Source of the DNA: Methylobacterium tardum
GTDB lineage: Bacteria; Pseudomonadota; Alphaproteobacteria; Rhizobiales; Beijerinckiaceae
Length of the DNA stretch: 64,000 nt
Direction: 5' to 3'
NCBI RefSeq assembly: GCF_023546765.1
Contig: NZ_CP097484.1
Coordinates: 4,062,001-4,126,000, forward strand
Part shown: positions 1-64,000 of the stretch, piece after piece
Layout: each line of letters starts with the position of its first letter
Numbering within the stretch: position 1 is the stretch's first letter
Notes under the pieces: model-generated
Database searches by the model: none
The model's input: only the letters and a program-made list of their open reading frames with translations
What the model was told of the DNA's origin: nothing
Translations under genes and position numbers: made by a program

Positions 1-2
1 TT

Positions 3-203
3 CCCTTGGCGAGCCGGCCGCGCATGGAGTTCGCGAGCTGGATCGCCCGGATGCGCACGCCGGCGGTCAACGTCGCGGCGATCCGGGCGCTGCAGGCCTC
101 GGCCCCCGCAGAGGTGACGGCCTATTTCGCGATCGAGCCCGACGGCAGCTTCCTGCTCAACTCCGTGCTGATCGAGGCGCGCCCGCACGGCGAGGCTGCG
201 TGA
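3..203 (+). CDS. C-terminal end of a class I SAM-dependent methyltransferase (partial)
   Basis: Only the last 66 residues lie in the window; the gene begins upstream. The tail has the style of the C-terminus of Methyltransf_11-type SAM-dependent methyltransferases: a helical stretch (FASWIARMRTP) followed by a closing beta-hairpin (YFAIEPDGSF) before the stop. The SAM-binding motifs would be upstream, so substrate and pathway cannot be read. The frame is open to the window edge, which supports a longer protein. The family call rests on the tail alone. Confidence 0.55.
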   Translation, partial: PLASRPRMEFASWIARMRTPAVNVAAIRALQASAPAEVTAYFAIEPDGSFLLNSVLIEARPHGEAA

Positions 204-248
204 GTGAGGTCGTTCGAGCGGTTCGGAGACCGGTAACCGCTCTCCGCC

Positions 249-385
249 GTCATTCCGGGGCGCCGGAGGCGAGCCCGGACCCGGAGGGGCACGTCGCAGG
301 CGAGCAATCCAGACGCATGTCGGTGCAGGATCGTGCGCGGCGGCGGGTCTGGATCCCGGGCTCCGCTGCGCGGCCCCGGGATGAC
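249..385. repeat. Intergenic palindromic repeat, GTCATTCCGGGG type
   Basis: The gap between the methyltransferase tail and the CNNM-type gene (204-559) holds no convincing gene. Most of it is an imperfect inverted repeat that opens with GTCATTCCGGGGCGCCGG and closes with GCGGCCCCGGGATGAC, so the two ends pair with one mismatch. This looks like a dispersed, non-coding palindromic repeat. I see no second copy in this window. Bases 386-559 show nothing further. Confidence 0.6.
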
Positions 386-559
386 AGCGGGAGTCGATGA
401 CGGAGTTGCCACGCCGGATCGGTCTCGACGGCACAATCGATGCCGCAGGCCGGATGAGGCTTGGCCGTTGAAGCGTCTACACCCTGCACCCATCTTGGAT
501 GCCCGCGCCACCAGAGGAAGCCGGTCCCGCTCGCCGGGCACGCGGCTCAATGATCCGGC

Positions 560-1846
560 CTGATCGAGCTTATCGTCGTCGTCCTGCTGATCGCGCTGAA
601 CGGCGTCTTCTCCCTCTCGGAGCTGGCTGTCGTCTCGGCCCGCAAGAGCCGGTTGCGCGCCCTCGCGGCCGACCGCCGCGCCGGCGCCAAGGCGGCGCTC
701 GCGCTCGCCGAGGAGCCGGGCCGCTTCCTGTCCACCGTGCAGATCGGCATCACGCTGATCGGCATCCTGTCGGGTGTGGTGTCGGGCGCGGCGCTCGGCG
801 ACCGGCTCGCGGTGACGCTGATCGATCTCGGCCTGCCGAAGGCCTGGGCCGACACGCTCGGCTACACGCTGGTGATCGGCGTGATCACTTACCTGTCGGT
901 GATCATCGGCGAGCTGGTGCCCAAGCACCTCGCCCTGCGCAACCCGGAGCGGATCGCCTGCGCGGTAGCGCCCGGCATGCGCGTGGTCTCCCGGGCGGCC
1001 CTGCCGGCCGTCTGGCTCCTCGATGCCTCGACCCGGGCGGTGTTCCGCCTGATCGGCCAGGAGACCGAGAGCGCCAGCGCGGTGACCGAGGAGGAGATCC
1101 GCAGCCTCGTGGCGGAGGCAGAGACGGCCGGCGTCATCGAGGGCGACGAGCGCGCGATGATCTCCGGCGTGCTCCGCCTCGGCGACCGGCTCGTGCGCGG
1201 CGTCATGACCCCGCGCACCGACGTGGTCTGGATCGACCTCGCCGACAATCCCGACAGCGTCCGGGCGCAGATCCTGGCGAGCCCCCATGCCCGCCTGCCC
1301 GTGGCCGATGGTGGCCCCGACGCGATGATCGGGATCCTGCAGGTGCGCGACCTGCTCGGTCCCCTGTCGCGCGGCGAGCCCCTCGATCCGCGCGCCCATG
1401 TCCGCCCGGCCCCGGTGCTGCCCGACACCCTCGACGCCCTCGACGCCCTCGAGGCGCTGCGCGAGGCGCCCGTGCCGATCGCGCTGGTCCACGACGAATA
1501 CGGGCATTTCGACGGCCTCGTGACGCCCGCCGACATCCTCGACGCGATCGCGGGGGCGTTCCGGTCGGAGAATGTCGAGCCCGATGCGGTGCGCCGTTCC
1601 GACGGCTCCTGGCTGATCGCCGGCTCGATGCCGGCCGACGAACTGGCCGACCAGCTCGGCCTGCGGCTGCCGCCGTCCCGCGACTACGCGACGGCGGCGG
1701 GCCTCGTGATCGCGGCGCTCCAGCACCTGCCGGAGACCGGAGAGACCTGCGAGATCGCCGGCTGGCGCTTCGAGGTGGTGGATCTCGACGGGCGCCGCGT
1801 CGACAAGCTGCTGGCGACCCGCCTGGAAGAGGTCGAGGCGGAGTAG
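560..1846 (+). CDS. CNNM/CorC (hemolysin C) family membrane protein
   Basis: A membrane-anchored CNNM/CBS protein of the family tied to magnesium/cobalt efflux. The order is an N-terminal CNNM membrane domain with several hydrophobic helices, a CBS pair starting near GVMTPRTDVVWIDLAD, and a C-terminal CorC/HlyC domain (GLRLPPSRDYATAAGLVI). The first helix (IELIVVVLLIALNGVF) is encoded from 563, but the only possible initiator there is CTG at 560, just after an in-frame stop at 551. The next usual start, TTG at 653, would delete that helix. Either CTG is used or one base is missing near 551-560, since an ATG at 550 lies in another frame. The family call is strong; the start is not. Confidence 0.8.
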   Translation: MIELIVVVLLIALNGVFSLSELAVVSARKSRLRALAADRRAGAKAALALAEEPGRFLSTVQIGITLIGILSGVVSGAALGDRLAVTLIDLGLPKAWADTLGYTLVIGVITYLSVIIGELVPKHLALRNPERIACAVAPGMRVVSRAALPAVWLLDASTRAVFRLIGQETESASAVTEEEIRSLVAEAETAGVIEGDERAMISGVLRLGDRLVRGVMTPRTDVVWIDLADNPDSVRAQILASPHARLPVADGGPDAMIGILQVRDLLGPLSRGEPLDPRAHVRPAPVLPDTLDALDALEALREAPVPIALVHDEYGHFDGLVTPADILDAIAGAFRSENVEPDAVRRSDGSWLIAGSMPADELADQLGLRLPPSRDYATAAGLVIAALQHLPETGETCEIAGWRFEVVDLDGRRVDKLLATRLEEVEAE

Positions 1847-1847
1847 C

Positions 1848-3188
1848 TCAGGCGGTCTCGCCGGCCAGCCGCCGCGCGGCGCGGTCGCGCCCGATCAGCG
1901 GCAGCAGGCCCGACAAGTCCGGCCCGTGCTCGAGCCCGGTGAGCGCGAGGCGCAGCGGCATGAACAGGCCCCGACCCTTGGCGCCGGTGCGCGCCTTGAT
2001 CTCGGCCGTCCAGGCCTTCCAGGTCTCAGGCCCGAAGGGCTCCGGCGGCAGGCTGTCCCGGGCCGCCGCGATCACCGCCGGCTCGGTGATCACCGGCTCC
2101 AGCGGCCCGGTTGTCACCCGCCACCACGCGGCCGCCTCCGGAACCCGGTCGAGATTGGCCCGGACCGCGAGCCAGAACGCCTCGGCGCTGTCGGCGGGGA
2201 TCCCGAGAGCGGCCAGCCTGTCGGCCACCTCGGCATACGGCATGGCGTGAACGAGGCGGGCGTTGAGGCCGTCGAGTTCCGATGGATCGAACCGGGCCGG
2301 CGCCCGCGAGATCTCGCCGAGATCGATCAACCCGGCGAGCGTGTCGAGGTCGGGCACGGCCCGCACCGATTCGGCCGAGCCGGTGAGCACGGCGAGCGAG
2401 CGCACCGCGGCGGGCTCGTAGCCGGCCTCGCGCAGGCCGCGCAGCGACAGGTGGCCGAGCCGCTTCGACAGCCCCTCCCCGTCCGCGGTGGTCAGCAGGT
2501 TGTGGTGGCCAAAGACCGGCACGGCGGCGCCGAGCGCCTCGAAGATCTGCACCTGAACGCCGGTGTTGGTGACGTGATCCTCGCCGCGGATCACGTGAGT
2601 GATGCCGAGATCGGCGTCGTCCACTACCGAGGGGAGCGTGTAGAGGTAGGTGCCGTCAGCCCGGATCAGCACCGGGTCGGAGAGCGACGCGCAATCGACA
2701 TGAGCCGGGCCGCGGACGAGGTCGTCCCACGTCACCGTCCGGGGCTCCAGCAGGAAGCGCCAATGCGGCCGGCGGCCCTCGGCCTCCAGAGCGGCGCGCT
2801 CCTCGGCGGTGAGCCGAAGCGCCGCCCGGTCGTAGATCGGCGGCTGGCCGCGCCCGAGCTGGCGCTTGCGGCGGCGCTCCAGCTCCTCCTGCGTCTCGTA
2901 ACAGGGATAGAGCCGGCCCGCCGCACGCAGACGATCGGCGGCGGCATCGTGCTGAGCCGTGCGCGCGCTCTGGCGGGCGAACAGGTCCGGCACGATGCCG
3001 AGCCAGGCCAGATCCTCCTCGATAGCCGCGGCGAACACCTCGGTGGAGCGCTCCGCGTCGGTGTCGCCGAGGCGCAGCAGGAACCGGCCGCTGGTCCTGC
3101 GGGCGAACAGGGCGTTGAGCAGGGCCGGACGGGCATTGCCGATGTGGAGGTAGCCGGTCGGCGACGGCGCGAAGCGGACGAGGGTCAT
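1848..3188 (-). CDS. gltX: Glutamate--tRNA ligase
   Basis: Class I aminoacyl-tRNA synthetase that charges tRNA with glutamate in the cytoplasm. The Rossmann fold opens with [19 protein letters not shown], where HIGN is the HIGH motif, and the KMSKS-equivalent loop reads LSKR near residue 240. At 446 residues it is a little shorter than E. coli GluRS (about 471), as expected of one of the two GluRS-type enzymes many alphaproteobacteria carry. Whether it is discriminating or also charges tRNA-Gln cannot be read. It converges on the CNNM gene with one base between the stops. Confidence 0.93.
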
Positions 3189-3322
3189 GATCCGCTCTGT
3201 AGCCGATCTCGCAGAAAATTGGTGCCGGCGTTCACGGCAGCGCCTCCCTGTCTGGACGCGCTACCCAGAGCCGCGAAAACCGGTCAGAACGCCCCGCTTG
3301 GTGCGGTGCAGGATGTGGCAGC

Positions 3323-4600
3323 ATGGCGACGGACGAGACGGCCGACATCGTGGTGGTCGGCGGCGGGATGGTCGGGCTTGCGAGCGCCATCGCGCTGAAG
3401 GACCGCGGCCTCGACGTCGTCCTGTGCGATCCGGGCGAGGCCCGGGCCCGGACCTCCTACGGCAATGCCGGCGTGGTCAGCCGCGGCTCCATCCTGCCGA
3501 TGGCGAGCCCCGCCTTCTGGGGCAAGCTCCCGGCCTATCTCCGCAACGCCGACCGCGGTCTGCGCCTGAACTACGCGCATCTCCCGCAGGTCGTTGCCTA
3601 CGGCGCGCATTTCATGGCCGCCGCGCGGGCGTCGCGCTGGCGCCGGGCCGCGGCGGCGCTGCTGCCGCTGACGAGCGCCGCCTATCCGGCGCATGAGCGT
3701 CTGGCGGCCCGGGCCGGCACCACCGATCGGCTCCAGCGCACCGGCTGGCTGAAAGCCTACCGCACCGAGGCCGCGTTCGCGTCCGCCGCGCTGGAGCGCG
3801 AGATCCTGGCCCAGCACGGCGTCGCCTTCGAGATCCTGGATACGGCAGGCGTGCGCGATCTCGAGCCGGCCCTGGTGCGGCCCTATGCGCGGGCGATGCT
3901 GCTCACCGAGACCGGCTCCGTCCGCGAACCGGGCCGCCTCATCGAGGCCTGTGAGACGCTGTTTGCCGGCCTCGGCGGGCGGTTGCTGCGCGGCAGCGTC
4001 GGGCGGATGACGCCGGAAGCCGGCGGCTGGGCGGTCCCCCACGAATCCGGCACGGTGCGAGCCCGGCAGGTCGTGCTGGCGGCCGGCGCCGCGTCGGGCA
4101 AGATCGCCGGGACGCTCGGATACCGTTTCGCGGTGGCGGCCGAGCGCGGCTATCACCGCCACTACGCCCTGCACCCGGATAGCCCGCCCCTGACGCGGCC
4201 GGTGCTCGACACGGGCGCCGGCTCCATCCTGTCGCCGATGGGCGACCATCGCGTGCGGGTCCTGTCGGGCGTGGAACTCAACGCCCGCGACGCGGCGCCG
4301 GACTACACGCAGATCGAGGCCGCCTCCCAGGAGGCCGCCGAGACGCTGCGGCTCGGAGGCCCGCTCGACAACGAGCCGTGGCTCGGCTCGCGCCCGTCGA
4401 CGCCCGACGGCCTGCCGGTGATCGGCCGGGCGCCCCGGCATGAGGGGCTGCTGTTCGCCTTCGGCCACGGCCATATCGGGCTCTCGACCGGGCCGATCAC
4501 CGGCGAGGTCGTCGCCGATCTCGCCACCGGCCGGACGCCGGCCGTTCCGGTCGCGCCCTTCGCGCCCGAGCGGCTGCTGCGCTGGCCGCGCCTGTTCTGA
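3323..4600 (+). CDS. FAD-dependent oxidoreductase, D-amino-acid dehydrogenase (DadA) type
   Basis: A 425-residue flavoprotein of the DAO/DadA family, which oxidatively deaminates D-amino acids or related amines and passes electrons to the respiratory chain. The N-terminus carries the dinucleotide-binding motif VVVGGGMVGLASAIAL (residues 10-25), then the DadA-like SYGNAGVVS segment. The C-terminus has the FAD-closing motif RPSTPDGLPVIGRAP and GHGHIGLSTGP. The substrate is unknown: DadA proper is similar in length, but sarcosine- and glycine-type oxidases share the fold. It is divergent from gltX across 134 bases. Confidence 0.8.
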   Translation: MATDETADIVVVGGGMVGLASAIALKDRGLDVVLCDPGEARARTSYGNAGVVSRGSILPMASPAFWGKLPAYLRNADRGLRLNYAHLPQVVAYGAHFMAAARASRWRRAAAALLPLTSAAYPAHERLAARAGTTDRLQRTGWLKAYRTEAAFASAALEREILAQHGVAFEILDTAGVRDLEPALVRPYARAMLLTETGSVREPGRLIEACETLFAGLGGRLLRGSVGRMTPEAGGWAVPHESGTVRARQVVLAAGAASGKIAGTLGYRFAVAAERGYHRHYALHPDSPPLTRPVLDTGAGSILSPMGDHRVRVLSGVELNARDAAPDYTQIEAASQEAAETLRLGGPLDNEPWLGSRPSTPDGLPVIGRAPRHEGLLFAFGHGHIGLSTGPITGEVVADLATGRTPAVPVAPFAPERLLRWPRLF

Positions 4601-4603
4601 GCG

Positions 4604-5074
4604 TCAGCGCCAGTCGTAGGGGTTGTAGGGGTCCAGCGCCGCCTGAACCTTGCGCAGGAAATCCGGCTGGCGCTGGAGGTCGGCCTCCCGGGCGAGCGCC
4701 CGCAGGAACGCGCGCGGTCCGTGCTCCAGGTCGCGGGTCAGGCCATTGTAGCGGTCGGACGGCTCGGCATGGGGCGGATTGACGGCGACGCGGTACTCGA
4801 GGCCGCAGGTGGGCGGATCGATGCCCAGGCGATAACAGATCCGCACCCGGGCGAAGGGCGCATCCGGGCGGTAATCGACCCGGTAGCCTCCGAACCGGAA
4901 GGCGCCCCCGGTCACGCGCTCGGCATAGGCCAAGGTTCGGGCCACCGTGGTGAAGCCGGCGGTGCGCCGTTCGCGCACGAGGTCGATGGCCGCGCGCTCG
5001 GAGGGGACGAACGGCTGCGCGCAGGCCGCGGTGGAGACGAGCGCGCCGAGGAGGGCGGGAGCGAGGGCTCTCAT
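4604..5074 (-). CDS. Exported protein of unknown function
   Basis: A 156-residue protein with a clear signal peptide ([19 protein letters not shown]) and no domain I recognise. The mature part has two cysteines ([16 protein letters not shown]) that could form a periplasmic disulfide, and ends in a polar region ([10 protein letters not shown]). The ATG at 5074 is chosen because it starts the signal peptide and overlaps the stop of the upstream collagen-like lipoprotein gene as ATGA, which implies translational coupling. The two may act together in the envelope, but that is inference. Confidence 0.7.
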
Positions 5075-5499
5075 GGCTTCTTCATGCAGACCGCGACCGG
5101 TTGTGCATCCTTGGCGGCCTTCGCGGTCATGTCGAGGCAGCCGACCGTGGACACACCGTCCGTCACGGTCACGGACGGGACAACCGCCATGCCCCGGCAA
5201 TAGGCGCCGATCAATTCCTCATCCCGGTGGCAGGCCACGTCGAGCCGGATCAGGCTGTTCATGGCCGGGCCCGGCGGACCCGCAGGTCCTGCGGCGCCCC
5301 GCTCGCCCACGGGCCCCCGCTCGCCCATCGCCCCGTTCAGGCCCGCGGGCCCTTGAGGCCCCGGCGGGCCCTGATCGCCCTTCGGACCGGGCGGCCCGGC
5401 CGGTCCCGGCTTCGGCGCCTCGCAGCCGGCGAGCGCGAGCACCGCGACCGCACTGGCGACGATCGCGATCAGGGGGATCTCATGCGCTTCTCCGGCCAC
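5071..5499 (-). CDS. Collagen-like lipoprotein
   Basis: A small lipoprotein with a bacterial collagen-like segment. After a hydrophobic stretch ending in the lipobox LALAGC comes an uninterrupted run of about 16 Gly-X-Y triplets ([20 protein letters not shown] and onward), then a globular tail of about 60 residues with four cysteines. Such repeats fold as a triple helix, and here would extend from the lipid-anchored N-terminus. The start is uncertain: GTG at 5499 gives a sensible signal peptide, while TTG at 5613 adds 38 residues unlike a leader. It is coupled by ATGA overlap to the next gene. Confidence 0.72.
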
Positions 5500-5646
5500 G
5501 CTGGCTGGCGACGAAGTGGCGCGAGGGATTTCCGCGTCAACTGCGTCAGACCCGGCCGACGCACGCGGCCTCGAGGACAGGCCCGCGGTCGAAGAAAGCG
5601 CTGGCGACGACAATTCATCCGTCGAAAACAGGGCGGCGACCCGAGC

Positions 5647-6066
5647 TCAGTCGTCGCGATAGACCCGCTCGCGCCGCTCGTGCCGCTCCTGAGCCTCGAG
5701 CGAGAGCGTCGCGATCGGCCGCGCGTCGAGCCGGCGCAGCGAGATCGGCTCGCCGGTCTCCTCGCAGAAGCCGTAGGAGCCATCCTCGATTCGGGCGAGC
5801 GCCGCGTCGATCTTGCCGGTGAGCTTGCGCTGGCGGTCCCGAGCCCGCAGCTCGATCGCCCGGTCCGTCTCGGACGAGGCGCGATCCGCCAGATCGGGAT
5901 GGTTCTCGTTCTCGCTCTGCAGCGCCACGAGGGTATCCTGCGCCTCGCGCAGGATGTCGTTCTTCCAGCTCAGCAGCTTGCGACGAAAATATTCGCGCTG
6001 CCGGTCGTTCATGAAGGGCTCGTCGTCGGACGGGACGTAGCCGTCCTCCAGCGTCACCTTCGCCAT
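5647..6066 (-). CDS. dksA: RNA polymerase-binding transcription factor DksA
   Basis: DksA binds the RNA polymerase secondary channel and works with ppGpp to reset rRNA and amino acid promoters. The 139-residue protein has the long coiled-coil region (about residues 20-95) and the C-terminal DksA/TraR zinc-finger region (YGFCEETGEPISLRRLDARP). Only one of the four classical zinc-binding cysteines remains; this form is usual in alphaproteobacteria and is thought to fold without zinc. The C-terminus RHERRERVYRDD is typical of the group. The collagen-like lipoprotein gene lies downstream on the same strand, but a shared transcript is not evident. Confidence 0.93.
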   Translation of the reverse strand: MAKVTLEDGYVPSDDEPFMNDRQREYFRRKLLSWKNDILREAQDTLVALQSENENHPDLADRASSETDRAIELRARDRQRKLTGKIDAALARIEDGSYGFCEETGEPISLRRLDARPIATLSLEAQERHERRERVYRDD

Positions 6067-6239
6067 GCGTCACCCTCGCTGGATTCTAACCGCCCACCAG
6101 GGGATGGCCGGTGCGCGGCGATAACGTGAGGTGCCGTATAGTCGAGGCGATCTAGCGCGACAACGCGCCGTGAAGCAGGGCTTGTATCCAGCTGTCACTG
6201 CAGCGCCGCGTGCGGCAAACCGGCCACGGTACAGATCTT

Positions 6240-7256
6240 TTACTCTGTCATATGCGTCCGCAATCGTACGATCGCGGCGGCGATCTCTGTCGTCAGGCTG
6301 CGGGCCAGGGGCAGCCTGTAATGCGTCTGGTCGAAGAACAGGTCCGGGTTCGCCGCCTCGGGGCGGCCGTCACGCCAATCCACCACCGCACTCAGCTTAT
6401 GCGCCGCCAGGACGGTCCGCACCTGCGCCCGGCAGGCCGCTTCCGCGGCGCCCCGCGGGCTGCCGGGCGCCGGCTCGGCGCGGGCGTAGACGGGCGGGAA
6501 GACGATCACGACCGGGGTCTGCGCGGGGATGCGCGCGAGTTCGGCGCGCAGCCGTTCGGCGATGGGGAACGGGCCGCCGTGATGCGGCTCGGGTTCGGGC
6601 CCGACCGGCCTCTCCAGCGCCGCCTTCTTGGCGGGATCGATACCGAACCCCTGGCTGAGATAATTGTGCTCGTAATCCCACCAGCCGTCGGCGGCGGCGG
6701 TCTTGTGGCGGCGGTTCAGGAGCCAGCCGACCCGGTTGACCGTCTCCTGAGCGGCCGTGAAGCGCAGGAGGCCGCGCAGGTAGGCCGGCCAGTCGCCCAG
6801 CAGCCAGTACGGAAACCCGTGCTCGCTCGGGAAGGAAGAATCGTCCGCGCACCAGAAGGCGTCGGCCGAGAGCACGATCGCCTCGGGCCGCGCATGGTGC
6901 TGCAGGTACCAGCCGAGCAGCGCGAACTGCTCCGACGGCCCGGTGGCCGGAACCGAGAGCTGGACGAAGGGGATGCCGGTAAGCCGGCTCAGCGCCGCCG
7001 GCTCGATGAGCTGGATGTGCGAGTTGCCGATCACCGCGCCGGAATAGGCCGGATCGCGGCCGCGGACGGCCGACGCGGTGCGCGGCCCCTGCGGGCGAAC
7101 GGCGCCCTGGGACAGCAGGGTCGAGCGACCGGTATCGTAGGGATCGACCAGGGCCGCGAGGCCGAGATAGGCCACGAACAGCGCGACCATCGACAGGAAC
7201 AAGGTTCCGGCGAAACGCCGCCACGCCCGGTCCGTGGTGAGCTGGGGGGCCGCCAT
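6240..7256 (-). CDS. AlgJ/AlgX-like SGNH-type protein, partner of the MBOAT acyltransferase
   Basis: A 338-residue protein with one N-terminal membrane helix (FLSMVALFVAYLGLAALVDP) and a periplasmic domain with the SGNH-like start VIGNSHIQLIEP and a late DQTHYR block that can supply Asp and His. Such proteins accompany MBOAT acyltransferases and take part in O-acylation of exported polysaccharides. It starts two bases after the MBOAT stop, so the two are almost certainly one transcript. ATG 7256 is chosen for the helix; the longer reading runs into the MBOAT gene. The glycan is not identifiable. Confidence 0.75.
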   Translation of the reverse strand: MAAPQLTTDRAWRRFAGTLFLSMVALFVAYLGLAALVDPYDTGRSTLLSQGAVRPQGPRTASAVRGRDPAYSGAVIGNSHIQLIEPAALSRLTGIPFVQLSVPATGPSEQFALLGWYLQHHARPEAIVLSADAFWCADDSSFPSEHGFPYWLLGDWPAYLRGLLRFTAAQETVNRVGWLLNRRHKTAAADGWWDYEHNYLSQGFGIDPAKKAALERPVGPEPEPHHGGPFPIAERLRAELARIPAQTPVVIVFPPVYARAEPAPGSPRGAAEAACRAQVRTVLAAHKLSAVVDWRDGRPEAANPDLFFDQTHYRLPLARSLTTEIAAAIVRLRTHMTE

Positions 7257-7258
7257 CC

Positions 7259-8632
7259 TCAGAACTGGAAATAGATGAACTCGTAGTTCGCATCGTCGCC
7301 GATCTTGAGCAGGACGAGCACGAACAGGAGTGCGAAGCCGAAGGCAAGGAGGCGCCGCGGCGGCAGGCGGTGGACGGCCGCCCACGCCGTCGGCCCGACC
7401 GTCGCCACGAGGGCCGCGACCGCGATGGTGCGCCACTTGAAGCCCGAACCCTTGGCCGCGAGGCCGAACAGGCCCTTGAAGATCACGAGCGCGGCCTCGA
7501 AGCTCGTCGCCCGGAACAGGACCCAGGTCAGCACCACGAACAGGCTGGTGAGCGCCCAGCCGAGCGGCGCCGGGATCGCGATCCGCGCGCGGCGCGTCAG
7601 CACCCCGGCGCCGAGGCCGAGCCCGTGCAGGGCGCCCCAGGTCAGGAAGGTCAGGCCGGCCCCGTGCCAGAGCCCGCCCAGCGTCATGGTTGCGGCGAGC
7701 GCGCCGACCTGGCGCGGCAGGCCGCGGCGGTTTCCGCCCATCGGGATGTAGAGGTAGTCGCGCAGGAAGCGCGACAGCGTCATGTGCCAGCGCCGCCAGA
7801 ATTCACTCAGCGAGGTGGCGCGGTACGGCACGTCGAAATTCTGCGGCAGGACGAGGCCGAACAGCAGGGCGATGCCGAGCGCCATGTCGGTGTAGCCGGA
7901 GAAGTCGAAATAGATCTGGAAGGTGAAGCCCAGCGTCGCCTGCCAAGCCTCGACGACTGTGACGGCCTTTCCGGCGGCGGCCGCCTGGAACACCGGGTTC
8001 ACGTATTCGGCGAGCGGATCGCCGAGGAACACCTTCTTGGCGAGGCCAACCGTCAGCAGCATCAGGCCGCGGGCGAAGCGCTCGGCGGCGTCCGGCCGCG
8101 CGTAGGGCCGCTCGTCGAACTGGTGCATGATCTCGCTCCAGCGCACGAGCGGGCCGGCGAGAACCTGCGGGAAGAAGGCGATGTAGAGGGCGTATTTCAC
8201 CAGCCCGAAGGCGGGCGCCCGTCCGGCCCGGAGGTCGGCGAGGTACATGATGTGGTGGAAGGTGAAGAACGAGATGCCCAGCGGCAGGGCGAGGCCGAGC
8301 CGCGGCGCCCCGAGCCCGGGGATCAGATTGGCGAGATCGGCGAAGAAGTCGAGGTACTTGAAGACGCCGAGGAGCGCGAGGTTGGCGGCGATGGCGGCCG
8401 GGATCAGCCATCGGCCGGGATACCGGCGATAGACGCGGGCCACGCACCAATTCGCCAGGATCGAGCCGGCGAGCAGCGGCACGAAGCGCACATCCCACCA
8501 GCCATAGAACACGAAGGACAGGCCGACGAGGAGCGGCAGCCGCCACGCGGGCGCGGCGCGCGCCACCAGCCCGTGCAGGATCAGGGCGGCCGGCAGGAAG
8601 GCGAGGAGGAAAACGAAGGAGTTGAACAGCAT
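7259..8632 (-). CDS. MBOAT family O-acyltransferase (AlgI-like)
   Basis: A 457-residue polytopic inner membrane protein of the membrane-bound O-acyltransferase family, like AlgI, which moves acetyl groups across the membrane for polysaccharide acetylation. Diagnostic blocks are PLGISFFTFHHIMYLAD, QIYFDFSGYTDMALGIA, SLSEFWRRWHMTLSRFLRDY, and LGGLWHGAGLTFLTWGALHG with the presumed catalytic histidine of the LWHG segment. The length fits AlgI (about 500). It is first in a two-gene operon with the AlgJ-like gene. No glycosyltransferases are nearby, so the modified glycan is made elsewhere. Confidence 0.88.
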   Translation of the reverse strand: MLFNSFVFLLAFLPAALILHGLVARAAPAWRLPLLVGLSFVFYGWWDVRFVPLLAGSILANWCVARVYRRYPGRWLIPAAIAANLALLGVFKYLDFFADLANLIPGLGAPRLGLALPLGISFFTFHHIMYLADLRAGRAPAFGLVKYALYIAFFPQVLAGPLVRWSEIMHQFDERPYARPDAAERFARGLMLLTVGLAKKVFLGDPLAEYVNPVFQAAAAGKAVTVVEAWQATLGFTFQIYFDFSGYTDMALGIALLFGLVLPQNFDVPYRATSLSEFWRRWHMTLSRFLRDYLYIPMGGNRRGLPRQVGALAATMTLGGLWHGAGLTFLTWGALHGLGLGAGVLTRRARIAIPAPLGWALTSLFVVLTWVLFRATSFEAALVIFKGLFGLAAKGSGFKWRTIAVAALVATVGPTAWAAVHRLPPRRLLAFGFALLFVLVLLKIGDDANYEFIYFQF

Positions 8633-8825
8633 CGGGCGAGGCGGCGCGGAGGAGCCCGGATGGGCCGCCGTTGTCTCCGAGCGGAAGGGACCGCCTTGTC
8701 GGGGATCAAGGCCGGCCCGTCAATCGCCGGCCGACGCGCGGCACGCGGCCGTGCCCGACGCCTCGCCGCGACCGGGGATCAGGCCGGCCGCGGCGGATCC
8801 TGCGCACGCTGCTGAGGCGGGGCGC

Positions 8826-9236
8826 TTACGTCGGCGCCGGGACCGGAGTCGCCAGTGGCTTGCCCTTCTGCACCGTGAAGGTCACGAACAGCTTGCTCGG
8901 CTGCGGTCCGTTCTTCAGCGTGTGCGGGGTTTCCGCCGGGGTCACCCAGGAGGTGCCGGGCTTGATCTGCCGCGTCTCCGCGTCCTTGACGCGGAACTCG
9001 CCGACGCCTTCCAGCACGTAGCCCGCCTCGGTGCCGGGATGGGTGTGCCAATCGATGAGGAAGTTCGGCTCGACATCGACGATGACTTGAAGCGTCTCGT
9101 AACCCTGCGTCGGGCCATCGATTCGGGACGTAATCGTCCGTTTTAATCCGCTCGGCGCCTGTGCCGATACGTCTTCTGCCACGAGGCCGATCGCTGCGCA
9201 GAGCGCACAACCGGTGAACATCCGCCTGCTCAACAT
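8826..9236 (-). CDS. Exported cupin-domain protein
   Basis: A 136-residue single-domain cupin with an N-terminal signal sequence (RRMFTGCALCAAIGLVAEDVSAQ). The metal-binding signature is present: IDWHTHPGTEAGYVLEGVGEF supplies two His and one Glu, and TPAETPHTLKNG the last His. Such small exported cupins bind a metal and may act on or sense small molecules; the substrate cannot be read. ATG 9236 is chosen because an AGGGGAG ribosome site lies about eight bases upstream and the signal peptide begins there. Confidence 0.78.
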   Translation of the reverse strand: MLSRRMFTGCALCAAIGLVAEDVSAQAPSGLKRTITSRIDGPTQGYETLQVIVDVEPNFLIDWHTHPGTEAGYVLEGVGEFRVKDAETRQIKPGTSWVTPAETPHTLKNGPQPSKLFVTFTVQKGKPLATPVPAPT

Positions 9237-9469
9237 GCGCTTTCTCCCCTCGTGCCCGACACGGACCTCTTGGACCCGGTCAGGTCGCCAGATCATCAAT
9301 CATAAATCTCGCATACTCTTCGACAGCATTCAGGACGGTCCGATTTTATCTCGATCGACAGTCTATCGACTGAACGTACAGTTTTAGGCGCAATCGTTCG
9401 TCCTGACAATGCAGGTGATTATCGCAAATCGAGCCCCGTCGCGGGCGCCGGATCAGCCGGCGCCGTGGA

Positions 9470-10717
9470 TCACGCGCCGCGCCGGGCCGCCTCGATGGTC
9501 AGGCCGAGCCCCACCGAACCGAACGTGTCGCCCTCGACGACGCGCGCCGCCGGCAGGGCGCCGGTCAGCGCGGCGCGCAGGTGCGGCAGACCGGTGGAGC
9601 CGCCGGTGAGGAACAGGGCATCGATCCGCTCCCGCGGCAGCTCCGCCTGGGACAAGCATCGGTCGATGCGCGCCGCCACGGCGCCGGCGAGATCACCCGT
9701 CTGCGCCGACAAGGTCGCACGATCGACCGGCGCGGCCAGACCGCGCTCCACGAAACCGAGATCGAGCATCGTCGCGTCGCGCTCAGAGGCTGCGATCTTC
9801 GCACCCTCGACCACGCCCGCGAGGGCATGCCCGCGCTCGCCCTCGACCACCTCGCGCAGCCGCCCGACGAGGTCGGGCCGGGCGCAGTCGCGGATCACCT
9901 CGCCGATCTCCCGCAGCGTCTTGGCATTGTAGAGCCGGTTGATCGCCGACCACGTGGCGAGGTCGTGGTAATAGGCGTTCGGCACGGCGAGATCGCCCCG
10001 GCGCATCGGGCTGCCGAGGCCGAGCAGCGGCATGACCGTTCCGAGGCTGAGCTGCCGGTCGAAGTCGGTGCCGCCGATGCGCACGCCGTCATTGGCCAGG
10101 ATGTCGCCGGCCCGGTCCGGGCGCCCCCGCCGCTCGGGCGACAGGCGAACGATCGAGAAGTCCGAGGTGCCGCCGCCGATATCGGCCACCAGCGCGATCT
10201 CCTCGGACCGGACCTGCCGCTCGTAATCGAGGGCCGCGGCGATCGGCTCGTACTGGAACGAGACCTCGCGAAAGCCGACGTCGCGGGCGATCTCGCGGAG
10301 CGTGTCCTCGGCGCGCCGGTCGGCCTCCGGATCGCCGTCGACGAAATGGACCGGCCGTCCGTGGACCACGCTGTCGAGGACCTCGCCGCAGGCCGCCTCG
10401 GCCCGGGCCTTCACCGCCGTGAGATAGCGGGCGATCACGTCGCGCAGGCGCAGGCGCTGCCGGCCGACCGGCGTCGCCTCCTCCATGAGCGGCGTGCCGA
10501 GCACCGATTTCAGCCCGCGCATCAGCCGTCCCGACCGGCCCTCCACATAGGCTGCCGTGGCGGCCCGGCCGATCACCGGCTCGCGGCCGAGTTCGAAGAA
10601 GATCGCGCTCGGTATCGTCCGGTGCGCCTCCTCAAGGGGCAGCAGGGTCGGTCCATCCGGGCCGGTGTGACCGAGCGTGGTGTTCGACGTGCCGAAATCG
10701 AGGCCGCAGGCCGCCAT
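9470..10717 (-). CDS. Hsp70-like protein, YegD type
   Basis: A 415-residue protein containing an Hsp70/actin-type ATPase but no substrate-binding domain, as in E. coli YegD. Visible motifs are phosphate-1 GLDFGTSNTTLGHTG at the N-terminus, phosphate-2 ADIGGGTSDFSIVRL near residue 165, and an adenosine-type FLTGGSTGLPHLR near residue 365. The cellular role of YegD-like proteins is not settled. ATG 10717 is chosen because the ATPase fold begins there. The gene diverges from the HerA-like ATPase gene across 155 bases. Confidence 0.82.
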   Translation of the reverse strand: MAACGLDFGTSNTTLGHTGPDGPTLLPLEEAHRTIPSAIFFELGREPVIGRAATAAYVEGRSGRLMRGLKSVLGTPLMEEATPVGRQRLRLRDVIARYLTAVKARAEAACGEVLDSVVHGRPVHFVDGDPEADRRAEDTLREIARDVGFREVSFQYEPIAAALDYERQVRSEEIALVADIGGGTSDFSIVRLSPERRGRPDRAGDILANDGVRIGGTDFDRQLSLGTVMPLLGLGSPMRRGDLAVPNAYYHDLATWSAINRLYNAKTLREIGEVIRDCARPDLVGRLREVVEGERGHALAGVVEGAKIAASERDATMLDLGFVERGLAAPVDRATLSAQTGDLAGAVAARIDRCLSQAELPRERIDALFLTGGSTGLPHLRAALTGALPAARVVEGDTFGSVGLGLTIEAARRGA

Positions 10718-10872
10718 CGTGTCGTGGGTCCGGATTTTCGCAGGGAGGGGCGTGGCCCTACAGGGCCGGGGCGCCCGGGTCCAGGCCGGCAGAGCGTGGC
10801 AGGTATGGCGGGAAGCGTGGACAGCTGTCCGGCGGGGCACCCGGAACCGTCGCCGGCATGCTATGAGGCGCC

Positions 10873-12369
10873 ATGCGTTCCGACATCGATCTCGGCCTGA
10901 CCGGCGAGCGCCCCGCGCTCCTCGACCTCACCGAACTGCTCGCCACGCGGCTCCTGGTCCAGGGCAATTCGGGCTCCGGCAAGTCGCACCTTCTGCGGCG
11001 CCTCCTGGAGCAGAGCGCCGGGCTCGTGCAGCAGGCGATCATCGATCCGGAGGGCGATTTCGCGAGCCTCGCCGACCGCTACGGCCACGTGGTCGTGGAG
11101 GCCGACGGCGACGACGTGGCCCTGCAGCGGATCGCCGCCCGGGTGCGCACCCATCGGGTCTCGGTGGTGCTGTCGCTGGAGAATCTGGACGCCGACGGGC
11201 AGATGCGGGCGGCCGCCGCCTTCCTGGGCGGCCTGTTCGACGCCGACCGCGACCATTGGTATCCGATGTTGGTGGCAGTCGACGAGGCGCAGCTCTTCGC
11301 GCCCGCGGCCGCCGGCGAGGTCTCGGACGAGGCGCGGCGCCTGTCGCTCGGCGCCATGACCAACCTGATGTGCCGCGGCCGCAAGCGCGGGCTGGCCGGG
11401 ATCATCGCGACCCAGCGGCTCGCCAAGCTCGCCAAGAACGTTGCCGCCGAGGCGTCGAACTTCCTGATGGGCCGGACCTTCCTCGACATCGACATGGCCC
11501 GCGCCGCAGACCTCCTCGGCCTCGAGCGCCGCCAGGCCGAGACGTTCCGCGATCTGCCGCGCGGGCATTTCGTGGCGCTCGGGCCGGCCCTGTCGCGACG
11601 CCCCCTCACCATCGCGGTCGGCCCGACACAGACCGTGAGCCGAAGCTCCTCGCCGGTGCTGGTTCCCCTCCCCGATCCGACCGAGGACGCCCGCGCGCTC
11701 ATCCTCACGGCAAGCCCGGCGGAGATCGCGGTCCCGCTGGTGCCCCGGCCGAAGCCGCGGCCGACGCCGGCCCCGGACGTGCTGGTGCAGCTCGCGAATT
11801 ACCGGCCACCGGCGCCTGTGGAGGAGCCGGAGGAGGAGCCGATGGATCCGGAGGCGCGCGAGGCGGCGCTGGCCGAGGTGCTCGCCTCGGTCCTGGCGGA
11901 TGCCGACGCAGCCGCCTGCACGCCCGCCACCCTCTACCAGGACTTTACGGTCCGCTGCCGCATCCGGCGCCTGCGCGGCGACACGATGGGGCTGCCCGAG
12001 TTCAAGCGGCGGCTCGCGGTGGCGCGGGCCGAGGCCGGTGGGGTGGTGACGGACAATTCCGGCTGGGAGCGGGCACAGGAGATCGCCGCGAGCCTGCCGG
12101 ACGATCTCGCGGGGCTGTTCCTGGTGGTCGCCCGCGCGGCGATCGAGGGTGCCCCCTGCCCGACCGACGCGATGCTGGCCGAGGCCTACGGCACCAGCTC
12201 CGGCGGCCGCGCCCGGCGGATGCTCGCCTATCTGGAGGAGCGCGGCGCGATCATTACGCGGAAGGACCTGCGCGGCGCGCCGATCATCGCCGTGCCGGAT
12301 CTCGGCGTGGAGACGGGGCCGGGTGAGCCGCAGATGCTGCCGACCGGCCCGAAACGCCGGGCGGTGTAG
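10873..12369 (+). CDS. HerA/DUF87-type ATP-binding protein
   Basis: A 498-residue P-loop ATPase of the HerA/FtsK superfamily (DUF87). Walker A is QGNSGSGKSHLLRRLL at residues 30-45, Walker B is VAVDEAQLF near residue 135, and the sensor-like segment CRGRKRGLAGIIATQR follows. Residues 265-310 are a proline-rich linker, and the C-terminal 150 residues look like a separate helical domain. HerA-type ATPases translocate DNA in repair or defence, but no NurA or other nuclease is next to it. The role is open. Confidence 0.78.
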   Translation: MRSDIDLGLTGERPALLDLTELLATRLLVQGNSGSGKSHLLRRLLEQSAGLVQQAIIDPEGDFASLADRYGHVVVEADGDDVALQRIAARVRTHRVSVVLSLENLDADGQMRAAAAFLGGLFDADRDHWYPMLVAVDEAQLFAPAAAGEVSDEARRLSLGAMTNLMCRGRKRGLAGIIATQRLAKLAKNVAAEASNFLMGRTFLDIDMARAADLLGLERRQAETFRDLPRGHFVALGPALSRRPLTIAVGPTQTVSRSSSPVLVPLPDPTEDARALILTASPAEIAVPLVPRPKPRPTPAPDVLVQLANYRPPAPVEEPEEEPMDPEAREAALAEVLASVLADADAAACTPATLYQDFTVRCRIRRLRGDTMGLPEFKRRLAVARAEAGGVVTDNSGWERAQEIAASLPDDLAGLFLVVARAAIEGAPCPTDAMLAEAYGTSSGGRARRMLAYLEERGAIITRKDLRGAPIIAVPDLGVETGPGEPQMLPTGPKRRAV

Positions 12370-12387
12370 CGCGCGGCTAATCGGCCC

Positions 12388-12479
12388 GTCATCGCGCGCG
12401 CAGCGAAGCGACCCAGGGCGGCGCGCGGCCGGTCGGCGTGGCGCGGCCCTGGCTTCCTTCGCTCCGCTCGCAAAGACGG
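12388..12479. repeat. About 90-bp intergenic inverted repeat, family A (copy 1)
   Basis: An imperfect palindrome between the HerA-like gene and fliX. It begins GTCATCGCGCGCGCAGCGAA and ends TTCGCTCCGCTCGCAAAGAC, so the outer arms pair. The same outer sequence with a variable centre recurs at 21874-21963 and 56822-56913, and in the opposite orientation at 28483-28575 and 35199-35290. All copies lie between genes. Confidence 0.8.
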
Positions 12480-12493
12480 GAGAGGCCGCGCGG

Positions 12494-12921
12494 TCAGACG
12501 CCCCGGGCGACGTCCAGCTTGGCAAGCTCCACCGCGGCCCGCAGCTCGATCTCGGCCATGAGCCCGTCGAGGCGCGGGTCGCCTGAGAGGCCGGCGCGCT
12601 CGTTGAGCCGGCCCGCGATGGACCGGAGTTCATGAGTGGCAACCCGGCCGCCGAGGATGGCGGCCTTCAGCCGGTCGAGGCCGTCGAGGAGGTCCTGGCC
12701 GCGCTTGGCCGAGCGACGGCGCCGCTCCTGCGGAGTCTCGCTCTCGGCCTGGAGAAGCAGGACCGCGTCGAGCCCCGCCAGCGTGGCCGCTGCCGCGGGG
12801 GCGTTGGCGCTCGTGGCGGAACCGGGCGCGGCGCCGAGGCTGAAGCCTCCTCCACCCTCGGGCCGCCGGGGGCCGCGACGCCGCCCGCGCTCTGGATCGG
12901 CTGGCGAGTCTCGACGCGCAT
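12494..12921 (-). pseudogene. fliX: Flagellar assembly regulator FliX (one-base frameshift)
   Basis: FliX is an alphaproteobacterial protein that links flagellar assembly to the sigma-54 activator FlbD. The start MRVETRQPIQSAGGVAAP is typical, but the frame runs wrong after the C run read at 12868-12872. Adding one base there joins it to EGGGGFSLGAAPG and the classic C-terminus DPRLDGLMAEIELRAAVELAKLDV, giving about 142 residues, the normal size. All conserved parts are intact, so a homopolymer miscount is more likely than decay. It diverges from flgI, as in Caulobacter. Confidence 0.82.
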
Positions 12922-12999
12922 GATCCCGTTCGCGTTGCTCCAAGCGCCCTCGCGCTGGACCAGTAAGTCGGCCCGCAGGGTTAAGCGCGGGTAAACGGG

Positions 13000-13036
13000 C
13001 CGGCAGAAGCTGCCGGGTCGGCAGCTTCCGTGCCGG
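13000..13036. promoter_or_regulatory. Strong hairpin between fliX and flgI, overlapping a sigma-54-type site for fliX
   Basis: GAAGCTGCC (13006-13014) and GGCAGCTTC (13020-13028) pair perfectly around GGGTC, and the outer arms CCGGCA and TGCCGG extend the stem with a two-base bulge. No T run follows, so it does not look like a terminator. Read on the minus strand, 13035-13019 gives CGGCACGGAAGCTGCC, which meets the GG-N10-GC rule of -24/-12 promoters and points toward fliX. The palindrome could be an enhancer site for a FlbD-type activator; that is inference. Confidence 0.45.
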
Positions 13037-13110
13037 TGCCGCAGGACGACCTACGCGCGCCGCTTCTGGATAAAGCGAGATGCCTCAAGGGCTTGCCGAT
13101 AGGGCCCGCT

Positions 13111-13126
13111 TGGCACGGCCCTGGCA
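13111..13126 (+). promoter_or_regulatory. Candidate sigma-54 (-24/-12) promoter for flgI
   Basis: TGGCACGGCCCTGGCA matches the sigma-54 consensus TGGCACG-N4-TTGCW at all seven -24 bases and at all but one -12 base, with exact GG-N10-GC spacing. It lies 38 bases before the flgI ATG, a normal distance. Late flagellar genes of Caulobacter use such promoters. Confidence 0.55.
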
Positions 13127-13163
13127 GGATGGCGGCAGGTCCGTTCACCCTCGATTTGCCGGC

Positions 13164-14300
13164 ATGCGCCCGAGTCCCGCGTTCAGTCTCCTTCGGTCCC
13201 TGCTCGGCGCCCTGACCGGTGCGCTGCTCCTCGTCGCGCTGGCCGGCCCGGCGCTCGCCCTGTCGCGGGTCAAGGATCTCGCCTCCATCGAGGGCGTGCG
13301 CCAGAACCAGCTCGTCGGCTACGGGATCGTGGTCGGCCTCAACGGCACCGGCGACACGCTGAACAACATCCCGTTCACCAAGCAGTCGCTCCAGGCGATG
13401 CTGGAGCGCCTCGGCGTCAACACGCGCGGGGCGACGATGCGCACGCAGAACCTCGCCGCCGTGATGGTGACGGCCAATCTCCCGCCCTTCGCCGCGCAGG
13501 GCTCGCGCATTGACGTGACGGTCTCGTCACTGGGCGACGCGAAGTCCCTCCAGGGCGGCACGCTCTTGGTGACCCCGCTGCTCGGCGCCGACGGCGAGGT
13601 CTACGCCCTGGCTCAGGGCTCGGTGGCGATCGCCGGTTTCTCGGCGGAGGGCGATGCCGCCAAGATCACCCGGGGCGTGCCGACCAACGGCCGGATCTCC
13701 AACGGCGCCAATATCGAGCGCGAGATCGCGTTCAAGCTGAATGATGCCCGCTCGCTGCGCCTGTCCCTGCGCAATCCCGACTTCACCACCTCGAAGCGGA
13801 TCGCCGCCGCGATCAACGACTTCATGGGCGCCGATACCGCCGAGCCCACGGATCCGGCGACCGTCACGATCCAGATCCCGCCCCGCTACACCGGCAACAT
13901 GATCCGGCTGATCACCGAGGTGGAGCAGCTCAAGGTCGAGCCCGACCAGACGGCCCGGGTCATCGTTGACGAGCGCTCCGGCATCATCGTCATGGGCCGG
14001 GACGTGCGCGTCTCCACGGTCGCCATCGCGCAGGGCAATCTCACGGTCACCATCACCGAGCAGCCGCAGGTCAGCCAGCCGGCGCCGCTGTCCAACGGCC
14101 GCACCGTCGTGGTGCCGCGCACCGGCGTGAAGGTCGATACCGGCGACGGCAACAAGCTCGCCCTCGTCAAGGAAGGCGTGAGCCTGCGCGAGCTGGTGGA
14201 CGGCCTCAACGCCCTCGGCGTCGGCCCGCGGGACCTGATCTCGATCCTCCAGGCGATCAAGACGGCGGGCGCCCTGCAGGCCGATATCGAGCTGATGTGA
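13164..14300 (+). CDS. flgI: Flagellar P-ring protein
   Basis: FlgI forms the periplasmic P ring around the flagellar rod. The protein is 378 residues with a signal peptide ending in AGPALA, then the family opening RVKDLASIEGVRQNQLVGYGIVVGLNGTGD and the highly conserved IVVDERSG-like segment (RVIVDERSGIIVMG) near residue 260. It ends at LQAIKTAGALQADIELM, the usual FlgI terminus. ATG 13164 is chosen because it begins the signal peptide; an upstream in-frame start would add 28 polar residues. It leads a flgI-flgJ-flgN-like operon behind a sigma-54-type site. Confidence 0.95.
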   Translation: MRPSPAFSLLRSLLGALTGALLLVALAGPALALSRVKDLASIEGVRQNQLVGYGIVVGLNGTGDTLNNIPFTKQSLQAMLERLGVNTRGATMRTQNLAAVMVTANLPPFAAQGSRIDVTVSSLGDAKSLQGGTLLVTPLLGADGEVYALAQGSVAIAGFSAEGDAAKITRGVPTNGRISNGANIEREIAFKLNDARSLRLSLRNPDFTTSKRIAAAINDFMGADTAEPTDPATVTIQIPPRYTGNMIRLITEVEQLKVEPDQTARVIVDERSGIIVMGRDVRVSTVAIAQGNLTVTITEQPQVSQPAPLSNGRTVVVPRTGVKVDTGDGNKLALVKEGVSLRELVDGLNALGVGPRDLISILQAIKTAGALQADIELM

Positions 14301-14325
14301 TCGGACGGAACGGGAGGGTCGAACC

Positions 14326-14685
14326 ATGTTGCAGCTTGCCACTCTCGCGGCCAAGGCCGCCGCCGGCGTCGGGACCTCGGCCGCCGGCAGCGCGGTCGAC
14401 GGCATCATCAAGACCGCCAACAAGGCCAAGGCCTGGAAGACCGCGACCGAATTCGAATCGATGTTCCTCGAGAGCAGCCTCGACCGGCTGACCCAGTCGG
14501 AAGGGACCGACGGTCCTCTCGGCGAGAACGGCACCGGCGGCGGCGTCTACCGCTCGATGTTGACCAAGGAATACGCGGGGCAGATCGTGAAGAGCGGCGG
14601 CGTCGGCATCGCCGACTCGATCTTCCGTGAGATCCTGAAGCTGCAGGGTGCGGCGAGCGAGGGAGCGAGCAATGCAAAGGGCTGA
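14326..14685 (+). CDS. flgJ: Rod-binding protein, FlgJ N-terminal domain / CheL type
   Basis: A 119-residue protein matching only the rod-binding domain of FlgJ: FESMFLESSLDRL, then GGGVYRSMLTKEYAGQIVKSGGVGIADSI. The muramidase domain found in gammaproteobacterial FlgJ is absent, as is normal in alphaproteobacteria where the short form is also called CheL. It acts in the periplasm as a rod cap or scaffold. It follows flgI by 25 bases and overlaps the next gene by 14 bases. Confidence 0.85.
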   Translation: MLQLATLAAKAAAGVGTSAAGSAVDGIIKTANKAKAWKTATEFESMFLESSLDRLTQSEGTDGPLGENGTGGGVYRSMLTKEYAGQIVKSGGVGIADSIFREILKLQGAASEGASNAKG

Positions 14686-15145
14686 ACCGCTGCGCGTTGC
14701 GGACCGCGTGACCGCCGAGGCGCTCGTCGCGGGCGTGCTCGGCAACATGGCCGCGCTGGAGACCGTGCTGGCCGACGAGGCGGCCCATGTCCGGGCCGGG
14801 CGTCTGCGCGAGAGCACCGTGGTGGCCGAACCGAAGGCGGCGCTCGCCGCCGCCTACATGCAGGGACTGGAAGCCGCCAAGGCGAACGCCGTCGCGCTGA
14901 AGCGCTTCCACCCCGAGGGAGTCGAGATGCTGCGGTCGGCGCATCGCCGCTTCACCGCGGCCGTGGAGGCGAACCAGGCGGTCCTGGCCAGCGCCAAAAC
15001 CGTCTCGGAGGGCCTGATCAAGTCGCTCGCCGAGGAGATCGGGCGGGCGCAGATGCCGGTGGGCTACGGTCGCCGTGCTCCGGCACCATCCCCGTACGGC
15101 CGCGGCGTGCGCAGCGGCCCGCTGGTCCTGTCGCGGAGCCTCTAG
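14672..15145 (+). CDS. FlgN-like flagellar protein (probable export chaperone)
   Basis: A 157-residue, almost wholly helical protein starting inside the end of flgJ. It has the layout of small FlgN-like proteins: a first helix with LETVLADEAAHVRAGRL, a second around KAALAAAYMQGLEAAK, and a third around HRRFTAAVEANQAVLASAKTVSEGLIKSLAEEI. FlgN chaperones the hook-associated proteins FlgK and FlgL, both encoded nearby. The match is by helical pattern and position rather than a signature motif. Confidence 0.6.
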   Translation: MQRAEPLRVADRVTAEALVAGVLGNMAALETVLADEAAHVRAGRLRESTVVAEPKAALAAAYMQGLEAAKANAVALKRFHPEGVEMLRSAHRRFTAAVEANQAVLASAKTVSEGLIKSLAEEIGRAQMPVGYGRRAPAPSPYGRGVRSGPLVLSRSL

Positions 15146-15153
15146 GCACCGCC

Positions 15154-15474
15154 TCAGCGGCGGCCGTTGCCGATCCGCACGTAGGTCCGCACCTCGCCGA
15201 GATCCGTGTCGGCCCGGTTGTCGATGGCGAGGCGCCCCGCGACGACCGGGGCTGCCGCGACCCCGTGCCCGGCGCGCATGTCCATCCCGGCAGTGACGCG
15301 CCCGGAAATGCGGACGCAGCTGTCGCTGCCCGGCATGCGGACGAAGCCCTGCCCTTTCGACGGACACGGCACCAGTCCCGGCGTGACCGGCGCCTTCTGC
15401 AGATCGACGGACAGGGCCGGACCGACAAGTACCAGCGCCACGGTGGTCGCGATCGGCAGAACCAGCCTGCCCAT
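15154..15474 (-). CDS. Small exported porin-like protein
   Basis: A 106-residue secreted protein with a signal peptide (MGRLVLPIATTVALVLVGPALS). The mature part resembles only the first strands of alphaproteobacterial porins: a paired-cysteine loop CPSKGQGFVRMPGSDSCVRI followed by SGRVTAGMDM. It stops long before a full barrel (usually over 350 residues), so it is a truncated porin relative or a small protein sharing this motif. It begins one base after the gene upstream and probably shares its transcript. Confidence 0.6.
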   Translation of the reverse strand: MGRLVLPIATTVALVLVGPALSVDLQKAPVTPGLVPCPSKGQGFVRMPGSDSCVRISGRVTAGMDMRAGHGVAAAPVVAGRLAIDNRADTDLGEVRTYVRIGNGRR

Positions 15475-15475
15475 C

Positions 15476-15736
15476 TCAGGCCGCCCGCCGGGCGAGATCC
15501 CGATGGAGCAGATCGATGTAGGTCTCGACCTCGCCGATGAACCGGTCCAGGGCGGCCTCCTGGACGCGCAGCCGCGCGAGATCGCGCAGGAGGATGTCCA
15601 GCGCGATGGTGCGGTCATCGGGATGGCTGTAGCCGGCGAGGTACGTGTCGACGGCCTGCTCGGCCATGACGATCGCGCCGATCCGTGGCGCGCAGCCGAG
15701 ACGGCGGACGAGTTCGACGGGCTCGGACAGCGACAC
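15476..15736 (-). CDS. Small protein of unknown function
   Basis: An 86-residue, mainly helical protein I do not recognise. GTG 15736 is preferred because GAGGAGAGG lies about six bases before it; the longer reading from 15766 would place that site inside the gene. The C-terminal half (LDILLRDLARLRVQEAALDRFIGEVETYIDLLHRDLARR) is amphipathic and could form a coiled coil. It sits downstream of flgL and one base before the porin-like gene. Confidence 0.55.
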   Translation of the reverse strand: MSLSEPVELVRRLGCAPRIGAIVMAEQAVDTYLAGYSHPDDRTIALDILLRDLARLRVQEAALDRFIGEVETYIDLLHRDLARRAA

Positions 15737-15927
15737 GCGGACCTCTCCTCGTTGGACCGACGGCACGGATGCGCGTCCGCACGCCGCGGTTCATTACGCG
15801 AAAACGGCAAGACTATGATCGGGGCGGTGGATTCGGATCCGGTCAACGACAGGCAGAGGAGCGTCGTCTCGCGACGCCCAGGCGGTCTCGGACGACCGGC
15901 GCCGATTCAAGCAGGGAGGGTCTGACC

Positions 15928-17471
15928 TCAGCTGATGTAATTGACCAGCGACAGCTTGGAGAGCGAAGCCGTGACTTGGTAGCTCGCCTGAAGTCGGTTC
16001 TGCACGTCCAGCAGCTTGGTGACGACTTCCTCGGTGGGCGCCTGTTCAATGCCGTCGAGTGTGTTCTGAAGCGTATTCTGGGTGGCCTTGTTGGTCGTCG
16101 CGGCGTTCGACAAGCGCGTCGACGCGAGGCTGAGCTGTGTGACCGTATCCTGCACGCTCGGGAGCGCACCGGTCGAGGACGCGCTGGGGCTGGTATCGGC
16201 CGACGAGAGAAGGGCTGCGCTTGGCTGCTGATCGCGCTGTAGAGAGCGGCCGCGTTCGGATCCGACGAGTTTGGCATGCCGAGAGCCACAGTCGCGAGGC
16301 CCGCGAGCACGTTGCTGATCGCCGGCTGGTTGGCGCGGACACCGATTTGAACGCTGCTTCCCGCGCTGACCTGCACCGACTGGGTGCTCAGCGGGTCGGT
16401 CGTCCCATTCTCACCCTGGTACCAGACGACGGTGTTCGCGGCGGTGGTTGTCGGGTTCGGCGCGGAGAAGAAAGTGCTCGCCGCTTGAGCGGTGGAGTAC
16501 GCCGGCAGCGTGCTGCTGGCGGATGCCGACAGGGCGCTCTTCAGGGCCTCGTTGAGATTGTTTGCCGTCTCAGCCTTGTCCGCGCCGATCGCGAAGCCTG
16601 TGCTTGAGGACGCGGGCGTGGTGCCGCTGGCCGCCGCCGTCAGTGTCACTTTGGTCTGCGTTCCGTCGGGCAATTGCAGGGTTAGCGTCAGGCTGTCGCC
16701 TGCGGCGGGCTGCTGATTGACATCGATCGTGACGGTGGCCGATGTCCCGGTCGAATCAAGCGCGCGGGTTGCAGCGATGCCGCCCGGGGTCGGCACCGCG
16801 GAAACGCTGGTGATCGCGAACCCGGATTGCGGCTTCGCCCGGGAACTCGGGTCATCTGCAAGTGTGATCTCGGTCGGATTTGATGCGAGGTAGGTTTGGG
16901 TCAGTCGACCGTTACCATTCGCACCGAGGTCAGCCTTGACTTGGCTCGACACAAACTCCGTCAGGCCCATCTGGTCGGTGGAGCCGTCCGGTTTCTTTGT
17001 CCCGTTCAGGATCGTATCCGCGTCGAGGACCGGCTGCGTCGAGCTGTCTTCGCCGCCGAACAAGTAATTGCCCGCCACCGATTGGTTCAGCGTATCCAGC
17101 GCCGCCTGAAGGTTATTGAGTGCGTTGGCCTTCGCGGCGGTCGCATTCACCGGCGTGCTCTGCAGACCGTTGTTCAACGTGGTGCGCGCATCGATGCCCA
17201 AAGTCGCCACTTGCGTCAGGCTCGTCACCGCGACATTTGTCCGGGTCTGCGCGGCGGTGATGCCGGCGGCGTAGCCGGTGAGCGCGCTGAGGGTCGCCTG
17301 GGCGCTCAGGGCCGTGGACCGCCCGGAGCCCAGGCCGCCATAGGTCTGCGCCGTCAGCCCAGTCGAGAGCTGGGTCGACAGATCGTTGAGCTGGCTCTTC
17401 AGCGTTGTAAGCTGGGCGGCATTCCGCGTCGTCAGGTAGGAGCCGGCCGCGAAGGGGGTAATCGTAGTCAT
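15928..17471 (-). pseudogene. flgL: Hook-filament junction protein FlgL (one-base frameshift)
   Basis: FlgL joins the flagellar hook to the filament. The N-terminus carries the flagellin-type helices (LTTLKSQLNDLSTQLSTGLTAQTYGGLGSGRS), followed by a low-complexity Ser/Thr/Ala centre. Near 16212-16219 the frame breaks; one added base restores the proper C-terminal helix, seen in another frame as LASTRLSNAATTNKATQNTL through SLSKLSLVNYIS. The corrected protein is about 514 residues, long for FlgL through its variable centre. It starts two bases after the flgK stop. Sequence error is more likely than loss of function. Confidence 0.82.
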
Positions 17472-17473
17472 GA

Positions 17474-19309
17474 TTAGATCTGCAGCAGCTGGTTGAGCAT
17501 GTCGCGGGCCGCGGTCAGCACCCGGGCATTGGCGCCGTAGGCGGTTTGGAGCGCGATCAGGTTCGACATCTCCTGGTCGATGTTGACCCCGGCACCGGCC
17601 GCGAACCGGCCCTGCGCTGTGGAGAGCGCGGTCTGCTGCGTGTCGTCGAGCGCTGTCGCGTTCGCCGAGGCGGCCCCCTGCGTCGAGATGATGTCCTGCG
17701 CGAAGCCGATCACTGTGGTGCTATGCGGAGCCGAGACGCCGCCGATACCGCTTGCCGCCGAGAAGGTCTGCTGGGTAGAGGTAAGCGCAGAGAATAGCTG
17801 CTGAGCCCGCGCACCGGATGCCGTCATATCGGTGGCGCTCGTTGCCGTCAGCGCCGCTGGCTTTCCCGATAGATTTCCGTTGACGGTGATGCGTTGCGCG
17901 AAGCCGGTGAGCTGCGAGCCGGAGTCGAGGGAGCCGGTGTAGAGGGCATTGCCCGCGCTATCGGCGAACAGTGGGATCTGGGGATAGCCCGATGTGGGAT
18001 CCGCCGAAGTTGGGACGGTGATGCGCGCTGTCGCTGCGACCGGAGGCACGCCGGCCGCGCTTGTGATGGTTAGAGTCGCGCCGCTACCGCTCGCCGAGAG
18101 GTTTGGGTCAATAAGTTTGAGAGCCTTGTCGATCTGCGTCTGATCCACTGGGAGTTGGATCTTCGCCACGAGTGCATTGGGATCGACAGTCTGGCTGGCT
18201 GTGATGGGCGACGTGTTGTTGGACGCCACCAGGATGATGTTCCGGCCGGTGCTGTTCGCGTTGGCCGGGATTGTCAGGGTGTTGCCGGCCTGAAAACCTG
18301 TGAGGTCGATTGTGGCGGTGGCGGTGCCCGTGTTCTGCGTCGCCTGCGTCGCGGTGACCTGCTTGTCGGTCAGCGAACTCGCGAGTCCCGCGGCGAGATC
18401 GTCGAGCTGGCGCTGCGCCTGCGGCAGCGTCTGATCGCGCAGCTCGAACTCGGCCGCCAGACTGCCGGAGCGCAGCACGCCGGGCTCACCGAGGTCGATC
18501 TTGCCGCCACCGGGCAGCGTGGCGGTGATCGTGCCGACCGAGCGCGGCGTGGCCGAATAGGACGAGTTCGCGCTCAGCGTCCCGCGGCCATCGAAGCTCA
18601 GGGATGCGGCGTTGCCGCGATCGACCAGCGTCGCCCCCGACTGCGTCAGGACCGTCACGGTCCCATCGCTTTGCGCGGTGGTTTTGACATCCATGTAGCT
18701 CGACAGGTTGTTGATCGCCTGATCGCGCTGGTCCTGGAGGTCGGCCAGGGACGTGCTGTCCGTGGTATTCTGGATCTTCTTGTTCAGGTCCGCGATGCTG
18801 GACAGGAGCGAGCTGGCCGATTGGGTATCGGCACCGAGCTGCGCCTCGATCCCGGTGCGCAGATTCTGCACCGAATTGGCGGCTCCGTTGATCTGGCTGG
18901 CGAGCGCCGAGGCGTTGCTCAGCACCGTTGTCCGGGCAGCCGCCGAGGTCGGATTGGCGGCGAGTTCCTGGAGCGACTCGGTGAACGTGTTCAGCGTGCC
19001 GTCGAGCGCCGTGGAGCTGCCGGGTGTCCCGTACAGAGCGTCGAGCTGGGAGATGATCCCGGATTTTGTGCTCGTGTAGGCGGCGCCCGAGGTTTCCAGC
19101 CGAAGCTGCTTCAGCGCCGCCGCATCGAAGCTGCGGGTGACCGCCCCGGAGGCGACGCCCAGGTTGTTGGTGCCGGTGGCAACGGACGAAAGCGTCCGCT
19201 TGACGTAGCCGGCTGTCCCCGCATTGGCGACGTTCTGCGAGACGACATTGATCGCCGCCTGCGTTGCGGCGAGCCCGGCGGTCGCGTTGGACAGTGCGTT
19301 CAGCGACAC
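17474..19309 (-). CDS. flgK: Flagellar hook-associated protein 1
   Basis: FlgK is the first junction protein between hook and filament. The 611-residue product has the conserved rod/hook start LSNATAGLAATQAAINVVSQNVANAGTAGYVKR and the matching terminal helix MSNLIALQTAYGANARVLTAARDMLNQLLQI, which pair in the assembled structure. The centre is rich in Thr, Ser and Ala and contains the variable exposed domains. It lies between flgE (34 bases upstream) and flgL (2 bases downstream), the expected operon order. Confidence 0.93.
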   Translation of the reverse strand: MSLNALSNATAGLAATQAAINVVSQNVANAGTAGYVKRTLSSVATGTNNLGVASGAVTRSFDAAALKQLRLETSGAAYTSTKSGIISQLDALYGTPGSSTALDGTLNTFTESLQELAANPTSAAARTTVLSNASALASQINGAANSVQNLRTGIEAQLGADTQSASSLLSSIADLNKKIQNTTDSTSLADLQDQRDQAINNLSSYMDVKTTAQSDGTVTVLTQSGATLVDRGNAASLSFDGRGTLSANSSYSATPRSVGTITATLPGGGKIDLGEPGVLRSGSLAAEFELRDQTLPQAQRQLDDLAAGLASSLTDKQVTATQATQNTGTATATIDLTGFQAGNTLTIPANANSTGRNIILVASNNTSPITASQTVDPNALVAKIQLPVDQTQIDKALKLIDPNLSASGSGATLTITSAAGVPPVAATARITVPTSADPTSGYPQIPLFADSAGNALYTGSLDSGSQLTGFAQRITVNGNLSGKPAALTATSATDMTASGARAQQLFSALTSTQQTFSAASGIGGVSAPHSTTVIGFAQDIISTQGAASANATALDDTQQTALSTAQGRFAAGAGVNIDQEMSNLIALQTAYGANARVLTAARDMLNQLLQI

Positions 19310-19343
19310 TTCACAGCCTCCTCAGCGACCTCCGGAAGACAGA

Positions 19344-20627
19344 TTATCGAATCACGTTGAGCAGGTCCGACATCATGGTCTGAGCGGTCGACATGACGCG
19401 CGTGTTCGCAGAGTAGGCCTGCTGGGTTACGATCATCTTAGAGAATTCGGTCGCAATATCCGTGTTGGACTGCTCGAGGCTCGCTCCCGTGATGGTGCTG
19501 CCATTGAGGCCCGCGATCGGCGGACCGGAATCGGCCGTCTGAAGATAGTTGCCGTTCGAATCGGCCTTCAATCCGTCCGGATCGGCGAACTGCACGACCC
19601 CGGCGGTGGCGAGGGCGACCACCGACCCGTTCGAGAACGTGCCGTTGATCTTGCCGTCGGTGCCGACCGCGACACTCGTCAACGTGGCGGAGGTATTGCC
19701 GTTCTGGCTCAGCGTGCTGGTCGTCGCCGCGCCGGTGGCGTCGGCATATTGCGTCAACCCGCCGGTCACATCCAGTTTGAGGTTACTAAAAGTATAACCG
19801 GCGATCGATTTACCACTCAGATCAATGGTGGTCGTGCTGGGCGTGGTCGCGCTCGCGGCCGGTGCCGTCAATTTTCCCGTCGCGTCGAATGTGAACGGCG
19901 TGCCCGAGTCGACCCAATTGGGCGTACCTGCGGCGTTGCTGTTGTACATCAAGCTCCAGGTCGAGGAAGATCCATTGCTGCCGGCGGTCGTCTGAACCCA
20001 GCGCGTGTTGATCGTCACGGGCGCACCCGACGATGTATAAGCCGTCAGCGATGGGCCGGCGATGCTGCCCGCCGGATCGGCCGAGGGGCTCACCGTCGGC
20101 GTCGCCGGCAGGTTGGCTGAGTAGGTGATGAGTGTCGTCTCTTTGGCCGGCAGCACGGGATTCCCGATGACGATCGGACCCGAACTGGTGACCTGACCGG
20201 TCACGGGGTCGAGATTGTTGCCGGTGAGGTACCCGCCCGCACCGTTCATCAAGTGACCGTCGGCGGTCGGAGCGAAGTCGCCGCGACGCGTATAGGCATT
20301 GGTCCCGCTGAAGGTCGCGGCCCCGTTGGCGTCGCCGGTCTTCTGCACCACCGTGAAGAAGCCGCTCCCGCTGATCGACATGTTGGTCGGCACGCTCGAC
20401 GCCACGACGTTGCCGGCGATGGTGTTGGTCAGCTGCGATTGCGCCAGAACCGAGCCGGCGACCTCCCGCTTCTGCGTCGTCTCCGCCATCATGTCGATGA
20501 AGCTGGTGTCGACGCGCTTGTAGCCGGTCGTCTGGGAGTTCGCGATGTTCCCGGAGATGTTGCTGATGGCATAGGACTGCGCCTGCAATCCGGAGACTGA
20601 GGTCTGAAGGGCGCTGAATAGATCCAT
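19344..20627 (-). CDS. flgE: Flagellar hook protein FlgE
   Basis: Subunit of the flagellar hook. The 427-residue protein begins MDLFSALQTSVSGLQAQSYA with the rod/hook motif SNISGNIANSQTTGYKR and ends with the conserved FSKMIVTQQAYSANTRVMSTAQTMMSDLLNVI helix. The centre is Thr/Ser-rich, as in alphaproteobacterial hooks. ATG 20627 is chosen because the family N-terminus begins there, whereas the longer reading adds 33 unrelated residues. A sigma-54-type site lies 48 bases upstream. Confidence 0.92.
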   Translation of the reverse strand: MDLFSALQTSVSGLQAQSYAISNISGNIANSQTTGYKRVDTSFIDMMAETTQKREVAGSVLAQSQLTNTIAGNVVASSVPTNMSISGSGFFTVVQKTGDANGAATFSGTNAYTRRGDFAPTADGHLMNGAGGYLTGNNLDPVTGQVTSSGPIVIGNPVLPAKETTLITYSANLPATPTVSPSADPAGSIAGPSLTAYTSSGAPVTINTRWVQTTAGSNGSSSTWSLMYNSNAAGTPNWVDSGTPFTFDATGKLTAPAASATTPSTTTIDLSGKSIAGYTFSNLKLDVTGGLTQYADATGAATTSTLSQNGNTSATLTSVAVGTDGKINGTFSNGSVVALATAGVVQFADPDGLKADSNGNYLQTADSGPPIAGLNGSTITGASLEQSNTDIATEFSKMIVTQQAYSANTRVMSTAQTMMSDLLNVIR

Positions 20628-20674
20628 GGCAAGCAATCCCGTTGCGCGCCCTGACGGCCCGCAGGCCAGGGCAG

Positions 20675-20691
20675 CCGCAACCGCCATGCCA
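20675..20691 (-). promoter_or_regulatory. Candidate sigma-54 (-24/-12) promoter for flgE
   Basis: On the minus strand 20691-20675 reads TGGCATGGCGGTTGCGG. It matches TGGCACG-N4-TTGCW except for T at position 6 and G at the last position, and keeps GG-N10-GC. It lies 48 bases before the flgE ATG and would drive flgE-flgK-flgL. Confidence 0.55.
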
Positions 20692-20928
20692 GGGCTAAGC
20701 CACTGACAAAACAGGACGCCCGCCACCAGCGCCCGGCAGGCTTGACCGGTTAGAGACCTGGACTCGGCAGATCTTGCCCGGCAGGGCCCGTCCCGGTTCC
20801 GGCGAGCGCCGCCTGGGCGTTTACGGGGTGTTATCCGGCGCGCGCGAGGATGCGCCCGGGCTCAGGATCGGGCGCAAAGCGACCTGCCCGGACGTGCTGA
20901 ACGGATACGGATTTCGGATCTCAGGGTC

Positions 20929-21396
20929 ATGCGGGCGAAACGGACGAGCCTCGTCCACATCATATACTTCTCGCGCCTGAACCTGTCGTCGGACCCCGCG
21001 AAGCGGTCCGAGCAGATCGGCGAGATCGGCCGCACGGCTCAGAAAAAGAATGAGTTTGCAGTGATCACGAGCTTCCTGGTCATCGAGGGCAGTTTCGCCT
21101 GCCAAGTGATCGAGGGCGAACGCTCCTCGGTGCACGAAACCTTCGACCGGGTCAGCGCCGACAGCCGCCATCGGGATGTTCAGATCAGCGAATGGCGCGA
21201 GATCGCCAAGCGTGAATTCGTCCATTCGTTCAAGAGCGCCCAGCGGACCGCCGGCAACGAAACCCTGTTCGCCAAGGCCAACCTGCTGCCCATGCTTCAG
21301 CGCGGGACACCGAAGGCCTCGGCGATCCACGGCCTGTGCCTGGCGCTCCAATCCGACACGATGTCCCGCCAGGGCATCGATCATCTCTTCGTCTGA
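20929..21396 (+). CDS. BLUF-domain blue-light photoreceptor
   Basis: A 155-residue short BLUF protein, which senses blue light through bound FAD. By alignment to AppA, the flavin-contacting residues are Tyr13 (HIIYFSR), Asn41 (QKKNEF) and Gln59 (CQVIEG). The position of AppA Trp104 is Ser here (KREFVHS), a known variable site. No output domain follows; the last 55 residues form the usual BLUF capping helices, so it must act through a partner. The receiver gene eight bases downstream is the obvious candidate. Confidence 0.85.
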   Translation: MRAKRTSLVHIIYFSRLNLSSDPAKRSEQIGEIGRTAQKKNEFAVITSFLVIEGSFACQVIEGERSSVHETFDRVSADSRHRDVQISEWREIAKREFVHSFKSAQRTAGNETLFAKANLLPMLQRGTPKASAIHGLCLALQSDTMSRQGIDHLFV

Positions 21397-21404
21397 GGCG
21401 AGCG

Positions 21405-21863
21405 ATGTCCGACAGCGAGACGCACCCGATCCTCATCGTCGACGACCAGGAGAAGCTTCTCCGCCTCATCGTGATGCTGATGACCCGCATCGGATTCCCC
21501 GATGTCGAGGGCGTCACCAGCGCGCCGGAGGCGCTGGAGCGGCTCAGGCAGCGCCGCTACGCGCTCGTGATCTCCGACCTCGACATGGAGCCGATGGACG
21601 GGCTCAGCCTGCTCCGCGAGATCCGCGCCGACGACGCGCTGATGAACACGCCGTTCATGCTGACCGAGTCATCCTTCGACTTCGAGGACATCAACCTGGC
21701 GCACCAGGCGGGCGCGGATGCCTTCATCCTCAAGCCGTTCGACATGGCGGTGCTGAAGACCAAGCTGAAGCAGGTGCTCAACCGCAAGCCGCGCAAGCGC
21801 GAAGCGCCGATCGCCGCGGAGTCGAGCCTGAGCGTGGAATTTCCGATGCTGGGGAAGTTCTAA
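21405..21863 (+). CDS. Single-domain response regulator (CheY-like)
   Basis: A 152-residue receiver protein. The acidic pair is Asp13/14 (ILIVDDQEK), the phosphoacceptor is Asp58 (VISDLDMEPMDG), and the signalling lysine is in FILKPFD. The segment LTESSFDFED stands where most receivers have a T/S-containing strand, so a switch serine is present. The last 25 residues are a short tail without a known domain. It starts eight bases after the BLUF stop, so both are one transcript and may form a light-responsive pair. Confidence 0.85.
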   Translation: MSDSETHPILIVDDQEKLLRLIVMLMTRIGFPDVEGVTSAPEALERLRQRRYALVISDLDMEPMDGLSLLREIRADDALMNTPFMLTESSFDFEDINLAHQAGADAFILKPFDMAVLKTKLKQVLNRKPRKREAPIAAESSLSVEFPMLGKF

Positions 21864-21873
21864 AGGCAACGCC

Positions 21874-21963
21874 GTCATCGCGAGCGCAGCGAAGCGACCC
21901 AGGGCAGCGGGACCTCTCTGAAGATAGCGGCCCCTGGATTGCTTCGCTGCGCTCGCAAGGACG
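21874..21963. repeat. About 90-bp intergenic inverted repeat, family A (copy 2)
   Basis: It begins GTCATCGCGAGCGCAGCGAA and ends TTGCTTCGCTGCGCTCGCAA, so the arms pair over more than 20 positions with few mismatches. The centre includes ACCTCTCTGAAGATAGCGGC. It fills the gap between the receiver gene and the 3' end of prfC, where it could also act as a bidirectional transcript end. Confidence 0.8.
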
Positions 21964-21996
21964 CGTGTGCGTCACTCAAGCGGCATCTCGGACAGC

Positions 21997-23613
<1,617 letters not shown>

Positions 23614-23797
23614 GGAGCGAACGCTCTGATCGGCGGAATATGGTGGTGCGCGGCGCGGCACTCGCGCGGTCTCGGGATCGTGTAGCGGCAAGCCCCGATA
23701 TTGGCAAAGACGCGGGCAGAATGGGGCCGCCTTTCAGGCGCAGTACAGGAGAGCGGCACCACGCTTCCCCGGCCGATTCACGCTTCGCGAGGCCCCG

Positions 23798-25327
23798 ATG
23801 TCGCGCGCCGCACCACGCTGCTGTCTGGTCACCGTCCTGCTGCTCGCCGCGACGGCCCCCGGTCCCCGCGCGGCCGAGGCGCCGCAGCGCGCCGCGGCGG
23901 CCGATGCCGCTTTCCTTGATGCCCTGACCTGGGGCGCCACGCCCTCAGCCTTCGCGCAGCTCACCGCGGAAGGGCGGGCGCGCTGGCTGCATGCCCAGCT
24001 TCATCCGCCGGCCGAATCGCGCCTGCCGCCCGCCGCTCAGGCGCAGGTCGACGCGTTGACCCCACCGGGCAGCCTGTTCGAGCGAGCCCAGGCGCTGGAT
24101 GCCCAGGCCAAGGCCGCCAAGGAGATTGCAGATCCGGAGGCCCGAAAGGCTGCGCAGCAGGCCTTCCAGGGCGCGCTCAACACGGCCGCGCGGAACGCCG
24201 CCTCCGTCTGGGTGCTGCGGGCGCTCTACAGCCCCGATCAGCTGCGCGAGCGCCTGACGTGGTTCTGGTTCAACCGGTTCAACGTCCACCAGGGAAAGTC
24301 GACCCTGCGCGCCGCCGTGGGCGACTACCTCGACACCGCGATCCGCCCGCACGTGCTCGGCCGCTTCCGCGACCTGCTGATGGCGAGCCTGCGCCACCCG
24401 GCGATGCTGCGCTACCTCGACAACGACGCCAACGCGGCCGGTCGCCCGAACGAGAACTACGCCCGGGAGATCATGGAGCTGCACACGATGGGCGTCGGCT
24501 CCGGCTACACGCAGGGCGACGTCGAGACGCTGGCGCGGGTCCTGAGCGGCGTCGGCATTGATCTGAAACCTGAGACCCCGAAGCTCCGCCCCGAGTACGC
24601 CGCCGATTTCCGCCGGGACGGCCTGTTCGTGTTCAACCCGAACCGGCACGATTACGGTGACAAGGTCTTCCTCGGCACGCGCATCCAGGGACGCGGCTGG
24701 CCGGAGATCGAGGAGGCGGTGGATCTGATCGCCCGCCATCCCGCCACCGCCACCAACGTCTCCCGAGCGCTCGCGACCTACTTCCTCGGCCAGCCACCCG
24801 ACGACGCGCTGGTGGCGCGGCTCGCCGCTGTCTTCGGCCGCACCGACGGCGACATCGCCGCGGTGATGGAGGCGCTGGTGCGCGAGCCGGCCTTCACGTC
24901 CGAGCGCGGCGGCGCCTTCAAGGACCCGGTGCGCTACGTCTTCTCGGCCCTGCGCATGGCCTACGACGCGCGCGTGATCCGCAACGCCGGCCCGGTGCTC
25001 GGCTGGCTGAACCGGCTCGGCGAGGGCCTGTTCAACCGCTCGACGCCGGACGGCTACCCCCTCGACGCGGCCGCCTGGAGCGGGCCCGGGCAGCTCGCGA
25101 CGCGGTTCGAGATCGCCCGGCAGATCGGGTCCGGCTCGGCCGGCCTGTTCAAGCCGTCGCTGCCCGATCAGGCCGAGGAGCCGGCCTTCCCGGTGCTCGC
25201 GAACGGGCTCTACTTCGCGGCTTTGTCCGGCACCCTGTCGGCGGCGACGCGGGCGGCCCTCGCCCAGGCGGTCTCGCCGCAGGACTGGAACACCCTCTAC
25301 CTCGCCTCGCCGGAGTTCATGCGATGA
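23798..25327 (+). CDS. DUF1800 family exported protein
   Basis: A 509-residue DUF1800 protein with an N-terminal signal peptide (VTVLLLAATAPGPRAAEA). The family signature is clear: RERLTWFWFNRFNVH, and NENYAREIMELHTMGVGSGYTQGDVETLARVLSG near residue 230. The function of DUF1800 is not established, but the genes nearly always travel with a DUF1501 gene, as here, where the next ATG overlaps this stop as ATGA. Confidence 0.85.
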   Translation: MSRAAPRCCLVTVLLLAATAPGPRAAEAPQRAAAADAAFLDALTWGATPSAFAQLTAEGRARWLHAQLHPPAESRLPPAAQAQVDALTPPGSLFERAQALDAQAKAAKEIADPEARKAAQQAFQGALNTAARNAASVWVLRALYSPDQLRERLTWFWFNRFNVHQGKSTLRAAVGDYLDTAIRPHVLGRFRDLLMASLRHPAMLRYLDNDANAAGRPNENYAREIMELHTMGVGSGYTQGDVETLARVLSGVGIDLKPETPKLRPEYAADFRRDGLFVFNPNRHDYGDKVFLGTRIQGRGWPEIEEAVDLIARHPATATNVSRALATYFLGQPPDDALVARLAAVFGRTDGDIAAVMEALVREPAFTSERGGAFKDPVRYVFSALRMAYDARVIRNAGPVLGWLNRLGEGLFNRSTPDGYPLDAAAWSGPGQLATRFEIARQIGSGSAGLFKPSLPDQAEEPAFPVLANGLYFAALSGTLSAATRAALAQAVSPQDWNTLYLASPEFMR

Positions 25328-26510
25328 ACCGCCGCGACCTGATCCGCGCCTCAGCGGCGCTCGGCCTGTCCACGGTGGCCGGCCGCGTCTGGGCCGCCCC
25401 GAAGGCCGATGCCCGCCTCCTCGTCGTGTTCCTGCGCGGCGCCTACGACGCCGCCAACGTGGTGATCCCGACCGGCAGTGATTTCTACTACCGGTCGCGG
25501 CCGAACCTCGCGATCCCGAGGCCGGACGCCGCCGACCCGAAGGCCGCCCTGGTGCTCGACGCCGACTGGAGCCTGCACCCGGCGCTGCGCGAGACGCTCC
25601 TGCCGCTCTACGCCAAGGGCCGGCCGCCTTCGTGCCCTTCGCCGGCACCGACGACCTGACTCGGAGCCATTTCGAGACGCAGGACACGATCGAGATGGGC
25701 CAGACGGTCGGAGCCGCCCGCGACTACAATTCCGGCTTCATGGCCCGGCTCGCGGCGGAGCTGACCCGGGTTCGGCCGATCGCCTTCACCGATCAGATGC
25801 CGCTGATCTTTCGGGGCGGCGAGACGGTGCCGAACATCGCCATCAACGGCGTCGGCAAGCCCGGCATCGACGACCGGCAAGCCCGCCTCATCGCCGCCAT
25901 GTACAGCGACACCAAGCTGGCCGCTGCCGTGACCGAGGGGTTCCGGGTGCGCGACGCGGTCTACCAGACGATCTCCGACCATGCCGGGCAGGCCGACCGC
26001 GGGGCGGTCTCGCCTAAGGGCTTCGAGCTGTCGGCCCGGCGCATCGGCCGCCTGATGCGCGAGACCTTCAACCTCGGCTTCGTGGATGTCGGCGGCTGGG
26101 ACACGCACGTGAACCAGGGCGCCGGCACCGGCTACCTCGCCGACCGGCTCGGCGAGCTGGGCCGCGGCCTCGCGGGCTTCGTCGAGGAGATCGGGCCGGG
26201 CTGGTCCGACACGGTGGTGGTCGTGCTCTCGGAGTTCGGGCGCACCTTCCGAGAGAACGGCAGCCGCGGCACCGACCACGGCCACGGCAGCGTCTACTGG
26301 ATTCTTGGCGGCGGGGTGCGCGGCGGCCGGATCGCGGGGCCGCAGGTGCGGGCCGACGAGGCGCACCTGTTCCAGAACCGGGACTATCCCGTGCTCACCG
26401 ACTACCGCGGCCTGCTCGGCGACCTGTTCCGGTGGCTGTACGGACTCGACCAAGCGAGCCTGCGGCGGATCTTCCCCAGTGCGGATCCGACAGATCTCGC
26501 GCTGCTGTAG
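25324..26510 (+). pseudogene. DUF1501 family exported protein (one-base frameshift)
   Basis: A Tat-type exported protein of the DUF1501 family, related to sulfatases and phosphatases. The N-terminus has the twin-arginine start MNRRDLIRASAALGLSTVAG and continues LLVVFLRGAYDAANVVIPTG. Around 25619-25626 the frame breaks; adding one base joins it to AAFVPFAGTDDLTRSHFETQDTIE, GGWDTHVNQG and LSEFGRTFRENGSRGTDHGHG, giving a normal 395 residues. Conserved parts on both sides are intact, so this is probably a base miscount in a GC-only stretch. It overlaps the DUF1800 gene by four bases. Confidence 0.8.
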
Positions 26511-26576
26511 AGGTGGCGCGCGGTCAGGACGCGACGCGGTGTCGGCGGCGCGATACCGGCCCTTCCCATCAATCCC

Positions 26577-26690
26577 CCTCATCCTGAGGTGCCCGCATCA
26601 GCGGTCCTCGAAGGAGGCTTCTGGTAGCGCGGCGCCTTCTGGAGGTCTCCCTCGAGGCCTTCGCTACGCTCCGGCACCTCAGGATGAGGA
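26577..26690. repeat. Intergenic palindromic repeat, CCTCATCCTGAGG type
   Basis: An inverted repeat with outer arms CCCTCATCCTGAGGTGCC and GGCACCTCAGGATGAGG, and inner arms built from TCCTCGAAGGAGG and CCTCGAGGCCTTCG-like sequence. It lies between the DUF1501 gene and the convergent threonine aldolase gene. The outer arms pair almost perfectly. Only one copy is seen here. Confidence 0.7.
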
Positions 26691-26769
26691 GGAGGATCGG
26701 ACTGGCGCGGCGGAGCGATGGGGCGCGTGCCGAAGGTTCGGACTGCACACGTCCAGATCGTCCACCCGG

Positions 26770-27816
26770 TCAGGCCGCGGCGGCCGCCAGCGCGCGCAGG
26801 TCGCCGACCAGCTCGTCGACCCGCTCCGGCCGGGCATCCCAGGCGAACATGAAGCGCGCCCCGCCGCCGATGAAGGTGTAGAACCGCCAGCCCCGGGCGC
26901 GCAGGCCTTCCATCGTGGCAGCGGGCATCGTCAGGAAGACCGCGTTCGCCTCGACGGGAAACAGCGCCCGCACCGCCGGCAGCCCGGCGACGGCTTCGGC
27001 GAAGCGACGGGCGCAGGCATTGCCATGGGCCGCGTTCTTCAGCCACGCGCCGCTTTCCAGCATGCCGACCCACGGTGCGGCGAGGAAGCGCATCTTCGAC
27101 GCCAGCTGTCCGGCCTGCTTGCATCGGTAGCCGAAATCCTCGGCGAGCTTAGCGTCGAAGAACACCACCGCCTCGCCGGCATGCATGCCGTTCTTGGTCC
27201 CCCCGAAGCACAGGACATCGATGCCCGACCGCCACGTCATGTCGGCCGGGCTGCAGCCGAGGCTCGCGCAGGCATTGGCGAATCGCGACCCGTCCATGTG
27301 CAGGGCGAGGCCCAGCTCGCGGCAGGTCGCCGACAGAGCCCGCAGCTCGGCGAGGCTGTAGACCTGCCCCGTCTCGGTCGGCTGGGTGATCGTCACCACC
27401 CGCGGCCGCGGGAAGTGGATATCGCTGCGGTTCTGGGCGAGGCCCCGGATCAGATCCGGCGTGAGCTTGCCGCCCTCCGTCCGGACGGTCAGGAGCTTGG
27501 AACCGTTGGAGAAGAATTCCGGCGCACCGCACTCGTCGGTCTCGACATGGGCCGAGTCGGCACAGATCACGCTGTGGTAGGACTGACACAGCGCGGCCAG
27601 CGCCAGGGCGTTGGCGGCGGTGCCGTTGAAGGCGAAGAACACCTCGCACGGCGTCTCGAACAGGGTACGGAAGGCATCCGCGGCGCGCTTCGTCCAGGCA
27701 TCCTCGCCGTAGGCCGGTGCGTGGCCGCGATTGGCCGCCTCCATGGCTGCCCAGGCTTCCGGACAGATGCCGGAATAGTTGTCGCTGGCGAATTGCTGCG
27801 AGTCGTCCTGTCTCAT
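26770..27816 (-). CDS. Low-specificity L-threonine aldolase family protein
   Basis: A 348-residue PLP enzyme of the beta-eliminating lyase/threonine aldolase family, which splits L-threonine or allo-threonine to glycine and acetaldehyde. Typical blocks are FASDNYSGICPEAWAAM at the N-terminus, FAFNGTAANALAL for the cofactor pocket, LHMDGSRFANA with the PLP-contacting Asp, and FGGTKNGMHAGEAVVFF with the Schiff-base lysine. Length is usual. Glycine made here could feed C1 metabolism, but no linked gene shows that. Confidence 0.88.
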   Translation of the reverse strand: MRQDDSQQFASDNYSGICPEAWAAMEAANRGHAPAYGEDAWTKRAADAFRTLFETPCEVFFAFNGTAANALALAALCQSYHSVICADSAHVETDECGAPEFFSNGSKLLTVRTEGGKLTPDLIRGLAQNRSDIHFPRPRVVTITQPTETGQVYSLAELRALSATCRELGLALHMDGSRFANACASLGCSPADMTWRSGIDVLCFGGTKNGMHAGEAVVFFDAKLAEDFGYRCKQAGQLASKMRFLAAPWVGMLESGAWLKNAAHGNACARRFAEAVAGLPAVRALFPVEANAVFLTMPAATMEGLRARGWRFYTFIGGGARFMFAWDARPERVDELVGDLRALAAAAA

Positions 27817-27901
27817 CCGCGCAACCTAGCACGGCTCCGGCGCAGATCGATCGCGCGGACAGGTTGGAACTGGTGCGCGCTTGGTGTAATAGCCCCGTCA
27901 A

Positions 27902-27983
27902 GGCGTGGGCTCCACGCCGATTCGGAAACCGACGTCCCCGTCCCTCCCGGGTCCATCCCGGGCGAGGGACGTTGTCGGTTTCC
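27902..27983 (+). promoter_or_regulatory. Structured leader upstream of rpsU
   Basis: Two stems stand in tandem in the leader. GGCGTGG (27902-27908) and CCACGCC (27912-27918) pair around three bases. GGAAACCGAC (27924-27933) and GTCGGTTTCC (27974-27983) pair perfectly and enclose a second stem in which CGTCCCT and CCGGG pair with CCCGGG and AGGGACG. A weak third stem CGGGC/GCCCG follows just before the ribosome site. This could be an S21 autoregulatory leader; no such assignment is known to me. Confidence 0.5.
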
Positions 27984-28038
27984 AGATCGGCGGCGGGCCG
28001 CGTGAGCCCGAAAATCCAGGTCCAGAGGATCAAGTCCG

Positions 28039-28374
28039 TTGCAGGTACTCGTTCGCGACAACAACGTCGATCAGGCGCTCCGCGTCCTCAAGAAGAAGAT
28101 GCAGCGTGAGGGCATCTTCCGCGAGATGAAGCAGCGCAAGGCTTATGAGAAGCCGTCGGTGCGCAAGGCGCGCGAGAAGGCTGAGGCCGTCCGCCGCGCC
28201 CGCAAGCAGGCCCGCAAGACCGCGATCCGCGAGGGCCTGATCGCCGCGCCGAAGCCGAAGCCGCGCTTCCCCGCCGGCGGCCGCCGTCCCGGCTTCCCGT
28301 CCCCGTCGGCCGCGCAGGGCCAGGGCGGCAACGCCTCGGGTCAGACCCCGGTCAGCCCGGCCTCCGTCGCCTGA
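28039..28374 (+). CDS. rpsU: 30S ribosomal protein S21, extended form
   Basis: S21 helps the 30S subunit engage the Shine-Dalgarno region of mRNA. The first 60 residues are canonical ([19 protein letters not shown], then [16 protein letters not shown]). The start codon is TTG at 28039 with GAGGA about ten bases upstream. The protein runs to 111 residues instead of about 70: a basic Lys/Arg helix is followed by a low-complexity Pro/Gly/Ser tail (residues 72-111). A factor-independent terminator follows at once, so the gene is probably monocistronic. Confidence 0.93.
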
Positions 28375-28394
28375 GCGACCGTACAACGGTTTCG

Positions 28395-28433
28395 AGAAAG
28401 CCCGGCCTGCGCGAGCAGCCGGGCTTTTTCTTT
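28395..28433 (+). terminator. Rho-independent terminator of rpsU
   Basis: AGAAAGCCCGGC pairs with GCCGGGCTTTTTCT around a short loop (CTGCGCGAGCA), and the T run follows the stem. It begins 20 bases after the rpsU stop. Confidence 0.88.
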
Positions 28434-28482
28434 GCGCGATGTCAGACGGATTCCGAAGCCGATCAAGCCGCGCAGGTACCCT

Positions 28483-28575
28483 GCCGTCTTTGCGTACGGA
28501 GCGAAGCAATCCAGCGGCGCGACATTCAGGAATGTCGCGCCGCCCTAAGTTGCGTCGCTGTGCTCGCGATGACGG
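28483..28575. repeat. About 90-bp intergenic inverted repeat, family A (copy 4, opposite orientation)
   Basis: It begins CCGTCTTTGCGTACGGAGCG, continues with AAGCAATCCAG and ends GTGCTCGCGATGACGG, the reverse complement order of copies 1-3. The centre holds its own perfect stem GGCGCGACATTC / GAATGTCGCGCC. It lies between the rpsU terminator and the convergent receiver gene. Confidence 0.78.
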
Positions 28576-28595
28576 TTCGGAACGGCGGCTCTAGC

Positions 28596-28988
28596 TCACG
28601 CCGCCTTCGCGGCGATCGTGGCCCGCTCGGCCTGGACCAGCACGTCGAGCGCCCGCCACGGCTTCTGCATGTAGACCGCTTGATCGGGCAGGCGCGCGTC
28701 CCGGCTCGCTCCGGAGGTGACGACCACGCGCACGTCCGGCCAGCGGCGGTCGACCGCCTGAGCGAGGGAGATGCCGTCCATGGCCCCCGGCAGGCGCACG
28801 TCGGCGAAGAGCAGCGCCACCGTGACATCGGAGCGCTCGAGCACCGACAGGGCGGCCTCCGCGCTCTCGCAGGCGATCACGCCCAGATCCGTCTCCTCCA
28901 GAACCGCGGTGGCGAGATCGCGCACCGCCGCATCGTCCTCGACGACGAGCGCCACGGGGCTGGAACTATCGGGCGTTGCGCGATCCAT
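28596..28988 (-). CDS. Single-domain response regulator
   Basis: A 130-residue receiver protein with the acidic pair in LVVEDDAAVRDLA, phosphoacceptor Asp in LLFADVRLPGAMDG, the switch Thr/Ser in VVVTSGAS and the lysine in YMQKPWRALD. The sequence is closest in style to the FixJ/CheY-like receivers common in Methylobacterium. It has no output domain and no adjacent kinase. ATG 28988 is chosen because CAGGAG lies about six bases upstream. Confidence 0.85.
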   Translation of the reverse strand: MDRATPDSSSPVALVVEDDAAVRDLATAVLEETDLGVIACESAEAALSVLERSDVTVALLFADVRLPGAMDGISLAQAVDRRWPDVRVVVTSGASRDARLPDQAVYMQKPWRALDVLVQAERATIAAKAA

Positions 28989-29310
28989 GAAAATCTCCTG
29001 ATGACGGTGCGTTGCCCCTCGACGGGTCACGGTCCCCTAAGCGGACTTCTGATTCCCCGATTCGGCCATGCTGGCCTGTCAGGAGCCGGCTCACAAGAGT
29101 CCGAGCGAATCGGCGGACGTATGCCTGCGTTGCAGTCAAGCCGCGCCAGTTTCATGCGAAACGCTCGAAATTGGCGCAGTGGGGAGCCGGTTAAGAAACT
29201 GTTCACCGAAGCGGACTGACTGTTAACCTGCTGCGACAACGCGGACCCACCCCGGCGGGGCGTTCCCATCGGATCCAACGCGAACCAGAGCTGAAGGATC
29301 AACGTCCGTC
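28989..29310. other. Divergent intergenic region, no gene seen
   Basis: This 322-base gap separates the receiver gene (minus) from the amidotransferase gene (plus), so it must hold promoters for both. It is AT-richer near 29180-29235 (TTAAGAAACTGTTCACC and GACTGTTAACC), but I cannot assign -35/-10 boxes with confidence. No coding frame with family resemblance was found. Confidence 0.5.
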
Positions 29311-30096
29311 ATGTGCCGTTTCCTCGCCTACAGCGGTGAGCCGGTCTTCCTCTCCGACCTCGTCTGCGCGCCGACCCACTCGCTGGTGCACCAGTCGCTG
29401 CACGCCGACGAGGGTAAAACCGAGACTAACGGAGATGGGTTCGGTATCGGTTGGTACGCGGAGCGGCCGGAACCGGGGGTCTATCGGGACATCTCTCCCG
29501 CGTGGTCGGACGAGAACCTTGTGAACCTGTGCGGACAGGTGCGGGCGCGGACGTTCTTCGCGCATGTCCGCGCCTCGACCGGCACCGCCACCGCACGGGC
29601 CAACTGCCACCCGTTCGTCTTCGGCCGGCACCTGTTCATGCACAACGGGCAGATCGGCGGCTACCATCGGATCAAGCGCCGGCTCGAGGCCCTGATCCCG
29701 GACGCGTTCTACGATCATCGGCGCGGCAGCACCGATTCCGAGGCGCTGTTCCTGCTGGCCCTGGCCAATGGCCTCGAGGAGGATCCCATCGGCGCGATGG
29801 CGCGCACGCTGCGGACCGTCCGTGAGTTGATGGCGGCCGCCAATGTCTGCGAACCGCTGCGCTTCACCGCGCTGCTGACCGACGGCGAAACCCTCACCGC
29901 CTATCGCTGGGCCTGCGACGGCCGTCCGCCGAGCCTGTATTTCCGCGATGGACCCGGCGGCATCGTCGTGGTTTCGGAGCCGATCGACGGGTGCCGCGAC
30001 GGCTGGCAGGTCGTGCCCAAGGGCGGCACCCTCCGCGCCCGCCGCGGAGGGCCGACCGTCGCCGAGGTCCCCGAGCGCGCCCGCGCCGCCGCCTGA
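29311..30096 (+). CDS. Class II glutamine amidotransferase (YafJ-like)
   Basis: A 261-residue glutamine amidotransferase of the Ntn-hydrolase type. Cys2 after the initiator Met is the nucleophile (MCRFLAYSGEPVFLSDL). The conserved GDGFGIGWY, RASTGTATARANCHPF and FMHNGQIGGY blocks complete the glutaminase site. It is the size of YafJ and EgtC-like proteins; EgtC hydrolyses a gamma-glutamyl bond in ergothioneine synthesis, but no egt genes are nearby, so the substrate is unknown. Confidence 0.85.
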   Translation: MCRFLAYSGEPVFLSDLVCAPTHSLVHQSLHADEGKTETNGDGFGIGWYAERPEPGVYRDISPAWSDENLVNLCGQVRARTFFAHVRASTGTATARANCHPFVFGRHLFMHNGQIGGYHRIKRRLEALIPDAFYDHRRGSTDSEALFLLALANGLEEDPIGAMARTLRTVRELMAAANVCEPLRFTALLTDGETLTAYRWACDGRPPSLYFRDGPGGIVVVSEPIDGCRDGWQVVPKGGTLRARRGGPTVAEVPERARAAA

Positions 30097-30197
30097 ATAC
30101 AATCCGGCCCAGCCATGCCGGAAAGGGCATTGCCCGTGGGCGCCCCATGACCAAAATCCGCTGACGGCTGAGCATGCGGCCGAGCGGGAACTGACCG

Positions 30198-31630
30198 ATG
30201 TATCCGGATACCGAGCTTCATATCGCGGGACGCTGGCGGGCGGGCGCTGACCGGCAGACCCTGGGGGTCCTGAATCCGGCGACCGGCGAGACGATCGGCC
30301 AATGCGCCGTCGCCACCCAGGGCGATCTCGACGAGGCTCTCGCGGCGGCCGCACGGGCCTTCCCGCATTGGCGCAAGGTGGCGCCGTTCGAGCGCGCCAA
30401 GGTGATGCGCAAGGCCGCCGACCTCCTGCGCGCCCGGGTCGACGAGATCGCCCGCGTCATGACCCTCGAGCAGGGCAAGCCGCTGGCCGAGTCGCGGGTC
30501 GAGACCCTGGCGGCGGCCGACATCATCGACTGGTTCGCCGAGGAGGGTAAGCGCGCCTACGGCCGCGTGATCCCGGGCCGGGCCGACGGCGTGCTGCAGG
30601 CGGTCGTGCGCGAGGCGGTCGGCCCGGTGGCCTGCTTCACGCCCTGGAACTTCCCGATCAACCAGGCCGTCCGGAAGATCTCGGCGGCGCTCTGCACCGG
30701 CTGCACGGTGATCCTGAAAGGCCCCGAGGACACCCCGGCGAGCTGCGCCGCGCTGGTCCGCGCCTTCCTGGATGCCGGCATCCCGGCCGACGCGCTGTCG
30801 CTGGTCTACGGCGACCCGGAGACGATCTCCGCCTACCTGATCCCGCACCCGGTGATCCGGAAGATCTCGTTCACCGGCTCCACCGTGATCGGCAAGAAGC
30901 TCGCGGCGCTCGCGGGCGAACACATGAAGCGCGCCACGATGGAACTCGGCGGCCACGCACCGGCGATCGTATTCGGTGACGCGGACGTAGAGAAGGCCAT
31001 CGCCGTCCTCGCGCCCTCCAAGTTCCGCAATGCCGGCCAGTCTGCGTGTCGCCGACCCGCTTCCTCGTGCACGATTCGGTGTTCGACCGCTTCGTCGAAG
31101 GGTTCACCGACTTCGCCAAAACCTTGAAGGTCGGTGACGGCCTCGATCCCGAAACCAAGATGGGCCCGCTGGTTCACGGGAGGCGTCTTGACGCCATCGC
31201 GGCCCTCACGGCGGACGCCGAGGCGAGCGGCGCGAGCCTGCGCACCGGTGGCAAGCGGATCGGCAACCAGGGCAACTTCTTCGAGCCCACCGTCTTCACC
31301 GAGGTGCCGCTGACCGCCCGGATCATGAATGAGGAGCCCTTCGGCCCCCTGGCGATGATCAATCGGTTCTCCGACGACGACGAGGCGCTCACAGAGGCCA
31401 ACCGCCTGCCCTACGGGCTCGCAGCCTACGCCTACACCCGCTCGGCGGAGCGGGCGGCCCGGGTGTCGAACATGGTCGAGAGCGGCATGATCTCGATCAA
31501 CCATCACGGTCTTGCCCTGCCGGAGACGCCGTTCGGCGGCGTCAAGGATTCGGGCTATGGCAGCGAGGGCGGCGCTGAGGCACTGGACGCGTATCTGGTG
31601 ACGAAGTTCGTCACGCAGGCCAATTTCTGA
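30198..31630 (+). pseudogene. gabD: Succinate-semialdehyde dehydrogenase-type aldehyde dehydrogenase (one-base frameshift)
   Basis: An NAD(P)-dependent aldehyde dehydrogenase of the GabD type, which oxidises succinate semialdehyde to succinate. The N-terminal two thirds are normal ([50 protein letters not shown] with the catalytic Glu). At 31040/31041 a G is missing: restoring it turns CAGTCTGCGTG into codons for [10 protein letters not shown], which contains the catalytic cysteine. The rest (NEEPFGPLAMINRF, PFGGVKDSGYG) is intact in the new frame. The corrected length is 477 residues. Read as given, the protein ends just after the active site. Confidence 0.85.
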
Positions 31631-31672
31631 TCGCGCGGCTGGCGGGTCTCACGGGGCCGCCGGCCGAAAGTA

Positions 31673-31879
31673 TCAGTAATGAGGCGGCGGCGGCTCGGGG
31701 CCGCGCTGGCCGGTTCGTGCCGCCGCCTCCTCCACCTGCTCTCGCAGGGCCTCGATCTTCCGCGTGAGCCGGTCGATGACCTGCCACTGCTCGGTCACCG
31801 TCCGGTTCAGATCGTCGATCGTCGCTTCCTGCTCGGTGAGACGCATTTCCAGGCGGTCGATCCGGCTCGGGGCGTTCAT
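31673..31879 (-). CDS. SlyX-like protein
   Basis: A 68-residue coiled-coil protein of the SlyX family: RIDRLEMRLTEQEATIDDLNRTVTEQ has the heptad pattern, and the end PEPPPPHY is the conserved SlyX terminus. Its function is not established. ATG 31879 is preferred over an ATG four codons upstream because GGAG lies about six bases before it. Confidence 0.82.
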   Translation of the reverse strand: MNAPSRIDRLEMRLTEQEATIDDLNRTVTEQWQVIDRLTRKIEALREQVEEAAARTGQRGPEPPPPHY

Positions 31880-32252
31880 GTCGATCTCCAAGCGGGACAG
31901 GTGATGAGCCGATCACGGCCGCCACCCGACCGTGCGAGTCTGTCCGCCCGCCCCTCCTAACCGAAGCGGCACCCGGGCAGCGACACCGATCCTCGCGGAA
32001 ACCAACGGCAATACACCACCGGCGGGCGAGCGAGCCAGGAAGCTCGGTGCGCGGCGAGCCCGCGCACAAGCCACCTCAGGTTGTTGTCAGAAAGAGCGCG
32101 CGCCGTGAAATCAGTTTCTGATCCGCGCATGCTTCGTCCGCGCGTAAACAGGACATCCGCTTTAGCCTCGCTGCTTGTGTAAATTGTGACTTTTTAAACG
32201 TTCCTATTTTACAGGTCGTCAATCGAATTGACAGAGTGGGCCGGGGCGACGG
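31880..32252. other. Intergenic region upstream of the chemoreceptor gene
   Basis: A 373-base gap between divergent slyX and chemoreceptor genes with no gene seen. Bases 32155-32230 form an AT-rich island (TGTGTAAATTGTGACTTTTTAAAC) unusual for this genome, which likely contains the chemoreceptor promoter. Exact boxes are not assigned. Confidence 0.45.
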
Positions 32253-33728
32253 ATGGCGATGTTTGGTGTGCGCGCTGACGCGCTGGTCTCGGCCATCGAT
32301 CGGACCATGAGCCGGGTCGAGTTCGATCTGGACGGCACGATCACGGACGCCAATCCCGCCTTCCTCAACCTTGTCGGCTACTCACTGGAGGAGGTGCGCG
32401 GGCGTCACCACAGTCTCTTCGTCTCGGAGGCCGAGCGCGCCAAGCCGGACTATGCGACGTTCTGGGCGCGACTGGGCGCCGGGCACCACGAGGCGCGGGA
32501 ATTCGCCCGGGTGACCAAGTCCGGGCAGATCATCTGGATCAGGGGCTCGTACAACCCGATCCTCGACCGCCGGGGCAAAGTCGTCAAAGTCGTGAAGTTC
32601 GCCACCGACGTCACCGAGGAGCGCGCGCGCAACGCGCTGTTCGCCGGACAGATCGCGGCGCTCGACCGGTCGCAGGCCGTGATCTGCTTCACGCTGGACG
32701 GCACCATCACGGATGCGAATGCGAATTTCCTGTCGGCGATGGGCTACACCCTTGAGGAGGTCCGCGGGCGCCATCACAGGATGTTCATGCCGTCGGCCGA
32801 CGCGGCCAGCACGGCGTACACGACATTCTGGGCGAACCTCGCCGCCGGCCGCCATCAATCCGGCGAGTTCCGCCGGGTGGGCAAGGACGGCCGCACCGTC
32901 TGGATCTTCGGCGCCTACAATCCAATCCTGGATGCGGCGGGCGCGCCCTGCGCCGTCGTCAAGTTCGCCACCGATGTCACCCAGCAGGTCGAGGACCGGG
33001 AGCGCCGGGCCGCGGGTCAGCGCACCATCGATGCGGACATCGCGGCGATCCGCGACTCGATGAGCCGTGTGGTCCAGCAGGCCGACGAGACCTCGGCGGC
33101 CTCGAACCAGACCGCGCACAACGTCCAGGCCGTCGCCGCGGGCTCGGAGGAGTTCGCCTCCTCGATCGAGGAGCTGAGCCGCCATGCCTTGCTGGCGAAA
33201 TCCTCGGTCGACAAGGTGGTCACGCGCGCCGAGGAAGCGGGTGCGATCGTCGTCGGCCTGACTGGCGCCGCCGACCGGATCGGCGCTGCCGTCAGCCTGA
33301 TCCGCTCGATTGCCGACCAGACGAACCTGCTCGCGCTCAACGCGACGATCGAGGCCGCCCGGGCGGGCGCGGCGGGCAAGGGCTTCGCGGTCGTGGCGGC
33401 AGAGGTGAAGGCGCTGGCCGAGCAGACGGCCCGGGCGACCGGGGAGATCGGCACCCAGATCACGGCCGTGCAGACGGAAACCGCCCGCGCGGTGGCCGCG
33501 ATCGACGGGATCGGCACCACCATCGAGCAGCTCAGCGAGATCACGCTCAGCGTATCCTCCGCCGTCACCGAGCAGGCGGCGGTGACCCGCGATCTGACCG
33601 AGAACATGCAATCGGCCGCGCAGAGCGTCGAGACCGCGCGCGCCGCGATGGCGGACATCGCCGCATCCGCAGCCTCTGTGGACGCCTCGGTGCGCAAGGT
33701 CTCGGAGGCCGCGCGCGCCCTCGCCTGA
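32253..33728 (+). CDS. Soluble PAS-PAS methyl-accepting chemotaxis protein
   Basis: A 491-residue cytoplasmic chemoreceptor. Two similar PAS domains (about residues 15-125 and 135-250) each contain [28 protein letters not shown] and YNPILD-like segments, which points to internal duplication. The C-terminal half is the receptor signalling domain with its hairpin tip around [25 protein letters not shown], which contacts CheA and CheW. No membrane segment is present. The layout matches BdlA of Pseudomonas and many Aer-like receptors; heme, flavin or another ligand may bind the PAS domains. Confidence 0.88.
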
Positions 33729-33753
33729 GCGCCCAGGTGCCCCGAGCCCGACC

Positions 33754-34904
33754 TCAGGCGGCCCGTGCGGCCGCCATCTCGGCCACGGCGACCCGGTCGC
33801 GGCCGCCGTGCTTGGCGGTGTAGAGCGCGGCGTCGGCCCGCAGCATCAGCGTCTCGAACCCGACGCCGTCGCGGGCCTGCGCAATCCCGATGCTGACGCT
33901 CACGCGCAGGTCGGGCAGTTCGGGCACAACCAGCTGCGCGAAGGTGTGGCGCAGCCCCTCGGCCCGGGCCAGTGCCTCGGCGGGGGAGACCTCCGGCAGG
34001 AAGCAGGCGAATTCCTCGCCGCCCAGGCGCCCCAGGAGCGCCCCCCGCGGCAGCAGGGAGGCGGTCATGGCGCAGAACCCCACCAGCACCGCGTCGCCGA
34101 CCGCATGCCCGTGGACATCGTTGACGGCCTTGAACCGGTCGAGGTCGAACAGCAGGAGCGCCCCGCCTTGCTTGGTCATCGCCACCTGGGCGGCCTCCGC
34201 GAAGGCCCGGCGGTTGCGCACGCCCGTGAGCGCGTCCGTGGACGCGGCGATGCGCTGCTTCCGCTCGGCCCGCTCCTTCACCAACGCCATGAAGGTGAAG
34301 GCGGAGGCGATCGAGAATAGCAGGGTCATGAAGCACAGGATGGCCACCCACGGCGATGCGAGCGGGTTCAGACCGGGCCGCGGCGGCGCCAGAAGGGTCG
34401 AGGGAATCCGCACGCAATAGAAGAGCCCGTGCAGCCCGAGAACGGCGGCAGCCGTGATCCGGGAGGCCGGCGCTCGTCACGGCCGCGCCAGATCTCGACG
34501 GTCGCCGCGCCGCAGTAGAGCGTCGCCACCGCTGAGGCGTACAGGATCCGCAGCACGATCGAGTCGTGGAAGGCGGGGACGAAGCAAAGTGCGCACCAGA
34601 CGAGCGCACCGGCCATGGCCCAGCCAACACGTGGATTCAGGCCTTCGAACGAGCGGACGCCGCTCCAGATCAGGCCGTAGGCGGCAAGGACGATCGCGTT
34701 CGCCACGCCGATCGAGACGAGATCGGGGATCTGCCCGCGCAAAGCCAAGCCGGCTGAGCCGACCGCGCCGACGAGGTGCGCGGCGCCCCAGAACGCGAGC
34801 GAACGCGATTCGGGTGCCTGTCGCCACGTGGCCAGGAACAACGCGCCGACCAGCAGCGTCGTCGCCGCACTGACGATCAGCAGGGTGGCGGGATCAAGCT
34901 GCAC
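33754..34904 (-). pseudogene. Membrane diguanylate cyclase (one-base frameshift)
   Basis: A GGDEF-family diguanylate cyclase making cyclic di-GMP. The N-terminal part from GTG 34904 has several membrane helices (LLIVSAATTLLVGALFLATW and onward); one base is missing near 34465-34470, and adding it gives ASRITAAAVLGLHGLFYCVRIPSTL and continues into the cyclase. The catalytic loop is GRLGGEEFACFLPE, the active GGEEF form, with LTGVRNRRAF before it. The RxxD inhibitory site expected five residues upstream is RGAL, so product feedback is probably weak. The corrected length is 383 residues. Confidence 0.8.
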
Positions 34905-35328
34905 GACCGTCCATCGATCTCCAACCAGATGCACTGCCGAGTGCCGCCCCCGAGCACGCGCCGCTGAGCCCGTTCGAAGACGAATCGCTTGACACAAATA
35001 TCAGTACAGTACGTTTATCTATGTGACAATATACCTACCATCATAGCGAATAATGATTGAGCGGCAAAACACAGAATGGTCAGCCGATAACATAGCGCTG
35101 TCAGGCGAAGTCAGGCCGGGTGGATGCGGGAGATCCGTGCCGACGACTGTTCAGGGTCCGGCCGCTCATACCATTCTCGATCGATGATTTCAGCATCGCC
35201 GTCCTTGCGAGCGGAGCGAAGCAATCCAGCCGGCGTGACGACTTCCGACGTCGCGCCGGCCTGGGTCACCGCTCTGCGCGCGTGATGACGAGGGACGCGT
35301 CGACCGAACCGCTCAACGCGCCCTCGTA
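34905..35328. other. Intergenic region with an AT-rich island
   Basis: This 424-base gap between the cyclase start and the end of the Pls-like gene has no convincing gene. Bases 34989-35080 are strikingly AT-rich for this genome and probably contain the cyclase promoter (minus strand). A family A repeat occupies 35199-35290. Confidence 0.5.
35199..35290. repeat. About 90-bp intergenic inverted repeat, family A (copy 5, opposite orientation)
   Basis: It begins CCGTCCTTGCGAGCGGAGCG, continues AAGCAATCCAG and ends in TGCGCGCGTGATGACG, matching copy 4 in orientation. The centre has CGGCGTGACGACTT / GTCGCGCCGG-like pairing. Confidence 0.75.
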
Positions 35329-38300
35329 TCAGGTGGCATGGATCACCGGGACCGCCGGTGCGCCTTCCCACTCGGTGTTGGCCGGGATCGACTCGCCCTT
35401 CATCACGATGGTGAGGGGGCGCAGCCGCGCGAAGTCACCGACCTTCGTGTCGTAGAGCACCGTCGAGAAGGCGCCCACGGAGACGCCGCGCCCGACGACG
35501 ACGCGGCCGATCTTCATGATCCGGTCCTCGTAAAGGTGGGTCTGGAGCGCGGACACACGGTTGATCGTGGCGTAGTCGCCGATCGTCACGCAGTCGAATT
35601 CCGTGATGTCGGTGGTGAGCATGCACACGCCCTGGCCGACTTTCACGCCGAACAGGCGCAGCACCCAGGGCAGGAACGGCGTGCCCTGGAGGTGCTCCAG
35701 CAGCACCTTGCCGGCCAGCCCCCAGTAAGCCACCGCGATGGCCTCGGTGCGCATCGCCCACCAGGACCACATCGGCTGCATGCCGGGCTTGTAGACGCCC
35801 ATCAGCAGCCACTTCATGGCGATGACGGCCGACGACTGGATCAGCGCGATGGCGACGCTCGCCGCCACGAAGCTGACGGCCAGCCCCGTCCAATCCTGCT
35901 CCAGGATGGCGGGATAGAAGTACCAGTCGATCACGGTGATCGCGAGCGTGATGTAGAGCATCGGCGAGAACGAGGTCGCGAACGCCTCGAAGATGCCGCG
36001 TCGCACCTTCGGCCAGATCCCGGGCTCGTAGGTCTGCGCGGTCGAGCCGAGATCGACCTTCTGCCGGGCCGGCAGCCGGATCGGCGGCGAGCCGAACCAC
36101 GTCTCCCCGGGGTTCATGGCCTCGTTCGCCGGCGGCTTCGACTTGATGCCGATCAGCACGTCGTCCGGGATCACGGCGCCCGGCGGCACGACGGCGTCGT
36201 TGCCGACGAACACCCGCGCTCCGGTGCGGGTCGGCTCCAGGTGCATCCAGCCGCGTCGGATCTCCTCCTCGCCGTACACCACCTCGTCGGCGATGAAGTT
36301 CTTCGCGCCGACCTCGGCGAGGTCGTAGCGTCCGGAGAGGTTGGTCGAGATCTCCGCGCCGTGGCCCATATTGGCGCCCATCAGCCGGTACCAGGCCCGC
36401 ATGTAGACCGTGGCGAACAGCGACGAGAGCGTCTCCAGCGTCACCTCGACGGCGAGGGCCAGCGACCATTTCCGCAGGTAGAACAGCGAGTGGACCGAGT
36501 AGGTACCGGAGCGCGTCCGCGGCAGCACGATCCAGCGGATGCCGGCGATCAGCAGCACGGTGCCGGCGGTCATCAGCATGGCGGTGGGCCAGGTGAGGAT
36601 CGGCAGGTACCAATGGTAGTCGACGTCGGTGATGTCGGACAGCGAGTCCGAGATCTGGTCGAAGATGAAGAAGGCCGGGAAGATCGGCAGCAGGCCGACG
36701 GCCGGGATCGCGCCGAGCAGTACCACATAGGCCGCCATGAAGCCGGCCCGACGCCGCCATGAGGCCTCGGCCGGTGCGGGCAGCTCTGCCGGCTCGGCCA
36801 TGCCGATCTTGCGGCCGGGCGAACCGTCCCAGCGCTCGGCGGCGCCGACCCGCGTTCCGGCCGGGATCGTAGTGAGGTCGCCGATCTCGGCCTGCGGGCC
36901 GACCACCGTGTCGTGGCTGAGCACGCAGGAGGTCCCGACCGCCGTGTCGGCGCCGATCTCGACCCGGCCGATCACCAGCTCGTTTCCGACGATCTCGGCA
37001 TTGGCGATGACCAGCCGGCCGCCGAGCGAGGCTCCGTCGCCGATCGTCAAGAGGTCGGGCGCGCCGACCTCGATATCGGAGATCAGGGTGTCGCGGCCGA
37101 TCTTGGCGCCCATCAGCCGGAGATAGATCGCGATGGCCGGAGAACCCTGCAGCCACTTCACGTGGACGAGCGGCGCAAGCCGCTGCGCGAGCCACCAGCG
37201 GTAATAATAGGCGCCCCAGAGCGGATACCGGCCGGGCTTGGTCTTCCCGAGGATCAGCCACTTGCCGGCGACCGCCGCCACGGCCGTGACGCCGTTGATC
37301 GCCACGTAGACGATGAGCAGCACCCCGAGTTCGGCGAAGAAGCTGAGGCCGCCGCCGGTGAGCAGCAGGTAGGTGACGAACATGCCGAGCCACTGCGCGG
37401 TCGCGAGTGCGATCACGAAGGGCAGCGCCACCAGTTGCGCGAGGCCGCACAGGGCCCGGCGCAGCAGCGGGGGCGGGTCGAAGCTGAGGTCGCGGATTGC
37501 CGCCGAGGCGCCCATCCCGCCGGTGCGCGCGATCAGCGCGTCGGCCATCGCCCGCACCGTGCGCAGGGCGTAGACGTCCGGCAGGGTGATGCCGGCGAGG
37601 GCCGGGGTCTCGCGCACAGCCGAGACGAAGCGGGCTGCGAGCAGCGAGTGGCCGCCGAGGTCGGCGAAGAAGTCGCCTTCCAGCGGGATCGGTTGGTTGC
37701 CGAAGATCTGCTTGGCGGCTGCGACGAGGGCCGCCTCCGTCTCGTTCGCCGGGGGCTCCTGCTCGCCGTCGGCCGAGACCACGGTGAGCGGGGCGATCTT
37801 CAGTGCCTTGCGGTCGACCTTGCCGGAGGTCAGGCGCGGCAGCGTCTCGGTCACCTCGAAATGGCCGGGCACCATGTAGGGCGGCATCTGCCCGGCCAGC
37901 GTCCGCCGGAGCGCCGCGGTATCGATGGCGCGACCACGCTCCGGGATCAGGAACGCCACGAGGCGATCGACCCCGTCATCCTGCCGCAGCACCACGGCGG
38001 CCTGATTGATCTCGGGTACGCTGCGGATCCGCGCCTCGATCTCGCCGAGCTCCACGCGGAAGCCGCGGATCTTGACCTGATCGTCGATGCGGCCGTGGAA
38101 CACGATCCGGCCGGCGGCATCGAGCGAGACCGCGTCGCCCGAGCGGTACAGGACCGGGTCGGTCCCGTCCGACGCGAAGGGATTGGCGATGAATTTTTCC
38201 GCCGTCAGCTCCGGCCGGGCGAGGTAGCCCCGCGCCACGCCGGGGCCGCCGATCAGCAGCTCGCCCTGCTGGTCGCGGCCGAGCAGGCTCAGATCCTCGC

Positions 38301-39399
38301 CCGCCACATAAACGGAGTAGTTCGGGATCGGGCCGCCGATCGTGACCGGCTCGCCGGGCCGCATCTCGGCGGCGGTCGCCACGACCGTGGCCTCGGTCGG
38401 TCCGTAGGTGTTGAACAACTGGCGCGACCCGGTCGCCCAGCGGGCGACGAGAGGCTCGGGCAGCGCCTCGCCGCCGAGCAGCACAAGGCGCACGGTCGGC
38501 AGATCGCCCGAGATCATCGCCAGCAGGGTCGGCACGGTGTCCAGCACCGTGATCCGCTCCGCCTCCAGGATGCCCGGCAGCGATTCCACATCGCCCATCA
38601 TGGCAGGGCTCGCCACGAACAAGGTCGCGCCCACGAGGTACGGGACCCAGATCTCTTCCATGGAGAGATCGAAGGCGACCGAAGCTCCCTGGAACACCAC
38701 GTCGTCGGCGCGCATCCCGTAGAGCGCGTTTCCCGAGCGCAGGAAGTGGCAGATGTTGGCGTGGCTGATGACGATGCCCTTGGGCACGCCGGTCGAGCCC
38801 GAGGTGTAGATCAGATAGGCGGGGTGCTCGGGCGTCAGGCCGGCGGCGCGGGCGTCGGGGACCGGTGCGTCGGCAGGGGTCGCGGCGTCGAGATCGGCCG
38901 GCGTCAGGGCGGGTGCCGCGTCCGGCGCGGAAGGCTTGAGCGCCGGAGAGACCAGCAGCGCCTTGGCGAACGCATCCGTCAGGCAGACCCCGACCCGGTC
39001 GGCCGGCGCCTCGGCGTCGAAGGGCAGCCACGCGGCTCCCGAGAGCGTGATGCCGATCTGCGCCACGAGCAGGTCCGGGCCGCGGGCCATCCACAGGCCG
39101 ACCACGTCGCCGGGACCGATGCCGCGGTGGGCGAGCCCGGCCGCGATCCGGCCGGCGCGGGCGGCAACGGCGGCGTAGGTCAGGCGTGGGTGGACGCCGC
39201 CCGCCTCGACGCGCGCGCCGTCGATCAGGCACGGATGGTCAGGGCGGCTGCGGGCCGAATCCAAAAAGATCTCGGCCAGCACCTCGTCGCGGATCAGGTC
39301 CGGACGGTGCGCGCCGCGCAGGACGGCGGCCCCCTCGCCGGGACGCTCGCGCTTCCCGGCCGCCAATCCGGGCCGGGTCTTCTCGGCGACGTCGCTCAT
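35329..39399 (-). CDS. Pls/PosA-type non-ribosomal peptide synthetase (poly-amino-acid synthetase-like)
   Basis: A 1356-residue membrane NRPS of the layout known from epsilon-poly-lysine synthetase. An adenylation domain fills residues 40-510 (core motifs YLIYTSGSTGVPKGIVISH, FNTYGPTEAT, LYRSGDAVSL, GKVDRKAL). A carrier domain follows with the phosphopantetheine serine in DLGGHSLLA near 584. The rest alternates hydrophobic helices with left-handed beta-helix-like segments (IGRDTLISDIEVGAP and repeats), corresponding to the three tandem Pls condensation-like domains. There is no thioesterase. Hand alignment with GrsA PheA gives the code D-L-E-D-L-G-T-V-V-K; the extra acidic residues at 239 and 278 suit a basic amino acid such as lysine, ornithine or diaminobutyrate. 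The product is inference. Confidence 0.88.
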   Translation of the reverse strand: MSDVAEKTRPGLAAGKRERPGEGAAVLRGAHRPDLIRDEVLAEIFLDSARSRPDHPCLIDGARVEAGGVHPRLTYAAVAARAGRIAAGLAHRGIGPGDVVGLWMARGPDLLVAQIGITLSGAAWLPFDAEAPADRVGVCLTDAFAKALLVSPALKPSAPDAAPALTPADLDAATPADAPVPDARAAGLTPEHPAYLIYTSGSTGVPKGIVISHANICHFLRSGNALYGMRADDVVFQGASVAFDLSMEEIWVPYLVGATLFVASPAMMGDVESLPGILEAERITVLDTVPTLLAMISGDLPTVRLVLLGGEALPEPLVARWATGSRQLFNTYGPTEATVVATAAEMRPGEPVTIGGPIPNYSVYVAGEDLSLLGRDQQGELLIGGPGVARGYLARPELTAEKFIANPFASDGTDPVLYRSGDAVSLDAAGRIVFHGRIDDQVKIRGFRVELGEIEARIRSVPEINQAAVVLRQDDGVDRLVAFLIPERGRAIDTAALRRTLAGQMPPYMVPGHFEVTETLPRLTSGKVDRKALKIAPLTVVSADGEQEPPANETEAALVAAAKQIFGNQPIPLEGDFFADLGGHSLLAARFVSAVRETPALAGITLPDVYALRTVRAMADALIARTGGMGASAAIRDLSFDPPPLLRRALCGLAQLVALPFVIALATAQWLGMFVTYLLLTGGGLSFFAELGVLLIVYVAINGVTAVAAVAGKWLILGKTKPGRYPLWGAYYYRWWLAQRLAPLVHVKWLQGSPAIAIYLRLMGAKIGRDTLISDIEVGAPDLLTIGDGASLGGRLVIANAEIVGNELVIGRVEIGADTAVGTSCVLSHDTVVGPQAEIGDLTTIPAGTRVGAAERWDGSPGRKIGMAEPAELPAPAEASWRRRAGFMAAYVVLLGAIPAVGLLPIFPAFFIFDQISDSLSDITDVDYHWYLPILTWPTAMLMTAGTVLLIAGIRWIVLPRTRSGTYSVHSLFYLRKWSLALAVEVTLETLSSLFATVYMRAWYRLMGANMGHGAEISTNLSGRYDLAEVGAKNFIADEVVYGEEEIRRGWMHLEPTRTGARVFVGNDAVVPPGAVIPDDVLIGIKSKPPANEAMNPGETWFGSPPIRLPARQKVDLGSTAQTYEPGIWPKVRRGIFEAFATSFSPMLYITLAITVIDWYFYPAILEQDWTGLAVSFVAASVAIALIQSSAVIAMKWLLMGVYKPGMQPMWSWWAMRTEAIAVAYWGLAGKVLLEHLQGTPFLPWVLRLFGVKVGQGVCMLTTDITEFDCVTIGDYATINRVSALQTHLYEDRIMKIGRVVVGRGVSVGAFSTVLYDTKVGDFARLRPLTIVMKGESIPANTEWEGAPAVPVIHAT

Positions 39400-39509
39400 C
39401 CGCTGCTCCGCTGGCCGCCCGCCCGGGCCGGCACTTCCGTGGCGGCCGCCCTATAGCCTGCCGATCATGCCGTTATCGAGGCGGCTTTGCACTGCGCCCG
39501 CGCACGGGA

Positions 39510-40106
39510 TCAACCCCAGCGCCAGCCGTCAGGCTCGAGGACCAGAACCTCCCCCTGGCGAATGCCGAGCCGAGGCGCGGCGTAGATATCGAGGTGACCG
39601 AGCGCGACCAGGGCCGCGCGCGCCACCCCGCCATGGGCGACGACGACCGTGTCCCGTTGCAGCCCGGCGAGCATCGGGCCGACCCGCTCCACGAGTGCGG
39701 CATAGCTCTCGCCGCCATGGCCCGGTGGGCGGTGATGCCAGCGGTCGCGGTCGCGCCCGGCGGCGCCGGCCGGGTCGCGGCGGCGGATCTCCGCCCAGGT
39801 CGAGCCCTCCCAGTTGCCGAAACCGATCTCCCGCAGCCTCGGGTCAGTCCCATACCCGTCGGCGCTGAGCCCCAGCGTCGTGCGCAGGATCTCCATGGTC
39901 CGTCGGGTGCGCTTGAGCGGACTCGCGACGAACTGCGCCTGGGCGAGCGTCGAGCCGGCCAGCTTGGCGAGGCGCTCCGCAACCGCGACCGCCTGCGCCT
40001 CCCCTTGAGCGTTCAGGTCGGTGTCGCGACCGCCTTGAAGGCGTCCTTCGGCATTCCAATCGGTCTGGCCGTGGCGGATGAAGTAGATCGTAACCAACCG
40101 TCTCAC
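39510..40106 (-). CDS. Histidine phosphatase family protein
   Basis: A 198-residue phosphoglycerate mutase-like phosphatase. The catalytic motif FIRHGQTDWNAEGRLQG begins near residue 8, FVASPLKRTRRTMEIL follows, and the second His is in VVAHGGVARA. The substrate is unknown. GTG 40106 is chosen because AAGGA lies six bases upstream; the longer reading adds 22 residues with no family match. The Pls-like gene lies 110 bases downstream on the same strand. Confidence 0.85.
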   Translation of the reverse strand: MRRLVTIYFIRHGQTDWNAEGRLQGGRDTDLNAQGEAQAVAVAERLAKLAGSTLAQAQFVASPLKRTRRTMEILRTTLGLSADGYGTDPRLREIGFGNWEGSTWAEIRRRDPAGAAGRDRDRWHHRPPGHGGESYAALVERVGPMLAGLQRDTVVVAHGGVARAALVALGHLDIYAAPRLGIRQGEVLVLEPDGWRWG

Positions 40107-40195
40107 ATCCCGTCCTTGCGCAGGCGTTCGGAACGGCCAGGAGTGCCGGCCGTTCTCGCCGTCGGTCGGCAACGTCCGGAAACAGGTCCTGCCCT

Positions 40196-41188
40196 ATGTC
40201 GAAGAAGCACGGCAAGCATCATCGCGGCCAGAAGCGCGACCAGCGCATGACAGACGGGGACGACCTGCACGGGACAGCCCATGCGAAGCGCCCCTCGACG
40301 GCCCGATGGGCCAGCACGATCGACGCAAACGCCGAGAGCATCCCGGCCGCCCTGGGAGCGCATCGGGAGGTCTCGATCCCTGCCGCAGCGGGCATCACGG
40401 TGGTCGAGCCCGGCACGCGGATCGACCTCGGCGCGGTGGATGCCGACGCCGACGGCGGCCTCGACAAGGACTGGGCGAAGGAGGCCCTGGGCCGCCAGCG
40501 CGAGCGGATCATCGCGCTGCAGGAGCGCCTCTATGCCGAGCGGGCCCGCAGCCTCCTGCTGGTGTTCCAGGCCATCGACACCGGCGGCAAGGATGGGACG
40601 ATCCGGGCGGTTCTGAAGGGCGTGAACCCGCAGGGTTGCACCGTCGCCTCGTTCAAGGTGCCCTCCAGCGACGAACGCGATCACGATTTCCTGTGGCGCT
40701 ACCACGCCCGAACGCCGGGGCGCGGCATGATCGGCGTCTTCAACCGCAGCCACTACGAGGACGTGCTCGTGGTGCGGGTGAAAGGCTTGGTCCCGGACGC
40801 GGTCTGGCAGAGCCGCTACGGCCGGATCAACGACTTCGAGCAGCTGCTCACGGAATCGGGCACGACCATCCTGAAATTCTTCCTGCACATCTCCAAGGCG
40901 GAGCAGAAGAAGCGGCTGGAGGCGCGGATCGCCGATCCGGAAAAGCACTGGAAGTTCGATCCCGCCGACCTCGTCCGAGCGGAAATCCTGGGATGCCTAT
41001 CAGCAGGCCTTCGCGGACGCGCTCTCGCGCTGCTCGACCCCCGTGCCCCGTGGCTGGTGGTGCCGGCCAATCACAAATGGTTCCGCAACTACGTGATCGC
41101 CAAGACCGTGGCGGATACGCTGGAGGCGATGAATCCGCGATTCCCCGAGGCTGCCAAGGGCATCGCCGATCTGACTGTTCCGGATTGA
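40196..41188 (+). CDS. ppk2: Polyphosphate kinase 2 family protein (with an internal frame-shifted stretch)
   Basis: PPK2 enzymes move phosphate between polyphosphate and nucleotides. The 330-residue product has Walker A FQAIDTGGKDGTIRAVL, the lid region with RYHARTPGRG and FNRSHYEDVLVVRV, and the late APWLVVPANHKWFRNY. Between about 40975 and 41043 the frame is wrong: the sister frame there reads ERKSWDAYQQAFADALSRCST, as the family requires. One extra C near 40974 and one missing base near 41041 explain both edges, leaving the frame restored. Whether it prefers ADP or AMP cannot be told. Confidence 0.85.
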   Translation: MSKKHGKHHRGQKRDQRMTDGDDLHGTAHAKRPSTARWASTIDANAESIPAALGAHREVSIPAAAGITVVEPGTRIDLGAVDADADGGLDKDWAKEALGRQRERIIALQERLYAERARSLLLVFQAIDTGGKDGTIRAVLKGVNPQGCTVASFKVPSSDERDHDFLWRYHARTPGRGMIGVFNRSHYEDVLVVRVKGLVPDAVWQSRYGRINDFEQLLTESGTTILKFFLHISKAEQKKRLEARIADPEKHWKFDPADLVRAEILGCLSAGLRGRALALLDPRAPWLVVPANHKWFRNYVIAKTVADTLEAMNPRFPEAAKGIADLTVPD

Positions 41189-41203
41189 AGCGGGAGGCTC
41201 GGC

Positions 41204-42358
41204 ATGCTGGCGGTACGCGAGGTCGCGGTCTCGGGTTACCGCTCGCTCCGGCGGATCAGCTTCCCGGTCGAAGACCTGTCGGTCTTTGTCGGCGGCAACG
41301 GGACGGGCAAGACCAACCTCTACCGGGCCCTGGAGCTGCTGCAGGCGGCGGCCCTGGGCACGCTGACCCGCGACCTCGCCGCGGAAGGCGGCATGGATTC
41401 GGTGCTCTGGGCCGGCCGGCGCCGACAGGGCGAGCCCGCCCGTCTCCGCCTGTCCGTCAGCCTGCGCGATGACGAGACCGAGCAGGTTTTCGCCTACACG
41501 GTGGAGATCGGGCTGGTGCCGCAGGCCGGCGCCGAGATCTACGGCGCAGCCTTCCGGCAGGAGCCGCAGGTGAAGGCCGAGCGTCTGACCGTGCGCAACG
41601 GAGGCCGGACGGCTGTGATCCTCGACCGGGACGGCCGCAGCGGCTTCGTGCGCGACGCCGACGGGCGCAAGCAAAGCCTCGGGATCGATCTGCTCGCCAC
41701 CGAGACCGCCCTCGGCAGTGCCCTGATCGCGACCGGCCAGCCGGAGATCGCTCTGGTGCGGCTGGCCATGACGGCGTGGCGATTCCACCACGGTTTCCGG
41801 ACCGACGCCGATTCACCCCTGCGGCGGCCGTGCCTCGCGGTGACCACACCGACCCTGGCCTCGGACGGGTCCGACCTCGCCGCGGTCTTCGCGACGCTCG
41901 CCCATATCCGCCAGGACACGACGGACCTCGATGAGGCCATCGACGGCGCCTTTCCGGGGGCGCGCCTGATCGTGCCGGAACCGGCGCGGGAGGCGAGCTT
42001 CGGCGTGACCTTCCCCGACTTCGCAAAGCGGAGCTTCGACGCTGCGGAGCTGTCGGACGGAACCTTGCGCTTCCTCGCCCTGGCCGGTGCGCTGCTCGGC
42101 TACCGGCTGCCGCCGTTCATCGCCCTGAACGAGCCGGAGACCAGCCTGCATCCCGACCTGATGGAGCCGCTGGCCCGGTTGGTCGCCCGGGCGGCGGAGC
42201 GCACGCAGGTCTGGCTGGTCACCCATTCCGATCGCCTGGCCGATGCGATCGCGGCCTCCGGCGGTCCGCGTCCGCGGACCGTCCTCAAGCGCGAGGGCGA
42301 GACCTGGATCGAGGGGCTGCGGCTCTCGGGCACGTTCGCCGACGCCGACGACGATTGA
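41204..42358 (+). CDS. RecF/SMC-like AAA family ATPase
   Basis: A 384-residue ATPase of the AAA_21 group. Walker A is VGGNGTGKTNLYRALELL at residues 29-46. The signature-like AELSDGTLRFLALAGALL precedes Walker B ALNEPETSLHPDLMEPLARL, and the switch His is in VWLVTHSDRLADAI. There is no TOPRIM or nuclease domain. Proteins of this form occur as single genes or with a toxin/nuclease partner in defence systems; here none is next to it. It follows ppk2 by 15 bases, probably one transcript. Confidence 0.8.
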   Translation: MLAVREVAVSGYRSLRRISFPVEDLSVFVGGNGTGKTNLYRALELLQAAALGTLTRDLAAEGGMDSVLWAGRRRQGEPARLRLSVSLRDDETEQVFAYTVEIGLVPQAGAEIYGAAFRQEPQVKAERLTVRNGGRTAVILDRDGRSGFVRDADGRKQSLGIDLLATETALGSALIATGQPEIALVRLAMTAWRFHHGFRTDADSPLRRPCLAVTTPTLASDGSDLAAVFATLAHIRQDTTDLDEAIDGAFPGARLIVPEPAREASFGVTFPDFAKRSFDAAELSDGTLRFLALAGALLGYRLPPFIALNEPETSLHPDLMEPLARLVARAAERTQVWLVTHSDRLADAIAASGGPRPRTVLKREGETWIEGLRLSGTFADADDD

Positions 42359-42399
42359 TCCCGACGCTGGCCGGGCGGCGAAACGGAGGCCGGCGGAGC

Positions 42400-43224
42400 C
42401 TAATCCTTGTCGAGGGTCAGGTCCGGCGCCTCGGGGTTCTTCATGCCGACGACGTGGTAGCCGGCATCCACGTGCAGGATCTCGCCGGTCATGCCGGCGG
42501 CCATATCGGAGACGAGATAGGCGGCGGTCTCACCGACCTCGCCGATGGTCACGGTCCGCCGCAGCGGGGCGTTGTACTCATTCCACTTCAGGATGTAGCG
42601 GAAGTCGCCGATCCCCGAAGCCGCGAGCGTCTTGATTGGGCCCGCCGAGATCGCGTTGACGCGGATGTTCTTCGGGCCGAGATCGGCAGCGAGATACCGG
42701 ACCGAGGCTTCGAGCGCCGCCTTGGCGACGCCCATGACGTTGTAATGCGGCATCCACTTCTCGGCGCCGTAATAGGTCAGCGTCACGAGCGAGCCGCCCG
42801 GGCGCATGATCTTCTCGGCCCGTTGCGCCACCGCGGTGAAGGAGTAGCACGAGACCAGGAGCGACTTGGTGAAGTTGTCCTCCGAGGTCTCGATGTAGCG
42901 GCCGGTCAGCTCGTCCTTGTCGGAGAAGGCGACGCAATGGACCACGAAGTCGATGCCTTCGGGAAAGACCCTGGCCGCCTCCGCGAACACCGCGTCGATC
43001 GTGGCCGAGTCGGTCACATCGCAATGGCCGATGACGTGGGCGTCGAGTTCCTTGGCGAGCGGCTCGACCCGCTTGCGCAGCGCATCGCCCTGATAGGTGA
43101 AGGCGAGCTCGGCTCCGTGGGCACGGGCGCTGCGGGCGATACCCCAGGCGATCGAGCGATTGTTGGCGACCCCGAGGACGATGCCCCGCTTGCCCGCCAG
43201 AAGGCCCTGCCCGTGTTCCGCCAT
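42400..43224 (-). CDS. fabI: Enoyl-[acyl-carrier-protein] reductase (NADH)
   Basis: FabI carries out the last reduction in each cycle of fatty acid elongation. The 274-residue protein has the FabI-specific cofactor motif GIVLGVANNRSIAWGIARSA, and the catalytic segment TYYGAEKWMPHYNVMGVAKAAL with Tyr and Lys spaced as Y-x6-K. It ends in an acidic tail. ATG 43224 is chosen because the family begins there. It is the triclosan target type of enoyl reductase. Confidence 0.95.
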   Translation of the reverse strand: MAEHGQGLLAGKRGIVLGVANNRSIAWGIARSARAHGAELAFTYQGDALRKRVEPLAKELDAHVIGHCDVTDSATIDAVFAEAARVFPEGIDFVVHCVAFSDKDELTGRYIETSEDNFTKSLLVSCYSFTAVAQRAEKIMRPGGSLVTLTYYGAEKWMPHYNVMGVAKAALEASVRYLAADLGPKNIRVNAISAGPIKTLAASGIGDFRYILKWNEYNAPLRRTVTIGEVGETAAYLVSDMAAGMTGEILHVDAGYHVVGMKNPEAPDLTLDKD

Positions 43225-43353
43225 GATCGATCCCGAAGCCTCGCGGCACCTCGCGGCGCCGGGGCGCCTCCTTAGCGGAGGCGGCCCGGAGACGGAAGTC
43301 CGGGCTGCCTCCACGCACTTTCAGGCCGGCGCCACTTTCTCAAGCCGCCTTGC

Positions 43354-44265
43354 TCAGGCCGCCTTGGCGGCGCGGCGGCCGCGGGCGAACTCCATCAGGG
43401 CCGCGTCCTCATCCCGCGGCAGGACGATCGCGGTCGTGGCGAACAGGTCACCCTGCGTCCCGTCCTTCTTCGGCAGGCCCTTGCCGCGCAGACGGAAGGT
43501 GCGGCCGGAACTGGTCATCGCCGGGATCTTCATCTCAACGGCACCGGTGAGCGTCGGGACGCGGATCGTTCCCCCGAGGACGGCATCCTCCAGCGGCACC
43601 TCGACGGTGGTCCGCAGATCGGCGCCCTCGACCGTGAAGCCGGGATGGGGCCGGAGCTTGATGGTCAGCAGCGCGTCGCCCGCCTCGCCGCGCGGGCCGC
43701 CGCTCTGGCCGAGGCCGCGGAGCCGGATGGTCTGGCCATCCACCACGCCGCGCGGGATGACCACGTCGACCTCGCGCCCGGTGGGCAGGTACAGGCGCAG
43801 CTTCTCCTCGCTGGCGACCTGCTCCAGCGTCACCGACAGCTCGGCGGCCACGTCGTCGCCCTTGGCGGTCTGACGTGCGCCGGGACCGGCTCCGCCCGCG
43901 CGGAAAGCCTCGCCGAAGATGTGCGAGAAAATATCCTCGCCCATCCCGCCGCCCATGCCACCCTGCCGACCGCGGGCCATGTTCTCGAAGTCGAACCCGC
44001 CGCCTCGTCCGCCGCCGAAGCCCTCGAAGCCGGTCGCGCGCGGCTTGCCCTCGGCGTCGATCTCGCCGCGGTCGAACTGCTTGCGCTTCTCGGCGTCGCC
44101 CAGGATCTCGTAGGCGGCATTCGCCTCGGCGAACCGGTCTTTCGCCTTCACGTCGTTCTTGTTGCGGTCGGGGTGGAAGTCCTTGGCGAGCTTGCGATAG
44201 GCCTTCTTGATCTCGGCCTCGCTCGCCCCCTTGGCCACGCCCAGCACGTCGTAGGGATTGCGCAT
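43354..44265 (-). CDS. DnaJ C-terminal domain co-chaperone (CbpA-like)
   Basis: A 303-residue J-domain protein. The J domain (residues 1-70) reads NPYDVLGVAKGASEAEIKKAYRKLAKDFHPDRNK with the HPD tripeptide that stimulates Hsp70. A Gly/Phe-rich linker (FGGGRGGGFDFENMARG) follows, then the DnaJ C-terminal substrate-binding domains (GDALLTIKLRPHPGFTVEG, FRLRGKGLPKKDGTQGDL). There is no zinc-finger domain, so it is CbpA-like rather than DnaJ. The Hsp70-like gene at 9.5 kb is not adjacent. Confidence 0.9.
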   Translation of the reverse strand: MRNPYDVLGVAKGASEAEIKKAYRKLAKDFHPDRNKNDVKAKDRFAEANAAYEILGDAEKRKQFDRGEIDAEGKPRATGFEGFGGGRGGGFDFENMARGRQGGMGGGMGEDIFSHIFGEAFRAGGAGPGARQTAKGDDVAAELSVTLEQVASEEKLRLYLPTGREVDVVIPRGVVDGQTIRLRGLGQSGGPRGEAGDALLTIKLRPHPGFTVEGADLRTTVEVPLEDAVLGGTIRVPTLTGAVEMKIPAMTSSGRTFRLRGKGLPKKDGTQGDLFATTAIVLPRDEDAALMEFARGRRAAKAA

Positions 44266-44483
44266 GGAACTCTTGGCTGTGCGGTGTGGGGTTTCGACCC
44301 CGATGTGGGAAGGATGTTGCATCCCTGCAACGGTCCTGCCGCCGAAAGTCTGCGGGTTCGGGCGTGGCGTCAAGCGGCGGCTCTCGCCCCGGCGGCCGGC
44401 GAGGCATACTTGTGCCGTCAGCCGGGTGCGCGCTGCCTCAGCCGCCCTTTGCCGACGCTGAACCGCGACAGACCGGAGCCCCG

Positions 44484-44867
44484 ATGCAATACGCCTGCGA
44501 CCACGTCCATCTGCGCAGCCGCGACGCCGTGAAGGCCGGGGCGTTCTACGTCGAGACCTTCGGGGCTCGCGAGGTGAAGCGCGTCGGCGACGCCCCGGTG
44601 CAGCGCGTCGTCCTGGATCTCGGCGGGCTCACCGTGTTCATCGAGCAGGCGCCGGCCGAGACGACCCCCGCGGCACCGACCCCCTGCCTCGGCCTCGAGC
44701 ATATCGGGTTGCGAGTCGCCGATATCGAGGCGGCGATGGCCGATCTCACCGCCCGCGGCGTGCCGGTCCGAACCGGCATCACCCAGCGCGCGCCCGACCT
44801 CCGGATCGCCTTCGTGGAGGGTCCGGACGGAGCGCTGATCGAGATCCTGGAGCGCAAGGCCGCGTGA
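44484..44867 (+). CDS. VOC family (glyoxalase-like) protein
   Basis: A 127-residue single-domain vicinal-oxygen-chelate protein. It opens CDHVHLRSRDAVKAGAFYVETFGA with the first metal-ligand His, has LGLEHIGLRVADIEAAMADL in the second half and ends FVEGPDGALIEILER with the last Glu. Substrate unknown. Its stop TGA shares bases with the ATG of the ABC substrate-binding protein, so both are in one operon, which may mean a role with the imported compound. Confidence 0.85.
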   Translation: MQYACDHVHLRSRDAVKAGAFYVETFGAREVKRVGDAPVQRVVLDLGGLTVFIEQAPAETTPAAPTPCLGLEHIGLRVADIEAAMADLTARGVPVRTGITQRAPDLRIAFVEGPDGALIEILERKAA

Positions 44868-45922
44868 TGCGCGAGTTCGCCCTCGGCCGCGGCGAAGCAC
44901 TCGCCTGCGCGCTGGGTCTGCTCCTCGCGTCGGCGGGCGGAACGCTGGCGCGTCCGTTCACGGATGCGGCCGGCCGAACCGTCGAGCTTCCCGACCGGAT
45001 CGAGCGGGTGCTCCCGGCCGGTCCACCGGCGGCGGTGCTGCTCTACAGCTTGGCCCCAGCCAGGATGACCGGCTGGGTGAGCGCCCCGCGTCCCGAGGCG
45101 CTGCCTTTCCTCGAACCCCGAACCCGGACGCTTCCCGCCTACGGGCGCCTCACCGGTCGCGGCGGCACCGCCAATGTCGAGGGCGTGCTGGCCGCCAAGC
45201 CCGACGTGATCGCCGATTCCGGCAGTCTCGGTCCGACCTACGCGTCCCTCGCCGACAAGGTCCAGGCACAGACCGGCATCCCCTACATCCTGCTCGACGG
45301 CAGCTTCGCGAGCACGCCCAATACCTACCGGCAGCTCGGCGCGGCGCTCGGCCTGCAGGCGGAGGCGGATGCGCTGGCCGCCCAGGCGCAGGATCTGATC
45401 GATGGCGTGGCGAAGGCGATCGGAGCGACGCCGCAGGATCAGCGGCCCCGGGTGTACTACGCCCGCGGACCGCGCGGACTGGAGACGGGCTTCGCCGGGT
45501 CGATCAACACCGAGGTGCTGGAGCTGGCCGGCGGCCGCAACGTCGCGGAAAGCGGCGACGGGCGCCTTGGCAGCGTCTCTCCGGAGCAGGTCCTGGCCTG
45601 GAACCCGGACGTGATCGTCACGCTCGACCCGGCCTTCGCGACCGCGATCCGCACCGATCCGCTCTGGCGGGACATCAAGGCGGTCCAGTCGGGTCGGGTG
45701 TATGTGGTCCCGCAGCAGCCATTCCCGTGGTTCGACGCGCCGCCCGGGATCAACCGGCTGATCGGCCTGCGCTGGCTGGCCGGACTGCTTCATCCAGACC
45801 TGTTCCCGGAGCCGATGCCGGACGTCGTGCGCCGCTTCTATCAGCGCTTCTACCATGTCGGCCTCGATCCGGAGCAGGCAGCCGCACTGCTGAGATCCAC
45901 GGTGCCGGACACGGCGCGATGA
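44867..45922 (+). CDS. Iron-siderophore/cobalamin-type ABC transporter substrate-binding protein
   Basis: A 351-residue periplasmic binding protein of the FhuD/BtuF cluster. It has a signal peptide (ALACALGLLLASAGGTLA), then FTDAAGRTVELPDRIERVLPAGPPAAVLLYSL, the typical family start, and EGVLAAKPDVIADSG. The late PEQVLAWNPDVIVTLD block and the PWFDAPPGINRLIGLRWL segment are typical of iron-complex binding proteins. ATG 44867 is used. The ligand may be an iron chelate, heme, cobalamin or another metal complex. The permease gene overlaps its stop as ATGA. Confidence 0.85.
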   Translation: MREFALGRGEALACALGLLLASAGGTLARPFTDAAGRTVELPDRIERVLPAGPPAAVLLYSLAPARMTGWVSAPRPEALPFLEPRTRTLPAYGRLTGRGGTANVEGVLAAKPDVIADSGSLGPTYASLADKVQAQTGIPYILLDGSFASTPNTYRQLGAALGLQAEADALAAQAQDLIDGVAKAIGATPQDQRPRVYYARGPRGLETGFAGSINTEVLELAGGRNVAESGDGRLGSVSPEQVLAWNPDVIVTLDPAFATAIRTDPLWRDIKAVQSGRVYVVPQQPFPWFDAPPGINRLIGLRWLAGLLHPDLFPEPMPDVVRRFYQRFYHVGLDPEQAAALLRSTVPDTAR

Positions 45923-46974
45923 GCCGAACCGTGCTCGAGGCGGTCGACGCGGCGCGGGGGCACTGGGGCTTCCGGGTCTCGGCGACGCTGCTCTCGGGGT
46001 TCGTCCTCCTGGCCCTCGCCCTGCTTGCGCTGGCCACCGGCAAGTACCCGGTCTCCCTTGCCGATGTCGCGGACGTCCTCGGCCATCGCCTCCTCGGACT
46101 GCCCGCCCGAGCATCAGCGACGATCGATACCGTGATCATGAAGGTACGCCTGCCTCGGGTCGTGGCTGCCCTCGTGGTAGGCGCGGCGCTGTCGGCGGCC
46201 GGAGCGACCTACCAGGGCTTGTTCCGCAACCCGCTGGTCTCGCCCGACATCCTCGGCGTCTCCGCCGGTGCCGGGCTCGGGGCCGTGCTGGGGATCTATC
46301 TCGGCCTGCCGGTGGCCCCCATTCAGGGCCTGGCCTTCCTGGGCGGCCTCGGGGCGGTGGCCGTTGTCTACGGGATCGGGCTTGCGGTCCGGCGACAGGA
46401 TCCGGTCCTCACCCTGGTTCTGGCGGGTGTGGCGGTCGGCGCCGTGCTTGGCGCCGGCATCTCGCTCCTGAAGGTCCTGGCCGATCCCTACGATCAGTTG
46501 CCGGCGATCACGTTCTGGCTGCTCGGCAGCCTATCGTCGGTGAGCCTGGGTGATGTCGGCGCGATCCTGCCGATGATGCTTCTGGGGCTCGCACCGCTGG
46601 TGCTGCTGCGCTGGCGCATGAACCTGATGAGCCTCGGGGACGAGGAGGCCCGGGCGCTCGGCGTCGAGACCCGGGTGCTGCGCCCGATCCTGATCGCCGG
46701 TGCGACGCTGATCACCGCGGCGGCCGTCTCGATGACCGGCGTCATCGGCTGGATCGGGTTGATCGTGCCGCACGTCGCCCGGCTGCTCGTCGGGCCGGAT
46801 TACCGCCGCCTGCTGCCCGCCTCCCTGGCGCTCGGCGCCGGCTACCTGCTGGCCGTCGATCTGATCGCCCGGACGGCGGCGACCATCGAGGTGCCGCTCG
46901 GGATCCTGACGGCCCTGGTCGGCGCCCCCTTCTTCCTGTGGCTGCTGGCAGCCGGGCGCCGCAGGATTGCGTGA
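45919..46974 (+). CDS. FecCD family ABC transporter permease
   Basis: A 351-residue inner membrane permease with about ten helices, of the FecCD/BtuC family. Family blocks are RLPRVVAALVVGAALSAAGATYQGLFRNPLVSPDILGVSAGAG and VSMTGVIGWIGLIVPHVARLLVGPDYR. It overlaps the substrate-binding gene by four bases and the ATPase gene by one, so the three are translated together as an import complex. Confidence 0.92.
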   Translation: MSRTVLEAVDAARGHWGFRVSATLLSGFVLLALALLALATGKYPVSLADVADVLGHRLLGLPARASATIDTVIMKVRLPRVVAALVVGAALSAAGATYQGLFRNPLVSPDILGVSAGAGLGAVLGIYLGLPVAPIQGLAFLGGLGAVAVVYGIGLAVRRQDPVLTLVLAGVAVGAVLGAGISLLKVLADPYDQLPAITFWLLGSLSSVSLGDVGAILPMMLLGLAPLVLLRWRMNLMSLGDEEARALGVETRVLRPILIAGATLITAAAVSMTGVIGWIGLIVPHVARLLVGPDYRRLLPASLALGAGYLLAVDLIARTAATIEVPLGILTALVGAPFFLWLLAAGRRRIA

Positions 46975-47747
46975 TGCTGCTCCGCGTCCAGGATCTCGCC
47001 TTCGGCTACGGCGACCGGGCCATCGGGCGGGACGTGTCGTTCAACCTCGGCGCGGGCGAGGTGCTGTGCCTCCTCGGGCCGAACGGCGGCGGCAAGACGA
47101 CCCTGCTCAAGACGCTGCTCGGCCTGCTTCCGGCACAGGCCGGGCGCATTACCCTCAAGAATGCCGACCTATCCCGGCTGTCACGCGCGGCGATCGCCCG
47201 CGTAGTCGCGTCCGTGCCGCAGGCGCATGCCGCCTTCTTCCCGTTCACGGTGCGCGATGTCGTGGTAATGGGTCGCGCCAGCCGACTCGGCCCGTTCGCC
47301 GCGCCCGGACCATCCGATGACGCTGCGGCCGAGCAGGCGCTCGCCACGCTCGGCATCGGCCATCTGGCGGAGAAGATCTATACCGAGATCAGCGGTGGCG
47401 AACGGCAGCTCGTCCTGATCGCGCGCGCCCTGAGCGGGGAGCCCGGTCTCCTGATCATGGACGAGCCGACCGCCAGCCTCGATTTCGGCAATCAGGCGCG
47501 TGTGCTTGGACAGGTCCGGCGCCTGGCGCGCGGCGGCATCGGCGTGCTGTTCTCGACCCACGATCCCGACCACGCCCTGCTGTGCGCGGATCGCATCGTC
47601 GCGCTGCATGGCGGCCAGCTCGTCGCCGACGGCCCGCCGTCGGCGACGATCACCCCGGCCTTGCTGCGCCTGCTCTACGGGATCGACGTGGTGATGGCGT
47701 CCGTGCCGGGCCTTGCCGTACCTCTCTGCATGCCGGTCATCGACTGA
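46974..47747 (+). CDS. Iron-complex ABC transporter ATP-binding protein
   Basis: A 257-residue ATPase of the FepC/BtuD type that powers the permease. Walker A is LLGPNGGGKTTLLKTLLGLL, the signature is ISGGERQLVLIARAL (ISGGE in place of LSGGQ), Walker B is LLIMDEPTASLDFGN, and the H-loop is FSTHDPDHALL. The TGATG overlap with the permease stop shows coupling. It ends the operon facing the Crp/Fnr gene. Confidence 0.92.
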   Translation: MLLRVQDLAFGYGDRAIGRDVSFNLGAGEVLCLLGPNGGGKTTLLKTLLGLLPAQAGRITLKNADLSRLSRAAIARVVASVPQAHAAFFPFTVRDVVVMGRASRLGPFAAPGPSDDAAAEQALATLGIGHLAEKIYTEISGGERQLVLIARALSGEPGLLIMDEPTASLDFGNQARVLGQVRRLARGGIGVLFSTHDPDHALLCADRIVALHGGQLVADGPPSATITPALLRLLYGIDVVMASVPGLAVPLCMPVID

Positions 47748-47779
47748 ACAGGAACGGCCCTGGGTCAGTGCGCGTCGGC

Positions 47780-48547
47780 CTAGCCGGCGGCAGCCGCGAC
47801 TCGTGCGGTCCGGTCGAGGTTCTCCGTTCCGTACACGTCACCGAGCACCGCTTCGCAATGCAGCCGCACACGAGCGTGGCACTCGCAGGCTGCCGCCGAG
47901 ACCGCGCGCCGGTCCAGGATGGTGATCCGTCCGCGGCCGACCTGAATGAGCCCCTGCTCCTGAAGCACGCGCAGGATCCGCGTCAGATAGGTGCGCTGGA
48001 CACCGAGCATCGACGCCAGCAGTTCATGGGTGACCGGCAGCGTGTCGTCCTGAATGCGATCCTGGAGCGCCATGAGCCAGCGGAGACAGCGTTGCTCGAT
48101 GGGATGCAGGGCGTTGCAGGCAGCGGTCTGAAGCAGCTGCGCCAAGAGGCAATCGGCGTAGCGCGCGAAGTGGTCTCGCAGCGAGGCGGACCGGCGGACA
48201 GCCTCCTGGAGCCGCTCCACCTCCAGGCGCAGCATCGGCCCACCATTCTGCACCAGCGCGTTGGCGGATGCCGGCAAGCGCCCCTGACTCACGATCCCGC
48301 CGACGGCGCCCTCGTGGCCGATGGTGGCGGTCTCGGCAGTTCGCCCGTCCCGGGTGGAGACGACCAGCGCAACCACGGCGTGATCGCAGGGGAACGTGAT
48401 GTGCGTGACGGCGTCGCCCGCCTCGAAGATCGTCTGGCCCTTGACGTGGGAGATCGCTTCCAGATCAGGCGCGATCAGTCCGCGGTCTGCGGCGGGAAGC
48501 GCATCGAGAAGCAGGTTGCCCGTCGGGGCGGCATTGTCGATTGGCAT
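47780..48547 (-). CDS. Crp/Fnr family transcriptional regulator
   Basis: A 255-residue regulator with a cyclic nucleotide-type sensor domain (VKGQTIFEAGDAVTHITFPCDHAVVALVV) and a C-terminal winged helix (LPVTHELLASMLGVQRTYLTRILRVLQEQGLIQVGRGRITIL). The FNR iron-sulfur N-terminal cysteines are absent, so it is not an oxygen-sensing FNR of that type. Ligand and targets are unknown. It converges on the ABC operon. Confidence 0.88.
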   Translation of the reverse strand: MPIDNAAPTGNLLLDALPAADRGLIAPDLEAISHVKGQTIFEAGDAVTHITFPCDHAVVALVVSTRDGRTAETATIGHEGAVGGIVSQGRLPASANALVQNGGPMLRLEVERLQEAVRRSASLRDHFARYADCLLAQLLQTAACNALHPIEQRCLRWLMALQDRIQDDTLPVTHELLASMLGVQRTYLTRILRVLQEQGLIQVGRGRITILDRRAVSAAACECHARVRLHCEAVLGDVYGTENLDRTARVAAAAG

Positions 48548-48682
48548 CACGAACGGAGCAGTGCGGGACAGGAGGCTCCCGACAAGCTCCTCTCGGACCC
48601 GCCCGTCGGCGGCCGGACCCGACACGCATACTCCGCGGCCCGCGCCCCTGAACTAACGTAGATTTCTTTCCATCGTAGGCAT

Positions 48683-49567
48683 CTACTTGTCCGTGCAAAG
48701 CCCCTGCTCCGAGAGCCGCTTGTGCTCGCGCGGATCGCAATCCGTCGACAGGAAGGATGCCCAATCGGAAGGCGTGCCGTAGAACGCGTTTCGGTCGACA
48801 TCGCCCCGGACGCCGGGGACCCGGCCCGTGGATGTGAACTGCCAAAGCATCCACTTGCGGTTGACGAATCGCTGCTCCGGCTCCGCCGCTGTCGAGCGCA
48901 ACCAGTGCGGGTAATCCGGCAATTCGCCTTCCAGCACGTCCTTATGGAAGGTGATGTCGGTGTAGATGATCGGGCGCTTGCCGGTGTAGCGCTCCATCTC
49001 CTCCAACATCTCCGAGACCATCGCCAAGGCTTGCGCCTTCGGCAGCTTCTTCGGGCAGGTCTGCGAATGCCCGTTCCACTCGACGTCGAGCACCGGCGGG
49101 AGCGCGCTCGGATCGTTGGGGACGTTCCTCTTGAACCAGTCCATCTGCTCCTTGGCCGAGCGGCACCAGAAGACGAAGTGGTAAGCCCCCCGAGGCACGC
49201 CCGCCCGCGCCGCACCGTCCCAGTTGGTCCGGAAGCGCTCATCGACGTGGTCGCCCCCCTCCGTCGCCTTGATGAAGGCGAACTGGGTGCCAGCCGCCCG
49301 GACCGAGGCCCAGTCGACGTTGCCCTGCCACTTGGAGATGTCGATCCCCTGGATCGGGTGGAGCTTCGCCTTGGCCACGCCCGGATGCGGCTTCGCGTCG
49401 CCCTTGGTCGGGTAGAAGTCGGAATTCGATGCGCAGGCCGCGAGGCCAGCCAAGGTCGCCGCGGCGGCGAACCGCGCGGCGAGTCGCCGGACGGCGCCGA
49501 AGCGGCCGCTCAGGCCCCGGCTCAGATCCTCGGAAAGCGACCGCGAAAGCGTGTAGATCCGCGTCAT
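48683..49567 (-). CDS. Glycoside hydrolase family 25 lipoprotein (lysozyme-like)
   Basis: A 294-residue cell-wall hydrolase of GH25, which cuts between MurNAc and GlcNAc. The leader holds LAGLAACAS, a lipobox, so it is probably anchored by lipid. The catalytic fold opens HPIQGIDISKWQGNVDWASV, and VLDVEWNGHS supplies the acidic pair with the DVEW motif. KRPIIYTDITFHKD and RKWMLWQFTSTG follow in proper order. No phage gene is near it. Confidence 0.88.
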   Translation of the reverse strand: MTRIYTLSRSLSEDLSRGLSGRFGAVRRLAARFAAAATLAGLAACASNSDFYPTKGDAKPHPGVAKAKLHPIQGIDISKWQGNVDWASVRAAGTQFAFIKATEGGDHVDERFRTNWDGAARAGVPRGAYHFVFWCRSAKEQMDWFKRNVPNDPSALPPVLDVEWNGHSQTCPKKLPKAQALAMVSEMLEEMERYTGKRPIIYTDITFHKDVLEGELPDYPHWLRSTAAEPEQRFVNRKWMLWQFTSTGRVPGVRGDVDRNAFYGTPSDWASFLSTDCDPREHKRLSEQGLCTDK

Positions 49568-49733
49568 CAGTGCTCAGCCCGCCACCGAAAGAGCGCCACA
49601 GACAGGCGTATTCGATGGCCCCGGCGCGGTTAACGGAGCTTTGCGATCATTGCGGCGGAATTCCGAGATGCGTTGCAACGCCGCGACATACGCGGGGCAT
49701 CCCCGGCTGTTGCACAGGATGACATCCGGCTAA

Positions 49734-50213
49734 GTGCCGGTCCCGAAACGCAAGTCTGGTCACGCCGCCGTGAGCAAGCAACTGTTTACCATAGGCTACG
49801 AAGGCCTCGATTCGGAGCGGCTCGGCAGCGTCCTGCGCTCGGCCGGGATCGCCACGCTCGCCGACGTCCGAGCGGTCGCGAACTCCCGCAAGCGCGGGTT
49901 CTCGAAAGGGGCACTCAGCGCCTCCCTTCAGGAGGCGGGGGTCGGCTACACGCACCTGCGCAGCCTGGGAACGCCGAAATCCGGGCGGCAGGCGGCGCGG
50001 GCCGGCGATGCGGCGCTGATGCGGCGGATCTACTGCGAGGATGTTCTCGACACGGCCGGCGGACAGGCGGCGCTCGACGAGCTCGCCCAGATGGCCAAAG
50101 CCGCGCCGATCTGCCTGCTCTGTTTCGAGCGAGATCCTGCGCTGTGCCACCGGCGCGTGCTGGCGGAGCGCCTTGCGACCAGAGGCTTCGCCGTCAGCGA
50201 TCTCTACGGCTGA
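49734..50213 (+). CDS. DUF488 family protein
   Basis: A 159-residue DUF488 protein. The signature FTIGYEGLDSERLGSVLRSAG, LADVRAVANSRKRGFSKGAL and ICLLCFERDPALCHRRVLAERLA are conserved, with two cysteines in the last segment that may form the active site. The function of the family is not known. GTG 49734 opens the frame; GTG 49770 (SKQLFTIGYEG) is also possible. Confidence 0.85.
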   Translation: MPVPKRKSGHAAVSKQLFTIGYEGLDSERLGSVLRSAGIATLADVRAVANSRKRGFSKGALSASLQEAGVGYTHLRSLGTPKSGRQAARAGDAALMRRIYCEDVLDTAGGQAALDELAQMAKAAPICLLCFERDPALCHRRVLAERLATRGFAVSDLYG

Positions 50214-50223
50214 ACGCGTCGGC

Positions 50224-50598
50224 TCACGAGCCGAGCAGCGGCTGCACGCGCGCACCCAGCGCCCCGGCGAGCCGCCGGACCGGGTGGAAGGCGGCGCTCA
50301 GGCGCTTCGAGGGAGCCCTGCCCGGCGGGCGTGGCCGCCGGCGGTCCGGATCGGCCACGGGCTCGACCGGCATGTAGAGTGCGTCGCGGAAGGAGAGTTC
50401 CAGGAGCGTCGCGCCGTCATCGTCACCGATCACCATGGTGGCGTCCAGCAGCCGCGGATCGCCGCCGTGCTGACGCATGAGCCGCTGGACGATCGTGCGC
50501 GCGACCGATCGGGCGGCCTCGATGTCGTCGACCGACTGGGCCGCCGACGCGGGCAGCGAGTTGCCGCCGAGGCGAATGGTGAAGTGGGCGCGGATCAT
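50224..50598 (-). CDS. DUF6894-like small protein
   Basis: A 124-residue protein. The first 90 residues resemble the DUF6894 family: RAHFTIRLGGNSLP, DIEAARSVARTIVQRLM and TLLELSFRDAL. The C-terminal 35 residues are basic and proline-rich with no match. The function is unknown, and the assignment rests on a short pattern. Confidence 0.6.
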   Translation of the reverse strand: MIRAHFTIRLGGNSLPASAAQSVDDIEAARSVARTIVQRLMRQHGGDPRLLDATMVIGDDDGATLLELSFRDALYMPVEPVADPDRRRPRPPGRAPSKRLSAAFHPVRRLAGALGARVQPLLGS

Positions 50599-50628
50599 GG
50601 AGCGCTCCTCGTGAGCCGGCGGCGTGCG

Positions 50629-50841
50629 TCAGGCGGCCTGCGCGTCGTCGACGGATTCCGCCTTCTCCGGGACCGATGCCGGATCGAACGCGTCGGCCAG
50701 CAGGGAGAGGCGCCGCGCCATGTCCCGCACCTCGTTCAGCGCAATCGACTTCTGGCCCTCCTTCACAGCCCGCGTGATGTCGCTGACCTGCGTGGTGGCG
50801 ATCCGCTTCAGTTCGTCGGCGAGTTGCTGGCTGGTCATCAT
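50629..50841 (-). CDS. Small helical protein of unknown function
   Basis: A 70-residue polar helical protein from ATG 50841 (MMTSQQLADELKRIATTQVSDITRAVKEG), with a second ATG directly after. The longer reading upstream has proline-rich sequence that looks non-coding. It lies between the DUF6894-like gene and the LuxR-type regulator gene on the same strand, without evidence of function. Confidence 0.5.
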   Translation of the reverse strand: MMTSQQLADELKRIATTQVSDITRAVKEGQKSIALNEVRDMARRLSLLADAFDPASVPEKAESVDDAQAA

Positions 50842-50950
50842 CGCATCCGGACCCGGGATCGGTGGGAGCGGCGACCGTGAAGCGCCGGCGCTTACCAAGG
50901 AGTTTCGCCGGACCGGAACACCTGTGGACAAGGTGGGGATTCCGGCAGGC

Positions 50951-51871
50951 TCAGTCCTGCAGGTGCCGCGCGGCGATGATCGAGGCGGCGGTGCGATTCT
51001 CGACACCGAGCTTGGCGTAGATGCCCTCGAGGTGCTTCGTCACCGTCCGGTGGCTCAGCCCCAGGATCTCGCCGATGTCGCGGCTCGACTTGCCCCGGGA
51101 TAGCCAGAGCAGAACCTCGGCCTCACGGCCGGTGACGGGGAGCTTCGCGCGCAGCCGCTCGATCCCGGAGGCCGGCTCCTCCCGGGACAGGCGAAGCAGG
51201 ATCTCGTCCGGTGTGCCCCCGATGAAGCTCAGGGCGTAGGCCGCGCCGTCGGGATCGGTCAGGGTCAGGGTGGTGCCGACCGCCCCGGCCAGATGCGCGC
51301 CCAGCCAGTCGCGGGCGCGCGCCGGCAGTTCGAGCGTGCCCGAGCGCTGGACGCCGAGGCTGCTCAGAAGCCGGCCGGCCTGCGGCGTCGACCACAGAAC
51401 CCGCCCGTCCGCCGAGACGGCGAACAGGGTCCGGCCGGCGGTGTCGAGGGCGGCCCGGGCACTCTGCGCGGCGCGGGCGCTCGCGAGGTGCACGCGGATC
51501 CGGGCCAGGATCTCGTCGGGGGCGATCGGCTTCGTGACGTAGTCGATCCCGCCGGCGGAGAGCCCCTTCACGATGTGCTCGGTCTCGCTGAGCCCGGTCA
51601 TGAAGATCACCGGCACACCGGCGAGATGCGGCTTGGCCTTGAGCCGCCGGCAGGTCTCGAACCCGTCGAGGCCGGGCATCACCGCGTCGAGCAGGATTAC
51701 GTCCGGCGTGATCTCGTCCACCAGGGTCAGGGCGAGGTCGCCGCCGACCGCGACTAGCACGGTCGCGCCGGACCGCTCGATTGCCTCGGTGAGGAAGCTC
51801 AGCGTGTCGGGCGAATCGTCGATCACCAGGACGATGTCCCGGTGCGGCTGGACCTTCGGCGCCTCAGTCAT
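50951..51871 (-). CDS. LuxR/NarL-type response regulator
   Basis: A 306-residue regulator. The receiver domain (1-130) has LVIDDSPDTLSFL and phosphoacceptor Asp62 in VILLDAVMPGLDG, with KPIAPDE for the lysine. A middle part (about 140-230) looks PAS-like (TLFAVSADGRVLWSTPQAGRLL). The LuxR helix-turn-helix is LTGREAEVLLWLSRGKSSRDIGEILGLSHRTVTKHLEGIYAKLGV. The gene overlaps the end of the permease-kinase gene by eight bases, so the two form a transcription unit and very likely a phosphorelay. Confidence 0.9.
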   Translation of the reverse strand: MTEAPKVQPHRDIVLVIDDSPDTLSFLTEAIERSGATVLVAVGGDLALTLVDEITPDVILLDAVMPGLDGFETCRRLKAKPHLAGVPVIFMTGLSETEHIVKGLSAGGIDYVTKPIAPDEILARIRVHLASARAAQSARAALDTAGRTLFAVSADGRVLWSTPQAGRLLSSLGVQRSGTLELPARARDWLGAHLAGAVGTTLTLTDPDGAAYALSFIGGTPDEILLRLSREEPASGIERLRAKLPVTGREAEVLLWLSRGKSSRDIGEILGLSHRTVTKHLEGIYAKLGVENRTAASIIAARHLQD

Positions 51872-54800
51872 GGCGGGCGAGTTCCTGCAGGACCGAGAGA
51901 TAGCGGCGAAGGTCGTACCCTTCGACCAGCCCGCGCATCCGGGCGACGAAGGCGGGCGGCACAGTCGCGTCCGCCTCCATCTGGGTCAGCTTGGCCTCGA
52001 TGGCGCGGATATGCCCGATCCGGCCGAGGCGCAGGAGCTCGCCGATATGCTCGGGCCCGGGCCCTGGGAGATCCGCCGCGGCCGGGACGGGCTCCGACCG
52101 CGCCGGCGCGGCGCCCTCGGTCCATTCGAGGTGCAGGAGCTTGCCGATCCGCTCCATCACGTCGCGCAGGTCGAAGGGCTTGGCGAAGATCGCGTCGTGG
52201 GGGGCGTCGTCGCCGCGGGTCGGGCTGATCTCGTGGACGTTGGCGGACATCATGGCGATCGGGCCGGTATGCCCGGCCTGCCGCAAAGCCGCCGCCGCCG
52301 CCCAGCCGCTCATCCCGGGCATCGCGATGTCGAGGAGGACGAGGTCGACGCCGCCCTGCGCGACCATCGCGAGGCACTCGGCTCCCGACCCGGCCTCCCG
52401 CACGGAGATGCCCTGCGGCTCCAGGATCGCCCGCATCAAGGCGCGATGGGCACTGTCGTCGTCGGCCACCAGGACGGTGCGGCGCGCGCCCCCATAGGCC
52501 CGCTCCGGGGCCGGCACCGGCGCGGGCGCGATGATCGGCGCGGGCTGGGCCACGGAGGCCAGCATCAGGCGCAGCCGCGCCTGCGTGCCGCCGCCAGGGG
52601 CGGCGGTGACGGTGATCTCGCCGCCCAGCAGCTGCGCCAGCAGGTTGGCGATGGTGAGCCCGAGCCCCGTCCCCGGCGTGCTCCGGGCGGCCGGGGTCGA
52701 GCCGCGCTCGAAGGGCTCGAAGACCCGCGCGAGGTCCGCCTCCGGGATGCCGGGGCCGGTGTCGCGGATCGTGAACACCGCGATCTGGCTCCGGTAGCTG
52801 AGGTCCAGCGACACGGTGCCGGCTTCCGTGAACTTGATGGCGTTCGACAGCAGGTTGAGCAGCACCTGCCGCAAGCGCTTCTCGTCGGTGGCGACCACCG
52901 CCGGCAGGATCTCGGGCCTTGAGAACCGGAACTCCAGTCCGGCCTCCCGCGCCTGGAGGCGGACCATGTCGACCAGTTGGTCCAGGAAGTCGGTCAGCCG
53001 GACCTCGTCGCGGTGGATCTGGAGGCGCCCGGCCTCCATGCGCGAGATGTCGAGGAGGCCGTCGATCAGTCCCGACAAGTGCTGGGCGCTGCGCCGGATC
53101 ACCCGCAGGCCGTTGAGGCGATGCGCCGGGATCGCGGGGTCGGATTCGAGGAGCTGGGCGTAGCCGAGCACGGTCGAGAGCGGCGTGCGCAGCTCGTGGC
53201 TGATCCCGACCACGTACCGGCTCTTGGCCTGGTTGGCGGCTTCGGCCCGCTCCTTGGCCTCCTGCAGCTTGGCGTCGGTGACTTTATGGGCGGCGATCTC
53301 GGCCTGGTAGAGCGCGGTCTGGCGCATCGTCTCGGCCTGGGCGACGCGCCGGCTCTCCTGGGCGAGCACGAACAGCCACGCCACCACGCCGAGGATCACC
53401 ACCAGGGTGTAGAACACGCTGGTCAGCGCGGTGCGCAGGAACGCGCGATTCTCCGGGTGGGCGATCGTCGCGCCGGCGTGCACGATGCCGAGGATCAGCC
53501 CGATCACCGCGCAGAGCGTCAGCATCACCGCGAGATAGCGGCCCAGCGGCGCGCCGATCCAGGCGGCGGTGCGGCCCGGCAGGATCCGCGCGACGGCGGC
53601 CTGCGCCTGCACGTCCAGGCGTCCGTGGGGCTTGCACAGGTCGCCGCAACGGGCGTCGAGCGAGCAGCAGAGGGAGCAGATCGGCGCGTCGTAGGCCGGG
53701 CAATGGGCCATGTCCTCGCCCTCGAAGGGCAGTTCGCAGACCCGGCAGACCACCTCGGCCGCGCCCCAATCCTGCTTCGGGACCCGCGCCAGATACCAGC
53801 GCCCCGCAGTCGCCCAGGCGATCGCCGGGGCGGCGCAGAACGCGATCGCCAGGGTGAGCAGCGGCGCGAAGGGCTGCAGGGTCGCGCCGAGCCAGCCGAC
53901 ATAGGCCGCGCCCCCGGCCGCGAGGGCCAGCGCCATGGCGCCGGTCCCCACCGGGTTCACCGCGTAGAGATGGGCGCGCTTGAACTCGATGCCCGGGGGC
54001 GAGAGGCCGAGCGGCTTGTTGACGGCGAGGTCGGCGGCCAGCGCCCCGACCCAGGCCGAGACCACGGAGGCGTAGAGCGGCAGGGTGCTCTCGATGGTCT
54101 TGTCGATGCCGAGCTCCATCAGGAGCACCGCGATGGCGACGTTGAACACGAGCCAGACCACCCGCCCCGGATGGCTGTGGGTCAGGCGCGAGAAGAAGTT
54201 GGACCACGCGATCGAGCCGGCATAGGCGTTGGTCAGGTTGATCTTGAGCTGCGACACGAGGACGAACAGCCCGGTGAGCAGCAGGGCCGCCCGGCTCCCC
54301 TCCCCCGTCAGGTAGCCGAACGCCACCGCGTACATGCGGGTCGGCTCGGCGGCGTGCTCGGCCGGGACGCCGTGGCCCAGCGCCAGGACCGCCAGCGCGG
54401 CGCCGAGCAGGATCTTCAGCATCCCGGGCAGGATCCAGCCGGCGCCTCCCGACAGGACCGCCAGCCACCAGCGGCGGTCGCGCGGGCCCTGCGGCTCCGG
54501 CACGAAGCGCAGGAAGTCGACCTGCTCGCCGACTTGGGCGAGCAGCGCCAGCAGGACGCCCGTGGCGAGGCCGAACCGGGCGAGATCGAAGCCAGTCCCG
54601 CCGCCGTCGAGGCCGGGGAAGCCGGCGAGCGCCCGCAATGGCCCCGCACCCTGTGCCGCCACGAAGATCAGCGGCAGCAGGCTCAAGGCGATCCAGATCG
54701 GCTGCGTCCAGATCTGGAACCGGCTGATCAGCCGGATTCCGTAGACGACGAGGGGTATTACCGCCCCGGCACAGAGCAGATAGCCGATGCCCAGCGGCAG

Positions 54801-55238
54801 CCCGAAACAGAGCTGCAGCGCCAGCGCCATGATCGCCGCCTCGATGGCGAAGAACAGGAAGGTGAAGCTCGCGTAGATCAGCGACGTCACGGTCGAGCCG
54901 AGATAGCCGAAGCCGGCGCCCCGGGTCAGGAGGTCCATATCCACCCCGTAGCGGGCAGCGTAGACGGTGATCGGCGCGGCCGTGGCGAAGATGATCAAGC
55001 CGACGACCAGCACGGCCGCGATCGTGTTGGGAAAGCCCGCCGTCAGCGCCAGCGTCCCGCCGATCGCCTCCAGTGCCAGAAACGAGATCGAGCCGAGGGC
55101 GGTCTGCGCCACTTCGAGGCTCGACCAGCGCCGCGCCTTCTTGGCGGTGAAGCGGAGGGCGTAATCCTCCAGCGTCTCGTCGGCGACGAAGCGGTTGTAG
55201 TCCCGCCGGATGGGGATGATGCGCTGCGGCCCGCTCAT
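51864..55238 (-). CDS. NCS1 permease-type hybrid sensor histidine kinase
   Basis: A 1124-residue fusion. Residues 15-485 form a full NCS1 (nucleobase/allantoin/hydantoin-type) permease, with about twelve helices and the block ARYGVDMDLLTRGAGFGYLGS. A cysteine cluster (about 493-536: VVCRVCELPFEGEDMAHCPAYD, then CSLCCSLDARCGDLCKPHG) has nine cysteines in pairs and may bind zinc. Two more helices lead to the kinase, with SHELRTPLSTVLGYAQLLES (His about 681), NLLSNAIKF and GTGLGLTIANLL. A receiver has Asp about 970 in LVLLDIAMPGMSG. The permease part may be a sensor, a carrier or both. It diverges from urtA. Confidence 0.9.
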   Translation of the reverse strand: MSGPQRIIPIRRDYNRFVADETLEDYALRFTAKKARRWSSLEVAQTALGSISFLALEAIGGTLALTAGFPNTIAAVLVVGLIIFATAAPITVYAARYGVDMDLLTRGAGFGYLGSTVTSLIYASFTFLFFAIEAAIMALALQLCFGLPLGIGYLLCAGAVIPLVVYGIRLISRFQIWTQPIWIALSLLPLIFVAAQGAGPLRALAGFPGLDGGGTGFDLARFGLATGVLLALLAQVGEQVDFLRFVPEPQGPRDRRWWLAVLSGGAGWILPGMLKILLGAALAVLALGHGVPAEHAAEPTRMYAVAFGYLTGEGSRAALLLTGLFVLVSQLKINLTNAYAGSIAWSNFFSRLTHSHPGRVVWLVFNVAIAVLLMELGIDKTIESTLPLYASVVSAWVGALAADLAVNKPLGLSPPGIEFKRAHLYAVNPVGTGAMALALAAGGAAYVGWLGATLQPFAPLLTLAIAFCAAPAIAWATAGRWYLARVPKQDWGAAEVVCRVCELPFEGEDMAHCPAYDAPICSLCCSLDARCGDLCKPHGRLDVQAQAAVARILPGRTAAWIGAPLGRYLAVMLTLCAVIGLILGIVHAGATIAHPENRAFLRTALTSVFYTLVVILGVVAWLFVLAQESRRVAQAETMRQTALYQAEIAAHKVTDAKLQEAKERAEAANQAKSRYVVGISHELRTPLSTVLGYAQLLESDPAIPAHRLNGLRVIRRSAQHLSGLIDGLLDISRMEAGRLQIHRDEVRLTDFLDQLVDMVRLQAREAGLEFRFSRPEILPAVVATDEKRLRQVLLNLLSNAIKFTEAGTVSLDLSYRSQIAVFTIRDTGPGIPEADLARVFEPFERGSTPAARSTPGTGLGLTIANLLAQLLGGEITVTAAPGGGTQARLRLMLASVAQPAPIIAPAPVPAPERAYGGARRTVLVADDDSAHRALMRAILEPQGISVREAGSGAECLAMVAQGGVDLVLLDIAMPGMSGWAAAAALRQAGHTGPIAMMSANVHEISPTRGDDAPHDAIFAKPFDLRDVMERIGKLLHLEWTEGAAPARSEPVPAAADLPGPGPEHIGELLRLGRIGHIRAIEAKLTQMEADATVPPAFVARMRGLVEGYDLRRYLSVLQELARHD

Positions 55239-55413
55239 CGACCCACGGCCGGGGCGATCCGGCCGCCGCGCCCGGGCAGCGACACGCACAGGCGGGCGCG
55301 CGACGCGCGCGCAAAAACGGGCACCGGAGCGGTGCTCCCACTCTTCGCGCTCTCAGCCACCCCGACCTCGAAGTATTCCGTCGCGATGGTGCAGCGCATG
55401 CAAGAGCACGGCC

Positions 55414-55431
55414 ATACGCAAAATCGCGTAT
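55414..55431. promoter_or_regulatory. Candidate operator between the kinase and urtA
   Basis: ATACGC and GCGTAT form a perfect inverted repeat around AAAATC. It lies 85 bases before the urtA start, in the shared divergent region 55239-55515. The half-sites have the style of NarL/LuxR-type targets, so the regulator encoded at 50951-51871 could bind here; this is inference. Confidence 0.4.
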
Positions 55432-55515
55432 AGGCCGCACCGCAACCCAGGACCTAGCCTGCGCTCATCGATCCGGTCCGCCTCTCAAGGCCCGGACGCG
55501 AACAGGGGCAGGCAT

Positions 55516-56784
55516 ATGGCAGACGACACCGAGACCGGCGCCGATCACGGCTTGCGCTCCCCGCTGCGGCGCCGGCTGCTCATGGGGCTCGCAGGCGCCC
55601 CGGCGCTGGCGCTGATGCCGCGCACCGCCTGGGCCGCGCCGCCGACCGCTTCGGTGAACACCACCGGCCTCGCGGTGACGGACACGGAGGTGACGGTCGG
55701 CATCCTGCACTCGATCACCGGCACGATGGCGATCTCCGAGACCGGCGCGCAGGAAGCTGAGAAGCTCGCGATCCAGCAGATCAACGATGCCGGCGGCGTG
55801 CTCGGCCGCAAGATCAAGATCATCCAGGAGGACGGCGCCTCCGACTGGCCGACCTTCGCCGAGAAGGCCAAGAAGCTCCTCGTCAACGACCATTGCGCCG
55901 CCGTGATGGGCTGCTGGACCTCGGCCTCGCGCAAGGCGGTGCTGCCGGTCTTCGAGCAGTACAACGGCCTGCTCTACTACCCGACCTTCTACGAGGGCCT
56001 GGAGCAGTCGAAGAACGTCTTCTACACCGGCCAGGAGGCGACCCAGCAGATCCTCGCCGGCCTCGACTGGGTCCACAAGGAGAAGGGCGGCGACAGCTTC
56101 TACTTCATCGGCTCCGACTACATCTGGCCGCGCACTTCCAACAAGATCGCCCGCAAGCACGTGGAGAACGTGCTCAAGGGCAAGGTCGTCGGCGAGGAGT
56201 ACTTCCCCCTCGGTCACACCCAGTTCAACTCGGTGATCAACAAGATCAAGCTGACCAAGCCGAAGGTGATCTTCGCCGACGTGGTCGGCGGCTCGAATGT
56301 GGCGTTCTACAAGCAGCTCAAGGCGGCGGGCATCGACCTGTCGAAGCAGGTGCTGATGACGATCTCGGTCACCGAGGACGAGATCGACGGCATCGGCGGC
56401 GAGAACATCGCCGGGGCCTACGCCTGCATGAAGTACTTCGAGTCGATCCAGAACGACAACAACAAGGCCTTCGTCGCCGCGTTCAAGAAGATGTGGGGCG
56501 AGAAGACCGTCATCGGCGACGTGACGCAGGCGGCCTATCTCGGGCCATTCCTGTGGAAGATGGCCTGCGAGAAGGCCGGCTCGTTCGACGTCGACAAGGT
56601 GGTGGCGGCCTCGCCCGGTCTGGAATTCACGGGCGCGCCGGAAGGCTACGTGAAGATCGACCCGAACCATCACCTCTGGTCGAAGACCCGGGTGGGCCGG
56701 GCCAAGCCCGACGGCCAGTTCGAGATCGTCTACACCAGCCCCGAGCTGATCAAGCCGGATCCGTTCCCGAAGGGGTACCAGTAG
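55516..56784 (+). CDS. urtA: Urea/short-chain amide ABC transporter substrate-binding protein
   Basis: A 422-residue periplasmic binding protein of the UrtA/FmdD family. A twin-arginine-like leader (LRRRLLMGLAGAPALALMPRTAWA) precedes the family start VTVGILHSITGTMAISETG. The UrtA-type blocks DGASDWPTFAEKAKKLL and MGCWTSASRKAVLPVFEQYNGLLYYP are intact. It carries urea or small amides to UrtBC. It leads the operon but is separated from urtB by about 196 bases containing a family A repeat, which could lower expression of the membrane genes relative to the binding protein. Confidence 0.9.
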   Translation: MADDTETGADHGLRSPLRRRLLMGLAGAPALALMPRTAWAAPPTASVNTTGLAVTDTEVTVGILHSITGTMAISETGAQEAEKLAIQQINDAGGVLGRKIKIIQEDGASDWPTFAEKAKKLLVNDHCAAVMGCWTSASRKAVLPVFEQYNGLLYYPTFYEGLEQSKNVFYTGQEATQQILAGLDWVHKEKGGDSFYFIGSDYIWPRTSNKIARKHVENVLKGKVVGEEYFPLGHTQFNSVINKIKLTKPKVIFADVVGGSNVAFYKQLKAAGIDLSKQVLMTISVTEDEIDGIGGENIAGAYACMKYFESIQNDNNKAFVAAFKKMWGEKTVIGDVTQAAYLGPFLWKMACEKAGSFDVDKVVAASPGLEFTGAPEGYVKIDPNHHLWSKTRVGRAKPDGQFEIVYTSPELIKPDPFPKGYQ

Positions 56785-56821
56785 TCACCTCGTTCGGAGG
56801 GGCGAATGCGCCCCTCCCCAG

Positions 56822-56913
56822 CGTCATCGCGAGCGTAGCGAAGCGACCCAGGGCAGCGGGACTACTCAGGACGTAGCGCGTCCCTGGATTGCTTCGCTCC
56901 GCTCGCAAAGACG
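56822..56913. repeat. About 90-bp intergenic inverted repeat, family A (copy 3)
   Basis: It begins GTCATCGCGAGCGTAGCGAA and ends TTGCTTCGCTCCGCTCGCAA, the same outer arms as copies 1 and 2. Unlike most copies it lies inside a likely operon, between urtA and urtB. Confidence 0.8.
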
Positions 56914-56980
56914 GTCCGGCCCGCCCCGGAGGCCGTGACGAGTCGGCAGAAGACGCACTCCTTTTGCGGAAGACCAAGAC

Positions 56981-57908
56981 ATGCTCGGCGACTATTCCCT
57001 CGGCGACCTCGGCGCGATCTTTGCCATGCAGGGCTTCGCCGGCCTGATCCTGTTCTCCGTCTACCTGCTGATGGCGCTCGGCCTCGCGATCATCTTCGGC
57101 CAGATGGGCGTGATCAACATGGCCCACGGGGAGTTCATGATCCTCGGCGCCTACGTCACCTATCTCTGCTCGACCTTCTTCCAGACCTACCTGCCGGCGC
57201 TCTTCCCGATCTACTTCTTCATCGCGATGGGCACTGGCGTTCCTCGCCTCCGGGGCCCTGGGGATGCTGGTGGAATGGGGCCTGATCCGGTTCCTCTACA
57301 AGCGCCCGCTCGACACGCTGCTGGCCACCTGGGGCCTGTCGCTGATCCTCCAGCAGGCCTACCGGTCGATCTTCGGCGCCCGCGAGGTCGGCGTCGAGCT
57401 GCCGTCCTGGCTCATCGGCTCGGTGCAGGTCACCGACACGATCGAGATCCCGATCAACGGCCTGTTCGTCATGGGCGTGACGATCCTCATCACCGTCTGC
57501 GTCGCGCTGCTGATCTTCCGCTCGCGCTTCGGCCAGCAGGTGCGCGCGGTCATGTCGAACCGCGCCATGGCGGGGGCGGTGGGCATCGATACCGAGAAGG
57601 TCGACCGCTACACCTTCGGCCTCGGCTGCGGCATCGCGGGGATCGCCGGCTCGGCCTTCACGATGATCGGCTCGACCGGGCCGACCTCGGGCCAGCTCTA
57701 CATCGCCGACACCTTCCTGATCGTCGTGTTCGGCGGCGCCGCGAGCCTGCTCGGCACCATCGCGTCGGCCTTCTCGATCTCCCAGACCCAGTCGACCCTG
57801 GAGTTCTTCCTCTCCGGCTCGATGGCCAAGGTCATCACCCTGCTCGCGGTGGTCGGCATCCTGATGCTGAGGCCCCAGGGCCTCTTCACCCTCAAGGTCC
57901 GGCGCTGA
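56981..57908 (+). pseudogene. urtB: Urea/amide ABC transporter permease UrtB (one-base frameshift)
   Basis: A branched-chain-amino-acid-type permease of the UrtB group. The N-terminal helices read LFSVYLLMALGLAIIFGQMGVINMAHGEFMILGAYV. At the GGG at 57229-57231 one extra base shifts the frame; removing it gives ALAFLASGALGMLVEWGLIRFLYKR and continues to FLIVVFGGAASLLGT and LRPQGLFTLKVRR. The corrected protein is 308 residues, normal for UrtB. As read, the transporter would lack this subunit, so a base miscount is more likely. urtC follows after 13 bases. Confidence 0.87.
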
Positions 57909-57921
57909 GGATTTTTCGACC

Positions 57922-59091
57922 ATGACGAATCCGGTCCAGACCCTCACCAAATCCGTCACCGTCAACGACAACCCGTTCATGAAGCCGGTGGAGTGGCTGA
58001 GCCTTCTCCTCCTGGCCGGGGTGATCCTGGTCGTCCTGCCGCTGGTGCTCGACGGCTTCCGCCTCAACCTCGTCGGCAAGTACCTGACCTACGCCTTCGT
58101 GGCCCTCGGGCTGGTGATCTGCTGGGGCTACGCGGGGATCCTGTCGCTGGGCCAGGGCGTGTTCTTCGGCCTCGGCGGCTACTGCATGGCCATGTACCTG
58201 AAGCTTGAGGCTTCGAGCATCGAGAACACCAAGATCCAGTCCACGCCCGGCATCCCGGACTTCATGGACTGGAACCAGATCACGGCGCTGCCCTGGTTCT
58301 GGCAGCCGTTCAAGAGCCTGCCGCTGACGCTGATCCTGGCGGTCGCCGTCCCGGTCCTGTTCGCGATGCTGATCTCCTTCGCGATGTTCAAGCGCCGGGT
58401 CGGCGGCACCTACTTCGCGATCATCACCCAGGCGATCGCCGCGATCCTGACGATCCTGATCGTCGGCCAGCAGGGCTACACCGGCGGCATCAACGGCATC
58501 ACCGACCTGCGCACGCTCCACGGCTGGGACATCCGCACCGACTCGGCCAAGTTCATCCTGTACTTCGTCAACGGCGGCCTGCTGATCGCCTGCATCCTGG
58601 CGGCGCAGTACGTGAAGAAGTCGAAGCTCGGCCGCATCCTCGTCGCCATGCGCGACAAGGAGGACCGGGTCCGCTTCTCCGGCTACTCGGTGGCGGGCTT
58701 CAAGGTCTTCGCCTTCTGCTTCGCCGCCGGGCTGGCGGCGATCGGCGGAGCGATGTTCACCCTGCAGGTCGGGTTCATGTCGCCCTCCTTCGTGGGCATC
58801 GTGCCGTCGATCGAGATGGTGATCTACGCCGCGGTAGGCGGGCGCCTGTCGCTGTTCGGCGCGGTCTGGGGCACGCTGCTCGTCAACTGGGCCAAGACCA
58901 GCTTCTCGGAGAGCTTCCCCGACCTCTGGCTGTTCGGCCTCGGCGCCCTGTTCATCGCGGTGGTGCTGGCCTTCCCGAACGGCCTCGCGGGGATCTGGCG
59001 GGAGCACATCGAGCCCCGCCTCACCCGCCGCGCCAAGAGCCTGCAGGCGCCCGCGCCCGCCATCGCCCCCCACGGCGCCCCGGCCGAGTGA
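57922..59091 (+). CDS. urtC: Urea/amide ABC transporter permease UrtC
   Basis: A 389-residue polytopic permease of the UrtC/LivM type, partner of UrtB. Typical segments are ALGLVICWGYAGILSLGQGVFFGLGGYCMAMYL, GGTYFAIITQAIAAILTILIVGQQGYTGGINGI and AAVGGRLSLFGAVWGTLLVNWAKT. The glycine-rich segment after TYFAII and the long loop between the first helices are usual for UrtC. It starts 13 bases after urtB and ends seven bases before urtD. Confidence 0.93.
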   Translation: MTNPVQTLTKSVTVNDNPFMKPVEWLSLLLLAGVILVVLPLVLDGFRLNLVGKYLTYAFVALGLVICWGYAGILSLGQGVFFGLGGYCMAMYLKLEASSIENTKIQSTPGIPDFMDWNQITALPWFWQPFKSLPLTLILAVAVPVLFAMLISFAMFKRRVGGTYFAIITQAIAAILTILIVGQQGYTGGINGITDLRTLHGWDIRTDSAKFILYFVNGGLLIACILAAQYVKKSKLGRILVAMRDKEDRVRFSGYSVAGFKVFAFCFAAGLAAIGGAMFTLQVGFMSPSFVGIVPSIEMVIYAAVGGRLSLFGAVWGTLLVNWAKTSFSESFPDLWLFGLGALFIAVVLAFPNGLAGIWREHIEPRLTRRAKSLQAPAPAIAPHGAPAE

Positions 59092-59098
59092 GTCCCCC

Positions 59099-59884
59099 AT
59101 GAACGCCGCGATCCTCTCCTCCCCCGTGGTCGGCGCCGAGGCCGCCCCGCCCGACTACCTCCTCGCCGTCGAGGCGCTGACGGTCTCGTTCGACGGGTTC
59201 AAGGCAGTGAACGACGTGTCGTTCTACGTCGATCCGGACGAGATCCGGGTGATCATCGGGCCGAACGGCGCCGGCAAGACCACGGTCCTCGACCTGATCT
59301 GCGGGCGCACCCGGGCCAGCGCCGGCTCGATCAAGTACAAGGGCCAGGAGCTGACCAAGCTCTCCGAGAGCGCCATCGTGCAGGCCGGCGTCGGCCGCAA
59401 GTTCCAGACGCCGTCGATCTACGACGACCTGACGGTGTTCGAGAACCTGGAGATCTCGTTCCCCCGCGGCCGCTCGGTCTTCGGCGCCCTCACGTTCAAG
59501 CGGGACGCGGAGGTCCGCGACCGCATCCACGCCATCGCCGAGACGATCTTCCTGAAGGACCAGCTCCGGGAGCGGGCCGAGTTCCTGAGCCACGGCCAGA
59601 AGCAGTGGCTGGAGATCGGCATGCTGCTGATCCAGGACCCGGAGCTGCTGATGCTCGACGAGCCGGTGGCCGGGATGAGCGTCGGCGAGCGGATCAAGAC
59701 CGCCGAGCTGCTCAACCAGATCATCAAGGGCCGCTCGGTGCTGGTGATCGAGCACGACATGAAGTTCGTCGAGGACATCGCCCACCGGGTGACCGTCCTG
59801 CACCAGGGCAAGGTGCTCTCCGAGGGTTCGATGGAGCGGGTCAAGAACGACCCGAAGGTCATCGAAGTGTATCTGGGACATTGA
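59099..59884 (+). CDS. urtD: Urea/amide ABC transporter ATP-binding protein UrtD
   Basis: A 261-residue LivG-type ATPase. Walker A is IIGPNGAGKTTVLDLICG, the signature is LSHGQKQWLEIGMLLIQ (SHGQ, as in UrtD), and Walker B is LLMLDEPVAGMSVGE. The H-loop His is in VIEHDMKFVEDIA. It pairs with UrtE to drive uptake. It begins seven bases after the urtC stop and ends two bases before urtE. Confidence 0.93.
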   Translation: MNAAILSSPVVGAEAAPPDYLLAVEALTVSFDGFKAVNDVSFYVDPDEIRVIIGPNGAGKTTVLDLICGRTRASAGSIKYKGQELTKLSESAIVQAGVGRKFQTPSIYDDLTVFENLEISFPRGRSVFGALTFKRDAEVRDRIHAIAETIFLKDQLRERAEFLSHGQKQWLEIGMLLIQDPELLMLDEPVAGMSVGERIKTAELLNQIIKGRSVLVIEHDMKFVEDIAHRVTVLHQGKVLSEGSMERVKNDPKVIEVYLGH

Positions 59885-59886
59885 CG

Positions 59887-60651
59887 ATGGCCTCGCTCCA
59901 GACCGCGCACGCGACCCCCGTCCAGGCGCCCCCGCTCGCCGCGATCCCGTCCGCCACGCCGGCGCTCGCCGTCGACGACCTGCACGCCGCCTACGGCCAG
60001 AGCGAGGTCCTGCACGGGCTGACCTTCTCGGTGGCGCCCGGCGAGATCGTCGCCGTGATGGGCCGCAACGGCATGGGCAAGACCACGCTCATGAAGACCC
60101 TGATGGGCCTCGTGCCGGTCAAGGCCGGCTCGATCCAGGTCGAGGGCGCGGACGTCGCCGGGCTGAAGAGCCACGCCCGGGTCGCCAAGGGCCTCGCCTA
60201 CGTGCCGCAGGGCCGGATGATCTTCTCGACCATGACGGTCCAGGAGAACATCGAGACCGGCCTGACGGTCACCGGCGCCCGCAAGGTGCCGCAGGATCTC
60301 TACGACATGTTCCCGGTCCTCCTGGAGATGAAGGGACGGCGCGGCGGCAACCTCTCGGGCGGCCAGCAGCAGCAGCTCGCCATCGCCCGGGCGCTGGCGA
60401 GCCGGCCGAAGGTCCTGCTCCTCGACGAGCCCACCGAGGGCATCCAGCCCTCGATCATCCGCGAGATGGGCCGGACGCTGAAGGCGATCCGCGACCAGCG
60501 CGGCCTCTCCATCGTGGTGTCCGAGCAGGTCCTGAGCTTCGCCCTCGACGTCGCCGACCGGGTGATCGTGATGGAGAACGGCGCCATCGTCCACGAGGCC
60601 CCGCGCGACGGGATCGGCGAGGCCGCCGTCGCCCGCTTCCTGTCGGTCTAG
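59887..60651 (+). CDS. urtE: Urea/amide ABC transporter ATP-binding protein UrtE
   Basis: A 254-residue LivF-type ATPase. Walker A is VMGRNGMGKTTLMKTLMGLV, the UrtE-like YVPQGRMIFSTMTVQENIETGL follows, the signature is LSGGQQQQLAIARALA, and Walker B is VLLLDEPTEGIQPS. ATG 59887 is chosen because it lies two bases after the urtD stop. The first 25 residues are an alanine/proline-rich extension. Confidence 0.93.
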   Translation: MASLQTAHATPVQAPPLAAIPSATPALAVDDLHAAYGQSEVLHGLTFSVAPGEIVAVMGRNGMGKTTLMKTLMGLVPVKAGSIQVEGADVAGLKSHARVAKGLAYVPQGRMIFSTMTVQENIETGLTVTGARKVPQDLYDMFPVLLEMKGRRGGNLSGGQQQQLAIARALASRPKVLLLDEPTEGIQPSIIREMGRTLKAIRDQRGLSIVVSEQVLSFALDVADRVIVMENGAIVHEAPRDGIGEAAVARFLSV

Positions 60652-60661
60652 GGGCGCGCGC

Positions 60662-61681
60662 ATGGCCGATTACGAGATCTTCGAACTCGGCGACTTCGTG
60701 CTCCAGTGCGGCAAGACGCTGCGCGCGGCCAAACTCGCCTTCAAGACCTTCGGGACGCTGAGCCCGGCCAAGGACAACGCCATCGTCTACCCGACCTGGT
60801 ATTCGGGCCAGCACACCGAGAACGAGTGGCTGATCGGCCCCGGCAAGGCGCTCGACCCGGATAAGTACTTCATCATCATCCCGAACATGTTCGGCAACGG
60901 GCTCTCGTCCTCGCCGAGCAACACGCCCGCGCCCTGGAACGGGCCGCGCTTCCCCAACGTCACCGCCTACGACAACGTCCGCGCCCAGCACCGCCTCGTC
61001 ACCGAGCATTTCGGCATCGAGAAGCTGGTCCTCGTCACCGGCTGGTCGATGGGCGCGCTCCAGACCTATCACTGGGCGTCGATGTACCCCGACATGGTGC
61101 CGAAGATCCTGCCGTTTCAGGGCTCGGCCAAGTGCTCCCGGCACAACTACGTCTTCCTGGAAGGCGCCAAGGCGGCGCTGCAGGCCGACGCCGCCTGGGC
61201 GGAGGGCTGGTACACGAGCCCGCCGACCCGGGGCCTGCGCGCCTTCGGCCGGGTCTACGCCGGCTGGGGCCTGTCGCAGACCTTCTACCGGCTCGAGGCC
61301 GACATCACCCACATGGGCTACGCCTCGCTGGAGGACTTCCTGATCGGGTTCTGGGAAGGCCTGTTCTACGAGCGCGACGCCAACAACCTGCTCGCCATGC
61401 TGTGGACGTGGCAGCACGGCGACATCAGCGCGAACGACACCTTCAAGGGCGACTTCAAGGCCGCGCTCGGCGCCATCCGCGCCAGGGCGATCCTGATGCC
61501 CGCCTCGACCGACCTGTATTTCCCGCCCGAGGACAACGCCATCGAGGCGGCCGCCATGCCGAACGCGGAGCTGCGCGTGATCGACACGTGGTGGGGCCAC
61601 TTCGCGGGCGGGCCCGGCACCAGCCCGGACGACATCAAGGTCCTCGACGACGCGCTGAAAGAGCTGCTCGCGAGCGGGTGA
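60662..61681 (+). CDS. Alpha/beta hydrolase, homoserine O-acetyltransferase-like
   Basis: A 339-residue alpha/beta hydrolase close to the MetX family. The nucleophile elbow is VTGWSMGALQTYHWA, and the late ASTDLYFPPEDN and WWGHFAGGPG blocks supply Asp and His for a triad. The MetX-like start FKTFGTLSPAKDNAIVYPTWYSG is present, but the sulfur-pathway genes are absent. Between urtE (ten bases away) and fmdA it is likely an amide- or ester-cleaving enzyme of this pathway; that is inference. Confidence 0.82.
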   Translation: MADYEIFELGDFVLQCGKTLRAAKLAFKTFGTLSPAKDNAIVYPTWYSGQHTENEWLIGPGKALDPDKYFIIIPNMFGNGLSSSPSNTPAPWNGPRFPNVTAYDNVRAQHRLVTEHFGIEKLVLVTGWSMGALQTYHWASMYPDMVPKILPFQGSAKCSRHNYVFLEGAKAALQADAAWAEGWYTSPPTRGLRAFGRVYAGWGLSQTFYRLEADITHMGYASLEDFLIGFWEGLFYERDANNLLAMLWTWQHGDISANDTFKGDFKAALGAIRARAILMPASTDLYFPPEDNAIEAAAMPNAELRVIDTWWGHFAGGPGTSPDDIKVLDDALKELLASG

Positions 61682-61744
61682 GAGACGCGCAACGGCGCGC
61701 GGACGGGGCCTGCCCCGGTTGAGTCAGGGAGCTGGAGACACGAG

Positions 61745-62974
61745 ATGCCCGAGACGCTGATCAAGGTCGATCTCACGCAATCGGCCTACGACAACGACAT
61801 GGTGCACAACCGCTGGCACCCCGACATCCCGATGGTCGCCTACGTGAAGCCGGGCGCGGACTTCATCGTCGAGACCTACGACTGGACCGGCGGCCTCATC
61901 AAGAACAACGATTCCGCCGACGACGTGCGCGACATCGACCTGTCGATCGTGCACTTCCTCTCGGGACCGATCGGCGTCGAGGGCGCCGAGCCCGGCGACC
62001 TTCTGGTGGTCGACCTCCTCGACATCGGCGCCAAGCCCGAGAGCCAGTGGGGCTTCAACGGCTTCTTCTCCAAGAAGAACGGCGGCGGCTTCCTCACCGA
62101 GCACTTCCCGCAGGCCCAGAAGTCGATCTGGGACTTCGAGGGCATGTTCACCAAGTCCCGCCACGTCCCGGGCGTGCGCTTCCCGGGCCTGATCCATCCC
62201 GGCCTGATCGGCTGCCTGCCCGATCCCAAGATGCTGGAGACCTGGAACACCCGCGAGAAGGCGCTCTACGACACCAACCCGGAGCGCGTGCCGGCGCTCG
62301 CCACCCTGCCCTTCGGCCCGACCGCCCATATGGGGCGGCTCAAGGGCGACGCGAAGGACGCGGCCGCCGCCACCGGCGCCCGCACCGTCCCGCCCCGCGA
62401 GCACGGCGGCAATTGCGACATCAAGGATCTGTCGCGCGGCTCGAAGATCTACTTCCCGGTCTACGTGCCCGGCGCCGGCCTCTCCATGGGCGACCTGCAC
62501 TTCAGCCAGGGCGACGGCGAGATCACCTTCTGCGGCGCCATCGAGATGGCCGGCTGGGTGCACCTCAAGGTCGAGCTGATCAAGGACGGCATGGCCAAGT
62601 ACGGGATCAAGAACCCGATCTTCAAGCCGTCGCCGATCACGCCGAAATACGACGATCACCTGATCTTCGAGGGCATCTCGGTCGACGAGAGCGGCGGCCA
62701 GCACTACCTCGACGTCCACATCGCCTACCGGCAGGCCTGCCTGAACGCGATCGAGTATCTCAAGAAGTTCGGCTACTCGGGCGCGCAGGCCTACTCGATC
62801 CTCGGCACGGCGCCGGTCCAGGGCCACATCTCGGGCGTCGCCGACATCCCGAATGCCTGCGCGACGCTCTGGATACCGACCAAGATCTTCGAGTTCGACA
62901 TCAATCCCGGCGCCGACGGACCGACCAAGTTCCTCGACGGCTCGATCCAGATGCCGCTCTCGCCGGACCTCTGA
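61745..62974 (+). CDS. fmdA: Formamidase (acetamidase/formamidase family)
   Basis: FmdA hydrolyses formamide to formate and ammonia. The 409-residue enzyme is of the acetamidase/formamidase (FmdA_AmdA) family: HNRWHPDIPMVAYVKPG, FPGLIHPGLIGCLPDP, PPREHGGNCDIKDLSRGSKI and GDLHFSQGDGEITFCGAIEM are its conserved blocks and include the metal and active-site residues. Length and full-length match fit Methylophilus FmdA. The urt genes upstream and fmdB downstream recreate the fmd layout known from that methylotroph, where amide uptake and formamidase are encoded together. Confidence 0.95.
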   Translation: MPETLIKVDLTQSAYDNDMVHNRWHPDIPMVAYVKPGADFIVETYDWTGGLIKNNDSADDVRDIDLSIVHFLSGPIGVEGAEPGDLLVVDLLDIGAKPESQWGFNGFFSKKNGGGFLTEHFPQAQKSIWDFEGMFTKSRHVPGVRFPGLIHPGLIGCLPDPKMLETWNTREKALYDTNPERVPALATLPFGPTAHMGRLKGDAKDAAAATGARTVPPREHGGNCDIKDLSRGSKIYFPVYVPGAGLSMGDLHFSQGDGEITFCGAIEMAGWVHLKVELIKDGMAKYGIKNPIFKPSPITPKYDDHLIFEGISVDESGGQHYLDVHIAYRQACLNAIEYLKKFGYSGAQAYSILGTAPVQGHISGVADIPNACATLWIPTKIFEFDINPGADGPTKFLDGSIQMPLSPDL

Positions 62975-63070
62975 TCTTCCGGTCGTCCGGTGGGTATTTC
63001 GGTCTCACCGGACGCGACCTGCCCCCTCTCCCGTGCGGGCTACGATGTTCGCACTTCGCGAGCCGGGGCG

Positions 63071-63182
63071 CTCTCTCCCCCCTTGCGGGGAGGAGTTGGA
63101 GGTGGGGGTGGTTCAGGATCGGGCGTTGCGGTGCCTCCTGCTCCACCCCCACCCCTGGCCCCTCCCCGCAAGGGGGAGGGGA
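63071..63182. repeat. About 110-bp inverted repeat, family B (copy 1), between fmdA and fmdB
   Basis: It opens CCCCTTGCGGGGAGGAGTTG and closes GGCCCCTCCCCGCAAGGGGG. The same unit recurs in opposite orientation at 63586-63698, so fmdB is flanked by an inverted pair. No gene lies in the rest of 62975-63238. Confidence 0.78.
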
Positions 63183-63238
63183 CCCGCGATCCTTCGGCAC
63201 CGTTCGCATTTCTCAAGACCCTGCTGGGAGCACACCCC

Positions 63239-63556
63239 ATGCCCGTCTACGACTACGCCTGCGAGGCCTGCGGCCCGTTCACGGTGATGCGGCCGATGGC
63301 CGAGTTCCGCGATCCGCACGCCTGCCCCGATTGCGGCGGGACGAGTCAGCGGGCTTTCCTCACCGCGCCGCGCATCGCCGGCATGGATGCGGGCCTCAGA
63401 ACCGCCCACGCCACCAACGAGCGCAGCCGCCACGCGCCCAAGCGCTCGGGCAGTCACGGGTCGGGCTGCGGCTGCTGCTCACCCAAGAAGGTGACCACCG
63501 CCCCGGCCGCCGCCAAGAGCTTCCCGAAGGCGCGGCCCTGGATGATCAGCCACTGA
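63239..63556 (+). CDS. fmdB: FmdB family zinc-ribbon protein
   Basis: A 105-residue protein whose first 45 residues are the FmdB zinc ribbon: MPVYDYACEACGPFTVM, then HACPDCGGTSQRAF, with two CxxC pairs. The C-terminus has a second cysteine cluster (GSGCGCCSPKK) and ends PWMISH. FmdB was first seen as a regulator-like gene beside formamidase in Methylophilus; its activity is not well known. ATG 63239 is used because it starts the zinc ribbon. The gene stands between two inverted copies of repeat family B. Confidence 0.9.
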   Translation: MPVYDYACEACGPFTVMRPMAEFRDPHACPDCGGTSQRAFLTAPRIAGMDAGLRTAHATNERSRHAPKRSGSHGSGCGCCSPKKVTTAPAAAKSFPKARPWMISH

Positions 63557-63585
63557 GCCGGACAGGCGGACTGCGCGCACCATCG

Positions 63586-63698
63586 TTCCCCTCCCCCTGT
63601 GGGGAGGGGCCAGGGGTGGGGGTGGTGCAGAAGGCACCGCAGCGCTCGATCCTGCTCAACCCCCACCTCCAACTCCTCCCCACAAGGGGGAGGAGAGC
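63586..63698. repeat. About 110-bp inverted repeat, family B (copy 2), between fmdB and amiE
   Basis: It opens CCCCTCCCCCTGTGGGGAGG and closes CTCCCCACAAGGGGGAGGAG. Its reverse complement matches copy 1 (63071-63182) nearly throughout, including the centre with GCGGTGCC. Confidence 0.78.
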
Positions 63699-63739
63699 GC
63701 GTCAGCGCTGGAAATCCACGGTCAGGAGGACATCACGCC

Positions 63740-64000
63740 ATGATGCACGGAGACATCTCGTCCAGCCAGGACAGCGTCGGCGTCGCCGTCGTGAACTACA
63801 AGATGCCGCGCCTGCACACCCGCGCGGAGGTGCTGGAGAACGCCAAGGCGATCGGCAAGATGATCGTCGGGATGAAGACCGGCCTGCCCGGCCTCGACCT
63901 CGTGATCTTCCCCGAATACTCAACCCACGGCATCATGTACGACGCCGCCGAGATGTACGAGACCGCCTCGACGGTCCCGGGCGCGGAGACCGAGGTGTTC
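63740..64000 (+). CDS. amiE: Aliphatic amidase (N-terminal part, cut by the window end)
   Basis: AmiE hydrolyses short aliphatic amides such as acetamide and propionamide to the acid and ammonia. The 87 visible residues match the amidase start: [20 protein letters not shown], then [23 protein letters not shown]. Glu59 in FPEYS falls at the exact number of the catalytic Glu59 of Pseudomonas AmiE; the lysine and cysteine lie beyond the edge. AmiF formamidase is a close relative. AGGAGG lies ten bases before the ATG; ATG 63743 is possible too. Confidence 0.88.

Follow-up and report, generated by a model that had tools for sequence, protein, structure and literature searches.

The 64-kb stretch of Methylobacterium DNA under study, referred to here as the window, encodes a histidine kinase whose N-terminal domain has the fold of an NCS1 transporter. 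Together with the LuxR-type response regulator encoded beside it, this kinase is best explained as a two-component sensor of urea or short amides that drives the urt genes, and we consider this reading as a whole to be likely. Its basis is the architecture, the fold, the gene pairing, the neighborhood, and a conserved site, all of which were computed. Coordinates throughout are positions in the window, and residue numbers are those of the 1,124-residue kinase.

Architecture of the sensor kinase

An earlier note on this DNA had described one reading frame that joins an NCS1-type permease, a cysteine cluster, a kinase, and a receiver. Pfam searches and fold comparison confirm that composition, with the following parts.

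51864..55238, − strand: hybrid sensor kinase, 1,124 aa, ATG start; a single ORF (Pfam domains and fold comparison)
53784..55238, − strand: NCS1-fold domain, residues 1–485 (fold comparison)
53634..53747, − strand: eight-cysteine module, residues 498–535, CxxC-x11-C-x7-C-x2-CC-x5-C-x3-C, probably zinc-binding (65-row alignment)
53370..53540, − strand: two extra transmembrane helices before the kinase, residues 567–587 and 607–623 (hydropathy; helices in the model)
53028..53225, − strand: HisKA, residues 672–737, phospho-acceptor His681 (Pfam)
52560..52889, − strand: HATPase_c, residues 784–893 (Pfam)
52146..52475, − strand: receiver, residues 922–1031, Asp970 (Pfam)

The Pfam matches comprise every element of a hybrid histidine kinase, namely a HisKA domain with its histidine, a HATPase_c domain, and a receiver with its aspartate, and both phosphorylation sites lie where the note had placed them. 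Two short members of the family, L130 (885 aa) and L133 (894 aa), returned no receiver match in the domain search. The nine clustered cysteines of the note become eight when counted in the 65-row alignment. In the profile search that it had proposed, HisKA matched, PF02133 gave no match to the window protein at E≤1, and the best profile for the cysteine module was Prok-RING_1 (E 0.013). Between residues 485 and 671, no Pfam domain was found at E≤1.

Because Pfam and PDB sequence searches both miss the NCS1 part of the protein, its assignment was made by fold comparison, in which the top structural matches are CodB and Mhp1, with their LeuT-type core. PF02133 is silent here, yet it does match a stand-alone relative of 31% identity, L138 (3.6e-9; TIGR00800 stays below its cut-off). 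We therefore class the sensor domain as a divergent branch of the NCS1 fold.

The predicted binding pocket and the replaced sodium site

Residues were mapped through a MAFFT alignment with Escherichia coli CodB and AllW, at ≈18% identity, and conservation was counted over 65 alignment rows. The residues Glu57, Glu133, Gln235, Glu238, Gln239, Lys332, and Asn334 are invariant (each 65/65). Gln235, Glu238, and Gln239 are located at the TM6 break, Glu57 in TM1, and Asn334 in TM8. An Arg244–Tyr339 pair (Arg216–Tyr285 in CodB) and Gly49 of TM1 are likewise kept in 64–65 of 65 rows.

In CodB, Thr278 and Thr279 of TM8 are reported to coordinate sodium (PMC9379551). The corresponding positions are occupied by Lys332 (65/65 rows) and Ile333 (64/65) in the family and by Arg-Ile in L138, so that the Ser/Thr pair that marks the Na2 site of an NCS1 transporter is absent from the 65-row alignment. 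With an invariant lysine in place of a sodium-site threonine, the NCS1-fold domain probably does not work by sodium symport.

The environment of the ligand differs as well. Gln121 of Mhp1, described as a hydrogen-bond partner of hydantoin (PMC4195764), corresponds to Glu133 in 65/65 rows and to Glu in L138 too, a correspondence placed by spacing (four residues after the Trp117/Trp108 position) rather than by aligning Mhp1. A TM6 aromatic residue of CodB is reported to stack on the base (PMC9379551). Here, the CodB Phe204 position holds Val, Ile, Met, or Leu in 64/65 rows, and the Trp108 position holds Phe in 53 rows and Leu in 12; L138 is left out for the TM6 residues, where its alignment is gapped. 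The natural inference from these residues is that the ligand would be small and polar, held without ring stacking and without sodium coupling.

We lean toward a domain that serves as a receptor without transport. The strongest competitor is a domain that still transports urea or an amide, perhaps driven by protons, with the kinase reading transport or occupancy. Such a protein would be expected to retain its core helices, the Arg244–Tyr339 pair, and Gly49, as this one does, and the kinase-fused CbrA is reported to transport L-histidine still (PMC7096432). The replacement of both CodB threonines argues against it, however, as does the redundancy of such transport with the high-affinity ABC importer encoded alongside in most sampled loci; moreover, Ks-Amt5, the second kind of transporter-kinase that has been studied, is reported to have lost transport on fusion to its kinase (PMC5764959). 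We regard retained transport as rather unlikely and favor the receptor.

Gene neighborhood of the fusion

The kinase gene is flanked in the window by the genes listed below.

50951..51871, − strand: LuxR/GerE-type response regulator, 306 aa (PF00072 92.4 bits, PF00196 54.2 bits)
55516..56784, + strand: urtA (TIGR03407 544.8 bits, above cut-off)
56981..57908, + strand: urtB, split over two frames in the record (TIGR03409 above cut-off for 57264–57908)
57922..59091, + strand: urtC (TIGR03408 439.7 bits)
59099..59884, + strand: urtD (TIGR03411 372.1 bits)
59875..60651, + strand: urtE (TIGR03410 331.8 bits)
60662..61681, + strand: alpha/beta hydrolase, PRK07581 family (NF005757 559.6 bits)
61745..62974, + strand: fmdA, formamidase (NF045496 759.8 bits)
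63239..63556, + strand: product that we take to be an FmdB-like small zinc-ribbon protein (putative; ORF reading)
63740..64000, + strand: 5′ end of a putative amiE (aliphatic amidase), truncated by the window end (ORF reading)

The regulator gene shares its first 8 nt with the end of the kinase gene, and its product combines the receiver and GerE helix-turn-helix domains of a LuxR/NarL-type regulator (Pfam). The urt-fmd cluster is divergent from the kinase gene and starts at 55516; the frame break in urtB lies near 57232. In the related locus L001, the gene at the place equivalent to amiE matches NF009802 with 711 bits.

An independent sample of 398 Pseudomonadota genomes contains the fusion family in 52 genomes, at 57 loci, two of them on short contigs (L137, 4.8 kb; L149, 10.9 kb). 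A urt, urease, or fmdA gene adjoins 55 of these 57 loci. The two others are L149, where a fragment of urtA lies at the end of the contig, and L137, whose contig is too short to judge. The recurrence of urt and fmd genes beside homologs, for which the earlier note had called for a survey, is thus borne out. Most loci (36/57) carry urt genes of the window's clade together with fmdA and no urease genes in the stretch. Another urt clade is found at 9/57, five of them with urease genes in the stretch; the UrtA proteins of this clade are ≈37–42% identical to that of the window, and the example from L061 scores above the TIGR03407 cut-off. A further 8/57 have urease genes in a stretch that contains no complete urtA. 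Within this urease group, other urt genes are present in L120, L129, and L132, a urtA start in L127, and urease genes only in L119, L134, L135, and L136; L120 is mixed, with fmdA directly outside its stretch (L241), although it is counted in the urease group both here and on the tree described below. The short members L130 and L133 have fmdA alone (2/57) and lack the LuxR regulator; near L130 lies a gene for an OmpR-type regulator. Altogether, urease genes adjoin 13/57 loci, and the family identity of UreC, UreA, UreB, and UreG was confirmed in examples. The LuxR-type regulator is encoded on the same strand as the kinase in 55/57 loci; that of L135 appears to be 2.5 kb off owing to a partial kinase match there. 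Because UrtA is found in 172/398 genomes (E≤1e-60) and UreC in 144/398 (E≤1e-100), urt and urease genes are also common without the fusion.

A second set comprises 80 close relatives, mostly Methylobacterium, and some of its species apparently recur among the 398 genomes, as with L032 and L142. The counts over 137 and 122 loci given below are therefore non-independent, and weight should be placed on those over 57 and 45 loci. UrtA matches were found in 78/80 close relatives, that of L065 being a fragment; they are absent from L031, on a 3.8-kb contig, and from L047. The regulator was found outside the kinase in 78/80, the contigs of L031 and L079 ending too early. L047 keeps the kinase and regulator, and its 23 kb gave no match to UrtA, UreC, or FmdA, the only time that an adequately long fusion locus was seen without urt, urease, or fmdA. 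The note had held that homologs whose neighbors show no link to nitrogen uptake would speak against its proposal; this one relative in 80 is such a homolog. Taken as a whole, the interpretation given in the note is supported.

To place these neighbors on a phylogeny, a tree of the NCS1 domain was built with IQ-TREE from 66 rows, 62 of them labeled (41 fmd-linked and 21 urease-linked). The fmd/urease label requires at least five parsimony changes, compared with 17.8 for shuffled labels, and well-supported branches force two of the five; finer four-way labels require seven. The association of the fusion with its neighbors has thus been re-formed. That the label tracks descent yet has switched repeatedly argues for a substrate common to urt, urease, and fmd, that is, urea or a short amide. 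Of the stand-alone relatives in the sample, the nearest is L138, which is encoded beside AmiC-like and AmiR-type genes, the AmiC-like neighbor matching TIGR03407 below its cut-off (225.8 bits).

A palindrome upstream of urtA

The intergenic region in front of urtA contains a candidate site for the regulator.

55414..55431, + strand: palindrome ATACGCAAAATCGCGTAT (TACG-N8-CGTA), 84 bp before the urtA start

The exact core occurs within 300 bp before urtA in 35 of the 45 urt-linked sampled loci and with at most one mismatch in 40/45, compared with 4/836 random stretches for the exact core and 21/836 with one mismatch. Even with one mismatch, no site was found in these 300 bp in L115, L117, or L166. 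L123 and L128 also have none before urtA (300 bp), but they carry a one-mismatch core before the kinase. In 102 of the partly redundant set of 137 loci, the core lies within the 500 bp that precede the kinase, at a density of 1.58 per kb there versus 0.0084 per kb elsewhere. Where the gap between kinase and urtA measures kilobases (L064, L066, L070, L073, and L112), the site is near urtA. Its median distance to the projected urtA start is 86 bp in the urt-fmd clade (site in 96/103 loci) and 90 bp in the other urt clade (15/19). The inner pairs at positions 6/13, 7/12, and 8/11 are complementary in 34, 20, and 18 of 42 distinct sites, respectively.

The stricter forms ATACGY-N6-RCGTAT and TACGC-N6-GCGTA each have a single copy in the 6.9-Mb genome to which the window belongs, at this locus, and TACGTC-N4-GACGTA has no occurrence in it; a two-mismatch pattern is not unusual within the 64-kb window alone. 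In genomes that lack the fusion, the exact core was found in 0/20 urtA upstream regions of 801 bp, and the one-mismatch core in 4/20. Second urtA copies in fusion-bearing genomes have the exact core in 2/20, asymmetric in L226 and symmetric in L234. The latter, in genome G225 with its urtA ≈60 kb from the kinase, is possibly a true site.

The urease group extends this pattern to separated genes. In genomes of this group that have urtA outside the locus, the exact core precedes urtA in 6/6, at distances from the kinase of ≈10 kb (G158, G142, and G366) or ≈40, 100, and 245 kb (G389, G019, and G379, respectively), and four of the six sites have the form TACGCC-N4-GGCGTA. With G225 included, all four genomes with a urease-only kinase locus (L119, L134, L135, and L136) carry the core in front of a distant urtA (4/4), and no site was found before the kinase or urease genes at these four loci. 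In the urease group generally, there is no exact site ≤700 bp before the kinase and no palindrome near the kinase common to all, the best being GCGCT-N4-AGCGC (4/9). The conserved palindrome before urtA supports the earlier proposal that urt is controlled by the partner regulator. We are highly confident that urt is the target of this two-component system, and the palindrome is the candidate site that the regulator would bind.

The urt and fmd genes could respond to nitrogen limitation instead of substrate. The pair would then be a general nitrogen-status system, a chance neighbor of urt or urease with an unrelated ligand. A urea/amino-acid ABC transporter and urease of Pseudomonas putida are reported to be NtrBC-dependent (PMC9311074), so genes of this kind can be under the control of nitrogen limitation alone. 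A strict palindrome present once in its own genome argues instead for a one-operon regulator, however, and the fusion has become associated anew with urt, urease, and fmd clusters that differ in their ancestry. We consider a general nitrogen-status system improbable and retain the dedicated urea/amide sensor.

A conserved cysteine module

The region between the NCS1-fold domain and the kinase contains cysteines 498, 501, 513, 521, 524, 525, 531, and 535, which, with Asp509 and Asp533, are present in 65/65 rows. Eight conserved cysteines able to serve as metal ligands are also what RING and treble-clef domains possess. The predicted structure of the module has four strands and one helix. A separate model of the module reached a pLDDT of 70.6, a low confidence, and its best fold matches included RING, FYVE, and PHD chains at E≥0.28. 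The predicted strands and helix, together with these faint matches, suggest a treble-clef zinc fold. Pfam is without a family for the module, Prok-RING_1 being found in 5/31 members. A PDB profile match to ZBTB20 (E 1.9e-4) was set aside because no single stretch passes alone, and those to CRIPT and SIRT3 were not used either (E≥0.23). In our assessment, the module probably binds zinc.

The module profile gave 57 strong matches (E<1e-18) in the 398 genomes, every one inside fusions, and two marginal ones (6.6e-4 and 5.4e-3). A database-wide search, restricted to lengths close to the query, returned 2,416 proteins, the best 120 of which each carry at least the kinase ATPase PF02518. If the NCS1 core ends in the cytosol, as is known of other members, the module lies on the cytosolic side, and the helices 567–587 and 607–623 lead back to the cytosol before the kinase. 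Signal coupling through this putative cysteine-module relay is plausible; if so, the module would represent a new type of coupler between a membrane receptor and a kinase, seen in our sample only in the fusion.

Alternatively, the module itself could be the true sensor, of redox, zinc, or nickel status, with the NCS1 domain as a mere membrane anchor. Its invariant cysteines and aspartates would suit such a role, and urease, encoded near 13/57 loci, is reported to require nickel (PMC4161386). The NCS1 pocket is equally invariant, however, which an anchor would not need, urease genes are absent from the stretch at the 36 urt-fmd loci, and the cysteine spacing and predicted fold appear structural. 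A sensory module thus seems to us quite doubtful, and a relay downstream of the NCS1-fold receptor is preferred.

Proposed mechanism

From these results we infer the ligand and the metal, phosphotransfer, the binding of the regulator to DNA, and the direction in which urt is regulated. In the proposed scheme, the NCS1-fold domain would have kept the transporter scaffold and lost the sodium-site hydroxyls. Urea or a small amide would bind it from outside and shift the bundle/hash arrangement, and this shift may reach the kinase by way of the eight-cysteine module, in the cytosol, and the hairpin of added helices. The kinase would then phosphorylate the translationally coupled LuxR-type regulator, directly or via its built-in receiver, and the regulator, on TACG-N8-CGTA, would switch on urt (here urt-fmd-ami).

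We judge urea or a short amide to be the probable ligand. The earlier note had named urea, amides, hydantoin, and nucleobases as candidates, the first two of which are favored; the others find no support in the annotated neighbors, a minority of the ORFs. A ring ligand from upstream in the purine-to-urea route (a nucleobase, hydantoin, or allantoin) would agree with the pyrimidine- and hydantoin-type rings reported for most characterized bacterial NCS1 proteins (PMC13390362), but is very improbable given the aliphatic Phe204 position, the Phe or Leu at the Trp108 position, and, more weakly, the lack of any purine or hydantoin catabolic gene among the scanned neighbors. For the family as a whole, we tentatively advance the broader view that it constitutes a widespread, undescribed class of receptors for urea or short amides, in which an invariant lysine would replace the sodium site, a private zinc module would act as relay, and output would be directed to essentially one operon through one palindrome. 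The predicted operator site means that a simple reporter can test the family.

Comparison with known systems

Urea is a major nitrogen source, both environmental and as fertilizer, and to our knowledge no two-component system is known to sense urea itself. We found no report of an NCS1-kinase fusion in the open-access literature, the scope of our search, and a urea/amide sensor family with a transporter-like receptor looks to be undescribed. AmiC and AmiR are a soluble binding protein and an antiterminator, respectively, and the Fmd and Urt proteins serve amide and urea import. The system described here shares their substrate class, and L138 is encoded beside AmiC-like and AmiR genes; unlike AmiC/AmiR, it is predicted to use a membrane receptor with a phosphorelay.

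Relative to the NCS1 transporters, the sensor domain shares the fold of CodB and Mhp1 and retains the Arg/Tyr pair of CodB. It differs in having no Pfam NCS1 match, a lysine at the sodium-site threonine, no TM6 aromatic, and a fused kinase. MetT, an NCS1 metformin transporter (PMC13390362), can be set beside it by description only. A comparable published locus is urtABCDE operon III of Ectopseudomonas guguanensis G3 (2026, PMC13296017), which a LuxR-family two-component pair adjoins; by locus tag, fmdA is next, and a figure legend includes a hybrid kinase. In the passages on which our comparison draws, that operon is presented without an NCS1 domain, a cysteine module, a ligand, or a DNA site.

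The sensor kinases CbrA, CrbS, and RpuS of the SLC5/STAC type are described as transporter-kinase fusions that govern nutrient use. Like them, the kinase has a transporter-fold N terminus and is paired with a cognate response regulator. Its fold appears to be NCS1-type rather than SLC5, however, and its predicted target is urea/amide use; in place of the STAC domain of CrbS and RpuS, it appears to have the eight-cysteine module and the helix pair. The ammonium sensor kinase Ks-Amt5 similarly uses a nutrient-transporter scaffold as a receptor joined to a histidine kinase, and is described as a trimer of Amt that lacks a typical transducer and whose regulator awaits identification (PMC5764959). 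The present system differs from Ks-Amt5 in its NCS1 fold, cysteine module, hybrid receiver, and coupled LuxR-type regulator. If our reading is correct, NCS1 would become the third transporter class, after SLC5 and Amt, to serve as a kinase receptor, and the family would offer a natural case in which to study the way a symporter gives up its coupling to ions and turns into a sensor.

Variation among the fusion kinases and their gene neighborhoods

The kinases of loci L130 and L133 form a separate, supported branch in the tree. Both proteins are short (885 and 894 residues, respectively), no receiver domain was matched in either kinase, and the LuxR-type regulator gene is absent from both loci. 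An OmpR-type regulator gene lies near the L130 kinase, and fmdA is found near both. At the Methylobacterium locus L047, where kinase and regulator are both present, no match to urt, urease, or fmdA genes was found in the 23 kb that it spans; the kinase frame there is seemingly lengthened upstream in a simple gene call. Ahead of the L120 kinase, a single stretch (L241, G360:C11:400000-416400) holds fmdA, urtABCDE, and the urease genes together, with an exact TACG-N8-CGTA palindrome about 1.3 kb before fmdA.

Repeated motifs also occur upstream of the kinase itself. In L160, L161, L163, and L164, two TACG-N8-CGTA palindromes lie there 22 bp apart, and a third is located about 5.3 to 5.6 kb away. 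An inverted repeat unlike this palindrome, GCGCT-N4-AGCGC, precedes the kinase in four of the nine urease-group loci (L119, L122, L135, and L136), and is possibly a second site or a chance occurrence.

The urtB gene of the window (56981-57908) is split between two frames, with residues to about 141 in one and 142 to 365 in the other, and the break falls near position 57232. Its counterpart in the relative locus L001 is a single frame of 365 residues. The split in the window reflects either a sequencing error or a real frameshift.

Permeases related to the NCS1 domain

The permease P0163 of Methylobacterium oryzae CBMB20 is 460 residues long and spans only 65% of the NCS1 part, which suggests a broken or mis-called copy. 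In L138 (8949-14828), a stand-alone NCS1 transporter gene adjoins those for an AmiC-like binding protein and AmiR; its product may be an amide transporter, and a sister to the proposed receptor domain in the fusion.
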